Positions 1 to 64,000 of a stretch of 64,000 bases of DNA are shown here, piece after piece. The stretch is from positions 1 through 64,000 of the forward strand of contig CALKDK010000010.1 in assembly GCA_938084055.1 (NCBI GenBank). The letters are read 5' to 3'. The notes under the pieces are model-generated. The model did not search any database. It was not told the origin of the DNA and saw only the letters and a list, made by a program, of their open reading frames with translations. The position numbers and the translations under genes are program-made. How positions within the stretch are numbered: the stretch's first letter is position 1; every line of letters begins with the position of its first letter. The DNA is from an uncultured Luminiphilus sp. (GTDB lineage Bacteria; Pseudomonadota; Gammaproteobacteria; Pseudomonadales; Halieaceae).

Positions 1-1650
1 GTCATCTTCGAGGGGCTTCTGTTTGCCCGTCTGCCACGGTGCTCGGTGCAGCACGCGGGCGAACCAGCCATCCTGGTATAAGGCACGGTTACCGAACATC
101 TCAAAGTACTGAAGCGTGTGCTGCTCAGGGGCGTCAGCATCGTTCAAGCTGAACATAAGGCTAGTGCCGGCCATGGGTTCCTGAACCGTTCCGTTTACGC
201 TCGTAGGCTCAGGCAGGTTGGCCGCCTCGAGAATGGTGGGCGCAATATCGATCACATGAGAAAACTGGCTGCGAATCTCGCCCTGACTGTCGATACCATC
301 AGGCCAGTGAATAATCATGCCGTTACGGGTACCCCCAAAGTCCGAAGCAACTTGCTTGGTCCACTTGAACGGCGCATCGAAGGCCACCGCCCAACCCGCA
401 GACATATGCGGAAAGGTATATTCACCCCCCCATTCATCAAGACGGGGCATAAGATCTTCGACCTTTTCGACCACCTGATTGAAGTAGGTCATCTCGTTGT
501 ACATGCCAATGAAACCACCTTCAGCACTGGTGCCGTTGTCCCCGGCAATATAAATGATGATGGTGTTGTCTAGCTCGCCAATATCCTCCACTGCATCAAC
601 AAGCCGGCCAACATTCACGTCGGTGTGCTCCATGAATCCGGCAAAGACCTCGGCCTGACGGGCAAAGAGCTTGCGATGGTCTTCAGGTAGATCTTCCCAA
701 GCACTGAGATCCTCTGGGCGATCCGCCAGCTCGGTAGACTCTGGGATGATACCCAGCTCTTTTTGCCTGGCGACGGTCTCGGCGCGGATCTGATCCCAGC
801 CCTTATCAAACTGGCCTTTGTACTTGTCGGCCCACTCTTTTGGCACATGGTGCGGCGCGTGCACTGCGCCCGTCGCAAAGTACATATAAAAAGGCTTGTC
901 GGGCGTCATAGACTGCTGCGCCTTCATCCAGCCAATGGCTTGATCGGTCATGTCGTCGGTAAAGTGATACCCCGGAACGTGGGGCGGGTTCACGCGGGTC
1001 ACACCATCGTAAACCAGCGGGTACCACTGATCGGTCTCACCACCAATAAAGCCATAGAACTTGTCGAAGCCTGAATGTGTTGGCCAACGGTCAAACGGAC
1101 CGGAGACACTGGTCTCCCAGGCGGCAGTCTCATGCCATTTACCAAAGGCGCCCGTGCTGTAACCATTGAGGCGCATCATTTCGGCTACCGGCGCAATTCG
1201 GTTAGGAATTTTCCCGGTGTTCCCCGGAAACCCTGTGGCGCTTTCCATGATAGAGCCGGTATTGGTCTGGTGGTGGTTGCGACCTGTTTTCAGGGCGTTC
1301 CGAGTGGGGGAGCACAGTGCGGTCGTGTGAAAATTATTGTAACGCAGCCCATTTTCGGCTAACCGGTCCATCGTCGGAGTATTAATGGGTCCACCAAATG
1401 GGGTAGTTGCACCGAAGCCTACGTCATCGATCAGCACAATGATAACGTTCGGTGCACCCTCGGGTGCCTCGACGCTGAACAGTGGCGGTGCCTCGACATT
1501 GCGAACATCCAACTCTTTGAACTTGGGGGGGTCAGGTTCTGCAATCGGGAGGTGCGTGCGATCTACCTCGAAGGCGTGCGTCGACAGGGCGGTAGCAGAG
1601 AGCAGGGCGAGTCCGACCCGGCTCAGTTGACCGCAAGATTTAATATTCAT
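1..1650 (-). CDS. Arylsulfatase-family sulfatase (partial, C-terminus beyond left edge)
   Basis: Reading down from the ATG at 1650, the frame stays open to base 1, so the C-terminus lies outside the window. A hydrophobic N-terminus (about residues 10-26) suggests export. An Asp-Asp pair at residues 75-76 fits metal binding. The sulfatase signature Cys-Ser-Pro-Thr-Arg starts at Cys113, the residue normally converted to formylglycine, and a later Asp-Asn-Gly fits the metal site. Family knowledge: these enzymes hydrolyse sulfate esters in the periplasm or outside the cell. The substrate is unknown; sulfated algal polysaccharides are a guess from the marine context. No formylglycine-generating enzyme gene is visible nearby. 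Confidence 0.9.
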   Translation of the reverse strand, partial: MNIKSCGQLSRVGLALLSATALSTHAFEVDRTHLPIAEPDPPKFKELDVRNVEAPPLFSVEAPEGAPNVIIVLIDDVGFGATTPFGGPINTPTMDRLAENGLRYNNFHTTALCSPTRNALKTGRNHHQTNTGSIMESATGFPGNTGKIPNRIAPVAEMMRLNGYSTGAFGKWHETAAWETSVSGPFDRWPTHSGFDKFYGFIGGETDQWYPLVYDGVTRVNPPHVPGYHFTDDMTDQAIGWMKAQQSMTPDKPFYMYFATGAVHAPHHVPKEWADKYKGQFDKGWDQIRAETVARQKELGIIPESTELADRPEDLSAWEDLPEDHRKLFARQAEVFAGFMEHTDVNVGRLVDAVEDIGELDNTIIIYIAGDNGTSAEGGFIGMYNEMTYFNQVVEKVEDLMPRLDEWGGEYTFPHMSAGWAVAFDAPFKWTKQVASDFGGTRNGMIIHWPDGIDSQGEIRSQFSHVIDIAPTILEAANLPEPTSVNGTVQEPMAGTSLMFSLNDADAPEQHTLQYFEMFGNRALYQDGWFARVLHRAPWQTGKQKPLEDD

Positions 1651-1915
1651 AGGCTAATTCTCGGCAAATTCCGTTTTAAAATATATAAGGGTGCTACGTT
1701 TGTACCATGACTGACATTTGTTCATTTATGCAAATGGCGACACTTTCTGGGTTGTTGCTGCCGGTGCGAAAGCCTCCAGAACTGGAACGCCCCGGTTTTA
1801 GTGGATACGGTTGGCCCGTGCTAACCTCGCTCCGGCCTCATTGTTTGCCTGCCGTGGGATTTATGGTTAGGCACAAATAAAGGTTGCCGAGCAACCTATC
1901 AGGGAGTACCCCGTT

Positions 1916-2407
1916 ATGGTTTCCGTGCTTTTTGTTTGCCTTGGCAACATATGCAGATCCCCAACCGCAGAGGGTGTGTTTAGGAGCATGTGCCATAGGC
2001 AGGGTGTTGGTGCCGACCTGCAGATTGACTCGGCAGGCACGGCCGCCTGGCACGTTGGCAAAAGGCCCGATGCCCGTGCCGTGGCAGCAGCAGCGCGCCA
2101 CGGCATCGATTTATCGCCCTTGCGGGCGCGACAGGTGACGCCTCAAGATTTTTCCGGGTTCGATTATATCTTGGCCATGGACGAGGATAACCTTGCCGAC
2201 CTGCGGGCCATGCGACCTGCAAACGCGTTGGCTCGTGTTGAACTGTTCCTCAGCCACGCCCTGGGACAAAGCCTGTGCGACGTTCCCGATCCCTATTATG
2301 GCGGTGACGATGGCTTTGAGCATGTGATCGAACTGACCAGGGAGGCCTCAGCCGGTTTCCTCACCCATCTCATAGCCCGGGGAAAAATTGCGGCACACAG
2401 GCGATAG
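1916..2407 (+). CDS. Low-molecular-weight protein-tyrosine phosphatase
   Basis: The 163-residue protein opens with the LMW-PTP P-loop: nucleophile Cys8, five residues, then Arg14 and Ser15 (CLGNICRS). The general-acid Asp motif DPYYGG is present near residue 122. Length matches the family (about 150-165). Such cytosolic enzymes dephosphorylate phosphotyrosine; bacterial members often act on tyrosine kinases of polysaccharide export, but no such kinase is in the window, so the partner is unknown. It is divergent from the sulfatase and convergent with arsC. Arsenate reductase relatives share this fold, but the DPYYGG motif favours the phosphatase. Confidence 0.9.
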   Translation: MVSVLFVCLGNICRSPTAEGVFRSMCHRQGVGADLQIDSAGTAAWHVGKRPDARAVAAAARHGIDLSPLRARQVTPQDFSGFDYILAMDEDNLADLRAMRPANALARVELFLSHALGQSLCDVPDPYYGGDDGFEHVIELTREASAGFLTHLIARGKIAAHRR

Positions 2408-2438
2408 CGCCTGCCGCTCAGGGGACGCAGGGCCGGAC

Positions 2439-2795
2439 TCAGTCGTCTAAGAGTAACAGGACGTTCTCTGGCGGACGGCCCAGGACGGCAGTGTCATCAT
2501 CCCGCAGCACGACGGGGCGCTCGATCAAAACAGGGTGTTGCACCATGGCCTTCAACAAGTCTTCATCCGAAGCGTTTCTACCCATGGCGAGACTTTTGAA
2601 CTGAGCTTCCCCACGGCGCACCAGGTCTCCCGGCTTTATGTTCAGGGCAGCCAGTACAGCCTCAATTTCGCTCCGAGTAGGGATGTCTTCCAGATAACGG
2701 CGTTCAACAACAGCCACACCACGCTCCTGAAGCAAGGCCAGTGTTTGGCGGGATTTAGAGCAGCGCGGGTTGTGCCAAATGGTGTACTGGGGCAT
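2439..2795 (-). CDS. arsC: Arsenate reductase, glutaredoxin-type (ArsC/Spx family)
   Basis: A 118-residue protein with the ArsC N-terminus HNPRCSKSR, whose single Cys12 is the expected catalytic thiol, and a later conserved RRGEAQFK region followed by HPVLIERP. These are typical of glutathione/glutaredoxin-coupled arsenate reductases, which reduce arsenate to arsenite in the cytosol. It is the last gene of a minus-strand set metY, alpha/beta hydrolase, arsC, with 13 bases after the hydrolase stop. No arsenite efflux gene is adjacent, so a housekeeping role rather than a full ars operon is likely. Family naming is firm; the true substrate is inferred. Confidence 0.88.
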   Translation of the reverse strand: MPQYTIWHNPRCSKSRQTLALLQERGVAVVERRYLEDIPTRSEIEAVLAALNIKPGDLVRRGEAQFKSLAMGRNASDEDLLKAMVQHPVLIERPVVLRDDDTAVLGRPPENVLLLLDD

Positions 2796-2808
2796 TGCGA
2801 GTGGGTCC

Positions 2809-3597
2809 TCAAATAATCTGGTGCAGGGCGTCGAGCATGGCGTTGGGTGCCTCCATCATAATCGTGTGGCCCGCGCCCTCAAGTATTTTTGTCTGGGGGC
2901 TGGCAAAGGATTCGACAAGGTGACGCGTGCCCCTGACCGGTGTTAACCGGTCCTCACTGCCCAACAACAGAAGAACAGGACAGGCGACCCGGGCAGCATT
3001 CTCAAGTCCTTGCTGATAGGCATTGCAGGCCGCCATATCATGGAAAAGAGCTCCTGGTCGAGACCGCTCGTACAGGCGCAGGGTATTGCCGATCATCCAG
3101 ATACCTGAATTGCGGTTGCCCCCGAACTGGTGGCGTTTACTGAAACCCCACTGGGTAAGCATGTCATAGGCGCTGTGCTGATTTGCTTTGGAGGCGTCGA
3201 GAATCGCGTCAGATACAGGCATGGGCGCCGTGGTACCCACCATGGCGAGGGCTCTGGCCCGATCGGGGAATCGGGCTGCACAGTCCAGTGCGATGAGCGA
3301 GCCCAGGCTGTGTCCGACCAGTGCAGCCTGATCTATATTGATTGCATCCATCACGGCCACCAGCCACGAGGCCATAGCCTCGACAGATGTTAGCGGGTCG
3401 CCCGCAGAGCGACCGTGGCCGGGTAGGTCAACGTTGATAACGTTGTTGCCGTGGCGGGCAAAATGCCGACTGGCAAGTGTCCAGACAGTGTGGTCCATAC
3501 CCGAGCCGTGGATGAAGACAACGCTGGGGCGATCCCTGTCGATGTCACGGGAGTTGGTATAACAGTAGGTGGTTTCACCATTGACGGTCAGTTTCAT
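2809..3597 (-). CDS. Alpha/beta hydrolase
   Basis: A 262-residue alpha/beta-hydrolase fold protein. The oxyanion strand FIHGSGMDHTVW, nucleophile elbow GHSLGS (Ser near residue 98), an acidic residue in GSEDRLTP and the terminal GAGHTIMMEAP His complete the catalytic triad. There is no signal peptide, so it is probably cytosolic. Its ATG overlaps the metY stop by four bases, implying translational coupling. The adjacent metY suggests an acyl-ester substrate, perhaps an acyl-homoserine, but this is only context; specificity cannot be read from the sequence. Confidence 0.85.
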   Translation of the reverse strand: MKLTVNGETTYCYTNSRDIDRDRPSVVFIHGSGMDHTVWTLASRHFARHGNNVINVDLPGHGRSAGDPLTSVEAMASWLVAVMDAINIDQAALVGHSLGSLIALDCAARFPDRARALAMVGTTAPMPVSDAILDASKANQHSAYDMLTQWGFSKRHQFGGNRNSGIWMIGNTLRLYERSRPGALFHDMAACNAYQQGLENAARVACPVLLLLGSEDRLTPVRGTRHLVESFASPQTKILEGAGHTIMMEAPNAMLDALHQII

Positions 3598-4913
3598 GCC
3601 GTACCTGCCTTGGCCGTCATTGATTTTGCCGCAGCACGCAAACCCTGCTTAAGGTCGGCTATGAGGTCTTTGGCATCTTCCAGTCCAATAGACAGTCGAA
3701 TCGTGCCCTCACCAATGCCGCCTGCCGCCAGTGCGTGGGCATCCATTCGATGGTGGGTGGTGCTGGCAGGGTGGATAACCAGCGACTTGGCATCGCCTAC
3801 GTTGGCCAGATGAGAGAACAGGTTCAGTGCATCAACAAAAGCGATGCCGGCCTCACGGCCCCCCGCGAGGTCGAAGCTGAAGACCGCGCCGCAGCCTTTG
3901 GGCAGCAGTTCGGCTGCCAGCGCCTGGTCGGCGTGCCCCTGGAGTTCCGGATAGCCGATGCGTGTGACCATTTCCTGGTTGGTGAGGAAATGGACGACTT
4001 CACGGGTATTTTCAACATGCCGGCTCATGCGAATTCCCAATGTCTCAATACCCTGCAGGATGTGAAATGCGGTGGTCGGACTCATACAGGCCCCCAGATC
4101 CCGCAACCCCTCCTTCCGGGCGCGCTGTATAAACGCTGCTGGCCCAAATTCTTCACTGAAGACCAGGTTATGAAATCCCACGTAGGGCTCGGTAAGGGTG
4201 GGAAATTTGGCCGAGGCGTCCCAGTCGAACCGTCCGCCATCGACCAGCAGGCCGCCGATGACAATCCCGTGGCCGCTGAGGAATTTGGTAGCCGAGTGCA
4301 TGATGATGTCGGCACCGTGTTCGAAGGGTTTTATCAGGTAGGGCGTGGTAAAGGTGGAGTCCACCATGAGTGGCAGACCCGCATCATGGGCCACTTTTGC
4401 AACCGCAGGGATATTGAGCACATCAAGGCCTGGATTGCCCACCGTTTCGGCGAATACCAGTCGGGTATTTTCCCTGATTGCCGCCGCAAAGGCGGCGGGA
4501 TCCCGGGCATCCACGAAGGAGGTTTCGATACCGAGACGGGGCAGGGTGTAGGCCAGGAGGTTGTGGCTGCCACCGTAGAGTGCGGCTGAGGCCACTATGT
4601 GGCCACCAGAGCCCATCAACGTCAGGATAGCCAGGCTCAACGCTGCTTGCCCACTGGCTGTTGCGACGGCGCCAACGCCATCCTCCAGTGCCGCAATACG
4701 CTCCTCGAGAACGGCGTTGGTGGGGTTGCTGAGTCGGGAATAAACATGACCCGCCCGCTCTATGTTAAACAGCGATGCCGCATAGTCTGAGTCTGGAAAA
4801 CAGAAGGACGCAGACTGATAAATGGGTGTGGCCCGGGCACCGGTAGCGGGATCCGGCTGGGATCCAGCATGCAATGCCAGGGTGTCCAGCCCAGGGTAGT
4901 CAGGTGCTGACAT
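3594..4913 (-). CDS. metY: O-acetylhomoserine sulfhydrylase (Cys/Met metabolism PLP enzyme)
   Basis: A 439-residue PLP enzyme of the cystathionine-gamma-synthase family. Visible are the N-terminal LHAGSQPDPATGARATPIYQ segment, YSRLSNPTN, the active-site Lys in MHSATKFLSGHG, and the C-terminal SLVIHPASTTH. Length and the LHAGQ-like start fit MetY, which makes homocysteine from O-acetylhomoserine and sulfide in the cytosol. The ATG at 4913 has AGGAG six to seven bases upstream; the reading frame continues upstream without stops to 5162, but family alignment begins here. It heads an operon with the hydrolase and arsC. Confidence 0.9.
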   Translation of the reverse strand: MSAPDYPGLDTLALHAGSQPDPATGARATPIYQSASFCFPDSDYAASLFNIERAGHVYSRLSNPTNAVLEERIAALEDGVGAVATASGQAALSLAILTLMGSGGHIVASAALYGGSHNLLAYTLPRLGIETSFVDARDPAAFAAAIRENTRLVFAETVGNPGLDVLNIPAVAKVAHDAGLPLMVDSTFTTPYLIKPFEHGADIIMHSATKFLSGHGIVIGGLLVDGGRFDWDASAKFPTLTEPYVGFHNLVFSEEFGPAAFIQRARKEGLRDLGACMSPTTAFHILQGIETLGIRMSRHVENTREVVHFLTNQEMVTRIGYPELQGHADQALAAELLPKGCGAVFSFDLAGGREAGIAFVDALNLFSHLANVGDAKSLVIHPASTTHHRMDAHALAAGGIGEGTIRLSIGLEDAKDLIADLKQGLRAAAKSMTAKAGTA

Positions 4914-5235
4914 GGGATTCTCCTCGATCGGTGACCAGTTGTGCCGTTCCCCCCGCCGATGCAGATTTTCAGCACATGTGAAGACAGCAGTTCGATGCCA
5001 CCAAAGGTAACAGCCATCGCCGGGCTGATCGTGGTGGATTGGGCGCACTGCAAACGGAGTCAGATTGTACTGCTTCGGTTCCCAGGGTAACAGCGGTGTG
5101 TTGCGATCAGAAGAACTGGAAGTAGTGGCCATCACAGGGGTTGCTGACGCCTGGACTGCCACGTACTTGCTCCTGGGCCAACGAGCAGGGTGTCGAACTG
5201 GCTAGCCCGACGCCCTGTCGGTGGGTGTTAGAGAC
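4914..5235. other. Intergenic region upstream of metY
   Basis: About 320 bases between metY and the secreted-protein gene, both on the minus strand. The metY frame stays open through most of it (to 5162), but the translation resembles no recognised domain and has no better ribosome site. I looked for SAM, SAH or cobalamin riboswitch cores and saw none I could support. Probably the metY leader and promoter plus the 3' end region of the upstream gene. Confidence 0.4.
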
Positions 5236-6000
5236 TCAACTGCCGCTACGAACCAGTGTCGCGGTATACATGCGCGGACTGTCGCATGAAACCACTGAAC
5301 CAACGGTATCCTGGTATGCCTTCCAACCATTCTGGTTAACGTATTTTTCTGCGTTTTCGCCGTAGGCTGTCAGGTCAGAAACCCAACTGGATATCTTCAT
5401 CTGGTAATCGGCATCCTGGGGGTTGCCGTGACCCGGCAGGTGGTAAACCGTAACCTCGTTGACGCCCTGGCCGTCGAGGTAGGCATTGTATTTTTCAGTC
5501 GCTGCCATCAGGTCCTCAAAGCGCCGCCCTTCCTTGAAGCTGCAGTCGGTGAAGCTGGCATAACCCGAAGATGCTTCACCATCGTTGGCTCGAACAATCA
5601 TGGAAGCAAACTCCATGTGGGCACTACAGGTCCAGACGTCATTGAATTTGGCGTTGAGTTCCGCGCCTTCGGTGAACCACATGTCGAGGCTCTTGCCCAT
5701 GTCCACGAAGTCCGGGGTGAAGCCAAACCAGAATGCCGTGCGCTCAAAGTTAATGTCAGCGCCAAACACTGGGGTCAATATCCAGGCGAAATAGTTTTCC
5801 AGGTTTTTCTCATCAGCCCAGCCATTCCATTCGCTGACGACGTTCATGAGATCAGCGGGTGACTGGCCTTCATTCATTTCACAGCCATACAGTTCTGTGC
5901 CGCCCCAGCCGCCTCCCATGTGGTCATCAGCTCTGGTGGTTGGTGCCAGCAGGGCCCCGACGACAGCCGCGGTGATCAGCAGTTGATACATTTTGTTCAC
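5236..6000 (-). CDS. Secreted protein of unknown function
   Basis: About 254 residues. The likely start is the GTG at 6000, with GGAG six bases upstream; an internal ATG at 5991 and an upstream start at 6027 are alternatives. An N-terminal signal peptide (MNKMYQLLITAAVVGALLAP then TTRADD) predicts export to the periplasm or outside. The mature part is acidic, rich in Trp, Phe and Tyr, with four Cys spread across it (CEMNEG, WTCSAH, FTDCSF, VVSCDS), which could form disulfides. It shows two similar-looking halves, each with a Cys followed by an acidic-aromatic helix (DLMNVVSEWN and DLMAATEKYN). I do not recognise the family. Confidence 0.75.
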   Translation of the reverse strand: MNKMYQLLITAAVVGALLAPTTRADDHMGGGWGGTELYGCEMNEGQSPADLMNVVSEWNGWADEKNLENYFAWILTPVFGADINFERTAFWFGFTPDFVDMGKSLDMWFTEGAELNAKFNDVWTCSAHMEFASMIVRANDGEASSGYASFTDCSFKEGRRFEDLMAATEKYNAYLDGQGVNEVTVYHLPGHGNPQDADYQMKISSWVSDLTAYGENAEKYVNQNGWKAYQDTVGSVVSCDSPRMYTATLVRSGS

Positions 6001-6170
6001 ATTTCTCTCCTTACGGTAATGCTCCAATGCCCCAGACTCATATGTCCTGTAGAGGTTGTCGGGGGCCCCAGAGCAAATATAAGGAACGTGGTGCGCTTTT
6101 AAACCAGCAAGAGCAGCGGTGTGATCCCGGTCACATAAAAGCGGGGAACTTTGCCGAGTAGGCCACCTAT

Positions 6171-6241
6171 ATCCCCTCGGTTATCTGCAGGCCCGGGCGC
6201 CAAGAGAATTCATGGCGGGTGGCGCAGATATCCGAGGGGAT
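6171..6241. repeat. Long inverted repeat (18-bp arms) in intergenic DNA
   Basis: Bases 6171-6188 (ATCCCCTCGGTTATCTGC) and 6224-6241 (GCAGATATCCGAGGGGAT) are reverse complements at 17 of 18 positions, with a 35-base GC-rich spacer containing a smaller imperfect stem. It lies just beyond the 3' end of the PQQ dehydrogenase gene. There is no T-run after either arm, so a classical intrinsic terminator is not supported. It could be an mRNA-stabilising hairpin, a regulatory dyad or a repeated extragenic element. Confidence 0.7.
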
Positions 6242-6286
6242 GTGCCTGCTGTTCAGTAGCATGGTCGCGATTGGTTGGACACGCTT

Positions 6287-8530
6287 TCACGGTGCCGGCT
6301 GACCATGCCAATCCCCCGACTCCAGTAGGCTTTCATAGTGGAGCCAGGCGGCATCGATCAGATACACATGCAGCGCCTCAACGTCTTCCGGGCTCAGTAG
6401 ATCTGAAAAGTTGCCCATGCCTTTTTCCGCCAGGGTACCTTCCAGCAGGATGGCGGTAAATGTTGTGTGTGTGACTGAGCCCATCAGTCTCAGATCAGGT
6501 ATGCCCGAGCCCCGGCCATCAATATTTGAATGGCATTTGGCGCAGTTTCTCAGATAGAGGGACTCGCCCAACGAAACTTGCAGCGCGGTGCCCCGGCGGG
6601 GCAGGGGGGGTGGCTCAAGTGCCTTGTCTACTCGGGGTATGGCCGGTCGTTTTGGCACCGGGCCCCCGCCGAGTTTGAAGGCTACCAGCCTGCCGGCGTT
6701 ACCGTAGGTGTAGGCGGCCATGCCGGGGACGTAGTCGTTGCCATTACCGCCGCCAATTCCCGTCAGGATGGCCAGGTATTGAGTTCCATTGATGCTGTAG
6801 CTCATCGGTGCCGCCATCATGCTGGCTCCGACATCGAGTCTGTGCAATTCCTCACCGGTTTCTGCATCCATCGCCACCAGATCACCGGTTCCCCGGCCCT
6901 GGATAACCAGCTGGCCCGCCGTGCTGAGGACCCCTCCACCGTTCCAGAAGGCATTCATGGTGCCTACCCAGGGGCCGGAAGTTTCATGTTCCCAGACGAG
7001 GGTTTGGGTTACGGGATCCCAGGCCCGCAGGAAACCGCGAATAGTGGTGTCGGGTTGTCCTGCGGCAAGTACGTCTATGGGGGGGAGTGTTTTCGCCAGT
7101 GCGCTGTCGAGACCCCACTCACCGGGTGTCGTGAAGATGTACTGGGCAAAGCTGTTCAGCCCGCCCTGCTGGTAGGTAAACGGTTCTTTGGGCATCGTCC
7201 ATATCGCACCCGCTTCCTTGACGGGAATGTACACCAGTCCCGTTGTCTGACTGTAGGACATGGGCTGCCAGTTGTGCGCGCCCTGTGGGCCCGGAAAGAT
7301 AAGCTTGGGTGCATGGAAGTATTCGGCCTGATCTGTTTCAACAGGTCTACCCGAGGTTAAATCAACATGGCTGGCCCAGTTCACAGACGCATAGGGTTGC
7401 GCGGAGATGAGTTCGCCTGTTTCTCGGTCAAGCACGTAAAAAAAGCCGTTTTTGGGGGCCTGCATCAGCACCCGGCGCACAGCACCGTCAACTTCAAGGT
7501 CCGTGAGTATCATCTTCTGAGTGGCGGTGAAGTCCCAGTTGTCCCCGGGACTGGTTTGGTAATGCCATACCAGTCGTCCCGTATCAGGGTTGATGGCCAG
7601 GATGGAAGCGAGATACAGGTTGTCGCCGCCTGTGGGGCTGCGCAGTTTCCTGGGGTAGGGCGCGGCATTGCCGGTTCCGACATAGAGAAGGTTCAGTTCA
7701 GGATCGAATGCCATCGCATCCCACACGGTGCCACCGAGACCCACTTCCCACAAGCTATCGGGGTCCCAGGAGGCAGCCGCGTTGGCCAGCTCAGGATGCT
7801 CCCACGGGCCATCGGCGCTATCGGGTACGGTAAAAAAACGCCAGCGTTCCGAGCCCGTCTCGACGTCATAGGCGGTAAGGTAGCCACGGGCATCGAATTC
7901 AGCCCCTGCATTGCCGATGATCACCAGGTCGTTGGCTATATAGGGGGCACCGGTAATGGTGTAGCCCCGGTTCCTGTCCGTTAGTGTGTCCACTTGCCAG
8001 CGAACGGTACCGTCCCGGCTATCCAGCGCGTACAGATAGCCATCAAGTGCGCCGACAAACAACGTGTCCCCCGACAGTGCAACACCGCGATTGACCACGC
8101 CACAACACACCTTGCGCATGAACTGAGGGTCTATCTGGGGGTCGAACTGCCACAGCAGGGCACCGGTAGCGGCATTAACCGCGAAGGCAATACCCTGGGG
8201 TCCGCTGGCATAAAGCACACCATCCACCATCAGGGGTGTGGCCTCGTAACCGTGCTCCATGGGCAGGTCGAGGTGCCAGGCGTAGCCAAGTTCCCCAACC
8301 GTATCCCGGTTGATCTGATCCAGCGGGGAAAAATAAGTCTGCTGGTAATCGCGCCCCCCTGTCAGCCATGTTCCCGGTTCGTTATCCAGTGACATCAGTC
8401 GCGCTTGACTGATCCCGCCAGCTGTCGCGGTCGACTGGTGGCCTGGCTTATCCGTACCGTCGTCAGGCGGTACGCAGGCCACCAGGGACGCGACTAACCA
8501 CCCTGACTGAAGAAGGGCAAGTCGTCTCAT
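6287..8530 (-). CDS. PQQ-dependent dehydrogenase with C-terminal cytochrome c domain (lipoprotein)
   Basis: A 747-residue quinohemoprotein. A signal ending in LVAC at Cys19 predicts lipidation and membrane anchoring in the periplasm. The beta-propeller body carries the vicinal disulfide pair Cys142-Cys143 and motifs such as NWDFTATQ and YVGTGNAAPYP, typical of PQQ alcohol dehydrogenases. The C-terminal about 90 residues form a cytochrome c domain with heme motif CAKCH at 663-667. Such enzymes oxidise alcohols or aldehydes and pass electrons to cytochromes or quinone. Substrate unknown. Its ATG overlaps the stop of the small exported protein upstream, so the two are probably coupled. No PQQ biosynthesis gene is in the window. 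Confidence 0.88.
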   Translation of the reverse strand: MRRLALLQSGWLVASLVACVPPDDGTDKPGHQSTATAGGISQARLMSLDNEPGTWLTGGRDYQQTYFSPLDQINRDTVGELGYAWHLDLPMEHGYEATPLMVDGVLYASGPQGIAFAVNAATGALLWQFDPQIDPQFMRKVCCGVVNRGVALSGDTLFVGALDGYLYALDSRDGTVRWQVDTLTDRNRGYTITGAPYIANDLVIIGNAGAEFDARGYLTAYDVETGSERWRFFTVPDSADGPWEHPELANAAASWDPDSLWEVGLGGTVWDAMAFDPELNLLYVGTGNAAPYPRKLRSPTGGDNLYLASILAINPDTGRLVWHYQTSPGDNWDFTATQKMILTDLEVDGAVRRVLMQAPKNGFFYVLDRETGELISAQPYASVNWASHVDLTSGRPVETDQAEYFHAPKLIFPGPQGAHNWQPMSYSQTTGLVYIPVKEAGAIWTMPKEPFTYQQGGLNSFAQYIFTTPGEWGLDSALAKTLPPIDVLAAGQPDTTIRGFLRAWDPVTQTLVWEHETSGPWVGTMNAFWNGGGVLSTAGQLVIQGRGTGDLVAMDAETGEELHRLDVGASMMAAPMSYSINGTQYLAILTGIGGGNGNDYVPGMAAYTYGNAGRLVAFKLGGGPVPKRPAIPRVDKALEPPPLPRRGTALQVSLGESLYLRNCAKCHSNIDGRGSGIPDLRLMGSVTHTTFTAILLEGTLAEKGMGNFSDLLSPEDVEALHVYLIDAAWLHYESLLESGDWHGQPAP

Positions 8531-8799
8531 TGGTCAGCCTCCGGCTCGCCCAGGGTGACGGTTTTCGATTCTGGTCGCTGGTAATCCAGCGACACGAATT
8601 GCCCCAGTGCCAATCTGCTAGCTCCACCGTCACCGCACACCTCGCAGTTCATCCGAATGCCGCTGAGTTCAGCGTCTCCACCTGTGGGCGGGTTAGCGCC
8701 AGGCGCTAGCATTGCCGATCGCACTGGCCAGGCCGCAAAGCAGAGGCTACAGGCAAGCGTCAGCAACAGATAAAGTCGGTGGGTGCTGGCGTGAATCAT
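8527..8799 (-). CDS. Small exported protein of unknown function coupled to PQQ dehydrogenase
   Basis: A 90-residue protein starting at the ATG at 8799, with GGGGA eight bases upstream. It has a clear signal peptide (hydrophobic residues about 9-28, ending near VRSA). The mature part is about 60 residues with a CEVC pair and a Gly-rich stretch GDGGAS, and an acidic C-terminus. Its stop overlaps the dehydrogenase start by four bases (ATGA), so it is very likely co-expressed with it. It may be an accessory or electron-transfer partner, but I recognise no family. Confidence 0.65.
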   Translation of the reverse strand: MIHASTHRLYLLLTLACSLCFAAWPVRSAMLAPGANPPTGGDAELSGIRMNCEVCGDGGASRLALGQFVSLDYQRPESKTVTLGEPEADQ

Positions 8800-9016
8800 G
8801 TTGAGATTCCCCGGATTTTTGGCGGCTTTCCCTATCGGTGCGGTCATCACTCGAGCAATGTGCCCAGCGCGGCTTTTATGTTGTAGCACAGCCTGTCCTC
8901 TGGGCAATGTTATTGAGGGAAAAGTTCTGTAGTAGCCCAAGGCCGGATTTCCAGTCCAGCGGGTTTGCCCATAACCCGGATCCAGATCCCCTACGATATT
9001 TGCAGCTGAAAAAGGG

Positions 9017-9730
9017 TCAGCGCAGTAACCACCCGAGAAAACTGGTCCGTGGTTTGGCGGCGTAGGGCGCCACCATCTGTACCGCGTGGTCGACTGGAAT
9101 CAGGAATATATTCAGGGTGTTGAAGGCGGGCTTGAAGGCCTCAATGATGTTACCCCCGTCATCATAGAAGGCCAGGTGCCCGCCCCAGTTTTCGTCCCAA
9201 TCAGGCGTCATACTGAGTATCCACGCCGCGACCCGGTCGTGGGTTGGATGGCGGTCGGCGTGTTTGGTAAGAAAGTGCCCGCGACTGTACCAACTGGCGT
9301 AGCTGTCAGAGGTGCGAATATCTGTGCGCCCGGTTAGGGCGCGCATAAAGCTGAGGAAGCCTTCGCCGGTTACCCAATCATTCACCCCGTGCATGGGATG
9401 GCCCTGGTTCTCGCCATTTTTTATCGCCTGGCTGATGTAGTACTGCCAGAACACATATTGAAACTCTCGCCCCGCACGACGATAGAGGTTGCCCATAAAG
9501 CGCTGCTGTTGTTGGGGCGCAAGTGCTTTGAATTGCTGTTCGCTGCTCTCGAAGTTCTCGGCGCCCTCGTTGTAGGTCAGGTACCACTGGTCGTGGTTTA
9601 ACAGCAGTGCATGTAGCTGTCGCGCTGTCGCGTCTGTGGCGAATTCTGGGATCTGGAGTCGTCCCGTTGCGCTGAGTTGCTCAGACAACGAGGCCGGATC
9701 ATGAGCAGGATTGATTTCAAATTCTGTCAT
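9017..9730 (-). CDS. 2OG-Fe(II) oxygenase (prolyl-hydroxylase-like)
   Basis: A 237-residue protein with the Fe(II) facial triad of 2-oxoglutarate oxygenases: HADRHP supplies the His-x-Asp and VDHAVQMVAPYA the distal His, followed by an Arg in PRTSFLGWL that fits 2OG binding. The double-stranded beta-helix region (residues about 125-237) resembles prolyl 4-hydroxylase alpha-subunit domains. No signal peptide is seen. It would hydroxylate a protein or small-molecule substrate, unknown here. It is followed by the PQQ dehydrogenase gene pair in the same direction after about 220 bases, with no evidence of coupling. Confidence 0.82.
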   Translation of the reverse strand: MTEFEINPAHDPASLSEQLSATGRLQIPEFATDATARQLHALLLNHDQWYLTYNEGAENFESSEQQFKALAPQQQQRFMGNLYRRAGREFQYVFWQYYISQAIKNGENQGHPMHGVNDWVTGEGFLSFMRALTGRTDIRTSDSYASWYSRGHFLTKHADRHPTHDRVAAWILSMTPDWDENWGGHLAFYDDGGNIIEAFKPAFNTLNIFLIPVDHAVQMVAPYAAKPRTSFLGWLLR

Positions 9731-9804
9731 TGCATTGGATGCCGATCACGTCAGTGTTGAGCATACGCTATCCCGGCCTCGCCTGCGTTTCAGCGCTGTT
9801 GGCC

Positions 9805-10317
9805 CTACCAGTGTTGGGTCCCGGGCTCGCCCTTGAAGGGTCCCACGACACGATCTGTGATCCAGCCCCCGTAGAACACGCCGGGCTGGGGACGCACCCG
9901 TTCTCCATTCACCCAGCAGCAAACCCTGTCGGGATAGAAAGAGACGTGGCCATCGATGGCAGCGAAAGCAGCGACGGGGTTCCGGTACTGCCAGCCCACC
10001 GCTTCAGGATCTGTTTTTCTGGCGAGGGAGAAATAATTTGCGCTCCCCTTCCACTCGCAGAATGTTTGTCTATGGATGTCCCGCAACGCGTCCCAGTTCA
10101 CGTCTCGCTCAGGAATATAATAGGTTGGGGGATGCGCGGTTTCCAGCACGCGAAGCGTTGAACGACTGCTGGCAATGGGTATATCCCCGACGCTGACGTC
10201 AACCTGCTCATCGCTTGGCTTCAGTACGGGAGGTCGAGGGTAGTCCCATACCGATTCCTGTCCGGGGCCTGGCTGCAGGGCAAAGTCCGGTCGGGTTGTA
10301 CCTGTAAACTGCCACAT
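9805..10317 (-). CDS. DUF427 domain protein
   Basis: About 170 residues, starting at the ATG at 10317, which has GGGGGAG about eight bases upstream. The segment ALRDIHRQTFCEWKGSANYFSL and the later AFAAIDGHVSFYPDRVCCWVNGERV match my memory of DUF427 proteins, small beta-rich cytosolic proteins of unknown biochemical role. It lies between the ridA and oxygenase genes on the same strand. No catalytic residues can be assigned. Confidence 0.75.
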   Translation of the reverse strand: MWQFTGTTRPDFALQPGPGQESVWDYPRPPVLKPSDEQVDVSVGDIPIASSRSTLRVLETAHPPTYYIPERDVNWDALRDIHRQTFCEWKGSANYFSLARKTDPEAVGWQYRNPVAAFAAIDGHVSFYPDRVCCWVNGERVRPQPGVFYGGWITDRVVGPFKGEPGTQHW

Positions 10318-10423
10318 CACTGGCACTCCCCCGGGGCTGATTCCACGTCAGCGGTTTGACGGTTCCTAGCCGCCGCCGAAGCAACATGTTGTGGGGTTCG
10401 CGGGGCCAAAGGATTCATCCCCC

Positions 10424-10810
10424 TCATGTCGTGGTGGCGATGGCTTCAATTTCGATCATGAGTTCGGGCAATGCCAGGGCACGAACCTCAACAATAGTGT
10501 CAGCCGGATAGGGTTCCGAAAACCATTGGCTGCGTAGCCCCACAATACGCTCGAAGTAACCCATATCGGTGAGGTATATCGTGACCTTTATAACCTTTGA
10601 CAGATCTGAGCCGCCAGCAATGAGGGTTCTCTCCAGCGCCTCGAACGTGGCCCGGGCTTGTACATCGAAGTCTCCCACCCCAAGCAATTCGCCGCTTTCG
10701 CTAATGGCCGCATGCCCGGACAGGAAGAGCAGTCCGTTGACCTCAAAGCCAGGAGAAATATGGAACGGTGCAAGGGGATCGGGGTGGAGCTGAACCTGCT
10801 TGGCAGTCAT
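10424..10810 (-). CDS. RidA family protein (YjgF/YER057c/UK114)
   Basis: A 128-residue protein with the RidA core: GLLFLSGHAAIS near the start, the LIAGGSDLSKVIKVTIYLTDM segment, and a C-terminal VRALALPELMIEIEAIA containing the conserved Arg that binds the imine carboxylate. RidA proteins hydrolyse reactive enamines and imines made by PLP enzymes; some subgroups have other roles. It is divergent from the amidohydrolase at 11035 across about 220 bases in which I see no specific site. Confidence 0.88.
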   Translation of the reverse strand: MTAKQVQLHPDPLAPFHISPGFEVNGLLFLSGHAAISESGELLGVGDFDVQARATFEALERTLIAGGSDLSKVIKVTIYLTDMGYFERIVGLRSQWFSEPYPADTIVEVRALALPELMIEIEAIATTT

Positions 10811-11034
10811 GGTTTGTTATCCTGTGTTGCCGCCGTAATGAAAGGCTTGTGGCGAGCGCGAATACACCCGCCTTCAGAGTATGTACGGTTATTGACTGAA
10901 AAAGATCAGTGACCGGCGTTGTGCGGGCCGGTCCGCTGTTGCTGGATCCCTGTTTTTAAGCCAGCCAGCCGGTGAGACAGAGAGGGCGGTATGCTGCCCA
11001 TGTGGCAACGCCTGTTTTTCAATCGGGGAGATCT

Positions 11035-12654
11035 ATGGGAATCAAGCTTGGTAAGTTTATCGTCACCGTTGTATTGGTCTCGCAGGTCGCTCAGGCGTAT
11101 GAGCCGGGGGATGAGGGCGCGGCGCTTGCCCGCCACGCAGGTATCGCGTTGCCTGCGGCGGCACCTGATCGCCCGATGGGTGAGGGTGAGGGGCCTTTTG
11201 GTCGACTGGTCATAGAAAATGTCATGTTGGTCGATGGGTTGGGATCTCCACCCAGGGGGCCTGTTTTTATCGTTGTCGAGGCCGACCTGATTGCGGGCAT
11301 CCTTACATCGCCGCCCGATCCCGAGCCCGGTGAGCGTCGGTTGGATGCCAGGGGTATGACTGCGCTGCCCGGTTTTATCGACGGGCATGCCCATATTGGC
11401 AGCCCCTTTCAAGGACTGGCGGGGCCAATAACGCCACCCGAGTACGTGTTCAAGCTTTGGCTCGCCCATGGGATTACGACCGTGCGTGATGTGGGTTCAG
11501 TGATGGGCCTGGGCTGGACAGTGGCGCAGGCGGCCAGGAGCGCGGATAACCTTATAACCGCGCCGCGAATTGTGCCCTATGCGATGTTTCCGGGAGCAGA
11601 TTCCTCAGTATCGGCAGCAATCACCAGCGCCGAGGAGGCAAGGGCCTGGGTACGTGCTGTCAGGAAGCGGGGTGCTGCCGGGATTAAGGTGCGGGGTGGC
11701 ACCGAGGAAGCCCTCGCCGCAGTCTACGCCGAGGCCCATAACCAGGGGATGGGCACGGCGAGCCATCACGACCAGAATGGGGTTTACCATATGGATGTTT
11801 TGGACAGTGCCCGGTTGGGTCTGGACAGCATGGAACACTGGTATGGACTGCCGGAGGCGATGTTCAAGAATCGCACCATTCAGGACTACCCCGCGGCCTA
11901 TAACTACTCGGACGAGCAATGGCGTTTTGGCGAGGCCGGCCGGCTTTGGCTGCAGAGTGCAGAACCTGGCTCCGGCGTTTGGCGGGATACCATTGCTGAA
12001 CTGGTGTCCCTCGACTTTACGATCGTGCCAACATTCACGATTTACGAGGCAAATCGGGATGTCATGCGGGCCCGGCTGGCAGAGTGGCACAAGGACTACA
12101 CCTGGCCGGCTCTGGAGTCTTTTTTCCAGCCCAATCCCAAATTACACGGGTCTTACCACTTCGATTGGACCACCGGTCACGAGGTGGCCTGGCGCAATAA
12201 TTTCAACCGCTGGATGCTGTTCGTAAATGACTACAAAAATGCCGGTGGGCGAGTGGTTGCTGGCTCTGATGCGGGCTTTATTTTCAAGATCTACGGATTT
12301 GCCTTCATCAGGGAGCTCGAACTGCTTCAGGAGGCCGGGTTCCACCCTCTGGAGGTCGTCCAGGCCGCGACTCGAAACGGAGCGGAGCTGCTGGGCATGG
12401 CTGATCGCATTGGCGCGTTAACGCCGGGTCGGCAGGCTGATATCGTGCTGGTAGAGGGGAATCCAATTGCCAATTTTAAACTCCTGTACGGCACGGGCCA
12501 CTGGTACCTCGATCCGGACACCGGCGAGACCGGGCGGAAGGGAGGGGTTAGCCATACGATAAAATCTGGGGTGATTTACGATGCCAAAAGCCTGCTTGCC
12601 GATGTTGCCCGGATGGTAAGCGACGCCCGGGCTGCCGTTAATTCTGGTCCTTAG
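11035..12654 (+). CDS. Exported amidohydrolase
   Basis: A 539-residue metal-dependent hydrolase. The ATG at 11035 follows GGGGAG by four bases and opens a signal peptide (MGIKLGKFIVTVVLVSQVAQA). The amidohydrolase barrel shows the metal motif DGHAHIGSP, a Lys in GIKVRGG, His residues in ASHHDQ and MEHWYG, and the catalytic Asp in AGSDAGF. The composite beta-sandwich ends with GRQADIVLVEGNP. Family members cleave amide or ester bonds of dipeptides, lactones or cyclic amides in the periplasm; the substrate is not readable. It stands alone between divergent ridA and convergent ppc. Confidence 0.85.
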   Translation: MGIKLGKFIVTVVLVSQVAQAYEPGDEGAALARHAGIALPAAAPDRPMGEGEGPFGRLVIENVMLVDGLGSPPRGPVFIVVEADLIAGILTSPPDPEPGERRLDARGMTALPGFIDGHAHIGSPFQGLAGPITPPEYVFKLWLAHGITTVRDVGSVMGLGWTVAQAARSADNLITAPRIVPYAMFPGADSSVSAAITSAEEARAWVRAVRKRGAAGIKVRGGTEEALAAVYAEAHNQGMGTASHHDQNGVYHMDVLDSARLGLDSMEHWYGLPEAMFKNRTIQDYPAAYNYSDEQWRFGEAGRLWLQSAEPGSGVWRDTIAELVSLDFTIVPTFTIYEANRDVMRARLAEWHKDYTWPALESFFQPNPKLHGSYHFDWTTGHEVAWRNNFNRWMLFVNDYKNAGGRVVAGSDAGFIFKIYGFAFIRELELLQEAGFHPLEVVQAATRNGAELLGMADRIGALTPGRQADIVLVEGNPIANFKLLYGTGHWYLDPDTGETGRKGGVSHTIKSGVIYDAKSLLADVARMVSDARAAVNSGP

Positions 12655-12696
12655 CATGTGGGGCGCAGGTCCTATTGGGCTCGTCAGGATCGGTAA

Positions 12697-15315
12697 TCAG
12701 CCCGTGTTACGCATGCCGGCGGCGATGCCCGCGATAGTCACCATGAGGGCTCGTTCAGTCGCCCGGTCGGGGGCCAGGCGCTCGCGCCGCAGCAACTCGG
12801 CTTGCAGTAGGTTGAGTGGTTTGGTGTAGATGTCCCTTAGATCTATAGACGCGCGCCCCCAGCCGTTGTTTTCCAGCTCTGATTCCGCGTGGATGATATC
12901 GAGGAGGGTCGCTCGGTCGCGGACCAGCTGTTGACGCAGTGCCGTACCCAGCGTCGCCAGCTCGGGGGCGACCAGTAACTGGTCGTACAGTGCCGCAATG
13001 TTGATGTCTGACTTGGCAAAGACCATTTCCAGCATCGACAGCCTGGCATTGAAAAATGGCCATTGCTGAGCCATTTTTTGCAGGGTGGCGCGATGCCCCT
13101 CTTCCAGGGCCTGCGCCAGGGCGGCGCCTGCGCCCAGCCACGCGGGCAACATCAAGCGATTCTGCGACCAGGCAAATATCCAGGGGATCGCACGGAGGCT
13201 GGCAATGCCTCCGTCCGAGCGCCGGCGCGTGGGCCTGGAGCCCAAAGGTAGACTGGCCAGCTCCTGTTCTGGTGTCGCCTGCCGAAAATACGCTACAAAT
13301 TCCGGCTCATCCCTCACCCAGCGGCGGTAATCGGTGCAGGACGCACTGGCCAATGTATCCATTAGCGTGCGCCAATCTGAATGCGGCTGGGGGGGTGGTG
13401 AGAGATTGGCCTGGAGAATGGCGCTCGCATAGCGCCCCAGGGTGTTGACAGCAAGTGACGTCAGTCCGAGTTTAGTGCGAATCATTTCGCCCTGTTCCGT
13501 GACACGCAATCCGTTTACCAGCGAACCGGGGGGTTGCGACAACAGAGCGTCATGGGCCGGCGCACCCCCGCGACCAATACTGCCACCACGACCATGAAAC
13601 AGGTGCAATCCCACTCCAAATTCATCGCACACGTCCAGCAACAATTCCTGAGCCCGGTACTGAGCCCAGCCTGCTGCTAGCATGCCCGCATCCTTGGCGC
13701 TGTCTGAGTAGCCAATCATAACCATGATGCTGTGGCCGCAGCGAATCCTGTAGGCCGGATCGGATAAAAGCTCTGTCACTATGCCGGGGGCATTCTCGAG
13801 GTCATCGAGGGTCTCAAAAAGTGGTGCGACGGGGATGTCGGTGCTGCACCCCGTCGCTTTTAGCAACAGTTGCACGGCTAATACGTCAGATGCTTTAGCC
13901 GCCATGGAAATTACGTAGGCGCCGAGAGCGTCCCTGGGGGAACTGGCAATCACTTCCAGGGTATCGATGACTTCTTTGGTCTCCGCACTCGGGGTCCATG
14001 CCCGTGGCAGCAAGGGGCGCGGGTTGACCAGCTCACCTCGCAACCATTCGAGGCGCTCGACCTCACTCCACTTTTCGTAATCACCCAGGTCGAGGGACCG
14101 GGTAAGCTCTGAGAGCGCCTTGGTGTGACGTGCGCTTTCTTGGCGAACGTCGAGTCGGATAAGGTGGGGACCAAAGCAGTGGATCCTGCGCAGGGTATCC
14201 AACAGGTAGCCCTTGGCCAGTACATCGAGTCCGACCTGCTCCAATGACCGGTAGCAGGCATTCAGTGGACTAACGAGATCCTCCAAGGTCAGTGGGGCCG
14301 GGGGGCTATGACCCTCTAGCGCCCTTTCGATACCGAGTTTCTGGCGCCTCAACAGGTCGCGAATGGGCTTTAGTACCGCGCGGTAAGGTTCAAGCGCGCC
14401 CTTGGTTTGCTCTCGAAGGGTGTCTGATGCGGTGGTGACCGAAAGCTCTTCATACAGGCTGGCAATATCACGCTCCAGCAGCTCGCAGGCCTGCCACTGA
14501 GCGAGCAGCAGCACCTCGCGTGTCACTGCCGCCGTCACATTGGGGTTGCCGTCGCGATCACCACCGATCCAGCTCGAAATTTTGACGGGTGACCACGCTG
14601 CTGAGCGCGCTGGGATACCATGGCGGGCACAGGCCTGATCCACAGTTCTCAGAAATTTTGGCACGGCATCCCACAGTGAGTTTTCTATGACTGCAAAGCC
14701 CCATCGTGCCTCGTCAATGGGTGTGGGGCGGTCGGTTCGAAACTCCTCTGTATGCCAGATTTGGGTGATCAATTCCTTTAGGCGGGCCGCATCGGCAGGG
14801 TCCGGTAAACCCTCGGCTGTGGGTATTTCCAACCGACTCAGGCAATCGTTAATTTCGCCGTGCTTATGAATCAGGGTACGTCGGGTGATCTCTGTTGGGT
14901 GCGCGGTAAGGACGAGATCAATTGAAAGTGCAGCGACTACGGCATCAATGCGATCAGGGTCGTGAACGTCACTGAGGGAACTAAAGGCGTCCTCGAGGCT
15001 TGCGTCTGCCGAGAATGTTTGTGTGGTATTGCCGGCGACCGTGTGATGTTGTTCTGCGATATTGGCGAGGTTGAGGAAGTGGCTGAAAGCCTTGGCGACG
15101 TCGAGAATTTGTTTGTCATCGAGGTCTTGCAACAGCTTGCGCAACGCGTCCTGGTCGTCATCCTCCCGGCTCTGTTTCGACTGCTGCCGTATGGTTTCAA
15201 CAGCATCGAATAACCCGGGATCGCCCTGGGTCCGAATAACCTGTCCCAGAATATCCCCCAGCAGACGCACATTCATACGCAGTTGGGCGGTATCGTTGCT
15301 TGATTGCGTGGTCAT
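12697..15315 (-). CDS. ppc: Phosphoenolpyruvate carboxylase
   Basis: An 872-residue PEP carboxylase, which makes oxaloacetate from phosphoenolpyruvate and bicarbonate. Key blocks are the catalytic His in VLTAHPTEITRRT, MIGYSDSAKDAG, the Gly-rich loop FHGRGGSIGRGGAPAHDA, and the invariant C-terminal RNTG. It starts within the stop of hexR (four-base ATGA overlap), so hexR and ppc form one operon, tying anaplerosis to sugar-catabolism control. In phototrophs without a Calvin cycle such anaplerotic CO2 fixation can be significant; no RuBisCO gene is in the window. Confidence 0.96.
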   Translation of the reverse strand: MTTQSSNDTAQLRMNVRLLGDILGQVIRTQGDPGLFDAVETIRQQSKQSREDDDQDALRKLLQDLDDKQILDVAKAFSHFLNLANIAEQHHTVAGNTTQTFSADASLEDAFSSLSDVHDPDRIDAVVAALSIDLVLTAHPTEITRRTLIHKHGEINDCLSRLEIPTAEGLPDPADAARLKELITQIWHTEEFRTDRPTPIDEARWGFAVIENSLWDAVPKFLRTVDQACARHGIPARSAAWSPVKISSWIGGDRDGNPNVTAAVTREVLLLAQWQACELLERDIASLYEELSVTTASDTLREQTKGALEPYRAVLKPIRDLLRRQKLGIERALEGHSPPAPLTLEDLVSPLNACYRSLEQVGLDVLAKGYLLDTLRRIHCFGPHLIRLDVRQESARHTKALSELTRSLDLGDYEKWSEVERLEWLRGELVNPRPLLPRAWTPSAETKEVIDTLEVIASSPRDALGAYVISMAAKASDVLAVQLLLKATGCSTDIPVAPLFETLDDLENAPGIVTELLSDPAYRIRCGHSIMVMIGYSDSAKDAGMLAAGWAQYRAQELLLDVCDEFGVGLHLFHGRGGSIGRGGAPAHDALLSQPPGSLVNGLRVTEQGEMIRTKLGLTSLAVNTLGRYASAILQANLSPPPQPHSDWRTLMDTLASASCTDYRRWVRDEPEFVAYFRQATPEQELASLPLGSRPTRRRSDGGIASLRAIPWIFAWSQNRLMLPAWLGAGAALAQALEEGHRATLQKMAQQWPFFNARLSMLEMVFAKSDINIAALYDQLLVAPELATLGTALRQQLVRDRATLLDIIHAESELENNGWGRASIDLRDIYTKPLNLLQAELLRRERLAPDRATERALMVTIAGIAAGMRNTG

Positions 15316-16187
15316 GGCTTCCTACGTTTTTTCTGCTTCGGTAGGCGGGTGGGTAGAAGGCTTTCCTTCATTTTGGCGAGATGTTCGATCCCCGGTGCTC
15401 CCCGCTTCAGGGTGACGCCGGTAACCAGAATGTCGATGACTACCAAATGCACAATTCTCGAGGTCATGGGCAGGTAGTCTTCCGTGTTTTCGGGAGTATT
15501 TAGGCCTAGGACGCAATCACTGGTCAGGGCGAGGGGGGAGCCCTCGGCTGTCAGTGCAATTACGGTGGCGCCACTGTTGGCGGCAAGCTCTGCTGCTTCG
15601 ACAATGACGCGGGTGCGACCTGTATGTGAGATAAAGACAAACACATCGCCGGCTTGTCCGCCCGCGGAGAGCATCCTCAGCATCAGTGGATCGGTATGGG
15701 TCGTCACTGAAGTTTGGAAGCGGAAAAACTTGTGCTCTGCGTCACGGGCGACTGCCGCGGAGGTGCCGACGCCAAAAAAATAAATGCGTTGCGCAGTGTG
15801 CAGGTAGTTTACAGCCTGCTCAATAGCGCCGCTGGGAAGGTTTTCCCGCGCCAGCATCAGCGCGTTGATCGTGTTGTCCACCAGCTTTGACGGGTAGGTA
15901 TCGATGGTGTCGTCAGGGTCCACCACCTGGCTCATGTACTGCACGCCCGAGACCAGCGATCGAGCGAGCCAGATTTTAAAGTCGGGGTAGCCTGTTGCGC
16001 CCAGGCGCTTGCAGAAGCGATTGACCGAGGGTTCGCTGACACCCGCCTGCTGGGCGAGGATGGCAATACTGGCTCGGGTCGCCGCTTCCGGATCGGTCAG
16101 TACGACCTCGGCTATTTTCATGTCGGATTTACTCAGGTCGCCCAGGGCGGCCTGAATTTGCGCCAGTACGTTGCTCTCATTTTTCAT
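15312..16187 (-). CDS. hexR: HexR-type transcriptional regulator (RpiR family)
   Basis: A 291-residue RpiR-family regulator: an N-terminal helix-turn-helix (IAILAQQAGVSEPSVNRFCKRLGATGYPDFK, about residues 42-75) and a C-terminal SIS phosphosugar-binding domain (YFFGVGTSAAVARDAEHKFFR and VFISHTGRTRVIVEAA). HexR represses glycolytic and Entner-Doudoroff genes and is released by 2-keto-3-deoxy-6-phosphogluconate. The divergent gap gene, nearby edd-glk-eda-zwf-pgl operon and candidate operators support that role. It is followed by ppc with a four-base overlap. Confidence 0.9.
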   Translation of the reverse strand: MKNESNVLAQIQAALGDLSKSDMKIAEVVLTDPEAATRASIAILAQQAGVSEPSVNRFCKRLGATGYPDFKIWLARSLVSGVQYMSQVVDPDDTIDTYPSKLVDNTINALMLARENLPSGAIEQAVNYLHTAQRIYFFGVGTSAAVARDAEHKFFRFQTSVTTHTDPLMLRMLSAGGQAGDVFVFISHTGRTRVIVEAAELAANSGATVIALTAEGSPLALTSDCVLGLNTPENTEDYLPMTSRIVHLVVIDILVTGVTLKRGAPGIEHLAKMKESLLPTRLPKQKKRRKP

Positions 16188-16298
16188 CTAGGGGTGCTCT
16201 TGCAACTGTCTGTGGGGTTTTCACGACACAGTTTGGCAGGTCTTGTTTGTAATCATAACAAATATTAATCTTGCAAAAATATAAAAACTAAATAAATA

Positions 16299-16313
16299 TG
16301 TAATTAAATTTCA
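16299..16313. promoter_or_regulatory. Candidate HexR operator upstream of gap and hexR
   Basis: TGTAATTAAATTTCA differs at one position from the palindrome TGTAATTAAATTACA that I recall as the HexR consensus in gammaproteobacteria. It lies in the AT-rich divergent space between hexR and gap, 44 bases before the gap start codon, so it could control both genes. The consensus is from memory and binding is inferred. Confidence 0.6.
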
Positions 16314-16357
16314 TGCGGGCGTGGGCCAGCGTCACCGCTGCAAACGGAGCAAATGCC

Positions 16358-17389
16358 ATGATTAGAGTTGCTATAAACGGGTTTGGCCGGATCGGCCGCA
16401 ACGTACTTCGCGCCTATTTCGATCGGCCGGAACTGGCCAGTAATCTCCGCATCATTGCCATCAATGATTTGGGCGAGCCTGCGATTAATGCCCATCTGCT
16501 TGAATTTGATACGGCCCATGGTCGATTCTCGCATCCGGTTACCTCCGGCAGCGATTATCTGCAGGTGGGTAGTGAACGGATTACGGTTCTCAGTGAGCGG
16601 TCTCCGGAGCAGCTCCCCTGGGCTGAATTGCAGATCGATCTTGTGCTCGAGTGTACTGGGCTATTCACTGACAGGGTTTCAGCCAGCGGTCATTTGACGG
16701 CCGGAGCACAGCGCGTCCTCGTCTCTGCGCCCACCAAGGGTGCCGATGCCACCATCGTTTATGGCGTCAACCACGAGCAGCTGCGACCCGAGGATCGCGT
16801 TATCTCCAACGCCTCCTGTACCACAAACTGCCTGGCGCCGTTGGTCAGGCCCCTGCATGAGGAGATCGGTTTGGTGCAGGGTTTAATGACCACTGTTCAC
16901 GCGTACACCAATGACCAGAACCTGAATGACGTTTATCACAAGGACCTGTTCCGGGCCCGCGCAGCCGGCCAGAGTATGATTCCAACCGCGACCGGGGCTG
17001 CAACTGCAATTGGCCTGGTGCTGCCGGACCTGCAGGGTCGTCTCGATGGCCTGGCGGTTCGTGTTCCAACACTCAACGTGTCGCTTGTTGATCTCACGTT
17101 CACAGCGGCTCGTGGGACCAGTGTCGACGAAGTCAACAGCATCATGAAGGATGCAGCAGGCCGGGATGGCTTCGGCATCCTAGCCTGCAACGAGAAGCCA
17201 CTGGTTTCGATTGATTTCAATCACGATAGCCATTCAGCAAACTTTGACTGCAACCACACCCGTGTCGTCGGTGACCTCGTAAAGGTTCTGGCCTGGTATG
17301 ACAATGAGTGGGGTTTCTCAAATCGCATGCTGGACAACGCCCTGCAAATCGGCATGGTCGCCGGTCTGCCCTCAGAAGAAGCGGCCTGA
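16358..17389 (+). CDS. gap: Glyceraldehyde-3-phosphate dehydrogenase, type I
   Basis: A 343-residue enzyme beginning at the ATG at 16358, with GGAG eight bases upstream. The Rossmann motif INGFGRIGR, catalytic Cys in [25 protein letters not shown] and [12 protein letters not shown] are all present. It interconverts glyceraldehyde 3-phosphate and 1,3-bisphosphoglycerate, the step that receives one product of KDPG aldolase. Erythrose-4-phosphate dehydrogenase is a relative, but HAYTNDQ and IPTATGAA favour GAPDH. It is divergent from hexR, with a candidate HexR site between. Confidence 0.92.
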
Positions 17390-17524
17390 CCTTCACCACA
17401 GGGTCTGTTCCCGCGCTGGGGCGCTGCTGCGTGCACAGGGTCCAGCCGTAGGCTGTGGATGCCTTTCCGCTCGCGGGCTGCCCATGCGGAGATTAAGCCT
17501 GCAAATTTTCTACAGCCGGACAAA

Positions 17525-18205
17525 TCAGGGTGCGTACCAAATATCAAACTTGCCGCGGGGTGGAAGAAACGCGGACACCGGTATCTCGGTCTGTGCCGTG
17601 CTGCTGCTGATCGACTTCACTACCTTGAGTTTGTCACCGCCAACAATATGTAGCGCCCCCCATCGACTGTCTTCGAGTCGCTTGCGAGTGAGTGAAATCC
17701 GGCGATGGGGCGCGGTTGTTGGTTGCGTCATAGCCACAGAATCGGTCGTTGTCATGACGTGGGTGATTTCTGCGCTGCAGGGAAAGAGTGATGCTGTATG
17801 ACCATCAAGCCCCATACCCAGTAGCACGACATCAAACGTGGGTAGCTGACTGACCAACCGCTCCACCTGCACTAGGTTATTCCCCTCGTCAGGAAAGTCC
17901 GGTGACAGACTGAGTAAATGTGCATCCGCGGCGTGGTCCTGCAACAGCAGCTCACGGACCATGCCCTCGTTGGAGTCACGGTGATTGCCGGCCACCCAGC
18001 GATCATCGGCCAGCAGCACCGTGATTTTATTCCAGGGCAATACGCTCCGCGCAAGCTTCCGGTACAGCCCGGCGGGCGTAGAGCCACCCGATATGACGAG
18101 GGTGGCGGCGCCCCTTCGCTGAAGGGCCTCCTCGAGGCGCTCTGATATTGCCTGACAGAGGCTCTCGTCCAGTGCCTCGGTCGTTGGGAACTGCCGTTCA
18201 GACAT
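17525..18205 (-). CDS. pgl: 6-phosphogluconolactonase
   Basis: A 226-residue protein of the Pgl/NagB-like family: [17 protein letters not shown] near the N-terminus, [22 protein letters not shown], and [13 protein letters not shown]. It hydrolyses 6-phosphogluconolactone to 6-phosphogluconate, linking Zwf to Edd. It is the last gene of edd-glk-eda-zwf-pgl, overlapping zwf by eight bases, and is convergent with gap. Confidence 0.93.
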
Positions 18206-19646
18206 GCCAGCTGCGACCGTCTTTTTCGATCAGTAGCTCCGCCGTGGAAGGACCCCAGGAGCCCGCATGGTATGGTTTGGATGCAATGTTTTGTTGTCCA
18301 CAGGCGGCGATCAGTTCGTCACACCAGCGCCAACTTTCCTCTATTTCTTCTCTGCCGACAAACAGCGATTGATCGCCGTTGATGGCGTCCAGAAACAGCC
18401 GCTCGTAGGCATCGGGTATGCGCTGCATGTCGGCAGCCTCGCGGAAGTCCAGATCCAGCGTGTGGTTTTGCAGTGAGAATTTTTCCCGCAATGTCTGGCG
18501 TTTTGACGCCATGGTCAGCTCGATGCCCTCCCTGGGCTGCAGGCGAATAATCAGCTTGTTGGGAATATTGGTACCATCGCCAAAAATGTTATGCGGCAGT
18601 TCCTTGTACTGGATGATGATTTCAGTGACCTTCTCGGGCACGCGTTTGCCAGTGCGAAGATAGAAGGGCACGCCAGCCCAGCGCCAGTTATCCACATGGG
18701 CTTTTATGGCAATGAACGTCTCTGTGTCACTCTGTGGCTGCTCGCAGCCGGCCTCGTCAAGGTATCCCGGTACAGCCGCTCCCGCCGCCCATCCCTGCGT
18801 GTATTGTCCCTTCACCACGCACTCTGAGACTGTATTCACATCAATACGCCGCAGTGCTTTTACGATCTTGACCTTTTCGTCGCGGATGCTCTCTGCTTCG
18901 AGGCTGTTGGGTGGTTCCATGGCGACCAGGCACAGCAGTTGCATGAGGTGGTTCTGGACCATATCCCGTAGCTGGCCCACCCGATCGTAGTAGGACCAGC
19001 GACCTTCGATGCCGACGACTTCGCCCACTGAGATCTGCACATGGTCTATGCAGTTAGCATCCCACTGGCTGTTTATAAATCGATTTGCGAAGCGCAGCGC
19101 CAGCAGGTTCTGTACCGTTTCCTTTCCGAGGTAATGGTCAATCCGGTAAATCGACCGTTCACTAAAATACTTTGCGAGGGTTTCATTGACTTCTTTTGAC
19201 GAATCGAGACATTCACCAATGGGTTTCTCCAAAACGATCCGGCAGTCACCCGTCAGGCAGGTCTGCTCGGCGAGATTATTGCAGATCGGCGCAAAAAGGC
19301 TGGGCGGTGTGGCCAGGTAGAAGAGGCTGATGCGCGTGTCATCGAGGGTTTCGCGCACTGCTCCGTAGTTTTTGCCATCGGAAAAATCGGCGCCAACATA
19401 CTGGAAATGTCGAGAATAGTGTCGCCACTCGCTATCGGTTGGTGCTTCGCCGCCCATGTAATGACCCATACGGAGCCGCAGGCCATCAAGGAAGACGTCG
19501 ACGGCCACTTTATCCCGGGCAATTGCAGTGATCCGCAGGTCATCGGGAAGCAACTCTGCACGATCTAACTGGAACAGGGCGGGGAACAGTTTTCTTGCAG
19601 ACAGGTCCCCAGAGGCCCCGAAAATTATCAGGTCGACGCCCGTCAT
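18198..19646 (-). CDS. zwf: Glucose-6-phosphate 1-dehydrogenase
   Basis: A 482-residue enzyme with the NADP-binding IFGASGDLSARKLFPAL, the catalytic RIDHYLGKETVQN (Lys of the substrate site) and the GKRVPEK region. It oxidises glucose 6-phosphate to 6-phosphogluconolactone, generating NAD(P)H for biosynthesis. It overlaps eda by four bases and pgl by eight, so translation is coupled within the Entner-Doudoroff operon. Confidence 0.95.
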   Translation of the reverse strand: MTGVDLIIFGASGDLSARKLFPALFQLDRAELLPDDLRITAIARDKVAVDVFLDGLRLRMGHYMGGEAPTDSEWRHYSRHFQYVGADFSDGKNYGAVRETLDDTRISLFYLATPPSLFAPICNNLAEQTCLTGDCRIVLEKPIGECLDSSKEVNETLAKYFSERSIYRIDHYLGKETVQNLLALRFANRFINSQWDANCIDHVQISVGEVVGIEGRWSYYDRVGQLRDMVQNHLMQLLCLVAMEPPNSLEAESIRDEKVKIVKALRRIDVNTVSECVVKGQYTQGWAAGAAVPGYLDEAGCEQPQSDTETFIAIKAHVDNWRWAGVPFYLRTGKRVPEKVTEIIIQYKELPHNIFGDGTNIPNKLIIRLQPREGIELTMASKRQTLREKFSLQNHTLDLDFREAADMQRIPDAYERLFLDAINGDQSLFVGREEIEESWRWCDELIAACGQQNIASKPYHAGSWGPSTAELLIEKDGRSWHV

Positions 19647-20299
19647 TGCGTACCTCCTCCGGCTTGCAGGGATTCAGCCGCGGCAACGCTGGCGCTGGCC
19701 AGTTGTGAAATAGCCTGCCAGTCACCGGCCAGGACCTTCTCCTCCGGGAGCATCCAGGATCCGCCAACGGCGATGACGTTGGGCAGGGCGGCGTACTCCC
19801 CATGGTTGTGCGGACCAACCCCACCGGTGGGAACAAAGTGCGTGTTGGGGAAAGGTCCCCCCAGCGCCTTAATGGCGCCGGCGCCACCCGACGTGCTGGC
19901 GGGAAAGAATTTGACAACGGGAAAGCCCGATACCGTGGCCTGCATAACTTCGGTCGCGGTAACCGCACCGGGCAGCAGCGCCACACCCGACTCACGGCTC
20001 AAATCAAAAAGTGCCTCGCTTTGCCCTGGCGAGACGACAAATTCCGCACCCGCCGCAACCGCAGCTGAAAAATCCTCGGCCGTGCACACGGTGCCAGCAC
20101 CCACAGTAACCTCGGGTACCGCGTCACGTATGGCCTGCAGGGCGCTCAGCGCGCAGGCAGTGCGCAGCGTCACCTCCAGCACCCGCAGTCCTCCCGCAGC
20201 CAGCGCCCGGGCCATGGGCACGGCGTCCTCCTCCCGGTTGATAACCATCACGGGCACAACGGGTGATAGCCGAAGAAATTGATAGGTGTCTTTTAGCAT
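19643..20299 (-). CDS. eda: 2-keto-3-deoxy-6-phosphogluconate aldolase
   Basis: A 218-residue KDPG aldolase. Class I features are EVTLRTACALSALQAIRDAVPE (catalytic Glu and substrate-binding region), VGAGTV, and the Schiff-base Lys in PVVKFFPAS. It cleaves KDPG into pyruvate and glyceraldehyde 3-phosphate. It starts two bases after glk ends and overlaps zwf by four bases in the same operon. Confidence 0.94.
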   Translation of the reverse strand: MLKDTYQFLRLSPVVPVMVINREEDAVPMARALAAGGLRVLEVTLRTACALSALQAIRDAVPEVTVGAGTVCTAEDFSAAVAAGAEFVVSPGQSEALFDLSRESGVALLPGAVTATEVMQATVSGFPVVKFFPASTSGGAGAIKALGGPFPNTHFVPTGGVGPHNHGEYAALPNVIAVGGSWMLPEEKVLAGDWQAISQLASASVAAAESLQAGGGTQ

Positions 20300-20301
20300 G
20301 G

Positions 20302-21288
20302 TCAGCTCGCGCCAGTGGGGTCGGTAAGGGAGGCCGCAGCACCCAACAGCCCAAGCTGGGTGTGTGTAACCACATAGGTGGGAATGTCGGATAGGTAGTC
20401 TGCAAAGCGGCCTTTTGCTAAAAAACGGGCTCTGAAATCACTCCTGCGCAACAGATCGAGATAGCGAGGCACAATGCCTCCAGCTATGTAAATCCCTCCG
20501 CGGGCACCGAGCGTAAGTGCAAAGTTGCCGGCAGCGGCACCCAGCACGGCGAAAAACATAGCCATGGTTTCACGGGAGAGGGCGTCCTCAGCCTGAATTG
20601 CCGCTGCGCCAATCTGCGCCGCCGTTGCGTGTTCAGCCGACAGTCCCCGGTAGTCGGCGAGGGCCTGGTAGATGTTGGTTATTCCATCCCCGCAGCAGAG
20701 TCGCTCTATGGAGACCCGGCCGTATCTTGCCCTCAGAAAATCGAGTACGGCAGCCTCGACGTTGGTCACGGGCGCAAAATCAACATGCCCACCCTCACCG
20801 CTGATCACCAGTGGGTGGCCGTCGTGAGACGTTACGAGTGTGGCGACACCGAGACCCGTGCCCGGCCCAAGCGCCACGCAGGGCGCACCAGTTTCCGGAG
20901 TGCCACCGCCAACCTTTTCAAGGTCGGAGGGTTCAAGTAGCGGTAGGGCCCGGGCAGCCGCTGCAAAATCATTAATGATCTTGACAGCCCGGAGGTCCAG
21001 CATGTCCTTGACCATACCTCGATCAAAGCGCCAGCCGCTGTTGGTAAAACTTATGGTGTCGACGTGGGGTGGCCCTGCCACAGCCAGACAGGCCTCCAAA
21101 GCATTGGCCCTGTGCAGAGCCAAATTATCCATGTCGGCTTTCAGTTGCTCCAGAACGCTGCGGAACGTGGGAAATGCGGCCACCTCGTAGGTGCCGATAG
21201 GGTGATAGCCGGATCCTTGGTCTTCGCAGTAGCCAAAGCGCGCGTGGGTGCCGCCAATATCACCCAGCAAATGCCAGTATTCAGACAC
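20302..21288 (-). CDS. glk: Glucokinase (bacterial Glk family)
   Basis: A 328-residue glucokinase: ATP-binding LLGDIGGTHARFGYC near the N-terminus, INDFAAAARALP, ALGPGTGLGVATLV, and GEGGHVDFAP with the substrate-binding acidic residue. It phosphorylates glucose to feed Zwf. It overlaps edd by eight bases and precedes eda in the operon. It is distinct from the ROK kinase at 28402-29337. Confidence 0.93.
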   Translation of the reverse strand: MSEYWHLLGDIGGTHARFGYCEDQGSGYHPIGTYEVAAFPTFRSVLEQLKADMDNLALHRANALEACLAVAGPPHVDTISFTNSGWRFDRGMVKDMLDLRAVKIINDFAAAARALPLLEPSDLEKVGGGTPETGAPCVALGPGTGLGVATLVTSHDGHPLVISGEGGHVDFAPVTNVEAAVLDFLRARYGRVSIERLCCGDGITNIYQALADYRGLSAEHATAAQIGAAAIQAEDALSRETMAMFFAVLGAAAGNFALTLGARGGIYIAGGIVPRYLDLLRRSDFRARFLAKGRFADYLSDIPTYVVTHTQLGLLGAAASLTDPTGAS

Positions 21289-23155
21289 GCTGGTTCACCG
21301 CGACAGGCGCACTGATGGGTTCGGCGTCAACCGTCTCTGTGAAGAGAAAGCTCGCGCCAAGCTCAGCCCGGCTAACGCTGCGGCGTGCCTGTGCGAACAG
21401 GCCGCGACCCACTGTGGTGCCCTGGGAGGTGGGTGGGGGTGCTGGGCTCCTCCTTGCCAGGTCTGCTGCGCTGACCTGCACGTCCAGACGCCCGGCGTTG
21501 GCATCAAGACACAGGGTATCACCGTCGAGAAGGTAGGCCAGAGGTCCGCCCTTAGCCGCTTCCGGTGTGACGTGAATGGCGGCGGGGACCTTTCCTGATG
21601 CGCCACTCATGCGGCCGTCTGTAACCAGCGCGACAGCGTAGCCCTGGTCCTGAAGGCTGCCGAGGATCGGTGTTAGCTTATGCAACTCTGGCATCCCATT
21701 GGCCGATGGACCCTGAAAGCGAACGACAACAATACAGTCGCGATTCAGCTGTCCAGACTCATAGAGCCCCTGCAGGGCATGCTGGGATTCCACGACGATC
21801 GCAGGCGCTGTCACCGTTCGGTGGCATTGATCCACAGCCGAAATCTTTATAACGCTGCGCCCGATGTTGCCCTCGAGGACACGAAGCCCACCCTCGTCGG
21901 CGAAGGGGCTGCTTGAGTCTCGAATAATGGTTTTATCGAGGCTTTCCTGTGGCGGTTCTACCCAGTGGATGGCGTCGTCACCGAGCCGCGGCTCACTGTT
22001 GAATTCAGCGAAGGGCAGACCCCTGCAGGTGCGGGCGTCGGGATGCATTAACCCTGCGGCCAGGAGGTTCTGGAAGAGTAATCCTGTGCCACCCGCAGCA
22101 TGAAACTGATTGATATCTGCCTCGCCGTTGGGATACACCCGGGCCATCAGGGGTGTGACGCGGGAAATCGCGTCGAAATCAGACCAATTGATAACCAGTC
22201 CAGCAGCCCGTGCAATCGCCACCAGGTGAATGCAGTGATTCGTTGAGCCGCCCGATGCCGCCAGGGCTACCAGCGCATTGACGACGGCCCGAGCATCAAT
22301 CTGCTCTGCCAGCGGCAGGTAATTCGAGCTGTGTGACGTGAGGCGGGTAACCTGCTGCGCGGCATAGGCCGTCAGTGCATCGCGGAGGGGTGTGCCTGGA
22401 TTTACAAACGAGGCGCCAGGCAGTTGGAGACCCATGGCTTCCAGAAGCAGCTGGTTGGTATTGGCTGTTCCGTAAAAGGTGCAGGTTCCCGGGCTGTGAT
22501 AGGACGCGCTTTCGGCACGCAGCAATTCTTCCCGCGTGGCTTTACCCTCGGCAAAGCGCTGGCGCACGCTGGCCTTTTCCTTGTTTGGCAGGCCCGAGGA
22601 CATGGGACCTGCCGGGATGAACAAACAGGGAAGGTGCCCAAATTGGAGCGCTCCCATCAGCATCCCGGGCACGATTTTGTCGCACACGCCCAGCAGCAAT
22701 GCGGCGTCAAACATTTGGTGCGACAGCGCGATGGCGGTGCTCTGGGCAATGACATCCCGGCTGAACAGCGACAGTTCCATCCCAGGTTGGCCCTGCGTTA
22801 CACCGTCGCACATGGCAGGTACGCCGCCCGCTACCTGGGCGGTACTGCCCACTGCGCGAAGCGCCTCCTTGATCTGCGCCGGATAGGATTCGTAAGGTTG
22901 GTGGGCCGAGAGCATGTCGTTGAAAGCGGTCACGATGCCGACATGCGACGCATCCATAAGCTTTATGGTGGCCTTATCCGGCTCGGAGCAGGCTGCAAAT
23001 CCATGTGCCAGGTTGCCGCAGCTCAGCTGTTCCCTGCGGGGGCTGTGGCGTGCCATTAAACCTATGTTCTCAAGATACTGTGAACGTAAGTCTCGACTTC
23101 GACATTCGATATCGGTGGTCACGGCGGCGACAGTTGGATGAAGTTCAGGTGACAC
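21281..23155 (-). CDS. edd: 6-phosphogluconate dehydratase
   Basis: A 624-residue IlvD/Edd-family Fe-S dehydratase. It has GIVTAFNDMLSAHQPYESYP, the Cys residues expected for the cluster (AMCDGVTQGQPGME, LLGVCDKIVPGMLMG, GTCTFYGTANTNQ) and SGGSTNHCIHLVAIARAAG. It converts 6-phosphogluconate to KDPG. The start used is a GTG at 23155 with a weak ribosome site, so the exact N-terminus is uncertain. It is the first gene of edd-glk-eda-zwf-pgl, with an AT-rich leader upstream. Confidence 0.94.
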   Translation of the reverse strand: MSPELHPTVAAVTTDIECRSRDLRSQYLENIGLMARHSPRREQLSCGNLAHGFAACSEPDKATIKLMDASHVGIVTAFNDMLSAHQPYESYPAQIKEALRAVGSTAQVAGGVPAMCDGVTQGQPGMELSLFSRDVIAQSTAIALSHQMFDAALLLGVCDKIVPGMLMGALQFGHLPCLFIPAGPMSSGLPNKEKASVRQRFAEGKATREELLRAESASYHSPGTCTFYGTANTNQLLLEAMGLQLPGASFVNPGTPLRDALTAYAAQQVTRLTSHSSNYLPLAEQIDARAVVNALVALAASGGSTNHCIHLVAIARAAGLVINWSDFDAISRVTPLMARVYPNGEADINQFHAAGGTGLLFQNLLAAGLMHPDARTCRGLPFAEFNSEPRLGDDAIHWVEPPQESLDKTIIRDSSSPFADEGGLRVLEGNIGRSVIKISAVDQCHRTVTAPAIVVESQHALQGLYESGQLNRDCIVVVRFQGPSANGMPELHKLTPILGSLQDQGYAVALVTDGRMSGASGKVPAAIHVTPEAAKGGPLAYLLDGDTLCLDANAGRLDVQVSAADLARRSPAPPPTSQGTTVGRGLFAQARRSVSRAELGASFLFTETVDAEPISAPVAVNQRV

Positions 23156-23229
23156 GGGTCGTTACTCGGGCTTTGTCTGGTAATAAAATAACATAAATAG
23201 AGTTTTTTCCTTAAAAAATATACAAAAAA

Positions 23230-23244
23230 AGTAAATTAAATACA
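23230..23244. promoter_or_regulatory. Possible HexR-like operator upstream of edd
   Basis: AGTAAATTAAATACA, in the AT-rich leader 75 bases before edd, matches the recalled HexR consensus at 11 of 15 positions and keeps GTA...TAC dyad ends. The local AT-richness raises the chance of a random match, so this is weaker than the site near gap. Confidence 0.35.
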
Positions 23245-23324
23245 TTATTTTCCAAGCCCCAGTGTGGCTACTGCCAGTAACTTGGGCCCCGGGTTTTAAC
23301 GCCGCGTTGAAGGGTCCAGATTGT

Positions 23325-26300
23325 CTAGTGGCGCCAGTGGTGACGCGCCTGTTTGGCCTCCAGCGCTCTGAGTGTCTGGCTGGGGAGTTGTTGTCCCCCC
23401 GGCTGATGGAAGAAGAATGGCTGCCGCTGGCGGTCTCCAGTAACGACCTCATTCATGGTCGCCGCTTCATAGAGTCGTCCATTGAGCATGGTGTGGGATA
23501 CCAGCTCTGATTGCCGGATATCCTCCAGCACGTCGCCTTCGAAAATCACCAGGTCTGCCAGTTTACCGGGCTCCAGGGAGCCCAAAGCACGCTGCATACC
23601 CAAATGCTGGGCGGCGTCGTAGGTGGCACCGCGCAGGGCTTCCCAGGGTGTGAATCCGCCCTGGCACATCATCCACATCTCCCAATGTGGCGCCAGTCCT
23701 TCACGCTGTCCGTGGGCTCCAATCATGACCCTGACACCACTGTCCCGCAGCTTTTTTGCCGTACGAGCGACGTTAATATGATTGTAGTGATGGTCAGGGG
23801 CTTTGGGTCGGCGCATGCTGCGCGGCTCCACAAACTGTCGCGGTGAATAACGCATCAAGCGCTCGTTCAGCCACACGTCGGTGCGATCGTACCAGTACTC
23901 TTCACCCATCAGGCCGCCATAGGAAACAACAAAGGTGGGGACGTAGCCCGTATCGACCTGCGACCACAGCTGAAGCACGTCGTCATAAATATTGGCAATC
24001 GGAAGTGAATGTTCAATGCTGGTGTGACCATCGATCAGGTGATTCATGTTGTGTTGAAATTTCATCCCACCTTCGGGCATGACCATAATCGACTCTTCTG
24101 CAGCAGCTTCAATGATTTGCTGTCGCGAACTCCGTGCCAGCTGGTTGTAGCTTTTTACTGAAATGGCACCTGCAGATTTAAGGCGCTCAACATGAAATTT
24201 CGCCTCGTCTAAGCTATTGACCACGGAGGTCGCGCCGGGTGCGTTGGCTCCATAAAGAATGGTCCCGGTGGACCAGGTTCTCGGCCCCAGTACAAGACCC
24301 GCCCGTTGCATTTCAGCGTGGGTGAAAATCTCACTGGTATCGTTTGACGGATCATGGATGCTGGTCACGCCAAATGCGAGATTGGAGTATTGCATCCAGT
24401 TTTGCTGGGGGATGACCTCTTCGCTTCCCATGCCGCCGTGGGCGTGTGCGTCGATCAAGCCGGGTGCTACGGTCTTGCCGCTGATATCGATAATCGTGGC
24501 TGTCTCAGGGATCGTGACATCTTCAGCCAGACCAACCTGTGCAATCCGATTCTCCACCACCACAATGACACCCTCGGACAGAATTTCCTGCGTGTTATCA
24601 GCATCCCGCATGGTAATAACGGTACCGCCGACCAGGGCGACTGTTGTGGTGGGCTTGTCGGCGGGTACAGAGAAGCCAAGATCGACGGTGCTGATCAGGG
24701 GGGGGGAGGGTTCTTGTTCGTCACCCGCCGGCTGGTCAAAGGCGGCGAAGGCATCCGACAGATCTCGTGTTGAAAGGTGAGGACCGTTAGACCAGTGCAG
24801 TGCACGGCTGTCAGCAGACCAATGCAGGAATTCTCCGGCACGCTCTGACACTTTTCGAACGGGAATAGCGCCGCCCTGCCGGTCAGCTGCGATGGCCTTG
24901 CCTGTAGCGGTCAAGGGCATGACAAATACGGTGAAATGTTCGGTGAATGCCAGCCAGTGACCGTCTGGAGACACCGAGAAACCGGTTGCATTTTCCCCTG
25001 TGGCGACCACCTGTTGATCGAGGCCATTGAGGTCAACACTGTGCAGTTCAAGGCCGCCTTCACCCCGAGTAGTGAATAGAATTCGGCTGCCGTCGCTGGA
25101 GAACTGGGGTTCGCTACCCGAGCTGCTGATTTTCACCGGGTCTCCGCCGGATGTGGCGACCCGATAAATACCGGGGTCAACTGACCAGAGTGGGGAGAGG
25201 AGGTAGCCACCGGTTGTTTTACGATAAACCACAGAGCGTCCATCAGGTGAAAAGCGCGGTTGCACATAGTGACCGGGGGTAGCGACCAGCGTTTTGCCCC
25301 GCCCGCCACTGGCGCTTACAACCCGGATACCGCCCAGGGCTTGATCATTCCAGGTGGTGTAGACCACTTTTTTCCCATCGGATGATAGCGACGGCCAGTA
25401 CTCGAAATGGTCTTCCTGGCGGGTGAGGCGCTGGGGTTTACCCACACCAGAGGGCTTGATTGTGCTGCGATACAGATAGCCAAGGCTCCCGAAGATGGCC
25501 GCGTCCCCCTCAGGGGTGGGTTGCGCCCAACGCAGCATCCGGGTCGCTACAGTGTCGGGAGCCACCTCCACGGGAAATCGTACGGTGTCACGAACCCGTT
25601 TTGTGATGGATAGGTGTGCTGGAATTATTCTGGCATCACCGGTCTCGGTATCGAGCTGGTGCAGGTGCCCAGCACTCCAGAAGACCAGATCCCGACTGTT
25701 GGGTAGCCATTCAAATGAGGTGGTGTTGCCGTGACTGCCGGCCGTTTCCTGTTCGTCTCGCTCGAGGTTTGAGTAAACAACATTTTCTGCACCAGACACG
25801 AGATCCCTGATAACGATTGCACTGTTGAAGTCAGCGAGGCGTTTCACGAATGCAATTTTTTTACCATCCGGGGAAGGGGTGGGTCGCACGGCGCCTCCGG
25901 GGCCCCCTGTCAGGGTTTCGGTTTCACCTGTGGTCAGATTGAGTCGCTTGATGGCAAAAATTTCACCGGTCGAATCCTTGTTGTATTGCCAGACCCAGCC
26001 GGGCGATGTGTCCTGGCTGTAGTACAGGTAGGTTCCATCAGGGGAAAAGGCGGGTTCCGCGATGGATTTTTGGGCCCGTTTCCCGTCGGGGTTGTCTACA
26101 ACCTCTACGCCGCTTCCGCCGTTGGTGTGGTACAGCCAAATTTCACCGGACGGGATACTGCGCCTCGATATGGTGCCTTTGCGGGCCGCCAGCCACAGAC
26201 CATCGGGGGACCAGGCGGGATTGTGAACGTTGTGCTGGGTTTCACGGCTAACCTGAACGAGGTTGTCGCCCTCCCGGTCCATGACCCAAATGTTGTCGTT

Positions 26301-26624
26301 GCCATCCCGGTCAGAAATGAAGGCGATGTGTTGCCCATCAGGGCTGAATGCGGGTTGGAAATTCCACTCGATACCATTCGTGAGCGGCGTGACCTCACCA
26401 CCTGAGAGCGGCATGCTGTAGATGTCGCCGAGCATATCAAAGACAATGGTTTTCCCATCGGGACTGACGTCGACAAAAGACCAGGTCGTCGTTTCAGTAT
26501 CGATGGTTATGTCACGCCAGGGACCGATGGGCTCGGCCACATCCCATACGGGGCTGTCACCATCGTCCGCCCGGCCCTGTAGCGCGAGCAAAAGAGAAAA
26601 TATAACCAGTAGGCCTCGATACAT
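23325..26624 (-). CDS. Exported TolB-type beta-propeller / amidohydrolase fusion
   Basis: A 1099-residue protein with a signal peptide (MYRGLLVIFSLLLALQGRA). The first about 650 residues hold repeated PD40/TolB-like blades (FSPDGQHIAFISDRDGN, WSPDGLWLAAR, FSPDGTYLYYSQD and more). The C-terminal about 400 residues are an amidohydrolase: APGLIDAHAHGGMG supplies the HxH, HTSIEHS and GAHGQREG further metal-site residues, and LEPGKLADLVIFEGD the end. The propeller may recruit a peptide or polymer substrate in the periplasm. Function is not known from sequence. It lies between edd and pgi and appears monocistronic. Confidence 0.85.
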   Translation of the reverse strand: MYRGLLVIFSLLLALQGRADDGDSPVWDVAEPIGPWRDITIDTETTTWSFVDVSPDGKTIVFDMLGDIYSMPLSGGEVTPLTNGIEWNFQPAFSPDGQHIAFISDRDGNDNIWVMDREGDNLVQVSRETQHNVHNPAWSPDGLWLAARKGTISRRSIPSGEIWLYHTNGGSGVEVVDNPDGKRAQKSIAEPAFSPDGTYLYYSQDTSPGWVWQYNKDSTGEIFAIKRLNLTTGETETLTGGPGGAVRPTPSPDGKKIAFVKRLADFNSAIVIRDLVSGAENVVYSNLERDEQETAGSHGNTTSFEWLPNSRDLVFWSAGHLHQLDTETGDARIIPAHLSITKRVRDTVRFPVEVAPDTVATRMLRWAQPTPEGDAAIFGSLGYLYRSTIKPSGVGKPQRLTRQEDHFEYWPSLSSDGKKVVYTTWNDQALGGIRVVSASGGRGKTLVATPGHYVQPRFSPDGRSVVYRKTTGGYLLSPLWSVDPGIYRVATSGGDPVKISSSGSEPQFSSDGSRILFTTRGEGGLELHSVDLNGLDQQVVATGENATGFSVSPDGHWLAFTEHFTVFVMPLTATGKAIAADRQGGAIPVRKVSERAGEFLHWSADSRALHWSNGPHLSTRDLSDAFAAFDQPAGDEQEPSPPLISTVDLGFSVPADKPTTTVALVGGTVITMRDADNTQEILSEGVIVVVENRIAQVGLAEDVTIPETATIIDISGKTVAPGLIDAHAHGGMGSEEVIPQQNWMQYSNLAFGVTSIHDPSNDTSEIFTHAEMQRAGLVLGPRTWSTGTILYGANAPGATSVVNSLDEAKFHVERLKSAGAISVKSYNQLARSSRQQIIEAAAEESIMVMPEGGMKFQHNMNHLIDGHTSIEHSLPIANIYDDVLQLWSQVDTGYVPTFVVSYGGLMGEEYWYDRTDVWLNERLMRYSPRQFVEPRSMRRPKAPDHHYNHINVARTAKKLRDSGVRVMIGAHGQREGLAPHWEMWMMCQGGFTPWEALRGATYDAAQHLGMQRALGSLEPGKLADLVIFEGDVLEDIRQSELVSHTMLNGRLYEAATMNEVVTGDRQRQPFFFHQPGGQQLPSQTLRALEAKQARHHWRH

Positions 26625-26788
26625 TCATGATCTCCAAAGTACGTTGCACGTTGAACTGGGATGAGCATAGTAACCCCGGCGCATGAGGAGGCAAGGGTCT
26701 GCAACCGCTACACCGTAAAGAGTCAGGATGAACGAACGAACCCAAGCTGCTTCAGGGTTAGGGCTGCGTCCTCTGGCCAAGCGATTCT

Positions 26789-28405
26789 TCAGCTGTCGTT
26801 ATTGGCGGCCCGCCAGGCCCGCACGGCGGTCGCAGTTGAATCATCCAGTTGACCTATGCCAGCGCCGGTCTCAAGCATAGTCAGGATTTTTTTCCCGATG
26901 ACCTTACCCAGTTCCACGCCCCACTGATCAAAGGCATTGATGCGCAGTAGACGCGCCAGGAAAAAGGTTTTGTGCTCGTAGGCGGCAATTAATGCGCCGA
27001 GGCTTTCCGCTGTCACCGACTTGAAATAGATTAACGAATGGCTGTGGTTGCCGGGCATCTCGTAGTGTGCTGCCATCGTCCCTGACTGGCCCCGTTCCTG
27101 CGCAAGCGCCAGGGCTTCCTCGGGAGTTCGTCCTGTCAGCAGGGCTCTGCTTTGGGCGAGTGCATTGGCTGCGAGCTTGCGATGAGCGTCTTTATCCACA
27201 TCGCCGTTGGATAGTGGCAGTACAATATCGGCGGTGAAGCTTCGATTACCCTGGTGCAGCAACTGGTAATAACTGTGCTGTCCAATTGTTCCAGCCGATC
27301 CCCAGAGCACCGGCGCACTGGGCCTGGAGAGCGGCTTTCCTGTCAGGTCAACACGTTTACCGTTACTCTCCATGGAGAGTTGTTGCAGGAAATCCGGCAG
27401 GTGTTCCAGGCGTTGCGCATAGGGCAGAACAAGGTGCGTGTCACTGCCCAGGTAAAACGTATTCCAAAACTCCAGAAGTGCCATCATCAGGGGCAGGTTA
27501 GCAACGCCGGTGGCACTCAGTGTGTGCTCGTCCATCCGGTGCGCCCCAGCCAGTAACCTCTCGAAAAGTGTCCATCCCCCCTGTAGGGCAATGGACATGC
27601 CTGCAGCTGACCAGAGGGAGTAGCGCCCGCCCACCCAGTCCCAGATGGGAAAGCAGTCGGCCTCCCTAACGCCAAAATCTCCGGCGGCCGCAATGTTGGT
27701 CGTCACTGCCAGGGTGTGCTGGGCGATCTCGACCTGTGCGGCTCCTGCGGCACGCAGCCAGGCTTTGGCTCGCTGGGCGTTAGTCAGTGTCTCCTCCGTG
27801 GTAAATGACTTGGAGCAGATTATGAACAGGGTGCGCTTGGGATCCAGCCGGGCCAGTTTTTCATCGAGGTCCTGGGGATCGACATTTGCGACAAAGTGTG
27901 ACGTCAGCAAATCCTGCTTTCCCCTCAGGGCTCGACAGACCATTCTTGGGCCGAAATCGGAGCCGCCGATACCGAGGTTGACGACATCCGTAAAAGCCTC
28001 GCCAGTAAAACCACAACGAGTTCCGCTGTGGATGTCTGAGACAACGGTTTGCAGAGCGGCTGAGACCTGCCGGACCTCTTGCCACAATTTGGGAAGGGCT
28101 TCGGCTCGGGTGCCACGCAGCAAGCTGTGTAGCGCCGCCCGCTCCTCGGTTACATTGACGGTCGCACCGGTTGTCAGGGCATCGAAATCCCGCGCCAGTT
28201 CAGATTTTTCTGCAAGCTGGATCAAGGCACTCCGTGCGCTTCTGTCCATGCGGTGTTTGCTGTAGTCGAGCACCAGGCCCGCCGCCTCACTGCGAAAATC
28301 CCCTGCACGGCAATCATCATCAGCGAACAGCTGGGTAATGGGCTGCGCCGATTGGGGCTTGGCAAGTTTCTGCAAAAGGTCATCGCCAGTCAGCTTACGA
28401 GTCAT
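26789..28405 (-). CDS. pgi: Glucose-6-phosphate isomerase
   Basis: A 538-residue Pgi. SIS-domain landmarks include VNLGIGGSDFGPRMVCRAL, FIICSKSFTTEETLTNA, GGRYSLWSAAGMSIAL, and the signature QWGVELGKVIGKKI near the C-terminus. It interconverts glucose 6-phosphate and fructose 6-phosphate. It is coupled to the upstream ROK kinase by a four-base overlap, so fructose or glucose phosphorylation and isomerisation are made together. Confidence 0.95.
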   Translation of the reverse strand: MTRKLTGDDLLQKLAKPQSAQPITQLFADDDCRAGDFRSEAAGLVLDYSKHRMDRSARSALIQLAEKSELARDFDALTTGATVNVTEERAALHSLLRGTRAEALPKLWQEVRQVSAALQTVVSDIHSGTRCGFTGEAFTDVVNLGIGGSDFGPRMVCRALRGKQDLLTSHFVANVDPQDLDEKLARLDPKRTLFIICSKSFTTEETLTNAQRAKAWLRAAGAAQVEIAQHTLAVTTNIAAAGDFGVREADCFPIWDWVGGRYSLWSAAGMSIALQGGWTLFERLLAGAHRMDEHTLSATGVANLPLMMALLEFWNTFYLGSDTHLVLPYAQRLEHLPDFLQQLSMESNGKRVDLTGKPLSRPSAPVLWGSAGTIGQHSYYQLLHQGNRSFTADIVLPLSNGDVDKDAHRKLAANALAQSRALLTGRTPEEALALAQERGQSGTMAAHYEMPGNHSHSLIYFKSVTAESLGALIAAYEHKTFFLARLLRINAFDQWGVELGKVIGKKILTMLETGAGIGQLDDSTATAVRAWRAANNDS

Positions 28406-29337
28406 TGCTTTACGTCCGGTAGGGGTGGGGTGAGTAGGGCGTTCTCTGCGAGCAGGCCTGCTCCAAGCAGCCCTGATATGGGCGCCAGTTGGGGTTGGCG
28501 GACAAGCATCTCAATCGCTCCGGCATCCTGCCATAGCGGTAGGTAGCCGGCCATTAATTTCCCGAATTGCTCGCAGACAGACGCGTGTAATCCGGGCGTG
28601 GTCATTACGCCGCCGCCCAGAATAAGGGCATCGGGCATGAGGGTTAACGCCAGGTTGACGCACATTTGCCCAAGGTAGTAGGCGGTAATCTGATGCGCGG
28701 CGTGTTCCCTGGGCAGCTCCGATAAAGTCGCGCCCCAGCGCTTCATGATCGCCGGTCCAGAGGCAAGCCCCTCGAGGCAGTTACCGTGGAAGATACAGGC
28801 TCCGTTGGGGAGTGGGTCGCCAGGGTGCAGGGCGACGCGCATATGACCCATCTCGGGGTGGCTGACGCCATTATTCGACTGCCCGTTCAAAATGAAGCCC
28901 CCACCAATACCCGTGCCTACGGTGACATAGACAACGCGATGACATCCGAGTGCGGCCCCGATTTTAGCTTCCGCAACGCCCGCACCGTTAACGTCACTGT
29001 CCACCACAACGGGCACTGCAAATTCTGACAACGCATCGACGTAGCTGACGCCCTGCCAGTCCGGCTTGGGGGTTCTCCCGATGACACCGTAATTTTCCAT
29101 GGCCGGGTCCACACCCAGCGGCCCGAATGAGGAGACTCCGATTGCGACAAAAGGATTCATTGCATATTGCGCCCTCAGATAGGCGCGGAGTGCGTCAAGT
29201 GTTACCTGGGGAGTTTCCGTCGGGATACGTTCATAGGCACTACCCAGGGCGTGTGGCGCGCCGACCTCGGCCACAAAGTTCGTTCCCCCAGCTTCAATGG
29301 CGGCGACACGTAGCGGGTTATCGATAGGGTAGTTCAC
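28402..29337 (-). CDS. ROK-family sugar kinase (probable fructokinase)
   Basis: A 311-residue ROK kinase: AAIEAGGTNFVAEVG for phosphate binding, VPVVVDSDVNGAGVAEA with the catalytic Asp, YVTVGTGIGGGFILNG, and HPEMGHMRV followed by CIFHGNCLEGLASGPA, the ROK zinc-binding Cys-rich segment. EAGGTNF and the pgi neighbour favour fructokinase, giving fructose 6-phosphate for Pgi; glucose or mannose cannot be excluded. Confidence 0.88.
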   Translation of the reverse strand: MNYPIDNPLRVAAIEAGGTNFVAEVGAPHALGSAYERIPTETPQVTLDALRAYLRAQYAMNPFVAIGVSSFGPLGVDPAMENYGVIGRTPKPDWQGVSYVDALSEFAVPVVVDSDVNGAGVAEAKIGAALGCHRVVYVTVGTGIGGGFILNGQSNNGVSHPEMGHMRVALHPGDPLPNGACIFHGNCLEGLASGPAIMKRWGATLSELPREHAAHQITAYYLGQMCVNLALTLMPDALILGGGVMTTPGLHASVCEQFGKLMAGYLPLWQDAGAIEMLVRQPQLAPISGLLGAGLLAENALLTPPLPDVKQ

Positions 29338-29429
29338 GATAGGGATGGTATCAGGGGTGATGTCTTGCTGACCTTTGTAAAAACCGCCATGGTGTTGGAA
29401 ACCATAGCAAAGGATTGGGAGTCCCCGCG

Positions 29430-30194
29430 ATGAAATCTATCTTCATTACCGGTGGTGGCAGAGGGATAGGACTCGCCATCGGGCAGAAGTTTGCGAGGAA
29501 GGGTTGGTTCGTCGGGCTTTACGACCTGGATGAAACGATGTGTCAGGAGCGGCTTGCGGCGGCGCCCTTCGATGGGACAGGGGTGGCCGGCTTTATTGAC
29601 GTCACGGATTCCGATTCAGTGACCGCCGCCCTTGCGGACTTTGCCAGCAGGTCGGGAGGGCGTCTGGATGTCTTGGTCAACAACGCGGGCGTACTGTCTG
29701 TCGGTGATTTTGCCCAGACCGCTCCTGCGCAGATTGCCAATGTAATTGGCGTTAATGTGCAGGGTCTCACCACGGTATCTCAGCGGGCGTTTCCCTACCT
29801 GTGTGATACCCCCGATGCTACGGTAATCAATTTGTGTTCGGCCAGTAGCGTGCATGGTATCCCCTGGCTCAGCGTTTACAGTGCCAGCAAATTTTATGTC
29901 GATGGCCTGACTCAGGCGCTGAATATTGAATGGGCGACACACGACATCCACGTGACCTGCCTGAAACCTCCGGCGATCAACACTGAAATGGGCCATCGGC
30001 TGGAGCCTCGCCACAAGGCCAGGATGCCCATCGACATGGAGGTCGAGCAGGTGGCGGAGGCAGCCTTTGCCGCGGTCATTCACCGTCGCCCCCACCATTT
30101 GTTGGGTCGTCGGGTCAGGTTATGGTATGTGTTGGAGGGGCTGTTGCCGGCTCGTTGGGCGCGTCGCCTGACCTGCTACTTGGTGGGCGCCTGA
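29430..30194 (+). CDS. Short-chain dehydrogenase/reductase
   Basis: A 254-residue classical SDR. The ATG at 29430 has GGGAG eight bases upstream. It shows the cofactor motif TGGGRGIG, NNAGVLS, the catalytic Tyr and Lys in YSASK and an upstream Ser in CSASS. Substrate unknown. The C-terminal segment after residue about 215 is basic and hydrophobic and may associate with membrane. It is followed by a membrane-protein gene 35 bases on, probably the same transcript. It marks the left border of the photosynthesis cluster. Confidence 0.87.
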   Translation: MKSIFITGGGRGIGLAIGQKFARKGWFVGLYDLDETMCQERLAAAPFDGTGVAGFIDVTDSDSVTAALADFASRSGGRLDVLVNNAGVLSVGDFAQTAPAQIANVIGVNVQGLTTVSQRAFPYLCDTPDATVINLCSASSVHGIPWLSVYSASKFYVDGLTQALNIEWATHDIHVTCLKPPAINTEMGHRLEPRHKARMPIDMEVEQVAEAAFAAVIHRRPHHLLGRRVRLWYVLEGLLPARWARRLTCYLVGA

Positions 30195-30229
30195 TTCTGC
30201 AAGCTGAAGATCGAAAGGAGGTAACAGCA

Positions 30230-30736
30230 GTGCGCAAGCTGATGAAATTTGCCCACACACTGGGTGCCGTGGGGCTGTTAGGCACTATGGTTACGTTGGT
30301 GCTGGTACTGGGGTTTTTGCCGCGTCCCGTTGACGACATACAAAGTTACTCGATGCTGACTGAATTGGTTGATCGGCTGGCTCGCTGGGTGCTTTTGCCA
30401 GCGTTAACGGTGACCCTCGTATCCGGCTTGCTGGCCATGGCGCTTGGCCCTTCGTTTCACAGTTCTGGTTGGGCGTGGATGAAACTTGCCACGGGAATCC
30501 TCATGTTTGAAGGAACTCTGCTCACTGTGCAGGGTCCGCTGCAGCGCGAGGCGGAACTCACGCGGCAATTTCTCGATGGCGTGGTGACAATCGAAGCCCT
30601 CGCGGATAGCTTCTGGGCAGTCAACAACTCAATACTGATATTGGGGGGGGTGGCGGTATTCAATATCGGCATGGGGATTTGGCGACCGCGTTTCTCCCGC
30701 AGTTCGGAAGGGTCAGCCGAGGTCGCGGAACATTAG
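30230..30736 (+). CDS. Four-helix integral membrane protein (DUF2269-like)
   Basis: About 168 residues from the GTG at 30230, preceded by GGAGG at eight bases. Four hydrophobic segments (about residues 8-28, 50-72, 80-100 and 135-155) predict an inner-membrane protein. The pattern KFAHTLGAVGLLGTM recalls DUF2269 family membrane proteins, a tentative match. Its 3' end overlaps the convergent BLUF gene by 24 bases. Function unknown. Confidence 0.7.
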   Translation: MRKLMKFAHTLGAVGLLGTMVTLVLVLGFLPRPVDDIQSYSMLTELVDRLARWVLLPALTVTLVSGLLAMALGPSFHSSGWAWMKLATGILMFEGTLLTVQGPLQREAELTRQFLDGVVTIEALADSFWAVNNSILILGGVAVFNIGMGIWRPRFSRSSEGSAEVAEH

Positions 30737-31192
30737 CGCCAGCCGCTCGCCACGGCTGAGCGCTTTTAGAAATGCGCGGGGTTCCTCTTCGTTATCAAAA
30801 AAATTGGAGTAGCCTCTTAACATTGAGACGTCAATACCATCGAGATCGATGAAGCCCATGCGCCAGTCGCTGAACTCCCTGACGTCCAGTGGCTCGTCAA
30901 AGAGAACTTCCACCCCCTCGTGTCGGATATCACGCTGTATGAGTGCAAATGTCGCATCAACGTTCGCCCGGTTGCCCTCTATGACCTGGAAAAATGATTG
31001 ATTCTTGTGCAGAAGGATACCCGATATGTTCCGTTCCTCGTTTTGTTCACGGGCCTCCTGGAGCAGGCCTATAAGATCAGCTGCTGTCATTACCCGCGTT
31101 TGGGTACTCACATAGGCGAGGTGGACCAATTCATCTTCGGGGCGGCAGAAGTCACTGTTACTGGCCTTGGGTAGGATAGTGTCGCTGCGCAT
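30713..31192 (-). CDS. Short BLUF-domain blue-light sensor
   Basis: A 159-residue protein from the ATG at 31192, which has GGAGG eight bases upstream. The BLUF domain (residues about 22-115) keeps the flavin-photocycle residues: Tyr27 in LAYVST, Asn55 in NISGILL, Gln69 in FFQVIEGN, and Trp110/Met112 in FSDWRMGF. The last about 45 residues resemble the helical cap of short PixD-type BLUF proteins; there is no effector domain. Such proteins bind FAD and change partner binding in blue light. It is divergent from acsF across 218 bases holding a perfect PpsR box, so a role in light control of photosynthesis genes is inferred. No AppA-like heme/B12 domain is fused. Confidence 0.9.
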   Translation of the reverse strand: MRSDTILPKASNSDFCRPEDELVHLAYVSTQTRVMTAADLIGLLQEAREQNEERNISGILLHKNQSFFQVIEGNRANVDATFALIQRDIRHEGVEVLFDEPLDVREFSDWRMGFIDLDGIDVSMLRGYSNFFDNEEEPRAFLKALSRGERLALMFRDLG

Positions 31193-31304
31193 ACATGGTG
31201 CCTCCATCGGCGTTGGATTGGGCAGCAACCCGGGACGGTCGCTTGCCAACTTTGTTCCCCCAACCCGATTAAGGGCAGCAAATTCCCCTTGAAGACCCTA
31301 CGCA

Positions 31305-31322
31305 AGTAAAATAACCTGTACA
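31305..31322. promoter_or_regulatory. Degenerate PpsR half-box next to acsF box
   Basis: AGT-N12-ACA matches five of six specified bases of TGT-N12-ACA and ends seven bases before the perfect box at 31330. Tandem boxes about eight bases apart allow cooperative CrtJ/PpsR binding in Rhodobacter. Low confidence by itself. Confidence 0.35.
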
Positions 31323-31329
31323 AGTATTT

Positions 31330-31347
31330 TGTCATTAAATAATGACA
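31330..31347. promoter_or_regulatory. PpsR/CrtJ box between BLUF gene and acsF
   Basis: TGTCATTAAATAATGACA is an exact TGT-N12-ACA site and also a perfect dyad of 8-base arms around a 2-base centre. It lies 63 bases before the acsF ATG and 137 bases before the BLUF start. In purple bacteria PpsR/CrtJ binds this motif and represses photosynthesis genes in oxygen or light. Binding here is inferred; the ppsR gene is 5 kb away. Confidence 0.8.
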
Positions 31348-31410
31348 TTTCGCGTGGATTGAGCCGTCAGGCCATTCACCAGACCGGTCGCCGGTTCAAA
31401 AGGAGCTCGC

Positions 31411-32466
31411 ATGACACAGGCAACGACGGTTAATGATTCCACCCAACAGGCTCTCGAGAACAGGCTTCTTGCGCCAAGGTTTTACCGAACAGATTACAAG
31501 GCACTGAGTACACTCGATGTGACCTCCGTACGGGAGGAGTGGGACGTCATGATGGCGAACTTTGCCGCTGATACAAATCGGGCTCACTTCAAGCAGAGTA
31601 TTGAATTTGATCCGGCGTCCCTCGACGTCGACCCCGAACTGAAGCGCGATTTTCTCGATCTGCTGGTCAGTTCGATCACAGCGGAGTATTCCGGCTGCGT
31701 CCTGTATCAGGAAATCGAGAAAAACGTTGAAAATCAGGATATTGCCAAGCTCATGCGGTATATGGCTCGGGACGAATCCCGCCATGCGGGCTTCATTAAT
31801 CGGGCCTTGAAGCAATTGGGTGTTGCCGTGGACCTGAGTGTTCTGAAGCAAACCAAGGAATATCACTACTTCCGCCCCAAGTTTATTTACTACGCCACGT
31901 ACCTGTCGGAAAAAATAGGCTATGCCCGTTACATTACGATTTACCGGCATCTGCAGCGCAATCCGGAGAACCAGTTCCACCCCATCTTCAACTGGTTCGA
32001 GCGATGGTGTAATGATGAGTTTGCCCATGGTGAAGCCTTCGCCCTCATGATGCGCTCCGATCCCAGGCTATTGCGTGGCCACAACAAGCTCTGGATCCGT
32101 TTTTTCCTCCTCGCGGTTTACTCCACCATGTATGTCAGGGACCACTCACGGCCAAAGCTCTATGAGGCTTTCGGTATGGACCCCACGGCCTTTGACTATC
32201 GCGTGTTTGAAATAACGTCTGAAATCTCCAAGCAGGTCTTTCCAATGACGCTTGATACCGATAATCCAAAATTTCGTGCTGGCATGGAGCGATTGCTGGC
32301 ACTGAGCGAGAGGGCCGAGGAACTCCACGCACAGGGTGGTGTTCTGAACAAGATACGGCGTCTCGGGGTTATGGCACAGTCAGGCCTTACCTTCGCACGG
32401 CTCTATTTTCTGCCAACCCTGCCCAACACCCTCCCAGAGCAGGTGTGTACGTCACCGGCGTGGTAG
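31411..32466 (+). CDS. acsF: Mg-protoporphyrin IX monomethyl ester oxidative cyclase
   Basis: A 351-residue diiron cyclase that forms ring E of bacteriochlorophyll using O2. Diiron ligands are visible in AEYSGCVLYQEIEKN, ARDESRHAGF, RWCNDEFAHGEAFALM. Length matches AcsF. The ATG at 31411 follows AAAAGGAG by six to seven bases. The gene is alone on the plus strand, divergent from the BLUF gene with a PpsR box between. Presence of AcsF and absence of the anaerobic BchE cyclase in this window fits an obligately aerobic phototroph. Confidence 0.95.
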   Translation: MTQATTVNDSTQQALENRLLAPRFYRTDYKALSTLDVTSVREEWDVMMANFAADTNRAHFKQSIEFDPASLDVDPELKRDFLDLLVSSITAEYSGCVLYQEIEKNVENQDIAKLMRYMARDESRHAGFINRALKQLGVAVDLSVLKQTKEYHYFRPKFIYYATYLSEKIGYARYITIYRHLQRNPENQFHPIFNWFERWCNDEFAHGEAFALMMRSDPRLLRGHNKLWIRFFLLAVYSTMYVRDHSRPKLYEAFGMDPTAFDYRVFEITSEISKQVFPMTLDTDNPKFRAGMERLLALSERAEELHAQGGVLNKIRRLGVMAQSGLTFARLYFLPTLPNTLPEQVCTSPAW

Positions 32467-32565
32467 CGGTGGGCCAGCCTCTCGCTGGGGTAGGGATTGT
32501 TGGTCAGTGATGATCCGGAGGCCTTGGATAGCAGCGGCCTGAATGATCGGCGGTGCTTTGAGCCA

Positions 32566-32847
32566 TCAGGAACCCGAGTCGAAAATCCCGTAGCGGAGTG
32601 ACAGGTCTGTCAGGTGGGTGAGGAAGGCGAAGCCGAGGCACGCGGCCAAGGCGTACCACGGTGCGCCCACAAGTGCCAGTTTGACTGCATACATGAGCGT
32701 GGCGCCCGATATGAGGTTTGGATAAAGGGCTCGGGGACTCGGACGCGCGGGGTCCAGCCGGTTAAGCACCAGTATCGCCATCGCCTCAAGGAGAATCAGG
32801 AGGAGTATCAGGTCAATGATCTGACCTGATATCAGCAGCTGCGCCAT
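32566..32847 (-). CDS. Small three-helix membrane protein coupled to bchP
   Basis: A 93-residue protein with three hydrophobic segments (about residues 8-29, 46-63 and 65-82), a short acidic/basic link (NRLDPARPSPRALYPN) and little outside the membrane. Its start lies two bases after the bchP stop, so it is very probably translated from the ppsR-bchG-bch2-bchP transcript. I do not recognise the family. Position suggests a role in pigment esterification, pigment transport or complex assembly, but nothing in the sequence proves it. It is convergent with acsF. Confidence 0.75.
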   Translation of the reverse strand: MAQLLISGQIIDLILLLILLEAMAILVLNRLDPARPSPRALYPNLISGATLMYAVKLALVGAPWYALAACLGFAFLTHLTDLSLRYGIFDSGS

Positions 32848-32849
32848 GA

Positions 32850-34043
32850 TCAGGAGGCCCGGCTTAACCCCATGAGCTGGCCGAGGTCCTTGAGGGCCAC
32901 CCTAAGATGTGCAGTTTTGCGCTTTTTAACCAGCTGCTTTTGCGTATAGGCCTGCCAGGTGAGCTCCTGAACATCCTTGTCATTGCACATGGAGACAAAT
33001 TTTTCCCGCCGTTTGTCAGATCGGTACCAGATTCGCTGCAGCAGCCCGAGGGCCCAAAAGGTTTTGCCGTGCAAGCTCATGAACTGGCGTCGCGCCCGAC
33101 CCAGAATTTTGGTGTCGCCAACCTGCAGGAACTGATCCATCGTCTGGGCGGCGATGCGACCGCCTAACATGGCGTAGTAGATTCCCTCTCCAGATGCCGG
33201 CGCCACGACGCCGGCAGCATCACCTGCCAACAGGACACCTTTACCGTCATCCCAGCGTTTCAGGGGTTTCATTGGAATGGGTGCGCCCTCCCTGCGAACG
33301 GTCTGGCAGGTATCCAGGCCGGTTTTTGTGCGCAGCAGGGCGACCGATTGCCGCGCAGAGAAGCTGTCGGCCTCACTGCCCACCCCAATACTTGCATGTT
33401 TTCCATGGGGGAACACCCAGGCATAAAAGTCAGGAGACAACTCCCCCTGGTACCAGACGTCACAGCGATCGCCGTCGTAACGGTCATTTGCATTGTCCGG
33501 CGCCTCGACAATTTCATGGTACGCGAGTACCCAGCGCAGGTCTTTGCTGCAGGGTACGGCCTGTCGGGCAACAGCTGATCGCGCGCCATCGGCTCCGATG
33601 ACACTTCTGGAGGTCACGGTCACACTTTCGCGTCCTGACTCCTTACTCTGATAATTAATGTGCACAACGCCCTGGTCGTCATAGTAAAGGGCTTTGAATG
33701 CACCGATGCGAAGTTCGGCGCCGGCATCAACGGCGCGCTGGCGGAGCCAGGGATCAAATTGATCGCGATCAACCATGCCGACGAAAGTATTACCCACCGG
33801 CATATCAACGGTTTTTTCGGTGGGTGAGATCATGCGCGCAGAACGAATTCGTGCCACCAGCAGTTCCTCAGGAATTTCAAATTCGTCGATCAGGCAGGGC
33901 GGAATGGCGCCGCCACAGGGTTTTATTCGAAAGGCGCGCTCAATCAGGAGTACCCGGTAATTCTGTTTGGCGAGATCAAAAGCTGCGCTGGCACCTGATG
34001 GACCGCCCCCTATTACCACTACGTCATAGTCAGTCTTGGACAC
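32850..34043 (-). CDS. bchP: Geranylgeranyl reductase for bacteriochlorophyll
   Basis: A 397-residue flavoprotein that reduces the geranylgeranyl side chain to phytyl on bacteriochlorophyll or on the diphosphate. FAD binding is seen in VVVIGGGPSGASAAFDLA and the late LLAGDAAGVVAPASGEGIYYAM; RAFRIKPCGGAIPPCLIDEF is characteristic of ChlP/BchP. It follows bch2 after about 16 bases and precedes a small membrane-protein gene. Confidence 0.95.
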   Translation of the reverse strand: MSKTDYDVVVIGGGPSGASAAFDLAKQNYRVLLIERAFRIKPCGGAIPPCLIDEFEIPEELLVARIRSARMISPTEKTVDMPVGNTFVGMVDRDQFDPWLRQRAVDAGAELRIGAFKALYYDDQGVVHINYQSKESGRESVTVTSRSVIGADGARSAVARQAVPCSKDLRWVLAYHEIVEAPDNANDRYDGDRCDVWYQGELSPDFYAWVFPHGKHASIGVGSEADSFSARQSVALLRTKTGLDTCQTVRREGAPIPMKPLKRWDDGKGVLLAGDAAGVVAPASGEGIYYAMLGGRIAAQTMDQFLQVGDTKILGRARRQFMSLHGKTFWALGLLQRIWYRSDKRREKFVSMCNDKDVQELTWQAYTQKQLVKKRKTAHLRVALKDLGQLMGLSRAS

Positions 34044-34059
34044 GAGCTATTTCCCCCAT

Positions 34060-35412
34060 TTAATGTCTTCCCGTCATAACTTCCTGAACTGCAATATCCC
34101 CAAAAGCCGGGGCCCGCTGCGCTACGACCTGTTGATTGCCTCTGCCGATGCCCAGTCCCAGCCAGGCCGCAGCGAGGAACAGCAGGGCTTCGAATGTGAA
34201 CACCAGGCCGTAGGCGTGGGCCGGGGTGTCAATCCATATGCGACACACATCTACCGCGACGGTACCCAGAAAACCGCCGAGGGCGAATGCGATAGCCTGG
34301 GATGCTCCCCAGAGCCCCATGCGAAGCCCCTCACGTCCGGGCTCTCCCGCGCTTGCCAGTGTCATCATCGCGGCGATGGCTGCCACGGCGAAGGCACCAT
34401 TGGCAAAACCGAGAAGGAAAACATTGCTTGATAAATGCCAGTCTTCCACCCGGAGACCCCCGCTGGCCAGGGCGAGCAGGACCAGGGCAGATGCAAGGCA
34501 TCCGCCGACCGTCCATGCTCGCAGCAGTTTTACGCCATGACGACTGAAAAGTGACCCGCTGGCGGCGACTGCCGCCATTCCCAGAAGTACACCGGCGTGC
34601 TGGGTGCCCGCCAGTTGTGTGGATTGCCCTGGCGTGAGGTCGAATACCAGCCCCGCATACGGTTCGAGAATCAAATCCTGAAAGGAGTAGGCGAGCATCG
34701 AGACAAAGACAAAGAGCGTGAACTGTCTCGCCTGCCGTTCCTGCCAAATTTTTTGTAGGGCAGGCATGAAAGCGGGTTTTTCGCTCGCGGCGACTTGCCC
34801 GCTGACCTTCGCGGGCTCGACACCGGTGATGGCGACCATGGTGGTTAGGAATGCGAGCACCGAGACCGTTGCGGTGACCGCCAGCAGGCGAGTAGGGGAG
34901 AAGGGGTCCAGGAAATGGCCCGCCACACCCGCTGTCACCGCGAACCCTGCGATCATCATGAACCAGACCAGGGTGGCTGCCGCGGGCTTTCGTTCTGGCG
35001 CGACCACCTTGGCAAGCAGCACGAGAAGTGACGTACCGGTTGCACCCGACCCCAGGCCGATGCCAAAAAATCCGAGGAACGAGACCAGGGAGCCAACATA
35101 AACACTCTGTGCCATCAGCACCGTGCCCAGTGCAGCGACGACACCACTAACGGCCAGAAGTAGCATTCCTCCCACAATCCAGGGCGTCCGACGGCCACCT
35201 ATATCCGAGCCGAAACCGATGCGGGGTCGGGCCAGCTGCACAAAGTGATGAACTGCAACAAGGAACCCCGGGAGCATGGCGGGCAGTGCCATTTCGACCA
35301 CCATAACGCGGTTGAGCGTGGAGGTTGTCAAAACGATCACGGCCCCGAGCGCGGTCTGGATGAGGCCCAGCCGCACAATACCCCGCCAACTTAGGCCCAC
35401 GGCGGGGGTCAC
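34060..35412 (-). CDS. PucC-family MFS protein (Bch2 type)
   Basis: A 450-residue, 12-helix protein of the BCH2/PucC branch of the major facilitator superfamily, thought to deliver bacteriochlorophyll or help antenna assembly in the membrane. The start assigned is a GTG at 35412 whose last two bases begin the bchG TGA stop (GTGA overlap); the frame is open far upstream but only as a shadow of bchG. Typical PucC features are TSTLNRVMVVEMALPA, RPRIGFGSD and FQDLILEPYAG. A second paralogue (lhaA) lies in the bchFNBHLM operon. The genome has no LH2 genes here, so both may serve LH1/RC. Confidence 0.88.
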   Translation of the reverse strand: MTPAVGLSWRGIVRLGLIQTALGAVIVLTTSTLNRVMVVEMALPAMLPGFLVAVHHFVQLARPRIGFGSDIGGRRTPWIVGGMLLLAVSGVVAALGTVLMAQSVYVGSLVSFLGFFGIGLGSGATGTSLLVLLAKVVAPERKPAAATLVWFMMIAGFAVTAGVAGHFLDPFSPTRLLAVTATVSVLAFLTTMVAITGVEPAKVSGQVAASEKPAFMPALQKIWQERQARQFTLFVFVSMLAYSFQDLILEPYAGLVFDLTPGQSTQLAGTQHAGVLLGMAAVAASGSLFSRHGVKLLRAWTVGGCLASALVLLALASGGLRVEDWHLSSNVFLLGFANGAFAVAAIAAMMTLASAGEPGREGLRMGLWGASQAIAFALGGFLGTVAVDVCRIWIDTPAHAYGLVFTFEALLFLAAAWLGLGIGRGNQQVVAQRAPAFGDIAVQEVMTGRH

Positions 35413-36317
35413 GATAACAATCCCGGCAACGCCGTCGCAGTGACCATCATGCCACTGACATAAGCAGAGACGCCCGTGCCGTTGTACCAGGGCGCCAGGG
35501 CCTCCGGTTCGCGAACAAGGCGCCCCATGGCAAAGAGTTGACCCACGATGAGCAGGCCCACAATGGCGGCCTGCCAGTAAGCCGTAAAATAAGCCAGACA
35601 CGCCACAACGATAATCTGGGGCACAGCCATGAACCAGCAGGCAATCACTGCAGACTTGCGCAATCCGTAAACGGCAGGCAAGGAACGCAGGCCCAGGGCC
35701 CGATCGCCAGCGACCGATTTGAAATCGTTCAGGGTCATAATGCCATGAGCGCCAATGCTGTAGAGACCGGCCATGACCAAGACGGGCCAGGGAGGCAGTG
35801 CGCCGCCGAGGAAAACGGCCGCACCGGTAACCCAGGCGAGTCCTTCGTAGCTGAAACCAACCGCGGCAGCACCCCACCAGCCATTGCGTTTGAGGCGACT
35901 TGGAGGTGCGCTGTAGGCCCAGGCGAGCCCCAGGCCCAGCAATGTTGCCAGACCGACCCAGAATCCGAGGGCTGCGCCCCAGATGGCGGCCAGAGTTGTC
36001 CAAAAAATGGCATACACAAGGCCCCATGATCCGGGGACACGCCCGGAGGGTATCGGCCGCCCGGGCTCGTTGATGGCGTCGACCTCGCGGTCAAACCAAT
36101 CGTTGACTACCTGACTGGCTCCGCAGACCAGGGGCCCGGCGAGCAGGATGCCGGCGACCAGCAACCAAGGCGTGTCTAGGAGTGCCGCACCAGTTGAAAC
36201 GGCGCCGCAGAGGAACGCCCACATGGGTGGGAACCATGTAATTGGTTTCAGTAATTCCAGCAGTGCGGCCGGCTGTGGACGGCTCGTACCCATAGTGAGT
36301 TGTGACGCTCGTTGCAT
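35409..36317 (-). CDS. bchG: Bacteriochlorophyll synthase
   Basis: A UbiA-family prenyltransferase of about 302 residues, esterifying bacteriochlorophyllide a with a C20 alcohol diphosphate in the membrane. The signature NDWFDREVDAINEPGRPIPSGR and the second Asp-rich region MTLNDFKSVAGDRALGLRSLP are intact, with about nine membrane helices. The start is uncertain: ATG at 36317, ATG at 36293 or a TTG at 36347, none with a good ribosome site. It follows ppsR and overlaps bch2 by four bases. Confidence 0.94.
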   Translation of the reverse strand: MQRASQLTMGTSRPQPAALLELLKPITWFPPMWAFLCGAVSTGAALLDTPWLLVAGILLAGPLVCGASQVVNDWFDREVDAINEPGRPIPSGRVPGSWGLVYAIFWTTLAAIWGAALGFWVGLATLLGLGLAWAYSAPPSRLKRNGWWGAAAVGFSYEGLAWVTGAAVFLGGALPPWPVLVMAGLYSIGAHGIMTLNDFKSVAGDRALGLRSLPAVYGLRKSAVIACWFMAVPQIIVVACLAYFTAYWQAAIVGLLIVGQLFAMGRLVREPEALAPWYNGTGVSAYVSGMMVTATALPGLLS

Positions 36318-36348
36318 AGGCCAGAGGGTAAACAGCCCTTTTACCAAG

Positions 36349-36380
36349 CGTCAAACTTTATTTACGCTTATTTCGTCAAA
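36349..36380. repeat. Direct repeat of TTTGACG upstream of bchG
   Basis: On the minus strand TTTGACG occurs at 36380-36374 and again at 36355-36349, 25 bases apart, in the AT-rich gap between ppsR and bchG. This could be two helical turns of a regulator site or a -35-like element. It is not a TGT-N12-ACA PpsR box. Confidence 0.4.
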
Positions 36381-36394
36381 CTAAATGGGCAGAT

Positions 36395-37801
36395 TTATGC
36401 ATCAGATGCACTTTCACCAATTCCGTAGCGGCGAAGTTTGGTATAGAGGCTCTGGCGGCTAAGGCCGAGAATTTCAGCGGCAGATGCACGATTATCCCGG
36501 GTTAGCTTCAGCGCCGCTTGGATGCAGAGGGCCTCGATTACATCGGTAGACTCCCTGACGAGGTCTTTGAGTGGGTGTCGACCAACGCGTTCGGTCAACT
36601 GTTCGATTGAGCGAGGGAGTCGTTCGGTCAATGGGTGGTCGGCGGTAAGGCGGCGACTGATGTCCCGGATAAAAAAAACAATTTTTGGGGCATCGCCCCG
36701 TTGTACCGTGGCAGCCGATATTTCGATGTCCGATGTGGTGCCCAGGCTATTTTTCAATACCGAAGCGTACAGCTTGATGGGCCGAGCTTGTCGCAGGTTG
36801 CTGAGCATGACTGAAAGGTCCACCGTCGAACGCCCCACCCAGTTATCCAGTGTGCGGCCAATGACCTGATCAGCAGCGGCCACATTTACCCATTCGAGGA
36901 ACATCCCATTGGCATATTCTATGCGCCCATCAATGTCCACCTGCACAATGGCGTCCGGGGCAAGCTGAAAGGTATCGGCGAAGTGCATATCGCTCGCCTT
37001 ACTGTCGGAGCCAGTGCTGGACAGGCGAATCAGGTAGCGTGATTCAGGCCCCTGACGCTGGAAACTGACCAGCACATCTGTGCCGTGGGGCATATTGGGC
37101 AGGACCATTCTGCGGAGACTGGTAGCGCCGGTTTCCCGCGCAGACTCCAGCAATGTCTGCATCTCTATGGAATTCAGCGGCAGGGGGCGGCCAATAATAC
37201 TCTGTCCCTCGGTACCGAGCATGGCACTGGCCTGGGAGTTGGCTTCCAGTACCCGCCCTGTGCCCTCATCCACAACCAAAATGCCGTCACTGGTCAATTC
37301 GAGAAGCCGCCGGTAACGGTTTTCCATCTGCCGCAGCGCCCAGTAGTCCTGTTCCATGGCGTGCTGGGCGTTGATCACTTGCTGTCGCAGGTCACTGACC
37401 ACCCTGAGATCCCTGCCGACGGCAATGACACCCCCGGATGCGGGTTGAATGAGTCGAAAGCTCATCGGCAACTCGTTGCTGGTTTCGGTAGCCCGGATGT
37501 TGAGATCCACCCGTCGCGGGGTATTGGGTTCAGCCGCTGCTCGTGCGAGGGCCTCTTGGGCGCGCTCCTGGTGCTCATCAACGCAGAGTTCATGCCAGCG
37601 CCGGCCACGCCAGGGAATTCGCACGAGGTCGGTAAGTTCTGCGTTGGTGACGGCGACGTCAATGCAGAAACCTTCTGCGTCGAGTTGCAGTTGCACATCT
37701 GCAACGGCTTCCAAGACGGAAACGACGGCGGCAGTGTCCAGTTGGTTGAGCAATTGTAAAGCCCTCAGGTCGGTATAAGGTGTGCCGGGAGCGTCCTTCA
37801 A
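36395..37801 (-). CDS. ppsR: PpsR/CrtJ photosynthesis gene repressor
   Basis: A 468-residue regulator with an N-terminal sensor region, two recognisable PAS domains (about residues 160-270 and 280-400) and a Fis-type helix-turn-helix at the C-terminus (NRASAAEILGLSRQSLYTKLRRYG). A Cys at position 426 (EALCIQAALKL) sits where CrtJ has its redox-sensitive Cys; other Cys are only at 46 and 73. PpsR binds TGT-N12-ACA and represses photosynthesis genes under oxygen or light. The start is a TTG at 37801 with no ATG alternative nearby. It is divergent from bchF, with a PpsR box between, suggesting autoregulation. Confidence 0.93.
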   Translation of the reverse strand: MKDAPGTPYTDLRALQLLNQLDTAAVVSVLEAVADVQLQLDAEGFCIDVAVTNAELTDLVRIPWRGRRWHELCVDEHQERAQEALARAAAEPNTPRRVDLNIRATETSNELPMSFRLIQPASGGVIAVGRDLRVVSDLRQQVINAQHAMEQDYWALRQMENRYRRLLELTSDGILVVDEGTGRVLEANSQASAMLGTEGQSIIGRPLPLNSIEMQTLLESARETGATSLRRMVLPNMPHGTDVLVSFQRQGPESRYLIRLSSTGSDSKASDMHFADTFQLAPDAIVQVDIDGRIEYANGMFLEWVNVAAADQVIGRTLDNWVGRSTVDLSVMLSNLRQARPIKLYASVLKNSLGTTSDIEISAATVQRGDAPKIVFFIRDISRRLTADHPLTERLPRSIEQLTERVGRHPLKDLVRESTDVIEALCIQAALKLTRDNRASAAEILGLSRQSLYTKLRRYGIGESASDA

Positions 37802-37913
37802 CCCACATTTGCGGATAGGTCTACACTACATTCACGCCCATCGCATCCCAAATTAGACACTTTTGGCCAAAAAATCTTGACAGCACCAAAAGCGTCACTT
37901 TTTTTACACTTTC

Positions 37914-37919
37914 TATAAT
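37914..37919 (+). promoter_or_regulatory. Probable -10 element of bchF promoter
   Basis: A perfect TATAAT lies 87 bases before the bchF GTG and its last base is the first base of the PpsR box. No strong -35 sits at 16-18 bases, so the promoter may be weak or activator dependent. A TTGACA at 37877-37882 is too far (31 bases) to pair with it. Confidence 0.5.
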
Positions 37920-37936
37920 GTAATAAGAAGTTGACA
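37919..37936. promoter_or_regulatory. PpsR/CrtJ box between ppsR and bchF
   Basis: TGTAATAAGAAGTTGACA is an exact TGT-N12-ACA site. It begins inside the TATAAT element of the proposed bchF promoter and lies 118 bases before the ppsR start. Repressor bound here would block RNA polymerase at bchF. The partial dyad TTACA...TGTAA overlaps its left half. Confidence 0.75.
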
Positions 37937-38005
37937 CCTTGTGAAGGGGGGAGATAATCTGCATTGGAGAGTACCCGTGGAGCGCATTGAGCGCTGGAGG
38001 TCGAC

Positions 38006-45992
<7,987 letters not shown>

Positions 45993-46006
45993 TTGGGAAT
46001 GGAGTA

Positions 46007-46708
46007 ATGAACGTGGTTAGTTACGAGCAGCGCCGGCGGGAGATCGAGCATTACTTCGACCGGACTGCTGCTGATACCTGGGCAAAGCTGACCTCTGACG
46101 CACCGGTTGGGCGCATTCGTCAAACCGTACGGGCGGGTCGGGACGCGATGCGTGGCACGCTCCTGAGCTGGTTGCCCGAGGACCTCTCAGGTCGGCGCAT
46201 ATTGGATGCAGGTTGCGGCACTGGGGCATTTGCGCTGGAGGCGGCGTACCGCGGAGCGGAGGTCACCGCGGTAGACTTGTCACCCACGCTGGTTGACCTT
46301 GCGCGGGAGCGGGTAGGCGATGGCAGTTTCCCCGGGTCCATCGACTTCAGGGTGGGCGACATGCGCCGGCTCGATCTGGGCACGTTTGATCATATTGTCG
46401 CCATGGATTCCCTTATACATTACGAACCTGACGATGGTTTGCGCACATTGGCTGCTATGGCGGAAACCGTTAGCACCAGCATAGCCTTTACGTTTGCCCC
46501 GAAAACGCCGTTGCTCGCAGCTATGCACAGTGTTGGCCAGTTATTTCCCAGGGGCAATCGCTCCCCGGCAATAGCTCCGATTGCTGCTTCTCGCCTTCGC
46601 CAGGCGGTAGCCTCCGAGTCCTCTTTCTCGGGGTGGCAAATGGGACGTGATCACCGCGTCTCGAGTGGTTTTTATATCTCTCATGCGATGGAGCTGGTGC
46701 GGGCATGA
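46007..46708 (+). CDS. bchM: Mg-protoporphyrin IX O-methyltransferase
   Basis: A 233-residue SAM methyltransferase that esterifies the ring-C propionate of Mg-protoporphyrin, giving the AcsF substrate. Motif I is ILDAGCGTGAFALEAA (about residues 66-81), followed by VTAVDLSPTLVDLARERV. The N-terminus YEQRRREIEHYFDRTAADTW is typical of BchM. It starts 14 bases after bchL and overlaps lhaA by four bases. Confidence 0.95.
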   Translation: MNVVSYEQRRREIEHYFDRTAADTWAKLTSDAPVGRIRQTVRAGRDAMRGTLLSWLPEDLSGRRILDAGCGTGAFALEAAYRGAEVTAVDLSPTLVDLARERVGDGSFPGSIDFRVGDMRRLDLGTFDHIVAMDSLIHYEPDDGLRTLAAMAETVSTSIAFTFAPKTPLLAAMHSVGQLFPRGNRSPAIAPIAASRLRQAVASESSFSGWQMGRDHRVSSGFYISHAMELVRA

Positions 46709-48135
46709 TGATATCTCGCCAACGATTCGGTGATTTGATCCAGGGGCTCAGCACCCGCTGGCTGCCCTTCGCCGATGCCGTTAGCGAAAACTTGGCGCTG
46801 AGTCGTTTACTGCGCCTGGCATTGTTCCAGGTTTCAGTGGGTATCGCTGCGGTCCTGCTCACCGGGACACTCAATCGCATCATGGTGGTGGAACTCGGTC
46901 AGCCCGCCTGGGCGGTAGCCTTGATGGTGGCAATACCCTTGCTGTTAGCACCGGCGCGGGCCGTCGTTGGGTTTCGATCGGATTTTCACCGGTCCTATCT
47001 GGGCTGGCGACGGGTACCCTACTTGTGGGTAGGGACTTTGCTGCAGTTTGGCGGGTTAGCCATCATGCCCTTTGCCCTGATTGTGATGACTGAACCCCAT
47101 AGTGGGCCCGAAATCACTGGGCCTTTGGCCGCTATGCTGGCGTTTGTACTCGTTGGGTCGGGCATGCATACCACCCAGACAGCGGGACTGGCCCTCGCCA
47201 CCGATCTCGCCAGCGAAGAATCTCGACCTCGAGTAGTAGCGCTGCTGTATGTCATGTTGTTGGTGGGTACGGTGGCCGCGAGCCTCGGTTTTGCAGAGTT
47301 ACTGAAAAACTTCACCTATCTTCGACTCATACAGGTTCTGCAGGGAGCTGCAGTATTGACCGTCGTCCTGAATTTCGTGGCGCTCTGGAAGCAGGAGGCA
47401 AGGCAGCCACAGCTAACGCGACACGATCGTGAGCGGCCAACATTTGGAGAGGTCTGGCGACAATTCAGCGAGCAGCCCCGAGCCCGGCGCCTGCTGGTTG
47501 CCGTCGCCCTGGGGACGCTGGGATTCACTATGCAGGACATTCTTCTGGAACCCTACGGGGCACAGATACTGCATATGAGTGTCAGCGAAACCACCCAACT
47601 CACAGCGATTCTGGGCATCGGCATGTTGATTGCCTTTTTCGCCGCAGCACGGGCGCTGGCCAATGGTGCTGATCCTATCCGGGTCTCTGCCATGGGCGTC
47701 ATGATTGGTGTGTTTGCATTTTCTGCTGTGGTGTTCGCCGCGCCCATGGAATCAGGCTTGCTGTTTCGTATGGGTACGCTGGCGATCGGACTTGGTAACG
47801 GTCTCTTTGCGGTCGGGACCTTAACGGCGGTAATGACGCTGGGCCGCACCGATCTGACGGGGATTACGCTGGGGGCGTGGGGTGCCGTCCAGGTGACTGC
47901 AACAGGCGTTGCCATTTTTGCCGGCGGGGCCATTCGGGATCTGGTTGGCGGCTGGGTCAGCCTGGGGCTGTTCGGTACTGCGTTAAATATGCCGACAACT
48001 GCCTATGCCTTCGTTTACCACATCGAAATTCTAATCCTGTTTGCTGCGCTTATCGCACTGGGACCCCTGGTGCGAAAGTCCAGCGAGCAGTCAAAGCAAC
48101 CACCGGATCTGCGCCTCGCAGATTTTCCGGGTTAA
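46705..48135 (+). CDS. lhaA: LH1 assembly protein LhaA (PucC family)
   Basis: A 476-residue, 12-helix MFS protein of the LhaA/PucC family, needed for efficient LH1 assembly in Rhodobacter. Features: TGTLNRIMVVELGQPAW, APARAVVGFRSDFHRSYLGWRRVPYLW, and MQDILLEPYGAQILHMSVSETTQL. Its place between bchM and puhA is the conserved proteobacterial position. The start could be either of two adjacent ATGs. Confidence 0.94.
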   Translation: MMISRQRFGDLIQGLSTRWLPFADAVSENLALSRLLRLALFQVSVGIAAVLLTGTLNRIMVVELGQPAWAVALMVAIPLLLAPARAVVGFRSDFHRSYLGWRRVPYLWVGTLLQFGGLAIMPFALIVMTEPHSGPEITGPLAAMLAFVLVGSGMHTTQTAGLALATDLASEESRPRVVALLYVMLLVGTVAASLGFAELLKNFTYLRLIQVLQGAAVLTVVLNFVALWKQEARQPQLTRHDRERPTFGEVWRQFSEQPRARRLLVAVALGTLGFTMQDILLEPYGAQILHMSVSETTQLTAILGIGMLIAFFAAARALANGADPIRVSAMGVMIGVFAFSAVVFAAPMESGLLFRMGTLAIGLGNGLFAVGTLTAVMTLGRTDLTGITLGAWGAVQVTATGVAIFAGGAIRDLVGGWVSLGLFGTALNMPTTAYAFVYHIEILILFAALIALGPLVRKSSEQSKQPPDLRLADFPG

Positions 48136-48160
48136 CGAGTAACAACAGAGGAGCAATACA

Positions 48161-48925
48161 ATGGGTACTGGAGCCATAACCGGTTACATTGATGTCGCGC
48201 AGTTAGCGTTATACGCCTTTTGGATTTTCTTTTTTCTACTGGTTCGCCACCTGCATCGAGAGGGCAAGCGAGAGGGCTGGCCCCTGGAGCTGGATGGTAA
48301 CGGCGATACCCTGGTGGAGGGTGTGGGTGGTATGCCGATGCCGAAGACCTATGAACTCGCCAATGGACAGGGCAGCCGCACGCTGCCCGGTCCGGCTGCT
48401 GCGGGCTATGAGTTGAAGGCGTCTGCGACGGGACCTTCCATGGGTGACCCCATTGAGCCAACGGGTGACCCGATGGTGGACGGACTTGGGCCGGCCGCAT
48501 GGGCCACGCGGCCTGAATCGCCTGACCTGACGGTGGATGGCCAGCCCAGAATCGTGCCCCTCCGCGTTGACGGCCAACATAACGTCAACAGTCGAGATCC
48601 CGATCCCCGCGGCAAAGCAGTAATGGCCTGTGATGGTAAGCAGGGCGGTACGGTGGTGGATCTTTGGGTTGACAGGGCAGAGCCGCACTTTCGCTATGCA
48701 GAGGTGGACGTGGGCGATGGCACCCGCCTATTGCCAATGACCATGGCAAGGGTGTCCTCGGATGGTAGCGTCACAGTGAAATCAATCCGCAGTGATCAGT
48801 TTGCACAAGTGCCAAGGCTCGCAAACCCCGATCAGGTCACCCTGCAGGAGGAGGACAAGATAACCGCTTTTTATGGTGGTGGAACGCTGTACGCGATGCC
48901 TGACCGCAAGGGTCCGTGGCTATGA
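48161..48925 (+). CDS. puhA: Photosynthetic reaction centre subunit H
   Basis: A 254-residue H subunit with one N-terminal membrane helix (about residues 11-31, followed by RHLHREGKREGWPLE) and a cytoplasmic PRC-barrel domain ending in EEDKITAFYGGGTLYAMPDRKGPWL. It caps the L/M core and guides proton delivery to QB. AGAGGAGCAATACA before the ATG gives a good ribosome site. Its stop overlaps the puhB start by four bases. Confidence 0.96.
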   Translation: MGTGAITGYIDVAQLALYAFWIFFFLLVRHLHREGKREGWPLELDGNGDTLVEGVGGMPMPKTYELANGQGSRTLPGPAAAGYELKASATGPSMGDPIEPTGDPMVDGLGPAAWATRPESPDLTVDGQPRIVPLRVDGQHNVNSRDPDPRGKAVMACDGKQGGTVVDLWVDRAEPHFRYAEVDVGDGTRLLPMTMARVSSDGSVTVKSIRSDQFAQVPRLANPDQVTLQEEDKITAFYGGGTLYAMPDRKGPWL

Positions 48926-49584
48926 GGGAGTATGAGTACGAGCCATTGAAGGGGCTGCCTGAGCACCTACCCGAGGGTGAGGAAATCGTCTGGCAGGGTG
49001 CGCCCCGCTGGACGGCTCTTGCAAATCGTGTGTTCCAGGTTCGCACGTTAGCGCTGTATTTCATGTTACTGGTCACTATCCATGTGATTTATAAACTTAT
49101 GGATGGGGTGAGCGCACAGCACATTATTGTGGGAATCTCCTGGCAACTCAGCCTGGCCGCCGTGTCCCTTGGCCTGCTGTCGGGTGCGGCCTGGTTGTAT
49201 GCAAGAAGCACGGTCTATACGTTGACCAACAGGCGACTCGTACTCCGCTCGGGGGTCGCTACGCCCATGATGGTGAACCTACCGCTTGAAAAAGTAGAGA
49301 GCGCAGGTTTACGTCTGTGCAGTGACGGCACGGGAGACGTACTGTTTACGCCGAAGAACGATGCCAAGCTGTATTACATGCTGCTTTGGCCTCATGTGCG
49401 ACTGCTTGGATTCCGCCGAATTCAGCCGCTGTTCAGGGGTATCCCTGACGCCCAGAATCTGGCTCGCCTGCTGGCGAAAACAGTAAGGGAGTCGGGTGAG
49501 CAGGGGTCGGTAGGGAAGTCGGACACCGCTGCACCGGGTACACCAGGAGGATTTGCAGGTGCACAGCCCATCGGGATCAGCTGA
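48922..49584 (+). CDS. puhB: Photosynthetic complex assembly protein PuhB
   Basis: About 220 residues, starting at the ATG at 48922 overlapping the puhA stop. The N-terminal EYEYEPLKGLPEHLPEGEEIVWQGAPRW, two or three membrane helices (about 40-60 and 72-95) and a bPH2-like domain with LTNRRLVLRSGVA are PuhB features. PuhB assists reaction-centre assembly. It overlaps puhC by 26 bases. Confidence 0.92.
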   Translation: MREYEYEPLKGLPEHLPEGEEIVWQGAPRWTALANRVFQVRTLALYFMLLVTIHVIYKLMDGVSAQHIIVGISWQLSLAAVSLGLLSGAAWLYARSTVYTLTNRRLVLRSGVATPMMVNLPLEKVESAGLRLCSDGTGDVLFTPKNDAKLYYMLLWPHVRLLGFRRIQPLFRGIPDAQNLARLLAKTVRESGEQGSVGKSDTAAPGTPGGFAGAQPIGIS

Positions 49585-50068
49585 GATGGAATCCGAGGTA
49601 CGGCATATCCGCCGGGTCAGTGATCGGTTTATGGCCCTGATCGCTCTCGGCCTGCTGTTTCTGGTGGCCGCGGTTCTCCTTGCCAGGAGTACCGACCATA
49701 TCGTCGTTGCCGATCCTCCGGTTGGTGGGCTGACCTCGTCGCGGACCTTGATTTTCACCGATGGTACCCAGGGCCAGATCACGATCTCGGACGAGGACTC
49801 AGGGGAGGTCATTAGACAGCTGGGCGCGGGTGAAGGTAGCTTCATTCGGGGGGTTGTCAGGAGTCTGGTCCGCGCTCGTCACCAGCAAGGCCTGTTATCG
49901 CAGGCGGGTTTTCAACTCAATCTCTACGCCGATGGTCGGCTGCAGTTGTTAGATCCGATGACCCGTGAGGTCATTGACTTGGTCGCATTTGGACCCACCA
50001 ATGTCGCTGAGTTTGCGGCACTTCTGCCGCCCGTCTCTGGAAATCCGCTGATAGCCGGTGGCGCGTGA
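49559..50068 (+). CDS. puhC: Photosynthetic complex assembly protein PuhC
   Basis: About 169 residues from a GTG at 49559 with AGGAGG eight bases upstream; an ATG at 49586 is an alternative. One N-terminal membrane helix (about residues 25-43) anchors a periplasmic domain with RTLIFTDGTQGQITISDEDSG and FIRGVVRSLVRARHQ, matching PuhC, which supports reaction-centre and LH1 organisation. Its stop overlaps the puhE start (GTGA). Confidence 0.9.
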   Translation: MHSPSGSAEMESEVRHIRRVSDRFMALIALGLLFLVAAVLLARSTDHIVVADPPVGGLTSSRTLIFTDGTQGQITISDEDSGEVIRQLGAGEGSFIRGVVRSLVRARHQQGLLSQAGFQLNLYADGRLQLLDPMTREVIDLVAFGPTNVAEFAALLPPVSGNPLIAGGA

Positions 50069-50859
50069 GCGAGTTCGCGCTGGCACTGCTGGTTGCGCTT
50101 ACCGGGTGGTGGTTCTCGACCGGAGTGATTCTGTGGCTGGTGCACAGGCCCCAAGCGCAGCACCGGGTCATTTTTTCGATATCGACTGTATTGATGCTGC
50201 TGGCGTTCTGGATGATGGGAGGGATTGTCTCCCAGTGGTCTCCCCGTGGCGTCGTTATGGCGTTCTGTCTGGCACTGTCCCTGTGGGGGTGGTTGGAGAT
50301 GGGCTACCTTATGGGCTTCATCACCGGAGCGCATAAGGATGAGTGCCCTGTGGGAGCGTCCGCAGGTACCCGTATAAAGCTTGGATTGGGTACTTGTCTC
50401 TGGCACGAATTAACCCTCTTGGCCATGGTTCTGACGCTTGCAGTTATGTCCTGGAATCAGCCCAACCAAGTGGCTCTGTGGACGTTTACGGTGCTTTGGC
50501 TTATGCGGTGGAGCAGCAAGCTCAACCTGGTATTGGGAGTGCGTAATTACAATCAAAGCTGGTTGCCCAGCCACCTAGCGTATCTGGACTCGTACATACC
50601 CAAACGGCCCTTCAACCTGTTGTTCCCAGTCTCGCTGGGGTTCGGAATGCTGGTCAGTTATTTACTGATCAACGGTGCAATGCAGGCGTCCGACCTGAAC
50701 GTGATGATTGCTTTTACCTTGGTGGGTGTGCTGGCAGCACTGGGTACGCTGGAACATATCTTTCTTATGGTGCCGATGGGTGATGCAGCCCTCTGGATCT
50801 GGGCTGCTCCGGATGTGCCCGGTGCGCAAGCCTCGGCCAAGCCGGGTCCCCAGCCCTGA
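50065..50859 (+). CDS. puhE: Photosynthetic complex assembly protein PuhE
   Basis: A 264-residue integral membrane protein with about seven helices, starting at a GTG overlapping the puhC stop. WLVHRPQ, LEMGYLMGFITG, LWLMRWSSKLNLVLGVRNYN and LDSYIPKRPFNLLFP are typical of PuhE, which modulates bacteriochlorophyll production or assembly. It is the last clearly coupled gene of the puh block. Confidence 0.9.
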   Translation: MSEFALALLVALTGWWFSTGVILWLVHRPQAQHRVIFSISTVLMLLAFWMMGGIVSQWSPRGVVMAFCLALSLWGWLEMGYLMGFITGAHKDECPVGASAGTRIKLGLGTCLWHELTLLAMVLTLAVMSWNQPNQVALWTFTVLWLMRWSSKLNLVLGVRNYNQSWLPSHLAYLDSYIPKRPFNLLFPVSLGFGMLVSYLLINGAMQASDLNVMIAFTLVGVLAALGTLEHIFLMVPMGDAALWIWAAPDVPGAQASAKPGPQP

Positions 50860-51078
50860 CAAGTCGGAAAGTGGTTATTGATGTTTGAAGTATCTGATGG
50901 CTAACCTGCTTGACCTGATCGAGGGAGAGGTCTACTGTGTTTGCTATTGGGGAGCGCAAATAAACGTAATAAATCTTGGCGCAGCCCCTGCGGCGCAGTT
51001 GGAGTCTTCTAAGGATCGGAGGAGACCGCAAGGTCACCAAGCTAGCCAGACCTGCAGTTATGCAGTAGGAGGCAGTTG

Positions 51079-52407
51079 ATGAAGCAGTCCGAGACTAACG
51101 ATCGCCAAACCTTATTACTGGCTTCTTCCGCCATCAACGCCTATCCCCTACTGGGGCAGAAAGAGCGGCCGATGCCTTCACCCCAATTTTCTGATGCCCT
51201 GGATGCGGCGGCGGTTTCCGGAGAACTCGACGGCGGTCTGGGTTTGCAGGTTTACCTGCCATTTTGTGCTTCGCGATGTGTCAGCTGTGACCGGGTCGCG
51301 GAAGTGACTTCAGACCCGACGGTTATAGACAACTATCTCGATGGACTCTCCCGAGAGTTCGATCTCATCAGTCGACGCATAGGGCGTGGTCGGCCACTAT
51401 CCCAGCTGCTTATTGGCGGGGGCACGCCCAGTTTACTGTCAAACGCCCAGTTGGCACGACTTGCCCAGCTTCTGGAGCGACATTTCGCATTGGAAGATGA
51501 CTGCGATACCGTCTTTGAGATCAATCCTGACCGGACATCCCTGACCCAGCTGGAACTCGTGAGGGGATTGGGATTCCGCAATATCAGAATTGAACTTCGT
51601 GAGCTCGACCCAGAGTCAAGGCAGGGTTTGGGAAGGAGCTATTCGCCAGAGTTGCTCGCTGATGTTGTGGGTAATGCCCGCAGCGTAGGCTTCGATACGG
51701 TTACCCTGGAGTTGCTCTACGGTTTGCCCGGGCAGTCGGTGAAAACGGTGCGGGACAGCCTGCGTTTAATTACCGAACTCAACCCGTCGCGGATTACCTG
51801 TCGATCGTTTACCCGTAACGAGCAGCGCTTTGAGCATCAGCGCGTCATCGAACCGCATAGCATGCCGTCCGTTGCAGAAAAAATGGCCATGTTTGTCGGT
51901 GCTATTGATGAGATGGAAGCCGGTGGCTATGAATGGGTGGGTATCAACAGCTTCGTAGCGCCGGGTGATGCCCTGAGCGTGGCTCAGGCAGAGGGTCGGT
52001 TGCTACGCAATCGTCTGGGTTACACAGATCGGCCAACTCAGGTCATGCTGGGGGTTGGACTGGGTGCCATCTCGGAACTGCCAAATCTGATATCGAGAAA
52101 TCATGTTGACCTGGGCCAATGGCATCAGGCGCTGCGGCACAGCGAGCACCCGGTTAGTGCCGGCGTACCCTATACAGAAAAAGAGTCCAGACAAAAGCGG
52201 TTACTGCACAAGCTCAGCGTGTCCCTGCAGGCGCCTCTGTCAGAGTTTCAAGGCGAGGAGCAGGACGAACTGCTGGCCAAACTACAGGCTGCGGGACTTG
52301 TTACTGCGGAGTCTTCCTGGGTTCGTGTCACGCCTTCGGGGCGGGTAAATTTCATGCAACACTGGGATCCCTTATCCGGCGAGCTTCGGCTGGCCAGCGG
52401 CGGGTAA
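51079..52407 (+). CDS. HemN-like radical SAM protein with divergent active site
   Basis: A 442-residue protein from the ATG at 51079, which has AGGAGG six bases upstream. The radical SAM motif is present (Cys63, Cys67, Cys70), as are GGGTPS at 113-118 and the HemN-like C-terminal domain with SVAQAEGRLLRNRLGYT and MLGVGLGAISEL. In coproporphyrinogen dehydrogenase (HemN) a fourth Cys follows (CxC) and the later GVQDF segment helps bind the second SAM; here these read CDRV and ELREL. It may be a true oxygen-independent coproporphyrinogen oxidase that diverged, or a related enzyme. It sits 219 bases after puhE, convergent with idi. Confidence 0.8.
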   Translation: MKQSETNDRQTLLLASSAINAYPLLGQKERPMPSPQFSDALDAAAVSGELDGGLGLQVYLPFCASRCVSCDRVAEVTSDPTVIDNYLDGLSREFDLISRRIGRGRPLSQLLIGGGTPSLLSNAQLARLAQLLERHFALEDDCDTVFEINPDRTSLTQLELVRGLGFRNIRIELRELDPESRQGLGRSYSPELLADVVGNARSVGFDTVTLELLYGLPGQSVKTVRDSLRLITELNPSRITCRSFTRNEQRFEHQRVIEPHSMPSVAEKMAMFVGAIDEMEAGGYEWVGINSFVAPGDALSVAQAEGRLLRNRLGYTDRPTQVMLGVGLGAISELPNLISRNHVDLGQWHQALRHSEHPVSAGVPYTEKESRQKRLLHKLSVSLQAPLSEFQGEEQDELLAKLQAAGLVTAESSWVRVTPSGRVNFMQHWDPLSGELRLASGG

Positions 52408-52663
52408 GCCGCTGAGGCGTCGATAGGACCTGATACTCGCCGGGTCCAAAATCCGTCTCGGTGTAAGGCAAGCTGATCGTGACTTTCCAGATTTCGCATC
52501 CGAGAATTTTATAGCGGGTATCCCGCAGGCGCAGCGTAAACTTTTCGCGGTCAATTTTGTTCTTGAGAAGAAATCACTTCGGTTAGAGCGCCGCAGGAGG
52601 GCATGTGCCTGGGTCGGGCGGTACACAAGCAAAACTGTCGATCTCCCGCAAATGGCACTTATC

Positions 52664-53236
52664 TTACGTCAGTCGCGTGACGTCCTCGGCGAAGGGGCCC
52701 CGCAAAGCTTTCCATTCGAGCAGGAACCAAGGGGTGAATGTGTCCGGCTCCTGCGCGACCCAGTGGTCAACGTCGGCTATGTTGAACCAACCCCATTCTT
52801 CCACTTCGTCAGGGTGGGGGGTGATCTCAACGGCTTCCTGTAAATGCCCTATGTAAACCGCACACAGCTCATGCTCTGTTCCCACTGTGCCAAAGTGTGC
52901 CTGGTATTCAAATTGATATAGCCAGGTCAGGGGAGTTTGTATCCCGAGTTCCTCCCGGAGGCGACGGTGGGATGCAGCCCGATATGACTCCCCACGGCGG
53001 GGATGGCTGCAGCAGCTGTTGGTCCAGTAGCCTGGCCATAGTGGTTTGCCCGAACTGCGCTTGTGCAGCAGGACCTGCTCTGAACCAGCATAGATAAAGA
53101 TTGAGAATGCCCTGTGCAGTCGTCCCCCCGGTTGGTGAACTGCTACTTTTGGTGCCGTGCCCAACACGCGGTCGACTGAGTCGACCAGGATCAGATCTTC
53201 CGTGTCAAAAGAGACAGCGCCAAGCGTATTACCCAT
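52664..53236 (-). CDS. idi: Isopentenyl-diphosphate delta-isomerase, type 1
   Basis: A 190-residue Nudix-fold isomerase making dimethylallyl diphosphate for the C20 tail and carotenoids. It has LHRAFSIFIY, the active-site Cys in WTNSCCSHPRRGES, REELGIQ and the Glu pair in PDEVEEWGWF. It lies beyond the puf terminator on the same strand. The ribosome site before the ATG at 53236 is weak. Confidence 0.93.
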   Translation of the reverse strand: MGNTLGAVSFDTEDLILVDSVDRVLGTAPKVAVHQPGGRLHRAFSIFIYAGSEQVLLHKRSSGKPLWPGYWTNSCCSHPRRGESYRAASHRRLREELGIQTPLTWLYQFEYQAHFGTVGTEHELCAVYIGHLQEAVEITPHPDEVEEWGWFNIADVDHWVAQEPDTFTPWFLLEWKALRGPFAEDVTRLT

Positions 53237-53387
53237 GGCATTTTCCTAATTCGAAAGAGTAAAGTGACCCGCCCCGAAGGGTGCCGCAGTGATTTCACAC
53301 CAGGGTGATCGAGTTGGCACTGGGGGAAGCGCATGATAACTCGATTCGCTGCGGACTAAGAGGGGAGCTGTGTCCTCTCTCCGGGTC

Positions 53388-53416
53388 AAAAAGATCCTGG
53401 CCTCAGAGAGGCCAGG
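53388..53416 (-). terminator. Intrinsic terminator of the puf operon
   Basis: On the minus strand a perfect 9-bp stem CCTGGCCTC / GAGGCCAGG with a 3-base loop (53416-53396) is followed by ATCTTTTTGA. It begins 13 bases after the pufA stop, so it should end the crtEF-bchCXYZ-puf transcript and protect its 3' end. Confidence 0.88.
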
Positions 53417-53428
53417 GCTATTACCGCC

Positions 53429-53611
53429 TCACTTTCGTTCGGCGGGAAGGGCTTCCATATGGCTCGCTGCTGCCATTGCTTCGCCATCGAGCCAGTTGTA
53501 CTTACCTGAGCTCAGTAGGACGAAGTGAATGAACAGTGCGAGAACAAATAGGAACGCAGCGTTAGCCACGAGCACCCGGCGCGGATCAAATAGCATCCAA
53601 ACTCTGTGCAT
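53429..53611 (-). CDS. pufA: Light-harvesting complex 1 alpha subunit
   Basis: A 60-residue LH1 alpha polypeptide: N-terminal [14 protein letters not shown], one membrane helix (about residues 15-35) with the bacteriochlorophyll-ligating His in [10 protein letters not shown], then YNWLDG. The ribosome site GGAGAGAG is close upstream. It is the last gene of the operon, 76 bases after pufB, an unusual position since pufBA normally precede pufL. Confidence 0.96.
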
Positions 53612-53687
53612 TTTTCTCTCTCCGTACAGTTAAGCGACCTTGTCCTTTAACAGGATGCAGTCGCGGTTTATCGGTGTTTACCCAGGG

Positions 53688-53837
53688 TTACGAGAACCAG
53701 GGTTGCCACATCCAAATTAGGACGTGGGCAACGACCGCGATCGCAACAAAGCCCAACCACCCTTGCATATAAGCACTGTGGAATTCCTTGGCTTCATTGC
53801 TGGTCAGCCCAGATGGGCTACCGCCTTGCTCACTCAT
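53688..53837 (-). CDS. pufB: Light-harvesting complex 1 beta subunit
   Basis: A 49-residue LH1 beta polypeptide found by direct translation: MSEQGGSPSG then LTSNEAKEFHSAYMQGW, a membrane helix with the ligand His in VVAHVLIW, and the terminal MWQPWFS. GGGAGG lies seven bases before the ATG, a strong ribosome site fitting high antenna demand. It lies downstream of pufC, with 177 bases containing two hairpins between them. Confidence 0.96.
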   Translation of the reverse strand: MSEQGGSPSGLTSNEAKEFHSAYMQGWLGFVAIAVVAHVLIWMWQPWFS

Positions 53838-53951
53838 GGTTTTACCTCCCATGTTTAGTCAAGCCAGATGCCGCAGTGATGCCAAGAAGGCTTCGGTGCG
53901 ACGGTTCTTTAGGAGTCTCGGCCAAGCTTCGACCGTGATTCCCAACCCCTG

Positions 53952-53972
53952 CACCGGGGGATCACCCCGGTG
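53952..53972. other. Hairpin in the pufC-pufB spacer
   Basis: CACCGGGG and CCCCGGTG form an 8-bp stem around a 5-base loop. No T-run follows on the minus strand, so it is more likely an RNA-processing or stabilising element for the pufBA segment than a terminator. Confidence 0.6.
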
Positions 53973-53983
53973 GAGAGATTCCT

Positions 53984-54002
53984 GCCGGCCAGTTTCGCCG
54001 GC
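53984..54002. other. Second hairpin in the pufC-pufB spacer
   Basis: GCCGGC at 53984-53989 and 53997-54002 can pair around a 7-base loop, 13 bases after the pufC stop on the minus strand. Weak alone, but with the next hairpin it makes a structured junction before pufBA. Confidence 0.45.
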
Positions 54003-54014
54003 GGAGGAGGGCGA

Positions 54015-55166
54015 CTACTCGCTGGTAGTCATTTCCTCCTCAATAATTTCTTCAACGGCTTCCTGCATCGCGTCCCCTGCTTCGGGATCGTCCATCGGTG
54101 CCGTCTCCATAGCTTCTTCCGCGGCGGGCTCGGTTTTTGCCGCCAGTGTGTAGCGCGCCAGATTCGGATAGTCCTGAATCATGTTGGCTCCGAGCAGGGG
54201 TTTATATGCCCCCTGATGGCAGGTCGCGCAGTTCACTTTCAGGGGGTCGCCCATTGGGCCTTTGCGGTGGTCTGGGAGCCAGTCGGCGGTGTCATTCACG
54301 TACTTGTTGTTCATTTCACGAACCATACGAATGCCATACCAGGCTTTTACCCTGGCCGGTGAGCTTTGCTCCCAGTCATAGAAAGCTCGTGTGTTGTGGC
54401 AGTGAGTACAGTTGACCCCCAGCGAATCAGAAAAGTGCATCATCAGGCTGTAAATCCACTCTGTTTGTTTCACCGAAGAGCGGTTTCCCGTTGGTAGAGC
54501 GGTCCTTCCTGCGACCCGCCAGGGGAGATCCTTGGCCTCCTCCTCATCGCCTTCGAGATAGGGTGTCAGTGGATCATTGGGCAGCGAACTGTAGGCGGCC
54601 GTTACGGACGCTATGTTCTGGCCCGCTGTCATCACCCCCGGCGCGTGTGGCTGCCCGGGGTCGGTGGCCCATACGTTGGCGGGAATGTTCAAACCCCGAT
54701 GGCAGGTGTAACAGGTGACACCGGCACCGCCCACATGATCACCCCAGGCCACGTTCGCGTTTTGGGTCATTACGGTCATGACCCGAGCGACACGCTTGGT
54801 ATATTTCGTGTCGTATTGAAAACCCTCGTCTACGTGACAGTAGTTACAGCCCTCTTCGGGTGACACCCACTCGGTCATAGCGACCATCAGGCGCGAAAAC
54901 TCCCCCACACTCAGGTCACCCAGCACCTGGACGTTTTCGTACACATCACCCGCCCTGGGCCCATCTGATGATACTGGGGGCTGCGGTGTTGGTACCTGGT
55001 TTGCGGCGACGGTAGCAGCGAGGATCTTGGGGTTGGCGACCAGCTCCTGGCCAACGCCCCGGTAGCCCAGTTGGACCGTCTCTGGTGGTGGTTTCTCACA
55101 TCCTGTCAGCAGAAGCGTGCTTGCCAGGACAGCCACGGTGGCGCGTAAGAAGTGATGCGTTTTCAT
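54015..55166 (-). CDS. pufC: Reaction-centre tetraheme cytochrome c subunit
   Basis: A 383-residue periplasmic subunit that rereduces the special pair. Four heme motifs stand at residues 107-111, 152-156, 253-257 and 313-317 (CNYCH, CYTCH, CTHCH, CATCH). A lipobox ends at Cys23 (LTGC), predicting a lipid anchor. The last about 40 residues form a strongly acidic tail ([16 protein letters not shown] and EEIIEEEM) not needed for heme binding. It overlaps pufM by four bases. Confidence 0.96.
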
Positions 55167-56140
55167 TGGTTCGCCTCCATCATCATTGGATCAGCTACGG
55201 GTACCGCGTCGATGACTGGGTAGGCCGGTGCGATACCGTGCTTGACGCCCCACAGGTACCAGTTCTCAACTACTGTTCCGGTCAGCAGGATGCCTATGCC
55301 GCCGGTGATAACGGTGAGTACGGCAAACCACCATGCCCAGCGGTGAATTGATTCCATAGAGGCGTTGAAGCCCATGCACCAGCGCCAGTACAGCATTGAT
55401 CGCTCACCGGCTGTGCCGATATCGGTTACCTGATCGATTTCACGGTCACCTCCGTACCGGCTGACGGCGAGGATGGTGGCTCCGTGCATGGCAAACAGGA
55501 TTGCCGAGCCGTACAGAAAGGCGATGGATAGCATGTGGAATGGGTTGTAGAACAGATTGCCGTAACGCATGGAGAATGCCGCGGTCCAGTCCAGGTGGGG
55601 AAATATGCCGAAGGGCACAGCCTCACTCCAACTGCCCATCAGGATGGGACGGATAAAGCCCAGTACCAGGTACAGCCATATGGCAGCTGCAAAGGCCCAT
55701 GCCAAGTAATTGCTCATTCCCAGGTTTCTGGAGATTGTGAAGGTCCGCCACCACCAGAGCAGGATAGCTGCTGTGAGGAAGAAGCCCGCCATCAACCACC
55801 AGCCGCCATCGTGGAGTGGCGGAATACTCAGTCCATACTCCGGGGGGGGTGGCTCCAGAGCCAGCCAGGGTAGCTGTCGCATGAACTCAATAGGGTCCCA
55901 GTTCACAGACGCCATCATGTTGAGGCCGATAATCTCAAAGGCGATGAAACCGCAGATAAATGCCAGGAAGCCAGACGGGCCAAGGTAGATGGGTCCGATC
56001 TGCGCATCGCCCAGCTTGCCAGCGAGCCAGCTGTGAACAGGACCGCCCATACGATGCTCTTCGTCCTTGCCGATTGGAACCCCTGGGTAGTCGGGTGCTT
56101 CGGCCTGAACCTGTGTAAATATATTCTGATATTCGATCAT
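55163..56140 (-). CDS. pufM: Reaction centre subunit M
   Basis: A 325-residue five-helix subunit binding the special pair, QA and the non-heme iron. [25 protein letters not shown] contributes pigment and Fe His ligands, [15 protein letters not shown] the Fe-ligating Glu, and [12 protein letters not shown] the last Fe His. It starts 14 bases after pufL and overlaps pufC by four bases. Confidence 0.97.
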
Positions 56141-56154
56141 GATTCAGTCTCCCC

Positions 56155-56979
56155 TCAGTTCCAGATCGGCAGTTCGAGCCACCAGTTCCACCATTCTGGC
56201 CAGCCTCTGGTCCAGAAGGGTCCGCTGATGACAATGCACACCGCACTCCAGAAAGCCGCGCCAAGGGCGATAAACAGGCCAAGGCGGTGAATGCCCAATG
56301 CGCCGATGGAGTAACCAATGTCGTCTCTGAAGAACGTGTTTTCATGTTCTCCGGTTTTGACCTTTTCCCCATCTCGTGGGTCTGTGGCCATCAAAATGAG
56401 GGAGCCGTGCATCGAGAGGGCCATGGCAGTCGTGAAGAAGAACGTAATGGCGATCATGTGGGCTGGGTTGTAGTGGAAATGCAGGAACTGGTACCCCACA
56501 TTGGACACCCAGTCGAGGTGACTGAGGATGCCGTAGGGAAAGCCATGGCCCCATGCGCCAAGGAGCACTGGCCGAATGACAACGAGCGTCACGTAGGCGA
56601 GGACGGCGTAACTGAATGCGAAGGGTACATGGAGGCCCATACCCAGTTTGCGCGCGATTTCTGCCTGTCGGAGTATCCAGGAGACGAAGGCTCCGATGGC
56701 ACAGATGGTGACCAATTGCCAACAACCCCCCTCTGCGAAGGGGGCAATCCCCAATCCATAAGACAGGTCGGGCGGGGCGATGTTGATCCTCCAGATGTTC
56801 CAGGTATCACCCATGGAAGCGCCCACCAAAATCAGCGCTGTCCCGAGAAGCGCGAAGAAGGCGGTGCTGACCCCAAAGAAGCCCACATAAAAAGGCCCTA
56901 CCCAGAAGTCAAAGAGGTCTCCTCCGATCAGGGTGCCGCCCCTGACACGATACTTCCTCTCAAAACTCAGTAATGACAT
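56155..56979 (-). CDS. pufL: Reaction centre subunit L
   Basis: A 274-residue five-helix subunit, starting [20 protein letters not shown]. Helix D shows [25 protein letters not shown] with the special-pair and Fe His ligands, helix [17 protein letters not shown] with the other Fe His and QB region. GAGGGA lies six to seven bases upstream of the ATG. It directly follows pufQ, where pufBA would be expected. Confidence 0.97.
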
Positions 56980-57042
56980 GTCATGTCCCTCAATCCGTAT
57001 GCGTCGCCATCCCTGGCGGGCCGCCGGTTATCACTCCTCGGT

Positions 57043-57067
57043 AGGTGCGACCTTCCCGGCCGCACCT
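57043..57067. other. Hairpin in the pufQ-pufL spacer
   Basis: AGGTGCG and CGCACCT pair with an 11-base loop in the 93-base space where pufBA sit in other purple bacteria. No T-run follows. It may affect transcript processing; evidence is structural only. Confidence 0.4.
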
Positions 57068-57072
57068 GCTTT

Positions 57073-57294
57073 TCAAACGCGCATGAAGGCGTAGGGGATT
57101 ACGCCGTATGCCGCTTTTTTTGCCGCCTGGAAGCAGCTTTCATTGGGAGAGGCGTGTGCGACTGGCTGGAAAGTCAGCCTGCACAGCACCGCTCCTACGA
57201 AAAACCAGCAAAAAGCAAGCAGAAGCAGAAGCCGAAACTGCAACTGCTCTCCCAGCGTTTGCTGATGTACTTTTTGTCCCGTCGAATGGCTCAT
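57073..57294 (-). CDS. pufQ: PufQ-like protein
   Basis: A 73-residue protein starting at the ATG at 57294, with GGGAG seven to eight bases upstream. It has one membrane helix (about residues 20-41, FRLLLLLAFCWFFVGAVL) and a C-terminal AAKKAAYGVIPYAFMRV similar to the conserved end of PufQ. Position between bchZ and the reaction-centre genes also fits. PufQ affects bacteriochlorophyll delivery to complexes. Divergence leaves some doubt. Confidence 0.68.
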   Translation of the reverse strand: MSHSTGQKVHQQTLGEQLQFRLLLLLAFCWFFVGAVLCRLTFQPVAHASPNESCFQAAKKAAYGVIPYAFMRV

Positions 57295-57312
57295 CACCTT
57301 TCTCCCTTTCAA

Positions 57313-58755
57313 TCACGCTGCAGAGCCGGTCTTCACCTGAAGTCCGGCACGCAGTACGTGTTCTTTACTGACAGCAATTGCGCCTTGATGGCGTGCTGAA
57401 TGCTCAGCGGCATCGCGGATTCTCTTGGCCGCGGAAATACGAACTAACACCGGCTGCTTGGCAACCAGGGTTTCGAGTGTTTTTTCTGCTTCATCCGCCC
57501 AGTGCAGGCCGTGTCGGGCAGGCGTGGCTTCCACGGCATCCATTTCTGTGCCCAGTGGCAGAATGTGGAACAGGGCATCAAAGAGCGCATTGCAAACTTC
57601 CTGCAGCAGGTACGTGGCGCCGCCATAGCCCATAAAGGGTGTCCCCGTGTGTCGCCTGATGATCGTGCCCGGCAGTGAGGCGGGGATGTAGATGCTCTTG
57701 CTGCCCAGCTCGGCGAGGTACATACGCTCGTTGTAGCTGCCAAAGCATATGAGCGGGGAGGTCTCGGCGATGGTGGCGCGTATAGTTTCATTGTCGGGCT
57801 TTACCCCGGGTTTTCGCGAGAAATGAAAGCTGCAGGGCAGTCCCATTTCATCCTCCAGAAAATGCCGGACGCCCCGGGTATAGGTTTCCGTGGCTGAAAT
57901 GCCGAAATTGGCCGTTCCAAAAAAGTCCTGAGTAACGGAGCGCCATAGATCCCACACCGGCTTGAGCGTGGTGTGCCGCTCCTGCTCGATAAACGGCTCT
58001 GGATCGATATTCAACTCAGCTCCGAGGGCACGCAGAAATTTGGTGGTGCTGTGCAGACCGAACGGGGCCTGGAACCAGGGTTTCTCCAATGCCTGGCATA
58101 GCTTGGCACCAAATTCCCGGTACATGCAGACGTTTGCATCAGCATCCCCGAGCGACGGTATATCATCCAGATGGCAGCCCAGTGGGAAGACGCGGTTGAC
58201 CCTGACCCCCATGCCCTCAACCAGGCGCACGATTTCGGCCTGGTCGGAGGCCGTATTAAAATAGCCGTAGGCGGGGCCAATAATATTCACTGAGGGCGGA
58301 CCCTCGGTCTTTGGCACTTTTCTTTTCTTTTTCTTGCCGCCGTACTGTTCCCAAAGCCAAACCAGAGCCCGATCAGCGCTCTGCCATTGATCCTCATCAA
58401 TGGTGCGCGGCAGGAAGCGCTTTATGTTGGTGTCCTCGGGGGTAACACCGCCGCCGATCATCTCAGCGATCGATCCGGTCACGACAACGCTGGGGCGATC
58501 GGCATCAAGAGTTTGATGTGCGCGCCTGAGTGCACCCTCTGTGCCCCGCTGCCCGAGTTCCTCCTCGGCGAGGCCGGTGACGACGATTGGCAGTTCATGG
58601 GGTGGTAGGCCATCGGTGTAATGGAGCACTGACGTTACTGGTAAATTCTCACAACCCACGGGCCCATCGATAATGACCTGCAGGCCTTTGACTGCGGTGA
58701 ACACATAAACCGATCCCCAGTAGCCGCCAGCTCTGTCGTGATCCAGTACCAGCAT
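57313..58755 (-). CDS. bchZ: Chlorophyllide reductase subunit Z
   Basis: A 480-residue nitrogenase-like subunit that pairs with BchY and is fed by BchX to reduce ring B of chlorophyllide. Landmarks are the N-terminal [44 protein letters not shown]-type region and, after residue about 140, a basic GGKKKKRKV linker. The start overlaps the bchY stop by one base (TGATG). Confidence 0.95.
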
Positions 58756-60257
58756 CAGGCGACCTCCCTAGGGGTAACCAGACCGGCACGGTCCGCTGTG
58801 TCTTCGGTCCACACGCCAGCGGAGTCGCCCTTGCCAACCCCTTCAAAAAAGCTCTCCATCGAATCAAAACGGGCTTTGTTGTTGATCGCCGTATTGATCA
58901 CCTGGCTCAGCGATCCGGCGCCTGCTGGTCCCATCAGGGGTCTTGCAGAGATCAGGTTGGTAAAGTAAAGCGAGGGTGTTCCCTGCTGCTTGGCGTGCTG
59001 TACGACAGGCGTTGTACCTATGGCCAGATCGGGCTCGAAAGCATCAACGGCACAGAGGTCATCTTCGAGGGAAGCTCGAAATTTTACGGTCACCCCGTGG
59101 GCCTCCAGCCATTCACGGTCTCGGGCGTTCCAGCGGGTCGCAGGGCACGCACTGCCCACGTAGCGTAGGTCGGCTCCGCTTTCGACCAACAGGCGGCCTA
59201 CCAGCAGTTCAGAACCCTCATAACCGGATAGCGTGATGCGTGCTTTGATTGGATTGGCCTGTATTGCTGAGGTGATCGCTGTGCGCATCGCGTCACGATG
59301 CTTCGCTATGATGTCTGCCGGCGCACCCAACGCTGATCCGACAGCCTCGAGCCATTCAGCAGTGCCCTCAGCACCGACGGGTGCGGAACCAATTACGGGT
59401 TTGCCAGCGGCTGTAAACTCGCGGTTACAGGCGCTGTAAAACGGATGCAGCATGGCCACCAGGCTGCTGTCCAGCGCAGCGTAGAGCTCGCGCCACTCGC
59501 GAGTCGGGACAACCGGTCCGGCGCTGGCGCCGAGTGGGGCCAATAGTTTATCGATGATGATCGCATCCACAGGAAAAATTTCACCGAGGAGGGCGACAGC
59601 GGGCTTGCTGTCAGCCTCAGTGCCGGAGGGGCGCGCCACGGGTCCGGCCGCGATCTCAGTTCTTGCATACTTGAGCATCGCAGCAGCCAGCACATCCTTG
59701 GCCTCCGCGTGGGTGGGGACGCCAAATCCGGGCACATCAATGCCAATAATCCGAACACCGTTGATGGACTTCGGCAGTAGGTCCAGAGGTACACCAGATG
59801 CCGTGGGCACACAGAGATTAATAATCACGACGGCGTCGTATTTATCAGGATCCGCGAGGATGTGTACGGACTCCCGAATGTCCTCAAAAAGCTTTCCGGT
59901 TACCAGCGTCTCAGAGTCAAAAGGAACATAGCCCACGGTGCGCCGCGCACCGTAAAAGTGTGAGGTGAAGGTGAGCCCATAAACACAGCAGGCGGAACCA
60001 CTCAGTACCGTAGCGGTACGCCGCATTCGCAGGCCCACCCGCAACGAACCGAAGGCGGGGCACATGCTTTGTGGTTGGTCATGGGGGCCGACTGGGTAGT
60101 CCTTGGCATATTGATCCAGGATTTCCTGATTGGCCTTACCCGCGGCCTCATCACGTAACAACCGGGAGCTGCCACCGCAGCCGGGCGCATCGCCAGAGTC
60201 CTCATTCACCACCGGGATGTAGTCCTGCACGGCTGGATCCGGGTCAGACATTGTCAT
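58755..60257 (-). CDS. bchY: Chlorophyllide reductase subunit Y
   Basis: A 500-residue partner of BchZ. Cys residues in [35 protein letters not shown] and NLCVPTASG fit the cluster region of BchY. The start at 60257 overlaps bchX by 14 bases; a second ATG at 60251 is possible. Confidence 0.95.
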
Positions 60258-61242
60258 ACACGACCTCTAGGGATGGTTGCTCCAGTTTTGTCACATCGCA
60301 CAGATCTGCCAGGCTGGCGGGTTGCAGTACGACGTTCCGACCGACAGAATCACCGTCGAACAGCCCCAGCAGGCCGTCCTGTGAAAGCGGCGTGGGATGA
60401 TGCGGTGGCGCCTCTGCAACGTTTGTGGCCAGACCGGCAAACAACGAGCCCCACTCACTTTCCGGACGGCCAATAATTTCGTAATTCGCGCTTTTACGCC
60501 GGATATCATCGTTGGCAGGAATGGAGGCCAATTCGGGTATGCCCACGGCCTCGCAAAATGCTTGAGCCTCTCCCGAGCCGTCATCCTTGTTGGTGACCAT
60601 GCCCGCAACGCCCACGTTGCCACCGAGCCGGCGGAAATATTCGACGGCGGAGCAGACGTTATTGGCAACGTAAAGTGATTGCAGATCGTTGGATGCCACC
60701 ACGATCACCTTCTGGCACATGTCCCGAGCAATCGGCAGTCCAAAACCACCGCAAACGACATCGCCAAGAAAATCGAGCAGGACGTAGTCGAAGTCCCAAT
60801 CGTGAAAACCCAGTTTTTCCAGTGTTTCGAAGCCGTGGATGATGCCGCGTCCGCCGCAGCCTCGGCCGACCTCGGGGCCTCCCAGTTCCATCGCGAATAC
60901 GCCATCGCGCTTGAAACACACGTCTTCTACCCGCACTTCATCACCCGCAGCTTTTTTTGCAGAGGCCGTTTCGATGATGGTGGGGCAGGCTTTGCCACCA
61001 AACAAAAGGGAAGTGGTATCACTTTTCGGATCGCAGCCAATCAGCAACACTTTTTTGCCCTGTTGGGCCATCATGTAGGACAGGTTGGAGAGCGTGAAAC
61101 TTTTGCCTATGCCGCCTTTCCCATAAATCGCGATGATTTGCGTTTTGGGCGCCTCCTGCGCAGAGCTGGCGATCATGTCGGCACGCTCGCCGCTAGCCTC
61201 CAGGCCGGGGTCATAAACTTGTGCAGCTTCGCTGGGACTCAT
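60244..61242 (-). CDS. bchX: Chlorophyllide reductase iron protein subunit X
   Basis: A 332-residue NifH-like ATPase that supplies electrons to BchYZ. It has [16 protein letters not shown] (the Phe after Ser is usual in BchX, unlike BchL) and cluster Cys in GRGCGGRG and [10 protein letters not shown]. The ATG at 61242 has GGAG six bases upstream and overlaps the bchC stop (ATGA). Confidence 0.96.
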   Translation of the reverse strand: MSPSEAAQVYDPGLEASGERADMIASSAQEAPKTQIIAIYGKGGIGKSFTLSNLSYMMAQQGKKVLLIGCDPKSDTTSLLFGGKACPTIIETASAKKAAGDEVRVEDVCFKRDGVFAMELGGPEVGRGCGGRGIIHGFETLEKLGFHDWDFDYVLLDFLGDVVCGGFGLPIARDMCQKVIVVASNDLQSLYVANNVCSAVEYFRRLGGNVGVAGMVTNKDDGSGEAQAFCEAVGIPELASIPANDDIRRKSANYEIIGRPESEWGSLFAGLATNVAEAPPHHPTPLSQDGLLGLFDGDSVGRNVVLQPASLADLCDVTKLEQPSLEVVYDNV

Positions 61243-62186
61243 AGTGATCTCCAATCGAGAATCATCTTCAGGCAGTGTGGATCAGAAAAAGCCCTGTCGT
61301 AGGCCGGTGCGGCCTCTTGGGCGGTGTATTGATGGGTAATCAGGTCGGTGACTGTGATGCGCCCGTCTTGCAGCAGGGCCTGGGCAAGCTCCAGGTCGGT
61401 CGGCTGCCACTCTGCAGCGACTCGGATAGTCGCTTCAGCCATGAAGGCCACTGGAAAATCGAATTGCACGGGCTGATGATAGAAGCCCGCAAGGACAATG
61501 CAGCCATCCTTATGCAGCCTCGGGAGCAGCGAATCGAGAATTTTGGCGTCACCTGAGACATCACAGATGCGACTGTAACGACTGTCATGATCGTCCTTGG
61601 GAGCCACGACGCGGTAGCTGCCGTCATGATCATGCCGGGCAGGGTTTTGCTCCCAAACGCACAGCTTTTCAGCACCTAGGGCGACACAGATACGCGCCAC
61701 CAGGCGTCCGAGTACCCCATGGCCCACTACCAACTCCGGTAGAGCGCCGTTTTCAAAGCGGTTTATGGCGTGAACAGCTGTGGCGATCAGTGCCAGCAGC
61801 ACGCCCTCAGAACCCGTAGAGGGCTGCAAGGGAACAAGGCGCTCTGAATTGACTACCAGTTGCCGAGCGGCACCGCCGAAAAGGCCGGCAACGTCCTGAA
61901 AGCCACGGCTGCCGGGCACAAAGACCACGCTGCCGGGGGTTACGGTAGCTTCCGGTCCCGCCGTAAGGACCCGTCCAACACTTTCGTAGCCCGGTACCAG
62001 GGGGTAATTGAGCCCCGGAAAGGGCGGCATACTTCCATCCCAAAGGAGCCGTTCGGTACCGGTACTGATTCCCGACCAGTCGATTTCGACAAGGCAGTCA
62101 GTTGAGTCGCAGTCTGGCAGCCCCACCTCGCGTAGCGAGAGGGTGCCTGGTGACTCGAAAACTACTGCAGTTGCAACCTGGCTCAT
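61239..62186 (-). CDS. bchC: 3-hydroxyethyl bacteriochlorophyllide dehydrogenase
   Basis: A 315-residue MDR-family oxidoreductase that oxidises the C-3 hydroxyethyl to acetyl, the last ring-A step to bacteriochlorophyll a. It starts MSQVATAVVFESPGTLSLRE at the ATG at 62186, which has GGAG seven bases upstream; a GTG at 62204 is less likely. SGISTGTERLLWDG and PLVPGYESVG are typical of BchC. It has its own PpsR-boxed promoter behind crtF. Confidence 0.95.
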   Translation of the reverse strand: MSQVATAVVFESPGTLSLREVGLPDCDSTDCLVEIDWSGISTGTERLLWDGSMPPFPGLNYPLVPGYESVGRVLTAGPEATVTPGSVVFVPGSRGFQDVAGLFGGAARQLVVNSERLVPLQPSTGSEGVLLALIATAVHAINRFENGALPELVVGHGVLGRLVARICVALGAEKLCVWEQNPARHDHDGSYRVVAPKDDHDSRYSRICDVSGDAKILDSLLPRLHKDGCIVLAGFYHQPVQFDFPVAFMAEATIRVAAEWQPTDLELAQALLQDGRITVTDLITHQYTAQEAAPAYDRAFSDPHCLKMILDWRSL

Positions 62187-62268
62187 CCAAAGGCTCCGGA
62201 GCACATGGCTCCCCCGGCTTTTTGTTATTTGCCCCTTAACGCACAGGTTTTCACCTGCATTGGGTATA

Positions 62269-62286
62269 TGTCAGTTTAAAGAGACA
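62269..62286. promoter_or_regulatory. PpsR/CrtJ box 1 at the bchC promoter
   Basis: TGTCAGTTTAAAGAGACA is an exact TGT-N12-ACA site, 83 bases before the bchC ATG. It covers the proposed -10 (TAAACT). It is paired with a second, near-perfect box exactly eight bases away. Confidence 0.8.
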
Positions 62287-62300
62287 AATGAAACTGTCAA
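62273..62300 (-). promoter_or_regulatory. Probable sigma-70 promoter of bchC
   Basis: On the minus strand TTGACA (62300-62295) is followed after 16 bases by TAAACT (62278-62273). Both elements lie inside PpsR boxes, so a repressor would occlude them. It would let bchCXYZ-puf be transcribed separately from crtEF. Confidence 0.6.
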
Positions 62301-62312
62301 CAAAAGATTACG
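62295..62312. promoter_or_regulatory. PpsR/CrtJ box 2 at the bchC promoter (degenerate)
   Basis: TGT-N12-ACG matches five of six specified bases and begins eight bases after box 1. It overlaps the crtF stop codon and the -35 TTGACA. Two boxes eight bases apart is the arrangement known at the Rhodobacter bchC promoter. Confidence 0.6.
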
Positions 62313-63453
62313 CATTCGTTTTATTTCCTGTGAGCACCCGAACCAGCACAGGCATGGGGCTTTTCCGCTCTCGAATGTTGGTGAAACCGGCTTTAGACAT
62401 CATTTCGCCCAACTCGGCGGCTGTCCTGGGGCGCCCACTGCCCATCGCCCACAAATACATCCCAAAATAGCTGTGCCCGATAGCCGCTGATCCCGGTGTT
62501 TCCGCCATCGGTTCCGCAACCACCAGTTGGCCCCCTGAATTCAGGGCCTCGTAGGCCTTTAGCAGCAAGCTTTGCACGGGACCGTCATCATGGTCGTGCA
62601 GCACGCGCACGAGGCTGATGACGTCAGCCGATCTCGGAAGGGGATCAGCAAACATGTCGCCACCCAGAAAACAAAGGGCGTCACTTGGTTCGGTGTTTTC
62701 CCGCTCGGCACGCTCGGCGACGGCGGGCAGATCCAGGACACGGGCCGAGAGGTGTGGAAATCGGGCGAGAGCCATCCGGGCAAAAGCACCGGTTCCGCCA
62801 GCGATATCCAGCAGTTGTTCGTGAGCACGCAAGTCGACGGCATCCAACACGTAGTCGGCGATCATCCCCTGGGATGTCGCCATCAGGTCACTGTACGTGT
62901 CCGGATTGGTGGTCCTGGTTATGACTTCATCGTAAGCCCAGTAGCGTGCCAGGGCGGCCTCTTTTCGGTCGGCAAGGATTGCGCTGGGATCCGCTAGATC
63001 GCTGTACAGATGGCGGTGATGCTTAACCATTGCGCCGATACCCGGGTTGGCCAACAGGGCGGCACCAAGCTCTCCCAAGCCCCAGAATTGGTCAGGGTAG
63101 TGCTCCAGCAGGCCGAGGGCTCTTGCCGCTTTAAGCAGGGTCGCCAGACCTGGCTCCGGCACGCCAGTCAGTGCAACCAGATTGTCCGTGTGGATTGGAC
63201 CTTCAGCCAGGATTTGAGGGAGTTCGAGGTCAAGGAAAGCCATCAGCGTCTGTGAGTAAACGAAGCCAGCGGTAATGTGGTGGAGTTGGGTTGCCCGGCG
63301 ATTGGCGATGCCCTGGGTAATGGGATTGCGGGCGGCCCAGCGCTGAAATCGAGGATTTGCAATCAATTTATTTCTGAACTGATGCCAGCGCAGACGCAGT
63401 GAACCCCCAACTTGTGGAAGTTCCTGGAGCATTGCCTGACTGCGGACCGGCAC
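62308..63453 (-). CDS. crtF: Hydroxyneurosporene O-methyltransferase
   Basis: A 381-residue SAM methyltransferase that methylates the tertiary hydroxyl of demethylspheroidene-type carotenoids. The N-terminal dimerisation part (SQTLMAFLDLELPQILAEGP) is followed by motif I LLDIAGGTGAFARMALARFP. The start is a GTG at 63453, three bases after crtE; an ATG at 63432 is possible. It implies spheroidene or spirilloxanthin-type carotenoids. Confidence 0.92.
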   Translation of the reverse strand: MPVRSQAMLQELPQVGGSLRLRWHQFRNKLIANPRFQRWAARNPITQGIANRRATQLHHITAGFVYSQTLMAFLDLELPQILAEGPIHTDNLVALTGVPEPGLATLLKAARALGLLEHYPDQFWGLGELGAALLANPGIGAMVKHHRHLYSDLADPSAILADRKEAALARYWAYDEVITRTTNPDTYSDLMATSQGMIADYVLDAVDLRAHEQLLDIAGGTGAFARMALARFPHLSARVLDLPAVAERAERENTEPSDALCFLGGDMFADPLPRSADVISLVRVLHDHDDGPVQSLLLKAYEALNSGGQLVVAEPMAETPGSAAIGHSYFGMYLWAMGSGRPRTAAELGEMMSKAGFTNIRERKSPMPVLVRVLTGNKTNA

Positions 63454-63456
63454 GTC

Positions 63457-64000
63457 TCAGGCCGCCGAGTGCTTCACCCCCTGGGGGAAGAAGCGATTGG
63501 ACTGCTGCTGCACCATTTCCTGAAGGAGAGCTCTACCCTGGCAGTCTGGAATCGAGTCGAGGCCCTTTTCTATGCAATTCTCAAGGCGCTTGACCGCGCC
63601 CTCCAGCCCAAGGTCCCGCACCGCGCTGGGACGATCCAGGGCGACATCTATCCCCGTTGGCTTGCCGATAACGTCGGGGTCAGCGATGGCGTCTTGAATG
63701 TCATCAGCCACCTGGTAGGCCTCTCCGATACCCTCGCCCAACTGTCGCCAGGGCGCCGGGTCTACCCCTGCGGATGCTGCACCAGCACGGGTTGCAGCGA
63801 CAAAAAGCGCGCCGGTTTTTGATCTGTGATAATGCTCAAGGTCAACCCTCGGTTCACATTCCCAGGCCTGACCGGCACAAATCCCCATCGGTCCGCCAAC
63901 GCCACTCGCGACGATGCCCGTCACCGTGGCCAACCGCACTGGGTGTGTGAGGCGGGATCCCAGAGCCGACAGCTGCTGGAAGGCGGCAACAATCAGCGCG
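63457..64000 (-). CDS. crtE: Geranylgeranyl diphosphate synthase (partial, N-terminus beyond right edge)
   Basis: The frame is open from 64000 down to the stop at 63457, about 181 residues of the C-terminal half of a polyprenyl synthase. The second Asp-rich motif DDIQD (in YQVADDIQDAIAD) and HRSKTGALFVAA are typical. It makes the C20 precursor for carotenoids and the bacteriochlorophyll tail. The first Asp-rich motif lies outside. It is followed directly by crtF. Confidence 0.93.
   Translation of the reverse strand, partial: ALIVAAFQQLSALGSRLTHPVRLATVTGIVASGVGGPMGICAGQAWECEPRVDLEHYHRSKTGALFVAATRAGAASAGVDPAPWRQLGEGIGEAYQVADDIQDAIADPDVIGKPTGIDVALDRPSAVRDLGLEGAVKRLENCIEKGLDSIPDCQGRALLQEMVQQQSNRFFPQGVKHSAA

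Follow-up and report, generated by a model that had tools for sequence, protein, structure and literature searches.

The window, by which we mean the whole stretch of 64,000 nucleotides analyzed here, is one end of contig C10 in an assembly of 2.92 Mb that is 82.75% complete. Its relevant features are collected in Table 1. The gene for a stand-alone BLUF photoreceptor and acsF, which encodes the aerobic Mg-protoporphyrin IX monomethyl ester cyclase, diverge from an intergenic region of 218 bases (31193–31410); this arrangement had been proposed in a reading made from the letters alone (the sequence-only reading), and the Pfam and NCBIfam matches and the coordinates confirmed it. The product of ppsR has the PAS domains, the C-terminal Fis-type HTH, and the TIGR02040 score above the cut-off that mark the PpsR/CrtJ class.

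Table 1 Features of the window, with strand and the basis of each assignment
Feature	Position	Strand	Basis
BLUF gene (stand-alone photoreceptor)	30713–31192	−	159 aa; Pfam PF04940, E 4.2e-28, residues 22–113
Degenerate partner box, PpsR-type	31305–31322		AGTAAAATAACCTGTACA; 6/10 positions, exactly 7 bases from the dyad
Sigma-70-like promoter match, BLUF direction	31308–31335	−	ATGACA-16-TATTTT; consensus match only
PpsR-type dyad	31330–31347		TGTCATTA-AA-TAATGACA; 10/10 consensus positions of TGTCA-N8-TGACA
acsF	31411–32466	+	NCBIfam TIGR02029 equivalog, 554.8 bits (cut-off 192.5)
ppsR	36395–37801	−	NCBIfam TIGR02040, 619.4 bits (cut-off 275.4); PAS and HTH_8 domains
Second tandem PpsR-type operator, between ppsR and bchF	37893–37936		Pair scan
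bchF	across the second operator from ppsR		TIGR02020
bchC	61239–62204	−	TIGR01202
Third tandem PpsR-type operator, upstream of bchC	62269–62312		Pair scan

The operator between the BLUF gene and acsF

The dyad in the intergenic region had been called a perfect PpsR palindrome. Both of its 8-bp arms are perfect and every consensus position is present; it is not a strict palindrome, since the central AA is not self-complementary and leaves 2 mismatches to its own reverse complement. No second site within 3 mismatches of it was found in the 64-kb window, and shuffled sequences gave 0. The degenerate box reported seven bases away was confirmed, and its AGT...ACA form recurs in relatives (loci L004–L010). 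Together the two boxes (31305–31347) have the layout of a PpsR operator, which consists of tandem TGTCA-N8-TGACA boxes separated by 7–8 bases (PMC2654016).

Single sites were not enriched in the window: the loose core TGT-N12-ACA occurred 11 times versus 12.15 expected, and sites matching at least 8/10 positions occurred 15 times versus 24.5 in simulated sequence. Tandem pairs scoring at least 15/20 at a spacing of 7–8 occurred three times in 64 kb, versus a mean of 0.23 and a largest count of 1 in 30 simulated sequences. The three pairs lie between the BLUF gene and acsF, between ppsR and bchF, and upstream of bchC, with none elsewhere in the window; as judged by these operators, acsF is one among several PpsR-type targets. 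The score of the BLUF/acsF pair was reached by 1 of 5000 simulated sequences.

The dyad is 63 bases from the acsF ATG and 137 bases from the BLUF gene. The promoter match in Table 1 is the sole sigma-70-like one between 31150 and 31450 (mean in shuffles, 0.2), and both boxes overlap it. The earlier suggestion that the BLUF gene is itself under PpsR control is supported to the extent that such control is probable.

The BLUF protein

The BLUF domain ends at residue 113, leaving 46 residues in which no second Pfam family was recognized. Such an architecture, without an output domain and with a short C-terminal extension alone, is that of the short BLUF proteins PixD, BlrB, and BlsA. In sequence comparison the best scores went to BlrB and the BLUF domain of AppA (E 3.4e-13 for the latter). 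In fold comparison of a predicted structure TePixD came first by a small margin, with PixD, the AppA BLUF domain, and BlrB all matching; mean pLDDT of the model was 70.9 and fell to near 50 in the tail, whose fold we did not interpret. The label "PixD-like" used by the sequence-only reading holds for architecture. AppA is a protein of about 450 aa in which BLUF is fused to a SCHIC domain; the BLUF domain alone was recognized in the 159-aa protein, and nothing in it is recognizable as SCHIC. The assembly has one other BLUF frame, of 151 aa.

Alignment of 55 of the 56 orthologs described below (L063, whose frame is extended at the 3′ end, was left out) showed Y27, N51, Q69, W110, and M112 to be invariant in all 55, which diverge to about 45% identity. 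We take these residues to be the flavin-pocket Tyr, Asn, Gln, Trp, and Met of BLUF. There is also a conserved C-terminal tail around L145–F155, in which L145 and F155 are invariant in 55/55 orthologs.

Conservation of the pair and its operator in the family

A search of 140 genomes of the family with the BLUF protein yielded 56 close orthologs (E 6.3e-35 or better) and a contig-end fragment in G077. In all 56 fetched loci the BLUF gene diverges from acsF, so the pair is conserved; six more distant BLUF loci (L064–L069) are without acsF. Conversely, acsF was present in 59 of the 140 genomes and BLUF in 57 of these, counting the fragment in G077. The other two are G072 and G083; one contig stops 223 bases from acsF and the other within the gene. 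The next gene outward of BLUF was detected in just 30 of the 56 loci, some of which are cut by contig ends, and for this reason BLUF appears to mark the edge of the photosynthesis cluster.

The distribution of PpsR (E <1e-30) was compared with that of BLUF. PpsR was found in 62 of the 140 genomes, 56 with BLUF (including G077) and 6 without (G069, G072, G074, G082, G083, and G088); 77 genomes had neither, and one 87% complete genome, G067, had BLUF and acsF with no PpsR found. Ignoring relatedness, the Fisher p for co-occurrence in the 140 genomes was 6e-31.

A tandem PpsR-type pair with spacing 6–8 was present at p ≤0.05 in 50 of the 56 intergenic regions, versus 3 of 56 for a control consisting of the first bases of acsF. 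The spacing had been widened to 6–8 post hoc, after one clade proved to have a 6-base spacing, and was widened alike for data, null, and control. With a spacing of 7–8 the count was 38/56 against dinucleotide shuffles and 41/56 against first-order Markov sequences; the latter were also the null for the 50/56 count and for the simulations on the window, on locus L148, and on the loci outside the family. Spacings of the best family pairs are 6, 7, or 8. The pair was not significant in six regions (L009, L020, L026, L028, L029, and L051).

BLUF loci outside the family and away from acsF

A scan of named genomes returned 51 BLUF loci, many of them from the same genomes as the family set, and acsF adjoins BLUF in 48. 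Among the three others, L105 is at a contig border and L152 was rejected as an ortholog, since its BLUF is of a different type and adjoins a gene for a response regulator; L148 is a genuine exception. Six loci are outside the family set: L118 and L144 belong to another family of the same order, and L117, L121, L135, and L148 match no genome on the family list. All six have a tandem pair (p 0.003, the floor of 300 simulations).

The gene order at L148 is bchP, ppsR, bacteriophytochrome, heme oxygenase, and then BLUF, divergent from heme oxygenase; acsF of this genome is on a different contig. The region between BLUF and heme oxygenase carries a tandem PpsR-type pair whose score was reached by 1 of 5000 simulated sequences. 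One other place in the 14-kb locus scores as high or higher (17 versus 16), in windows starting at 9064 and 9235 that contain the gap between two outward-reading genes. In a tree of 72 tips the L148 BLUF falls within the ortholog clade, which comprises 62 tips with a support of 0.83 and contains no paralog, and L148 and its relatives carry two PpsRs or remnants of them.

Surveys were extended to the order and the class. In 390 genomes of the order there were 12 acsF matches, one of which (G483, E 3e-4) was spurious; in 10 of the 11 genuine cases acsF has BLUF next to it, G280 being the exception. In 369 genomes of the class acsF was present in 5, our own genome and four others, and this BLUF was not found within 1.5 kb of acsF in those four. 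A special tie of BLUF to the cyclase step, which the sequence-only reading had suggested, was not borne out: acsF is one of several targets, and the L148 BLUF gene has its tandem pair away from acsF.

Candidate partners of PpsR

The statement that AppA, PpaA, and AerR are absent from the window was borne out by a genome-wide search of our own assembly (82.75% complete), in which neither AppA nor PpaA/AerR was found; PpaA/AerR was not found in any of the 140 family genomes either. A single PpaA query without a match in these 140 genomes proves nothing alone. A profile of five PpaA sequences found only B12-domain matches there, of at most 41.9 bits, and at most 32.6 bits in the PpsR-bearing genomes; a first look with this profile was loose and passed over a 37-bit corrinoid methyltransferase protein of our own genome. 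As controls, PpaAs left out of the profile scored 75–160 bits and six independent PpaA genomes 105–139 bits. The weak matches are mostly in frames of at least 500 aa, as expected of mutases, and the top one is in G053, a genome without PpsR. A gene for a B12-binding antirepressor upstream of ppsR, the mark of the PpaA/AerR system, was not found in the family genomes.

Several individual candidates were rejected. C14:73676 has a good PF02310 score, and its neighbors form a methyltransferase cluster, which identifies it as a corrinoid protein rather than AerR. Other B12 matches of our own genome are large frames that we read by size as mutase and MetH; those remaining are one frame of 133 aa and, in a frame of 416 aa (C47), a weak match below the cut-off. 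The profile match of G080 (L173) reads as the end of a mutase. As for AppA, the BLUF frame of 457 aa in G138 was rejected because it holds a short BLUF that immediately follows a gene for a GGDEF-EAL protein; long BLUF frames also occur in G027 and G046, both without PpsR.

Five acsF genomes of the order and class (G280, G543, G625, G637, and G775) lack this BLUF beside acsF, its absence being judged within 1.5 kb of acsF only. In four of the five, PpaA is directly upstream of PpsR; in the fifth, G543, neither PpsR nor PpaA was found. Six genomes outside the family list bear the BLUF. Two of them, G141 and G144, hold both modules: besides the PpsR of the BLUF cluster they have another one, incomplete in G144, with PpaA ahead of it. 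No PpaA was found in G140, G142, and G145, and G143 has a 62-bit PpaA match on a different contig from its PpsRs. Neither PpaA nor a clear PpsR was found in G439 (82% complete, BLUF present).

A tree of 49 PpsRs, including 30 of the family's 62, placed 36 BLUF-linked PpsRs in one clade (support 0.946) and 10 PpaA-linked ones outside it. Matches below 250 bits were left out, which removed the remnants in L117 and L121 as well as G144's second, incomplete PpsR. L135 and L148 each have a second PpsR beside BLUF, and these two proteins fall outside the BLUF-linked clade, near a Thiodictyon PpsR with weak support. In these sampled sequences PpsR lineage tracks partner type. Positions separating BLUF-linked from PpaA-linked PpsRs were set aside as confounded by descent.

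DISCUSSION

That BLUF modulates PpsR is a hypothesis already in print. For Congregibacter litoralis KT71, Spring et al. (2009, PMC2654016) reported two BLUF genes, one of them close to ppsR, no appA, and 15 PpsR sites, 12 of them tandem with seven or eight bases between; in their model, the single-domain BLUF protein modulates PpsR in Congregibacter by a mechanism that they left unspecified. Our locus is alike in its single-domain BLUF near ppsR, in the spacing of its tandem sites, and in being without AppA. It is also alike in having acsF near BLUF, as Zheng et al. (2011, PMC3176799) described for NOR5/OM60 clusters; in their account the clusters of Roseobacter and Sphingomonadales contain ppsR together with ppaA, and those of NOR5/OM60 contain crtJ. 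What differs is that the portions of these reports considered here contain no many-genome survey, PpaA exchange test, or acsF-independent case. Among the articles returned by searches of the open-licence PMC literature, none offered, by title or the start of its abstract, an experimental test, an exchange of PpaA and BLUF, or an acsF-free BLUF–PpsR locus. New in the present sequence comparisons are the acsF-free BLUF locus with its tandem operator, the distribution of PpaA and BLUF as partners, the two-module genomes, and the PpsR lineage split. Two other sources touch the subject: a published table enters BLUF in a column for OM60/NOR5 from which ppsR and puf genes are missing and, in the part considered here, does not say that it is this ortholog (PMC3679898), and a 2025 review names blue-light receptors in the Halieaceae, the portion considered giving no mechanism (PMC12654162).

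Three known systems offer comparisons. In Rhodobacter sphaeroides, as here, a BLUF protein is tied to PpsR control of photosynthesis genes, and the BLUF domains are related; AppA differs in having a four-helix bundle and a SCHIC domain, the latter reported to be its PpsR-binding part, whereas our protein ends soon after its BLUF domain (PMC4477167). The PpaA/AerR–PpsR/CrtJ systems likewise link a small partner gene to ppsR and PpsR operators, but that partner is a B12 protein encoded just upstream of ppsR, in contrast to the flavin protein here. Closest as a precedent for mechanism is LdaP of Dinoroseobacter shibae, a blue-light receptor, reported to be without kinase function, that is a PpsR antirepressor, so a small blue-light protein can act in this way; LdaP differs in being a LOV rather than a BLUF protein, and D. 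shibae also has PpaA (PMC10890935).

We propose that PpsR, bound at the tandem operator, keeps both acsF and the BLUF gene repressed, as the operator suggests, and that PpsR has the stand-alone BLUF protein as its light-dependent partner in place of PpaA/AerR and AppA, as suggested by the way partners are distributed among the genomes. In the dark or in dim light BLUF would relieve repression by PpsR, and blue light would end the relief. Because PpsR would also repress the BLUF gene, positive feedback would result. We took the direction of the light effect from published physiology, in which blue light lowers pigment in C. litoralis, largely independently of oxygen (PMC2654016), and in L. syltensis (PMC3666943). 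AppA binds PpsR through SCHIC, and a lone BLUF protein would therefore need a binding surface of its own; the conserved C-terminal tail is the first candidate. We put the probability of this whole module, repression at the operator together with BLUF as the PpsR partner, at somewhat under one half (about 0.47), and hold it no more firmly that the system is PpsR-controlled light regulation of the Luminiphilus/Congregibacter type. The distribution of partners, the L148 locus, and the blue-light physiology are our reasons for having BLUF act on PpsR; the comparisons point to PpsR rather than acsF as its likely partner.

PixE is the partner of a short BLUF protein. Others have other partners; BlsA works through Fur (PMC5955987). 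With no domain besides BLUF recognized in the 159-aa protein, and with another short BLUF adjoining a GGDEF-EAL gene in G138, it is possible, at odds clearly short of even, that the BLUF gene simply belongs to the PpsR regulon, with PpsR setting its level together with the photosystem, and that the protein acts on a different target such as a c-di-GMP enzyme or a PixE-like or Fur-like partner. The PpaA distribution and the L148 cluster point instead to PpsR, and no other outward neighbor of BLUF is equally constant in the family loci, some of which end at contig borders.

We think it unlikely that BLUF is a passive passenger, merely the outermost gene of an inherited cluster, with the operator serving acsF alone. 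Cluster genes are co-inherited and the dyad is nearer to acsF, but the flavin-pocket residues are kept in every aligned ortholog despite the divergence of these proteins, the one promoter-like match of the region is oriented toward BLUF, and L148 has a tandem pair where acsF is absent. Specific control of AcsF or of the cyclase step by BLUF is more doubtful still: the divergent pair in 56/56 family loci would fit it, but in G145 acsF and BLUF are on different contigs with the tandem pair beside BLUF. The model of BLUF as PpsR partner has its own difficulties. Co-occurrence would be seen for every gene passed on as part of the photosynthesis cluster, and these are related genomes; the congruence of PpsR and partner clades may reflect a single split; and the second PpsRs of L135 and L148, the lack of a detected PpsR in G067, the six regions without a significant pair, and the OM60/NOR5 column of the published table (PMC3679898) also count against it. 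Green light near 520 nm represses pigment in L. syltensis and P. rubra, where oxidative stress has also been considered (PMC3666943), and a BLUF sensor does not readily explain a green effect.

NOR5/OM60 bacteria are widespread aerobic anoxygenic phototrophs in which the shutdown of pigment synthesis by blue light was left open in 2009. The comparative data narrow the question to a single candidate protein, a single operator, and a single PpsR lineage and move the likely target from acsF to PpsR, and natural contrasts such as the two-module genomes and the BLUF locus without acsF make the 2009 speculation directly testable. If the model is right, BLUF binds PpsR by a surface unlike SCHIC and is an unusually small blue-light antirepressor of photosynthesis genes. 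More tentatively than the module itself, we suggest that in one gammaproteobacterial PpsR lineage BLUF took over the role of cognate partner from the B12-dependent PpaA/AerR, that PpsR modules (B12, BLUF, and LOV) are exchangeable, and that in some freshwater relatives two PpsRs operate side by side, each with its own sensor; three unrelated sensors of light or of a cofactor would then serve the same repressor family.

Residues of the PpsR linker helix

At two positions in the linker helix, BLUF-linked PpsRs differed from those linked to PpaA. R139 was found in 33 of the 36 BLUF-linked sequences and Q151 likewise in 33/36, whereas all 10 PpaA-linked PpsRs had Q139 and 9 of the 10 had R or K at 151. 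The contrast possibly reflects partner specificity; possibly it reflects descent.

Gene surroundings of BLUF and ppsR

The membrane protein gene converging on the window BLUF overlaps its reading frame by 24 bases (see table) and was detected adjoining BLUF in 30 of 56 loci; its likeness to UPF0093 and to DUF2269 lay under the Pfam cut-off in both matches. The second short BLUF of the same genome is distant from the window BLUF (identity about 30%); a gene near it was judged by eye to be cupin-like.

The phytochrome in the L148 cluster has the domain make-up PAS-GAF-PHY, with no kinase domain detected in it. One PpsR in this cluster may receive both red- and blue-light input.

A BLUF-acsF pair was also present in G439 (contig C17, locus L177), a 1.5-Mb genome whose assigned family is a different one within the same order. 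This pair was nested among sequences from the genus to which the window belongs. A search of G439 for PpsR gave no clear match. In some genomes outside the family list (L121, L117, L135), a second ppsR sits between bchP and acsF.

Coordinates of features
Feature	Location	Remark
Linker-helix residues R139, Q151	window ppsR, residues 139 and 151	
Membrane protein gene, UPF0093/DUF2269-like	window 30122-30736	convergent with BLUF (30713-31192)
Second short BLUF, 151 aa	own genome, C6:175463-175738 (L002)	contig other than the window's
Second ppsR, phytochrome, heme oxygenase and BLUF	L148:2224-7262	cluster
Second ppsR	L135:3903-5477	intact
Second ppsR	L121:4481-5419	reduced to N-domain and HTH
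Second ppsR	L117:5179-5568	HTH only
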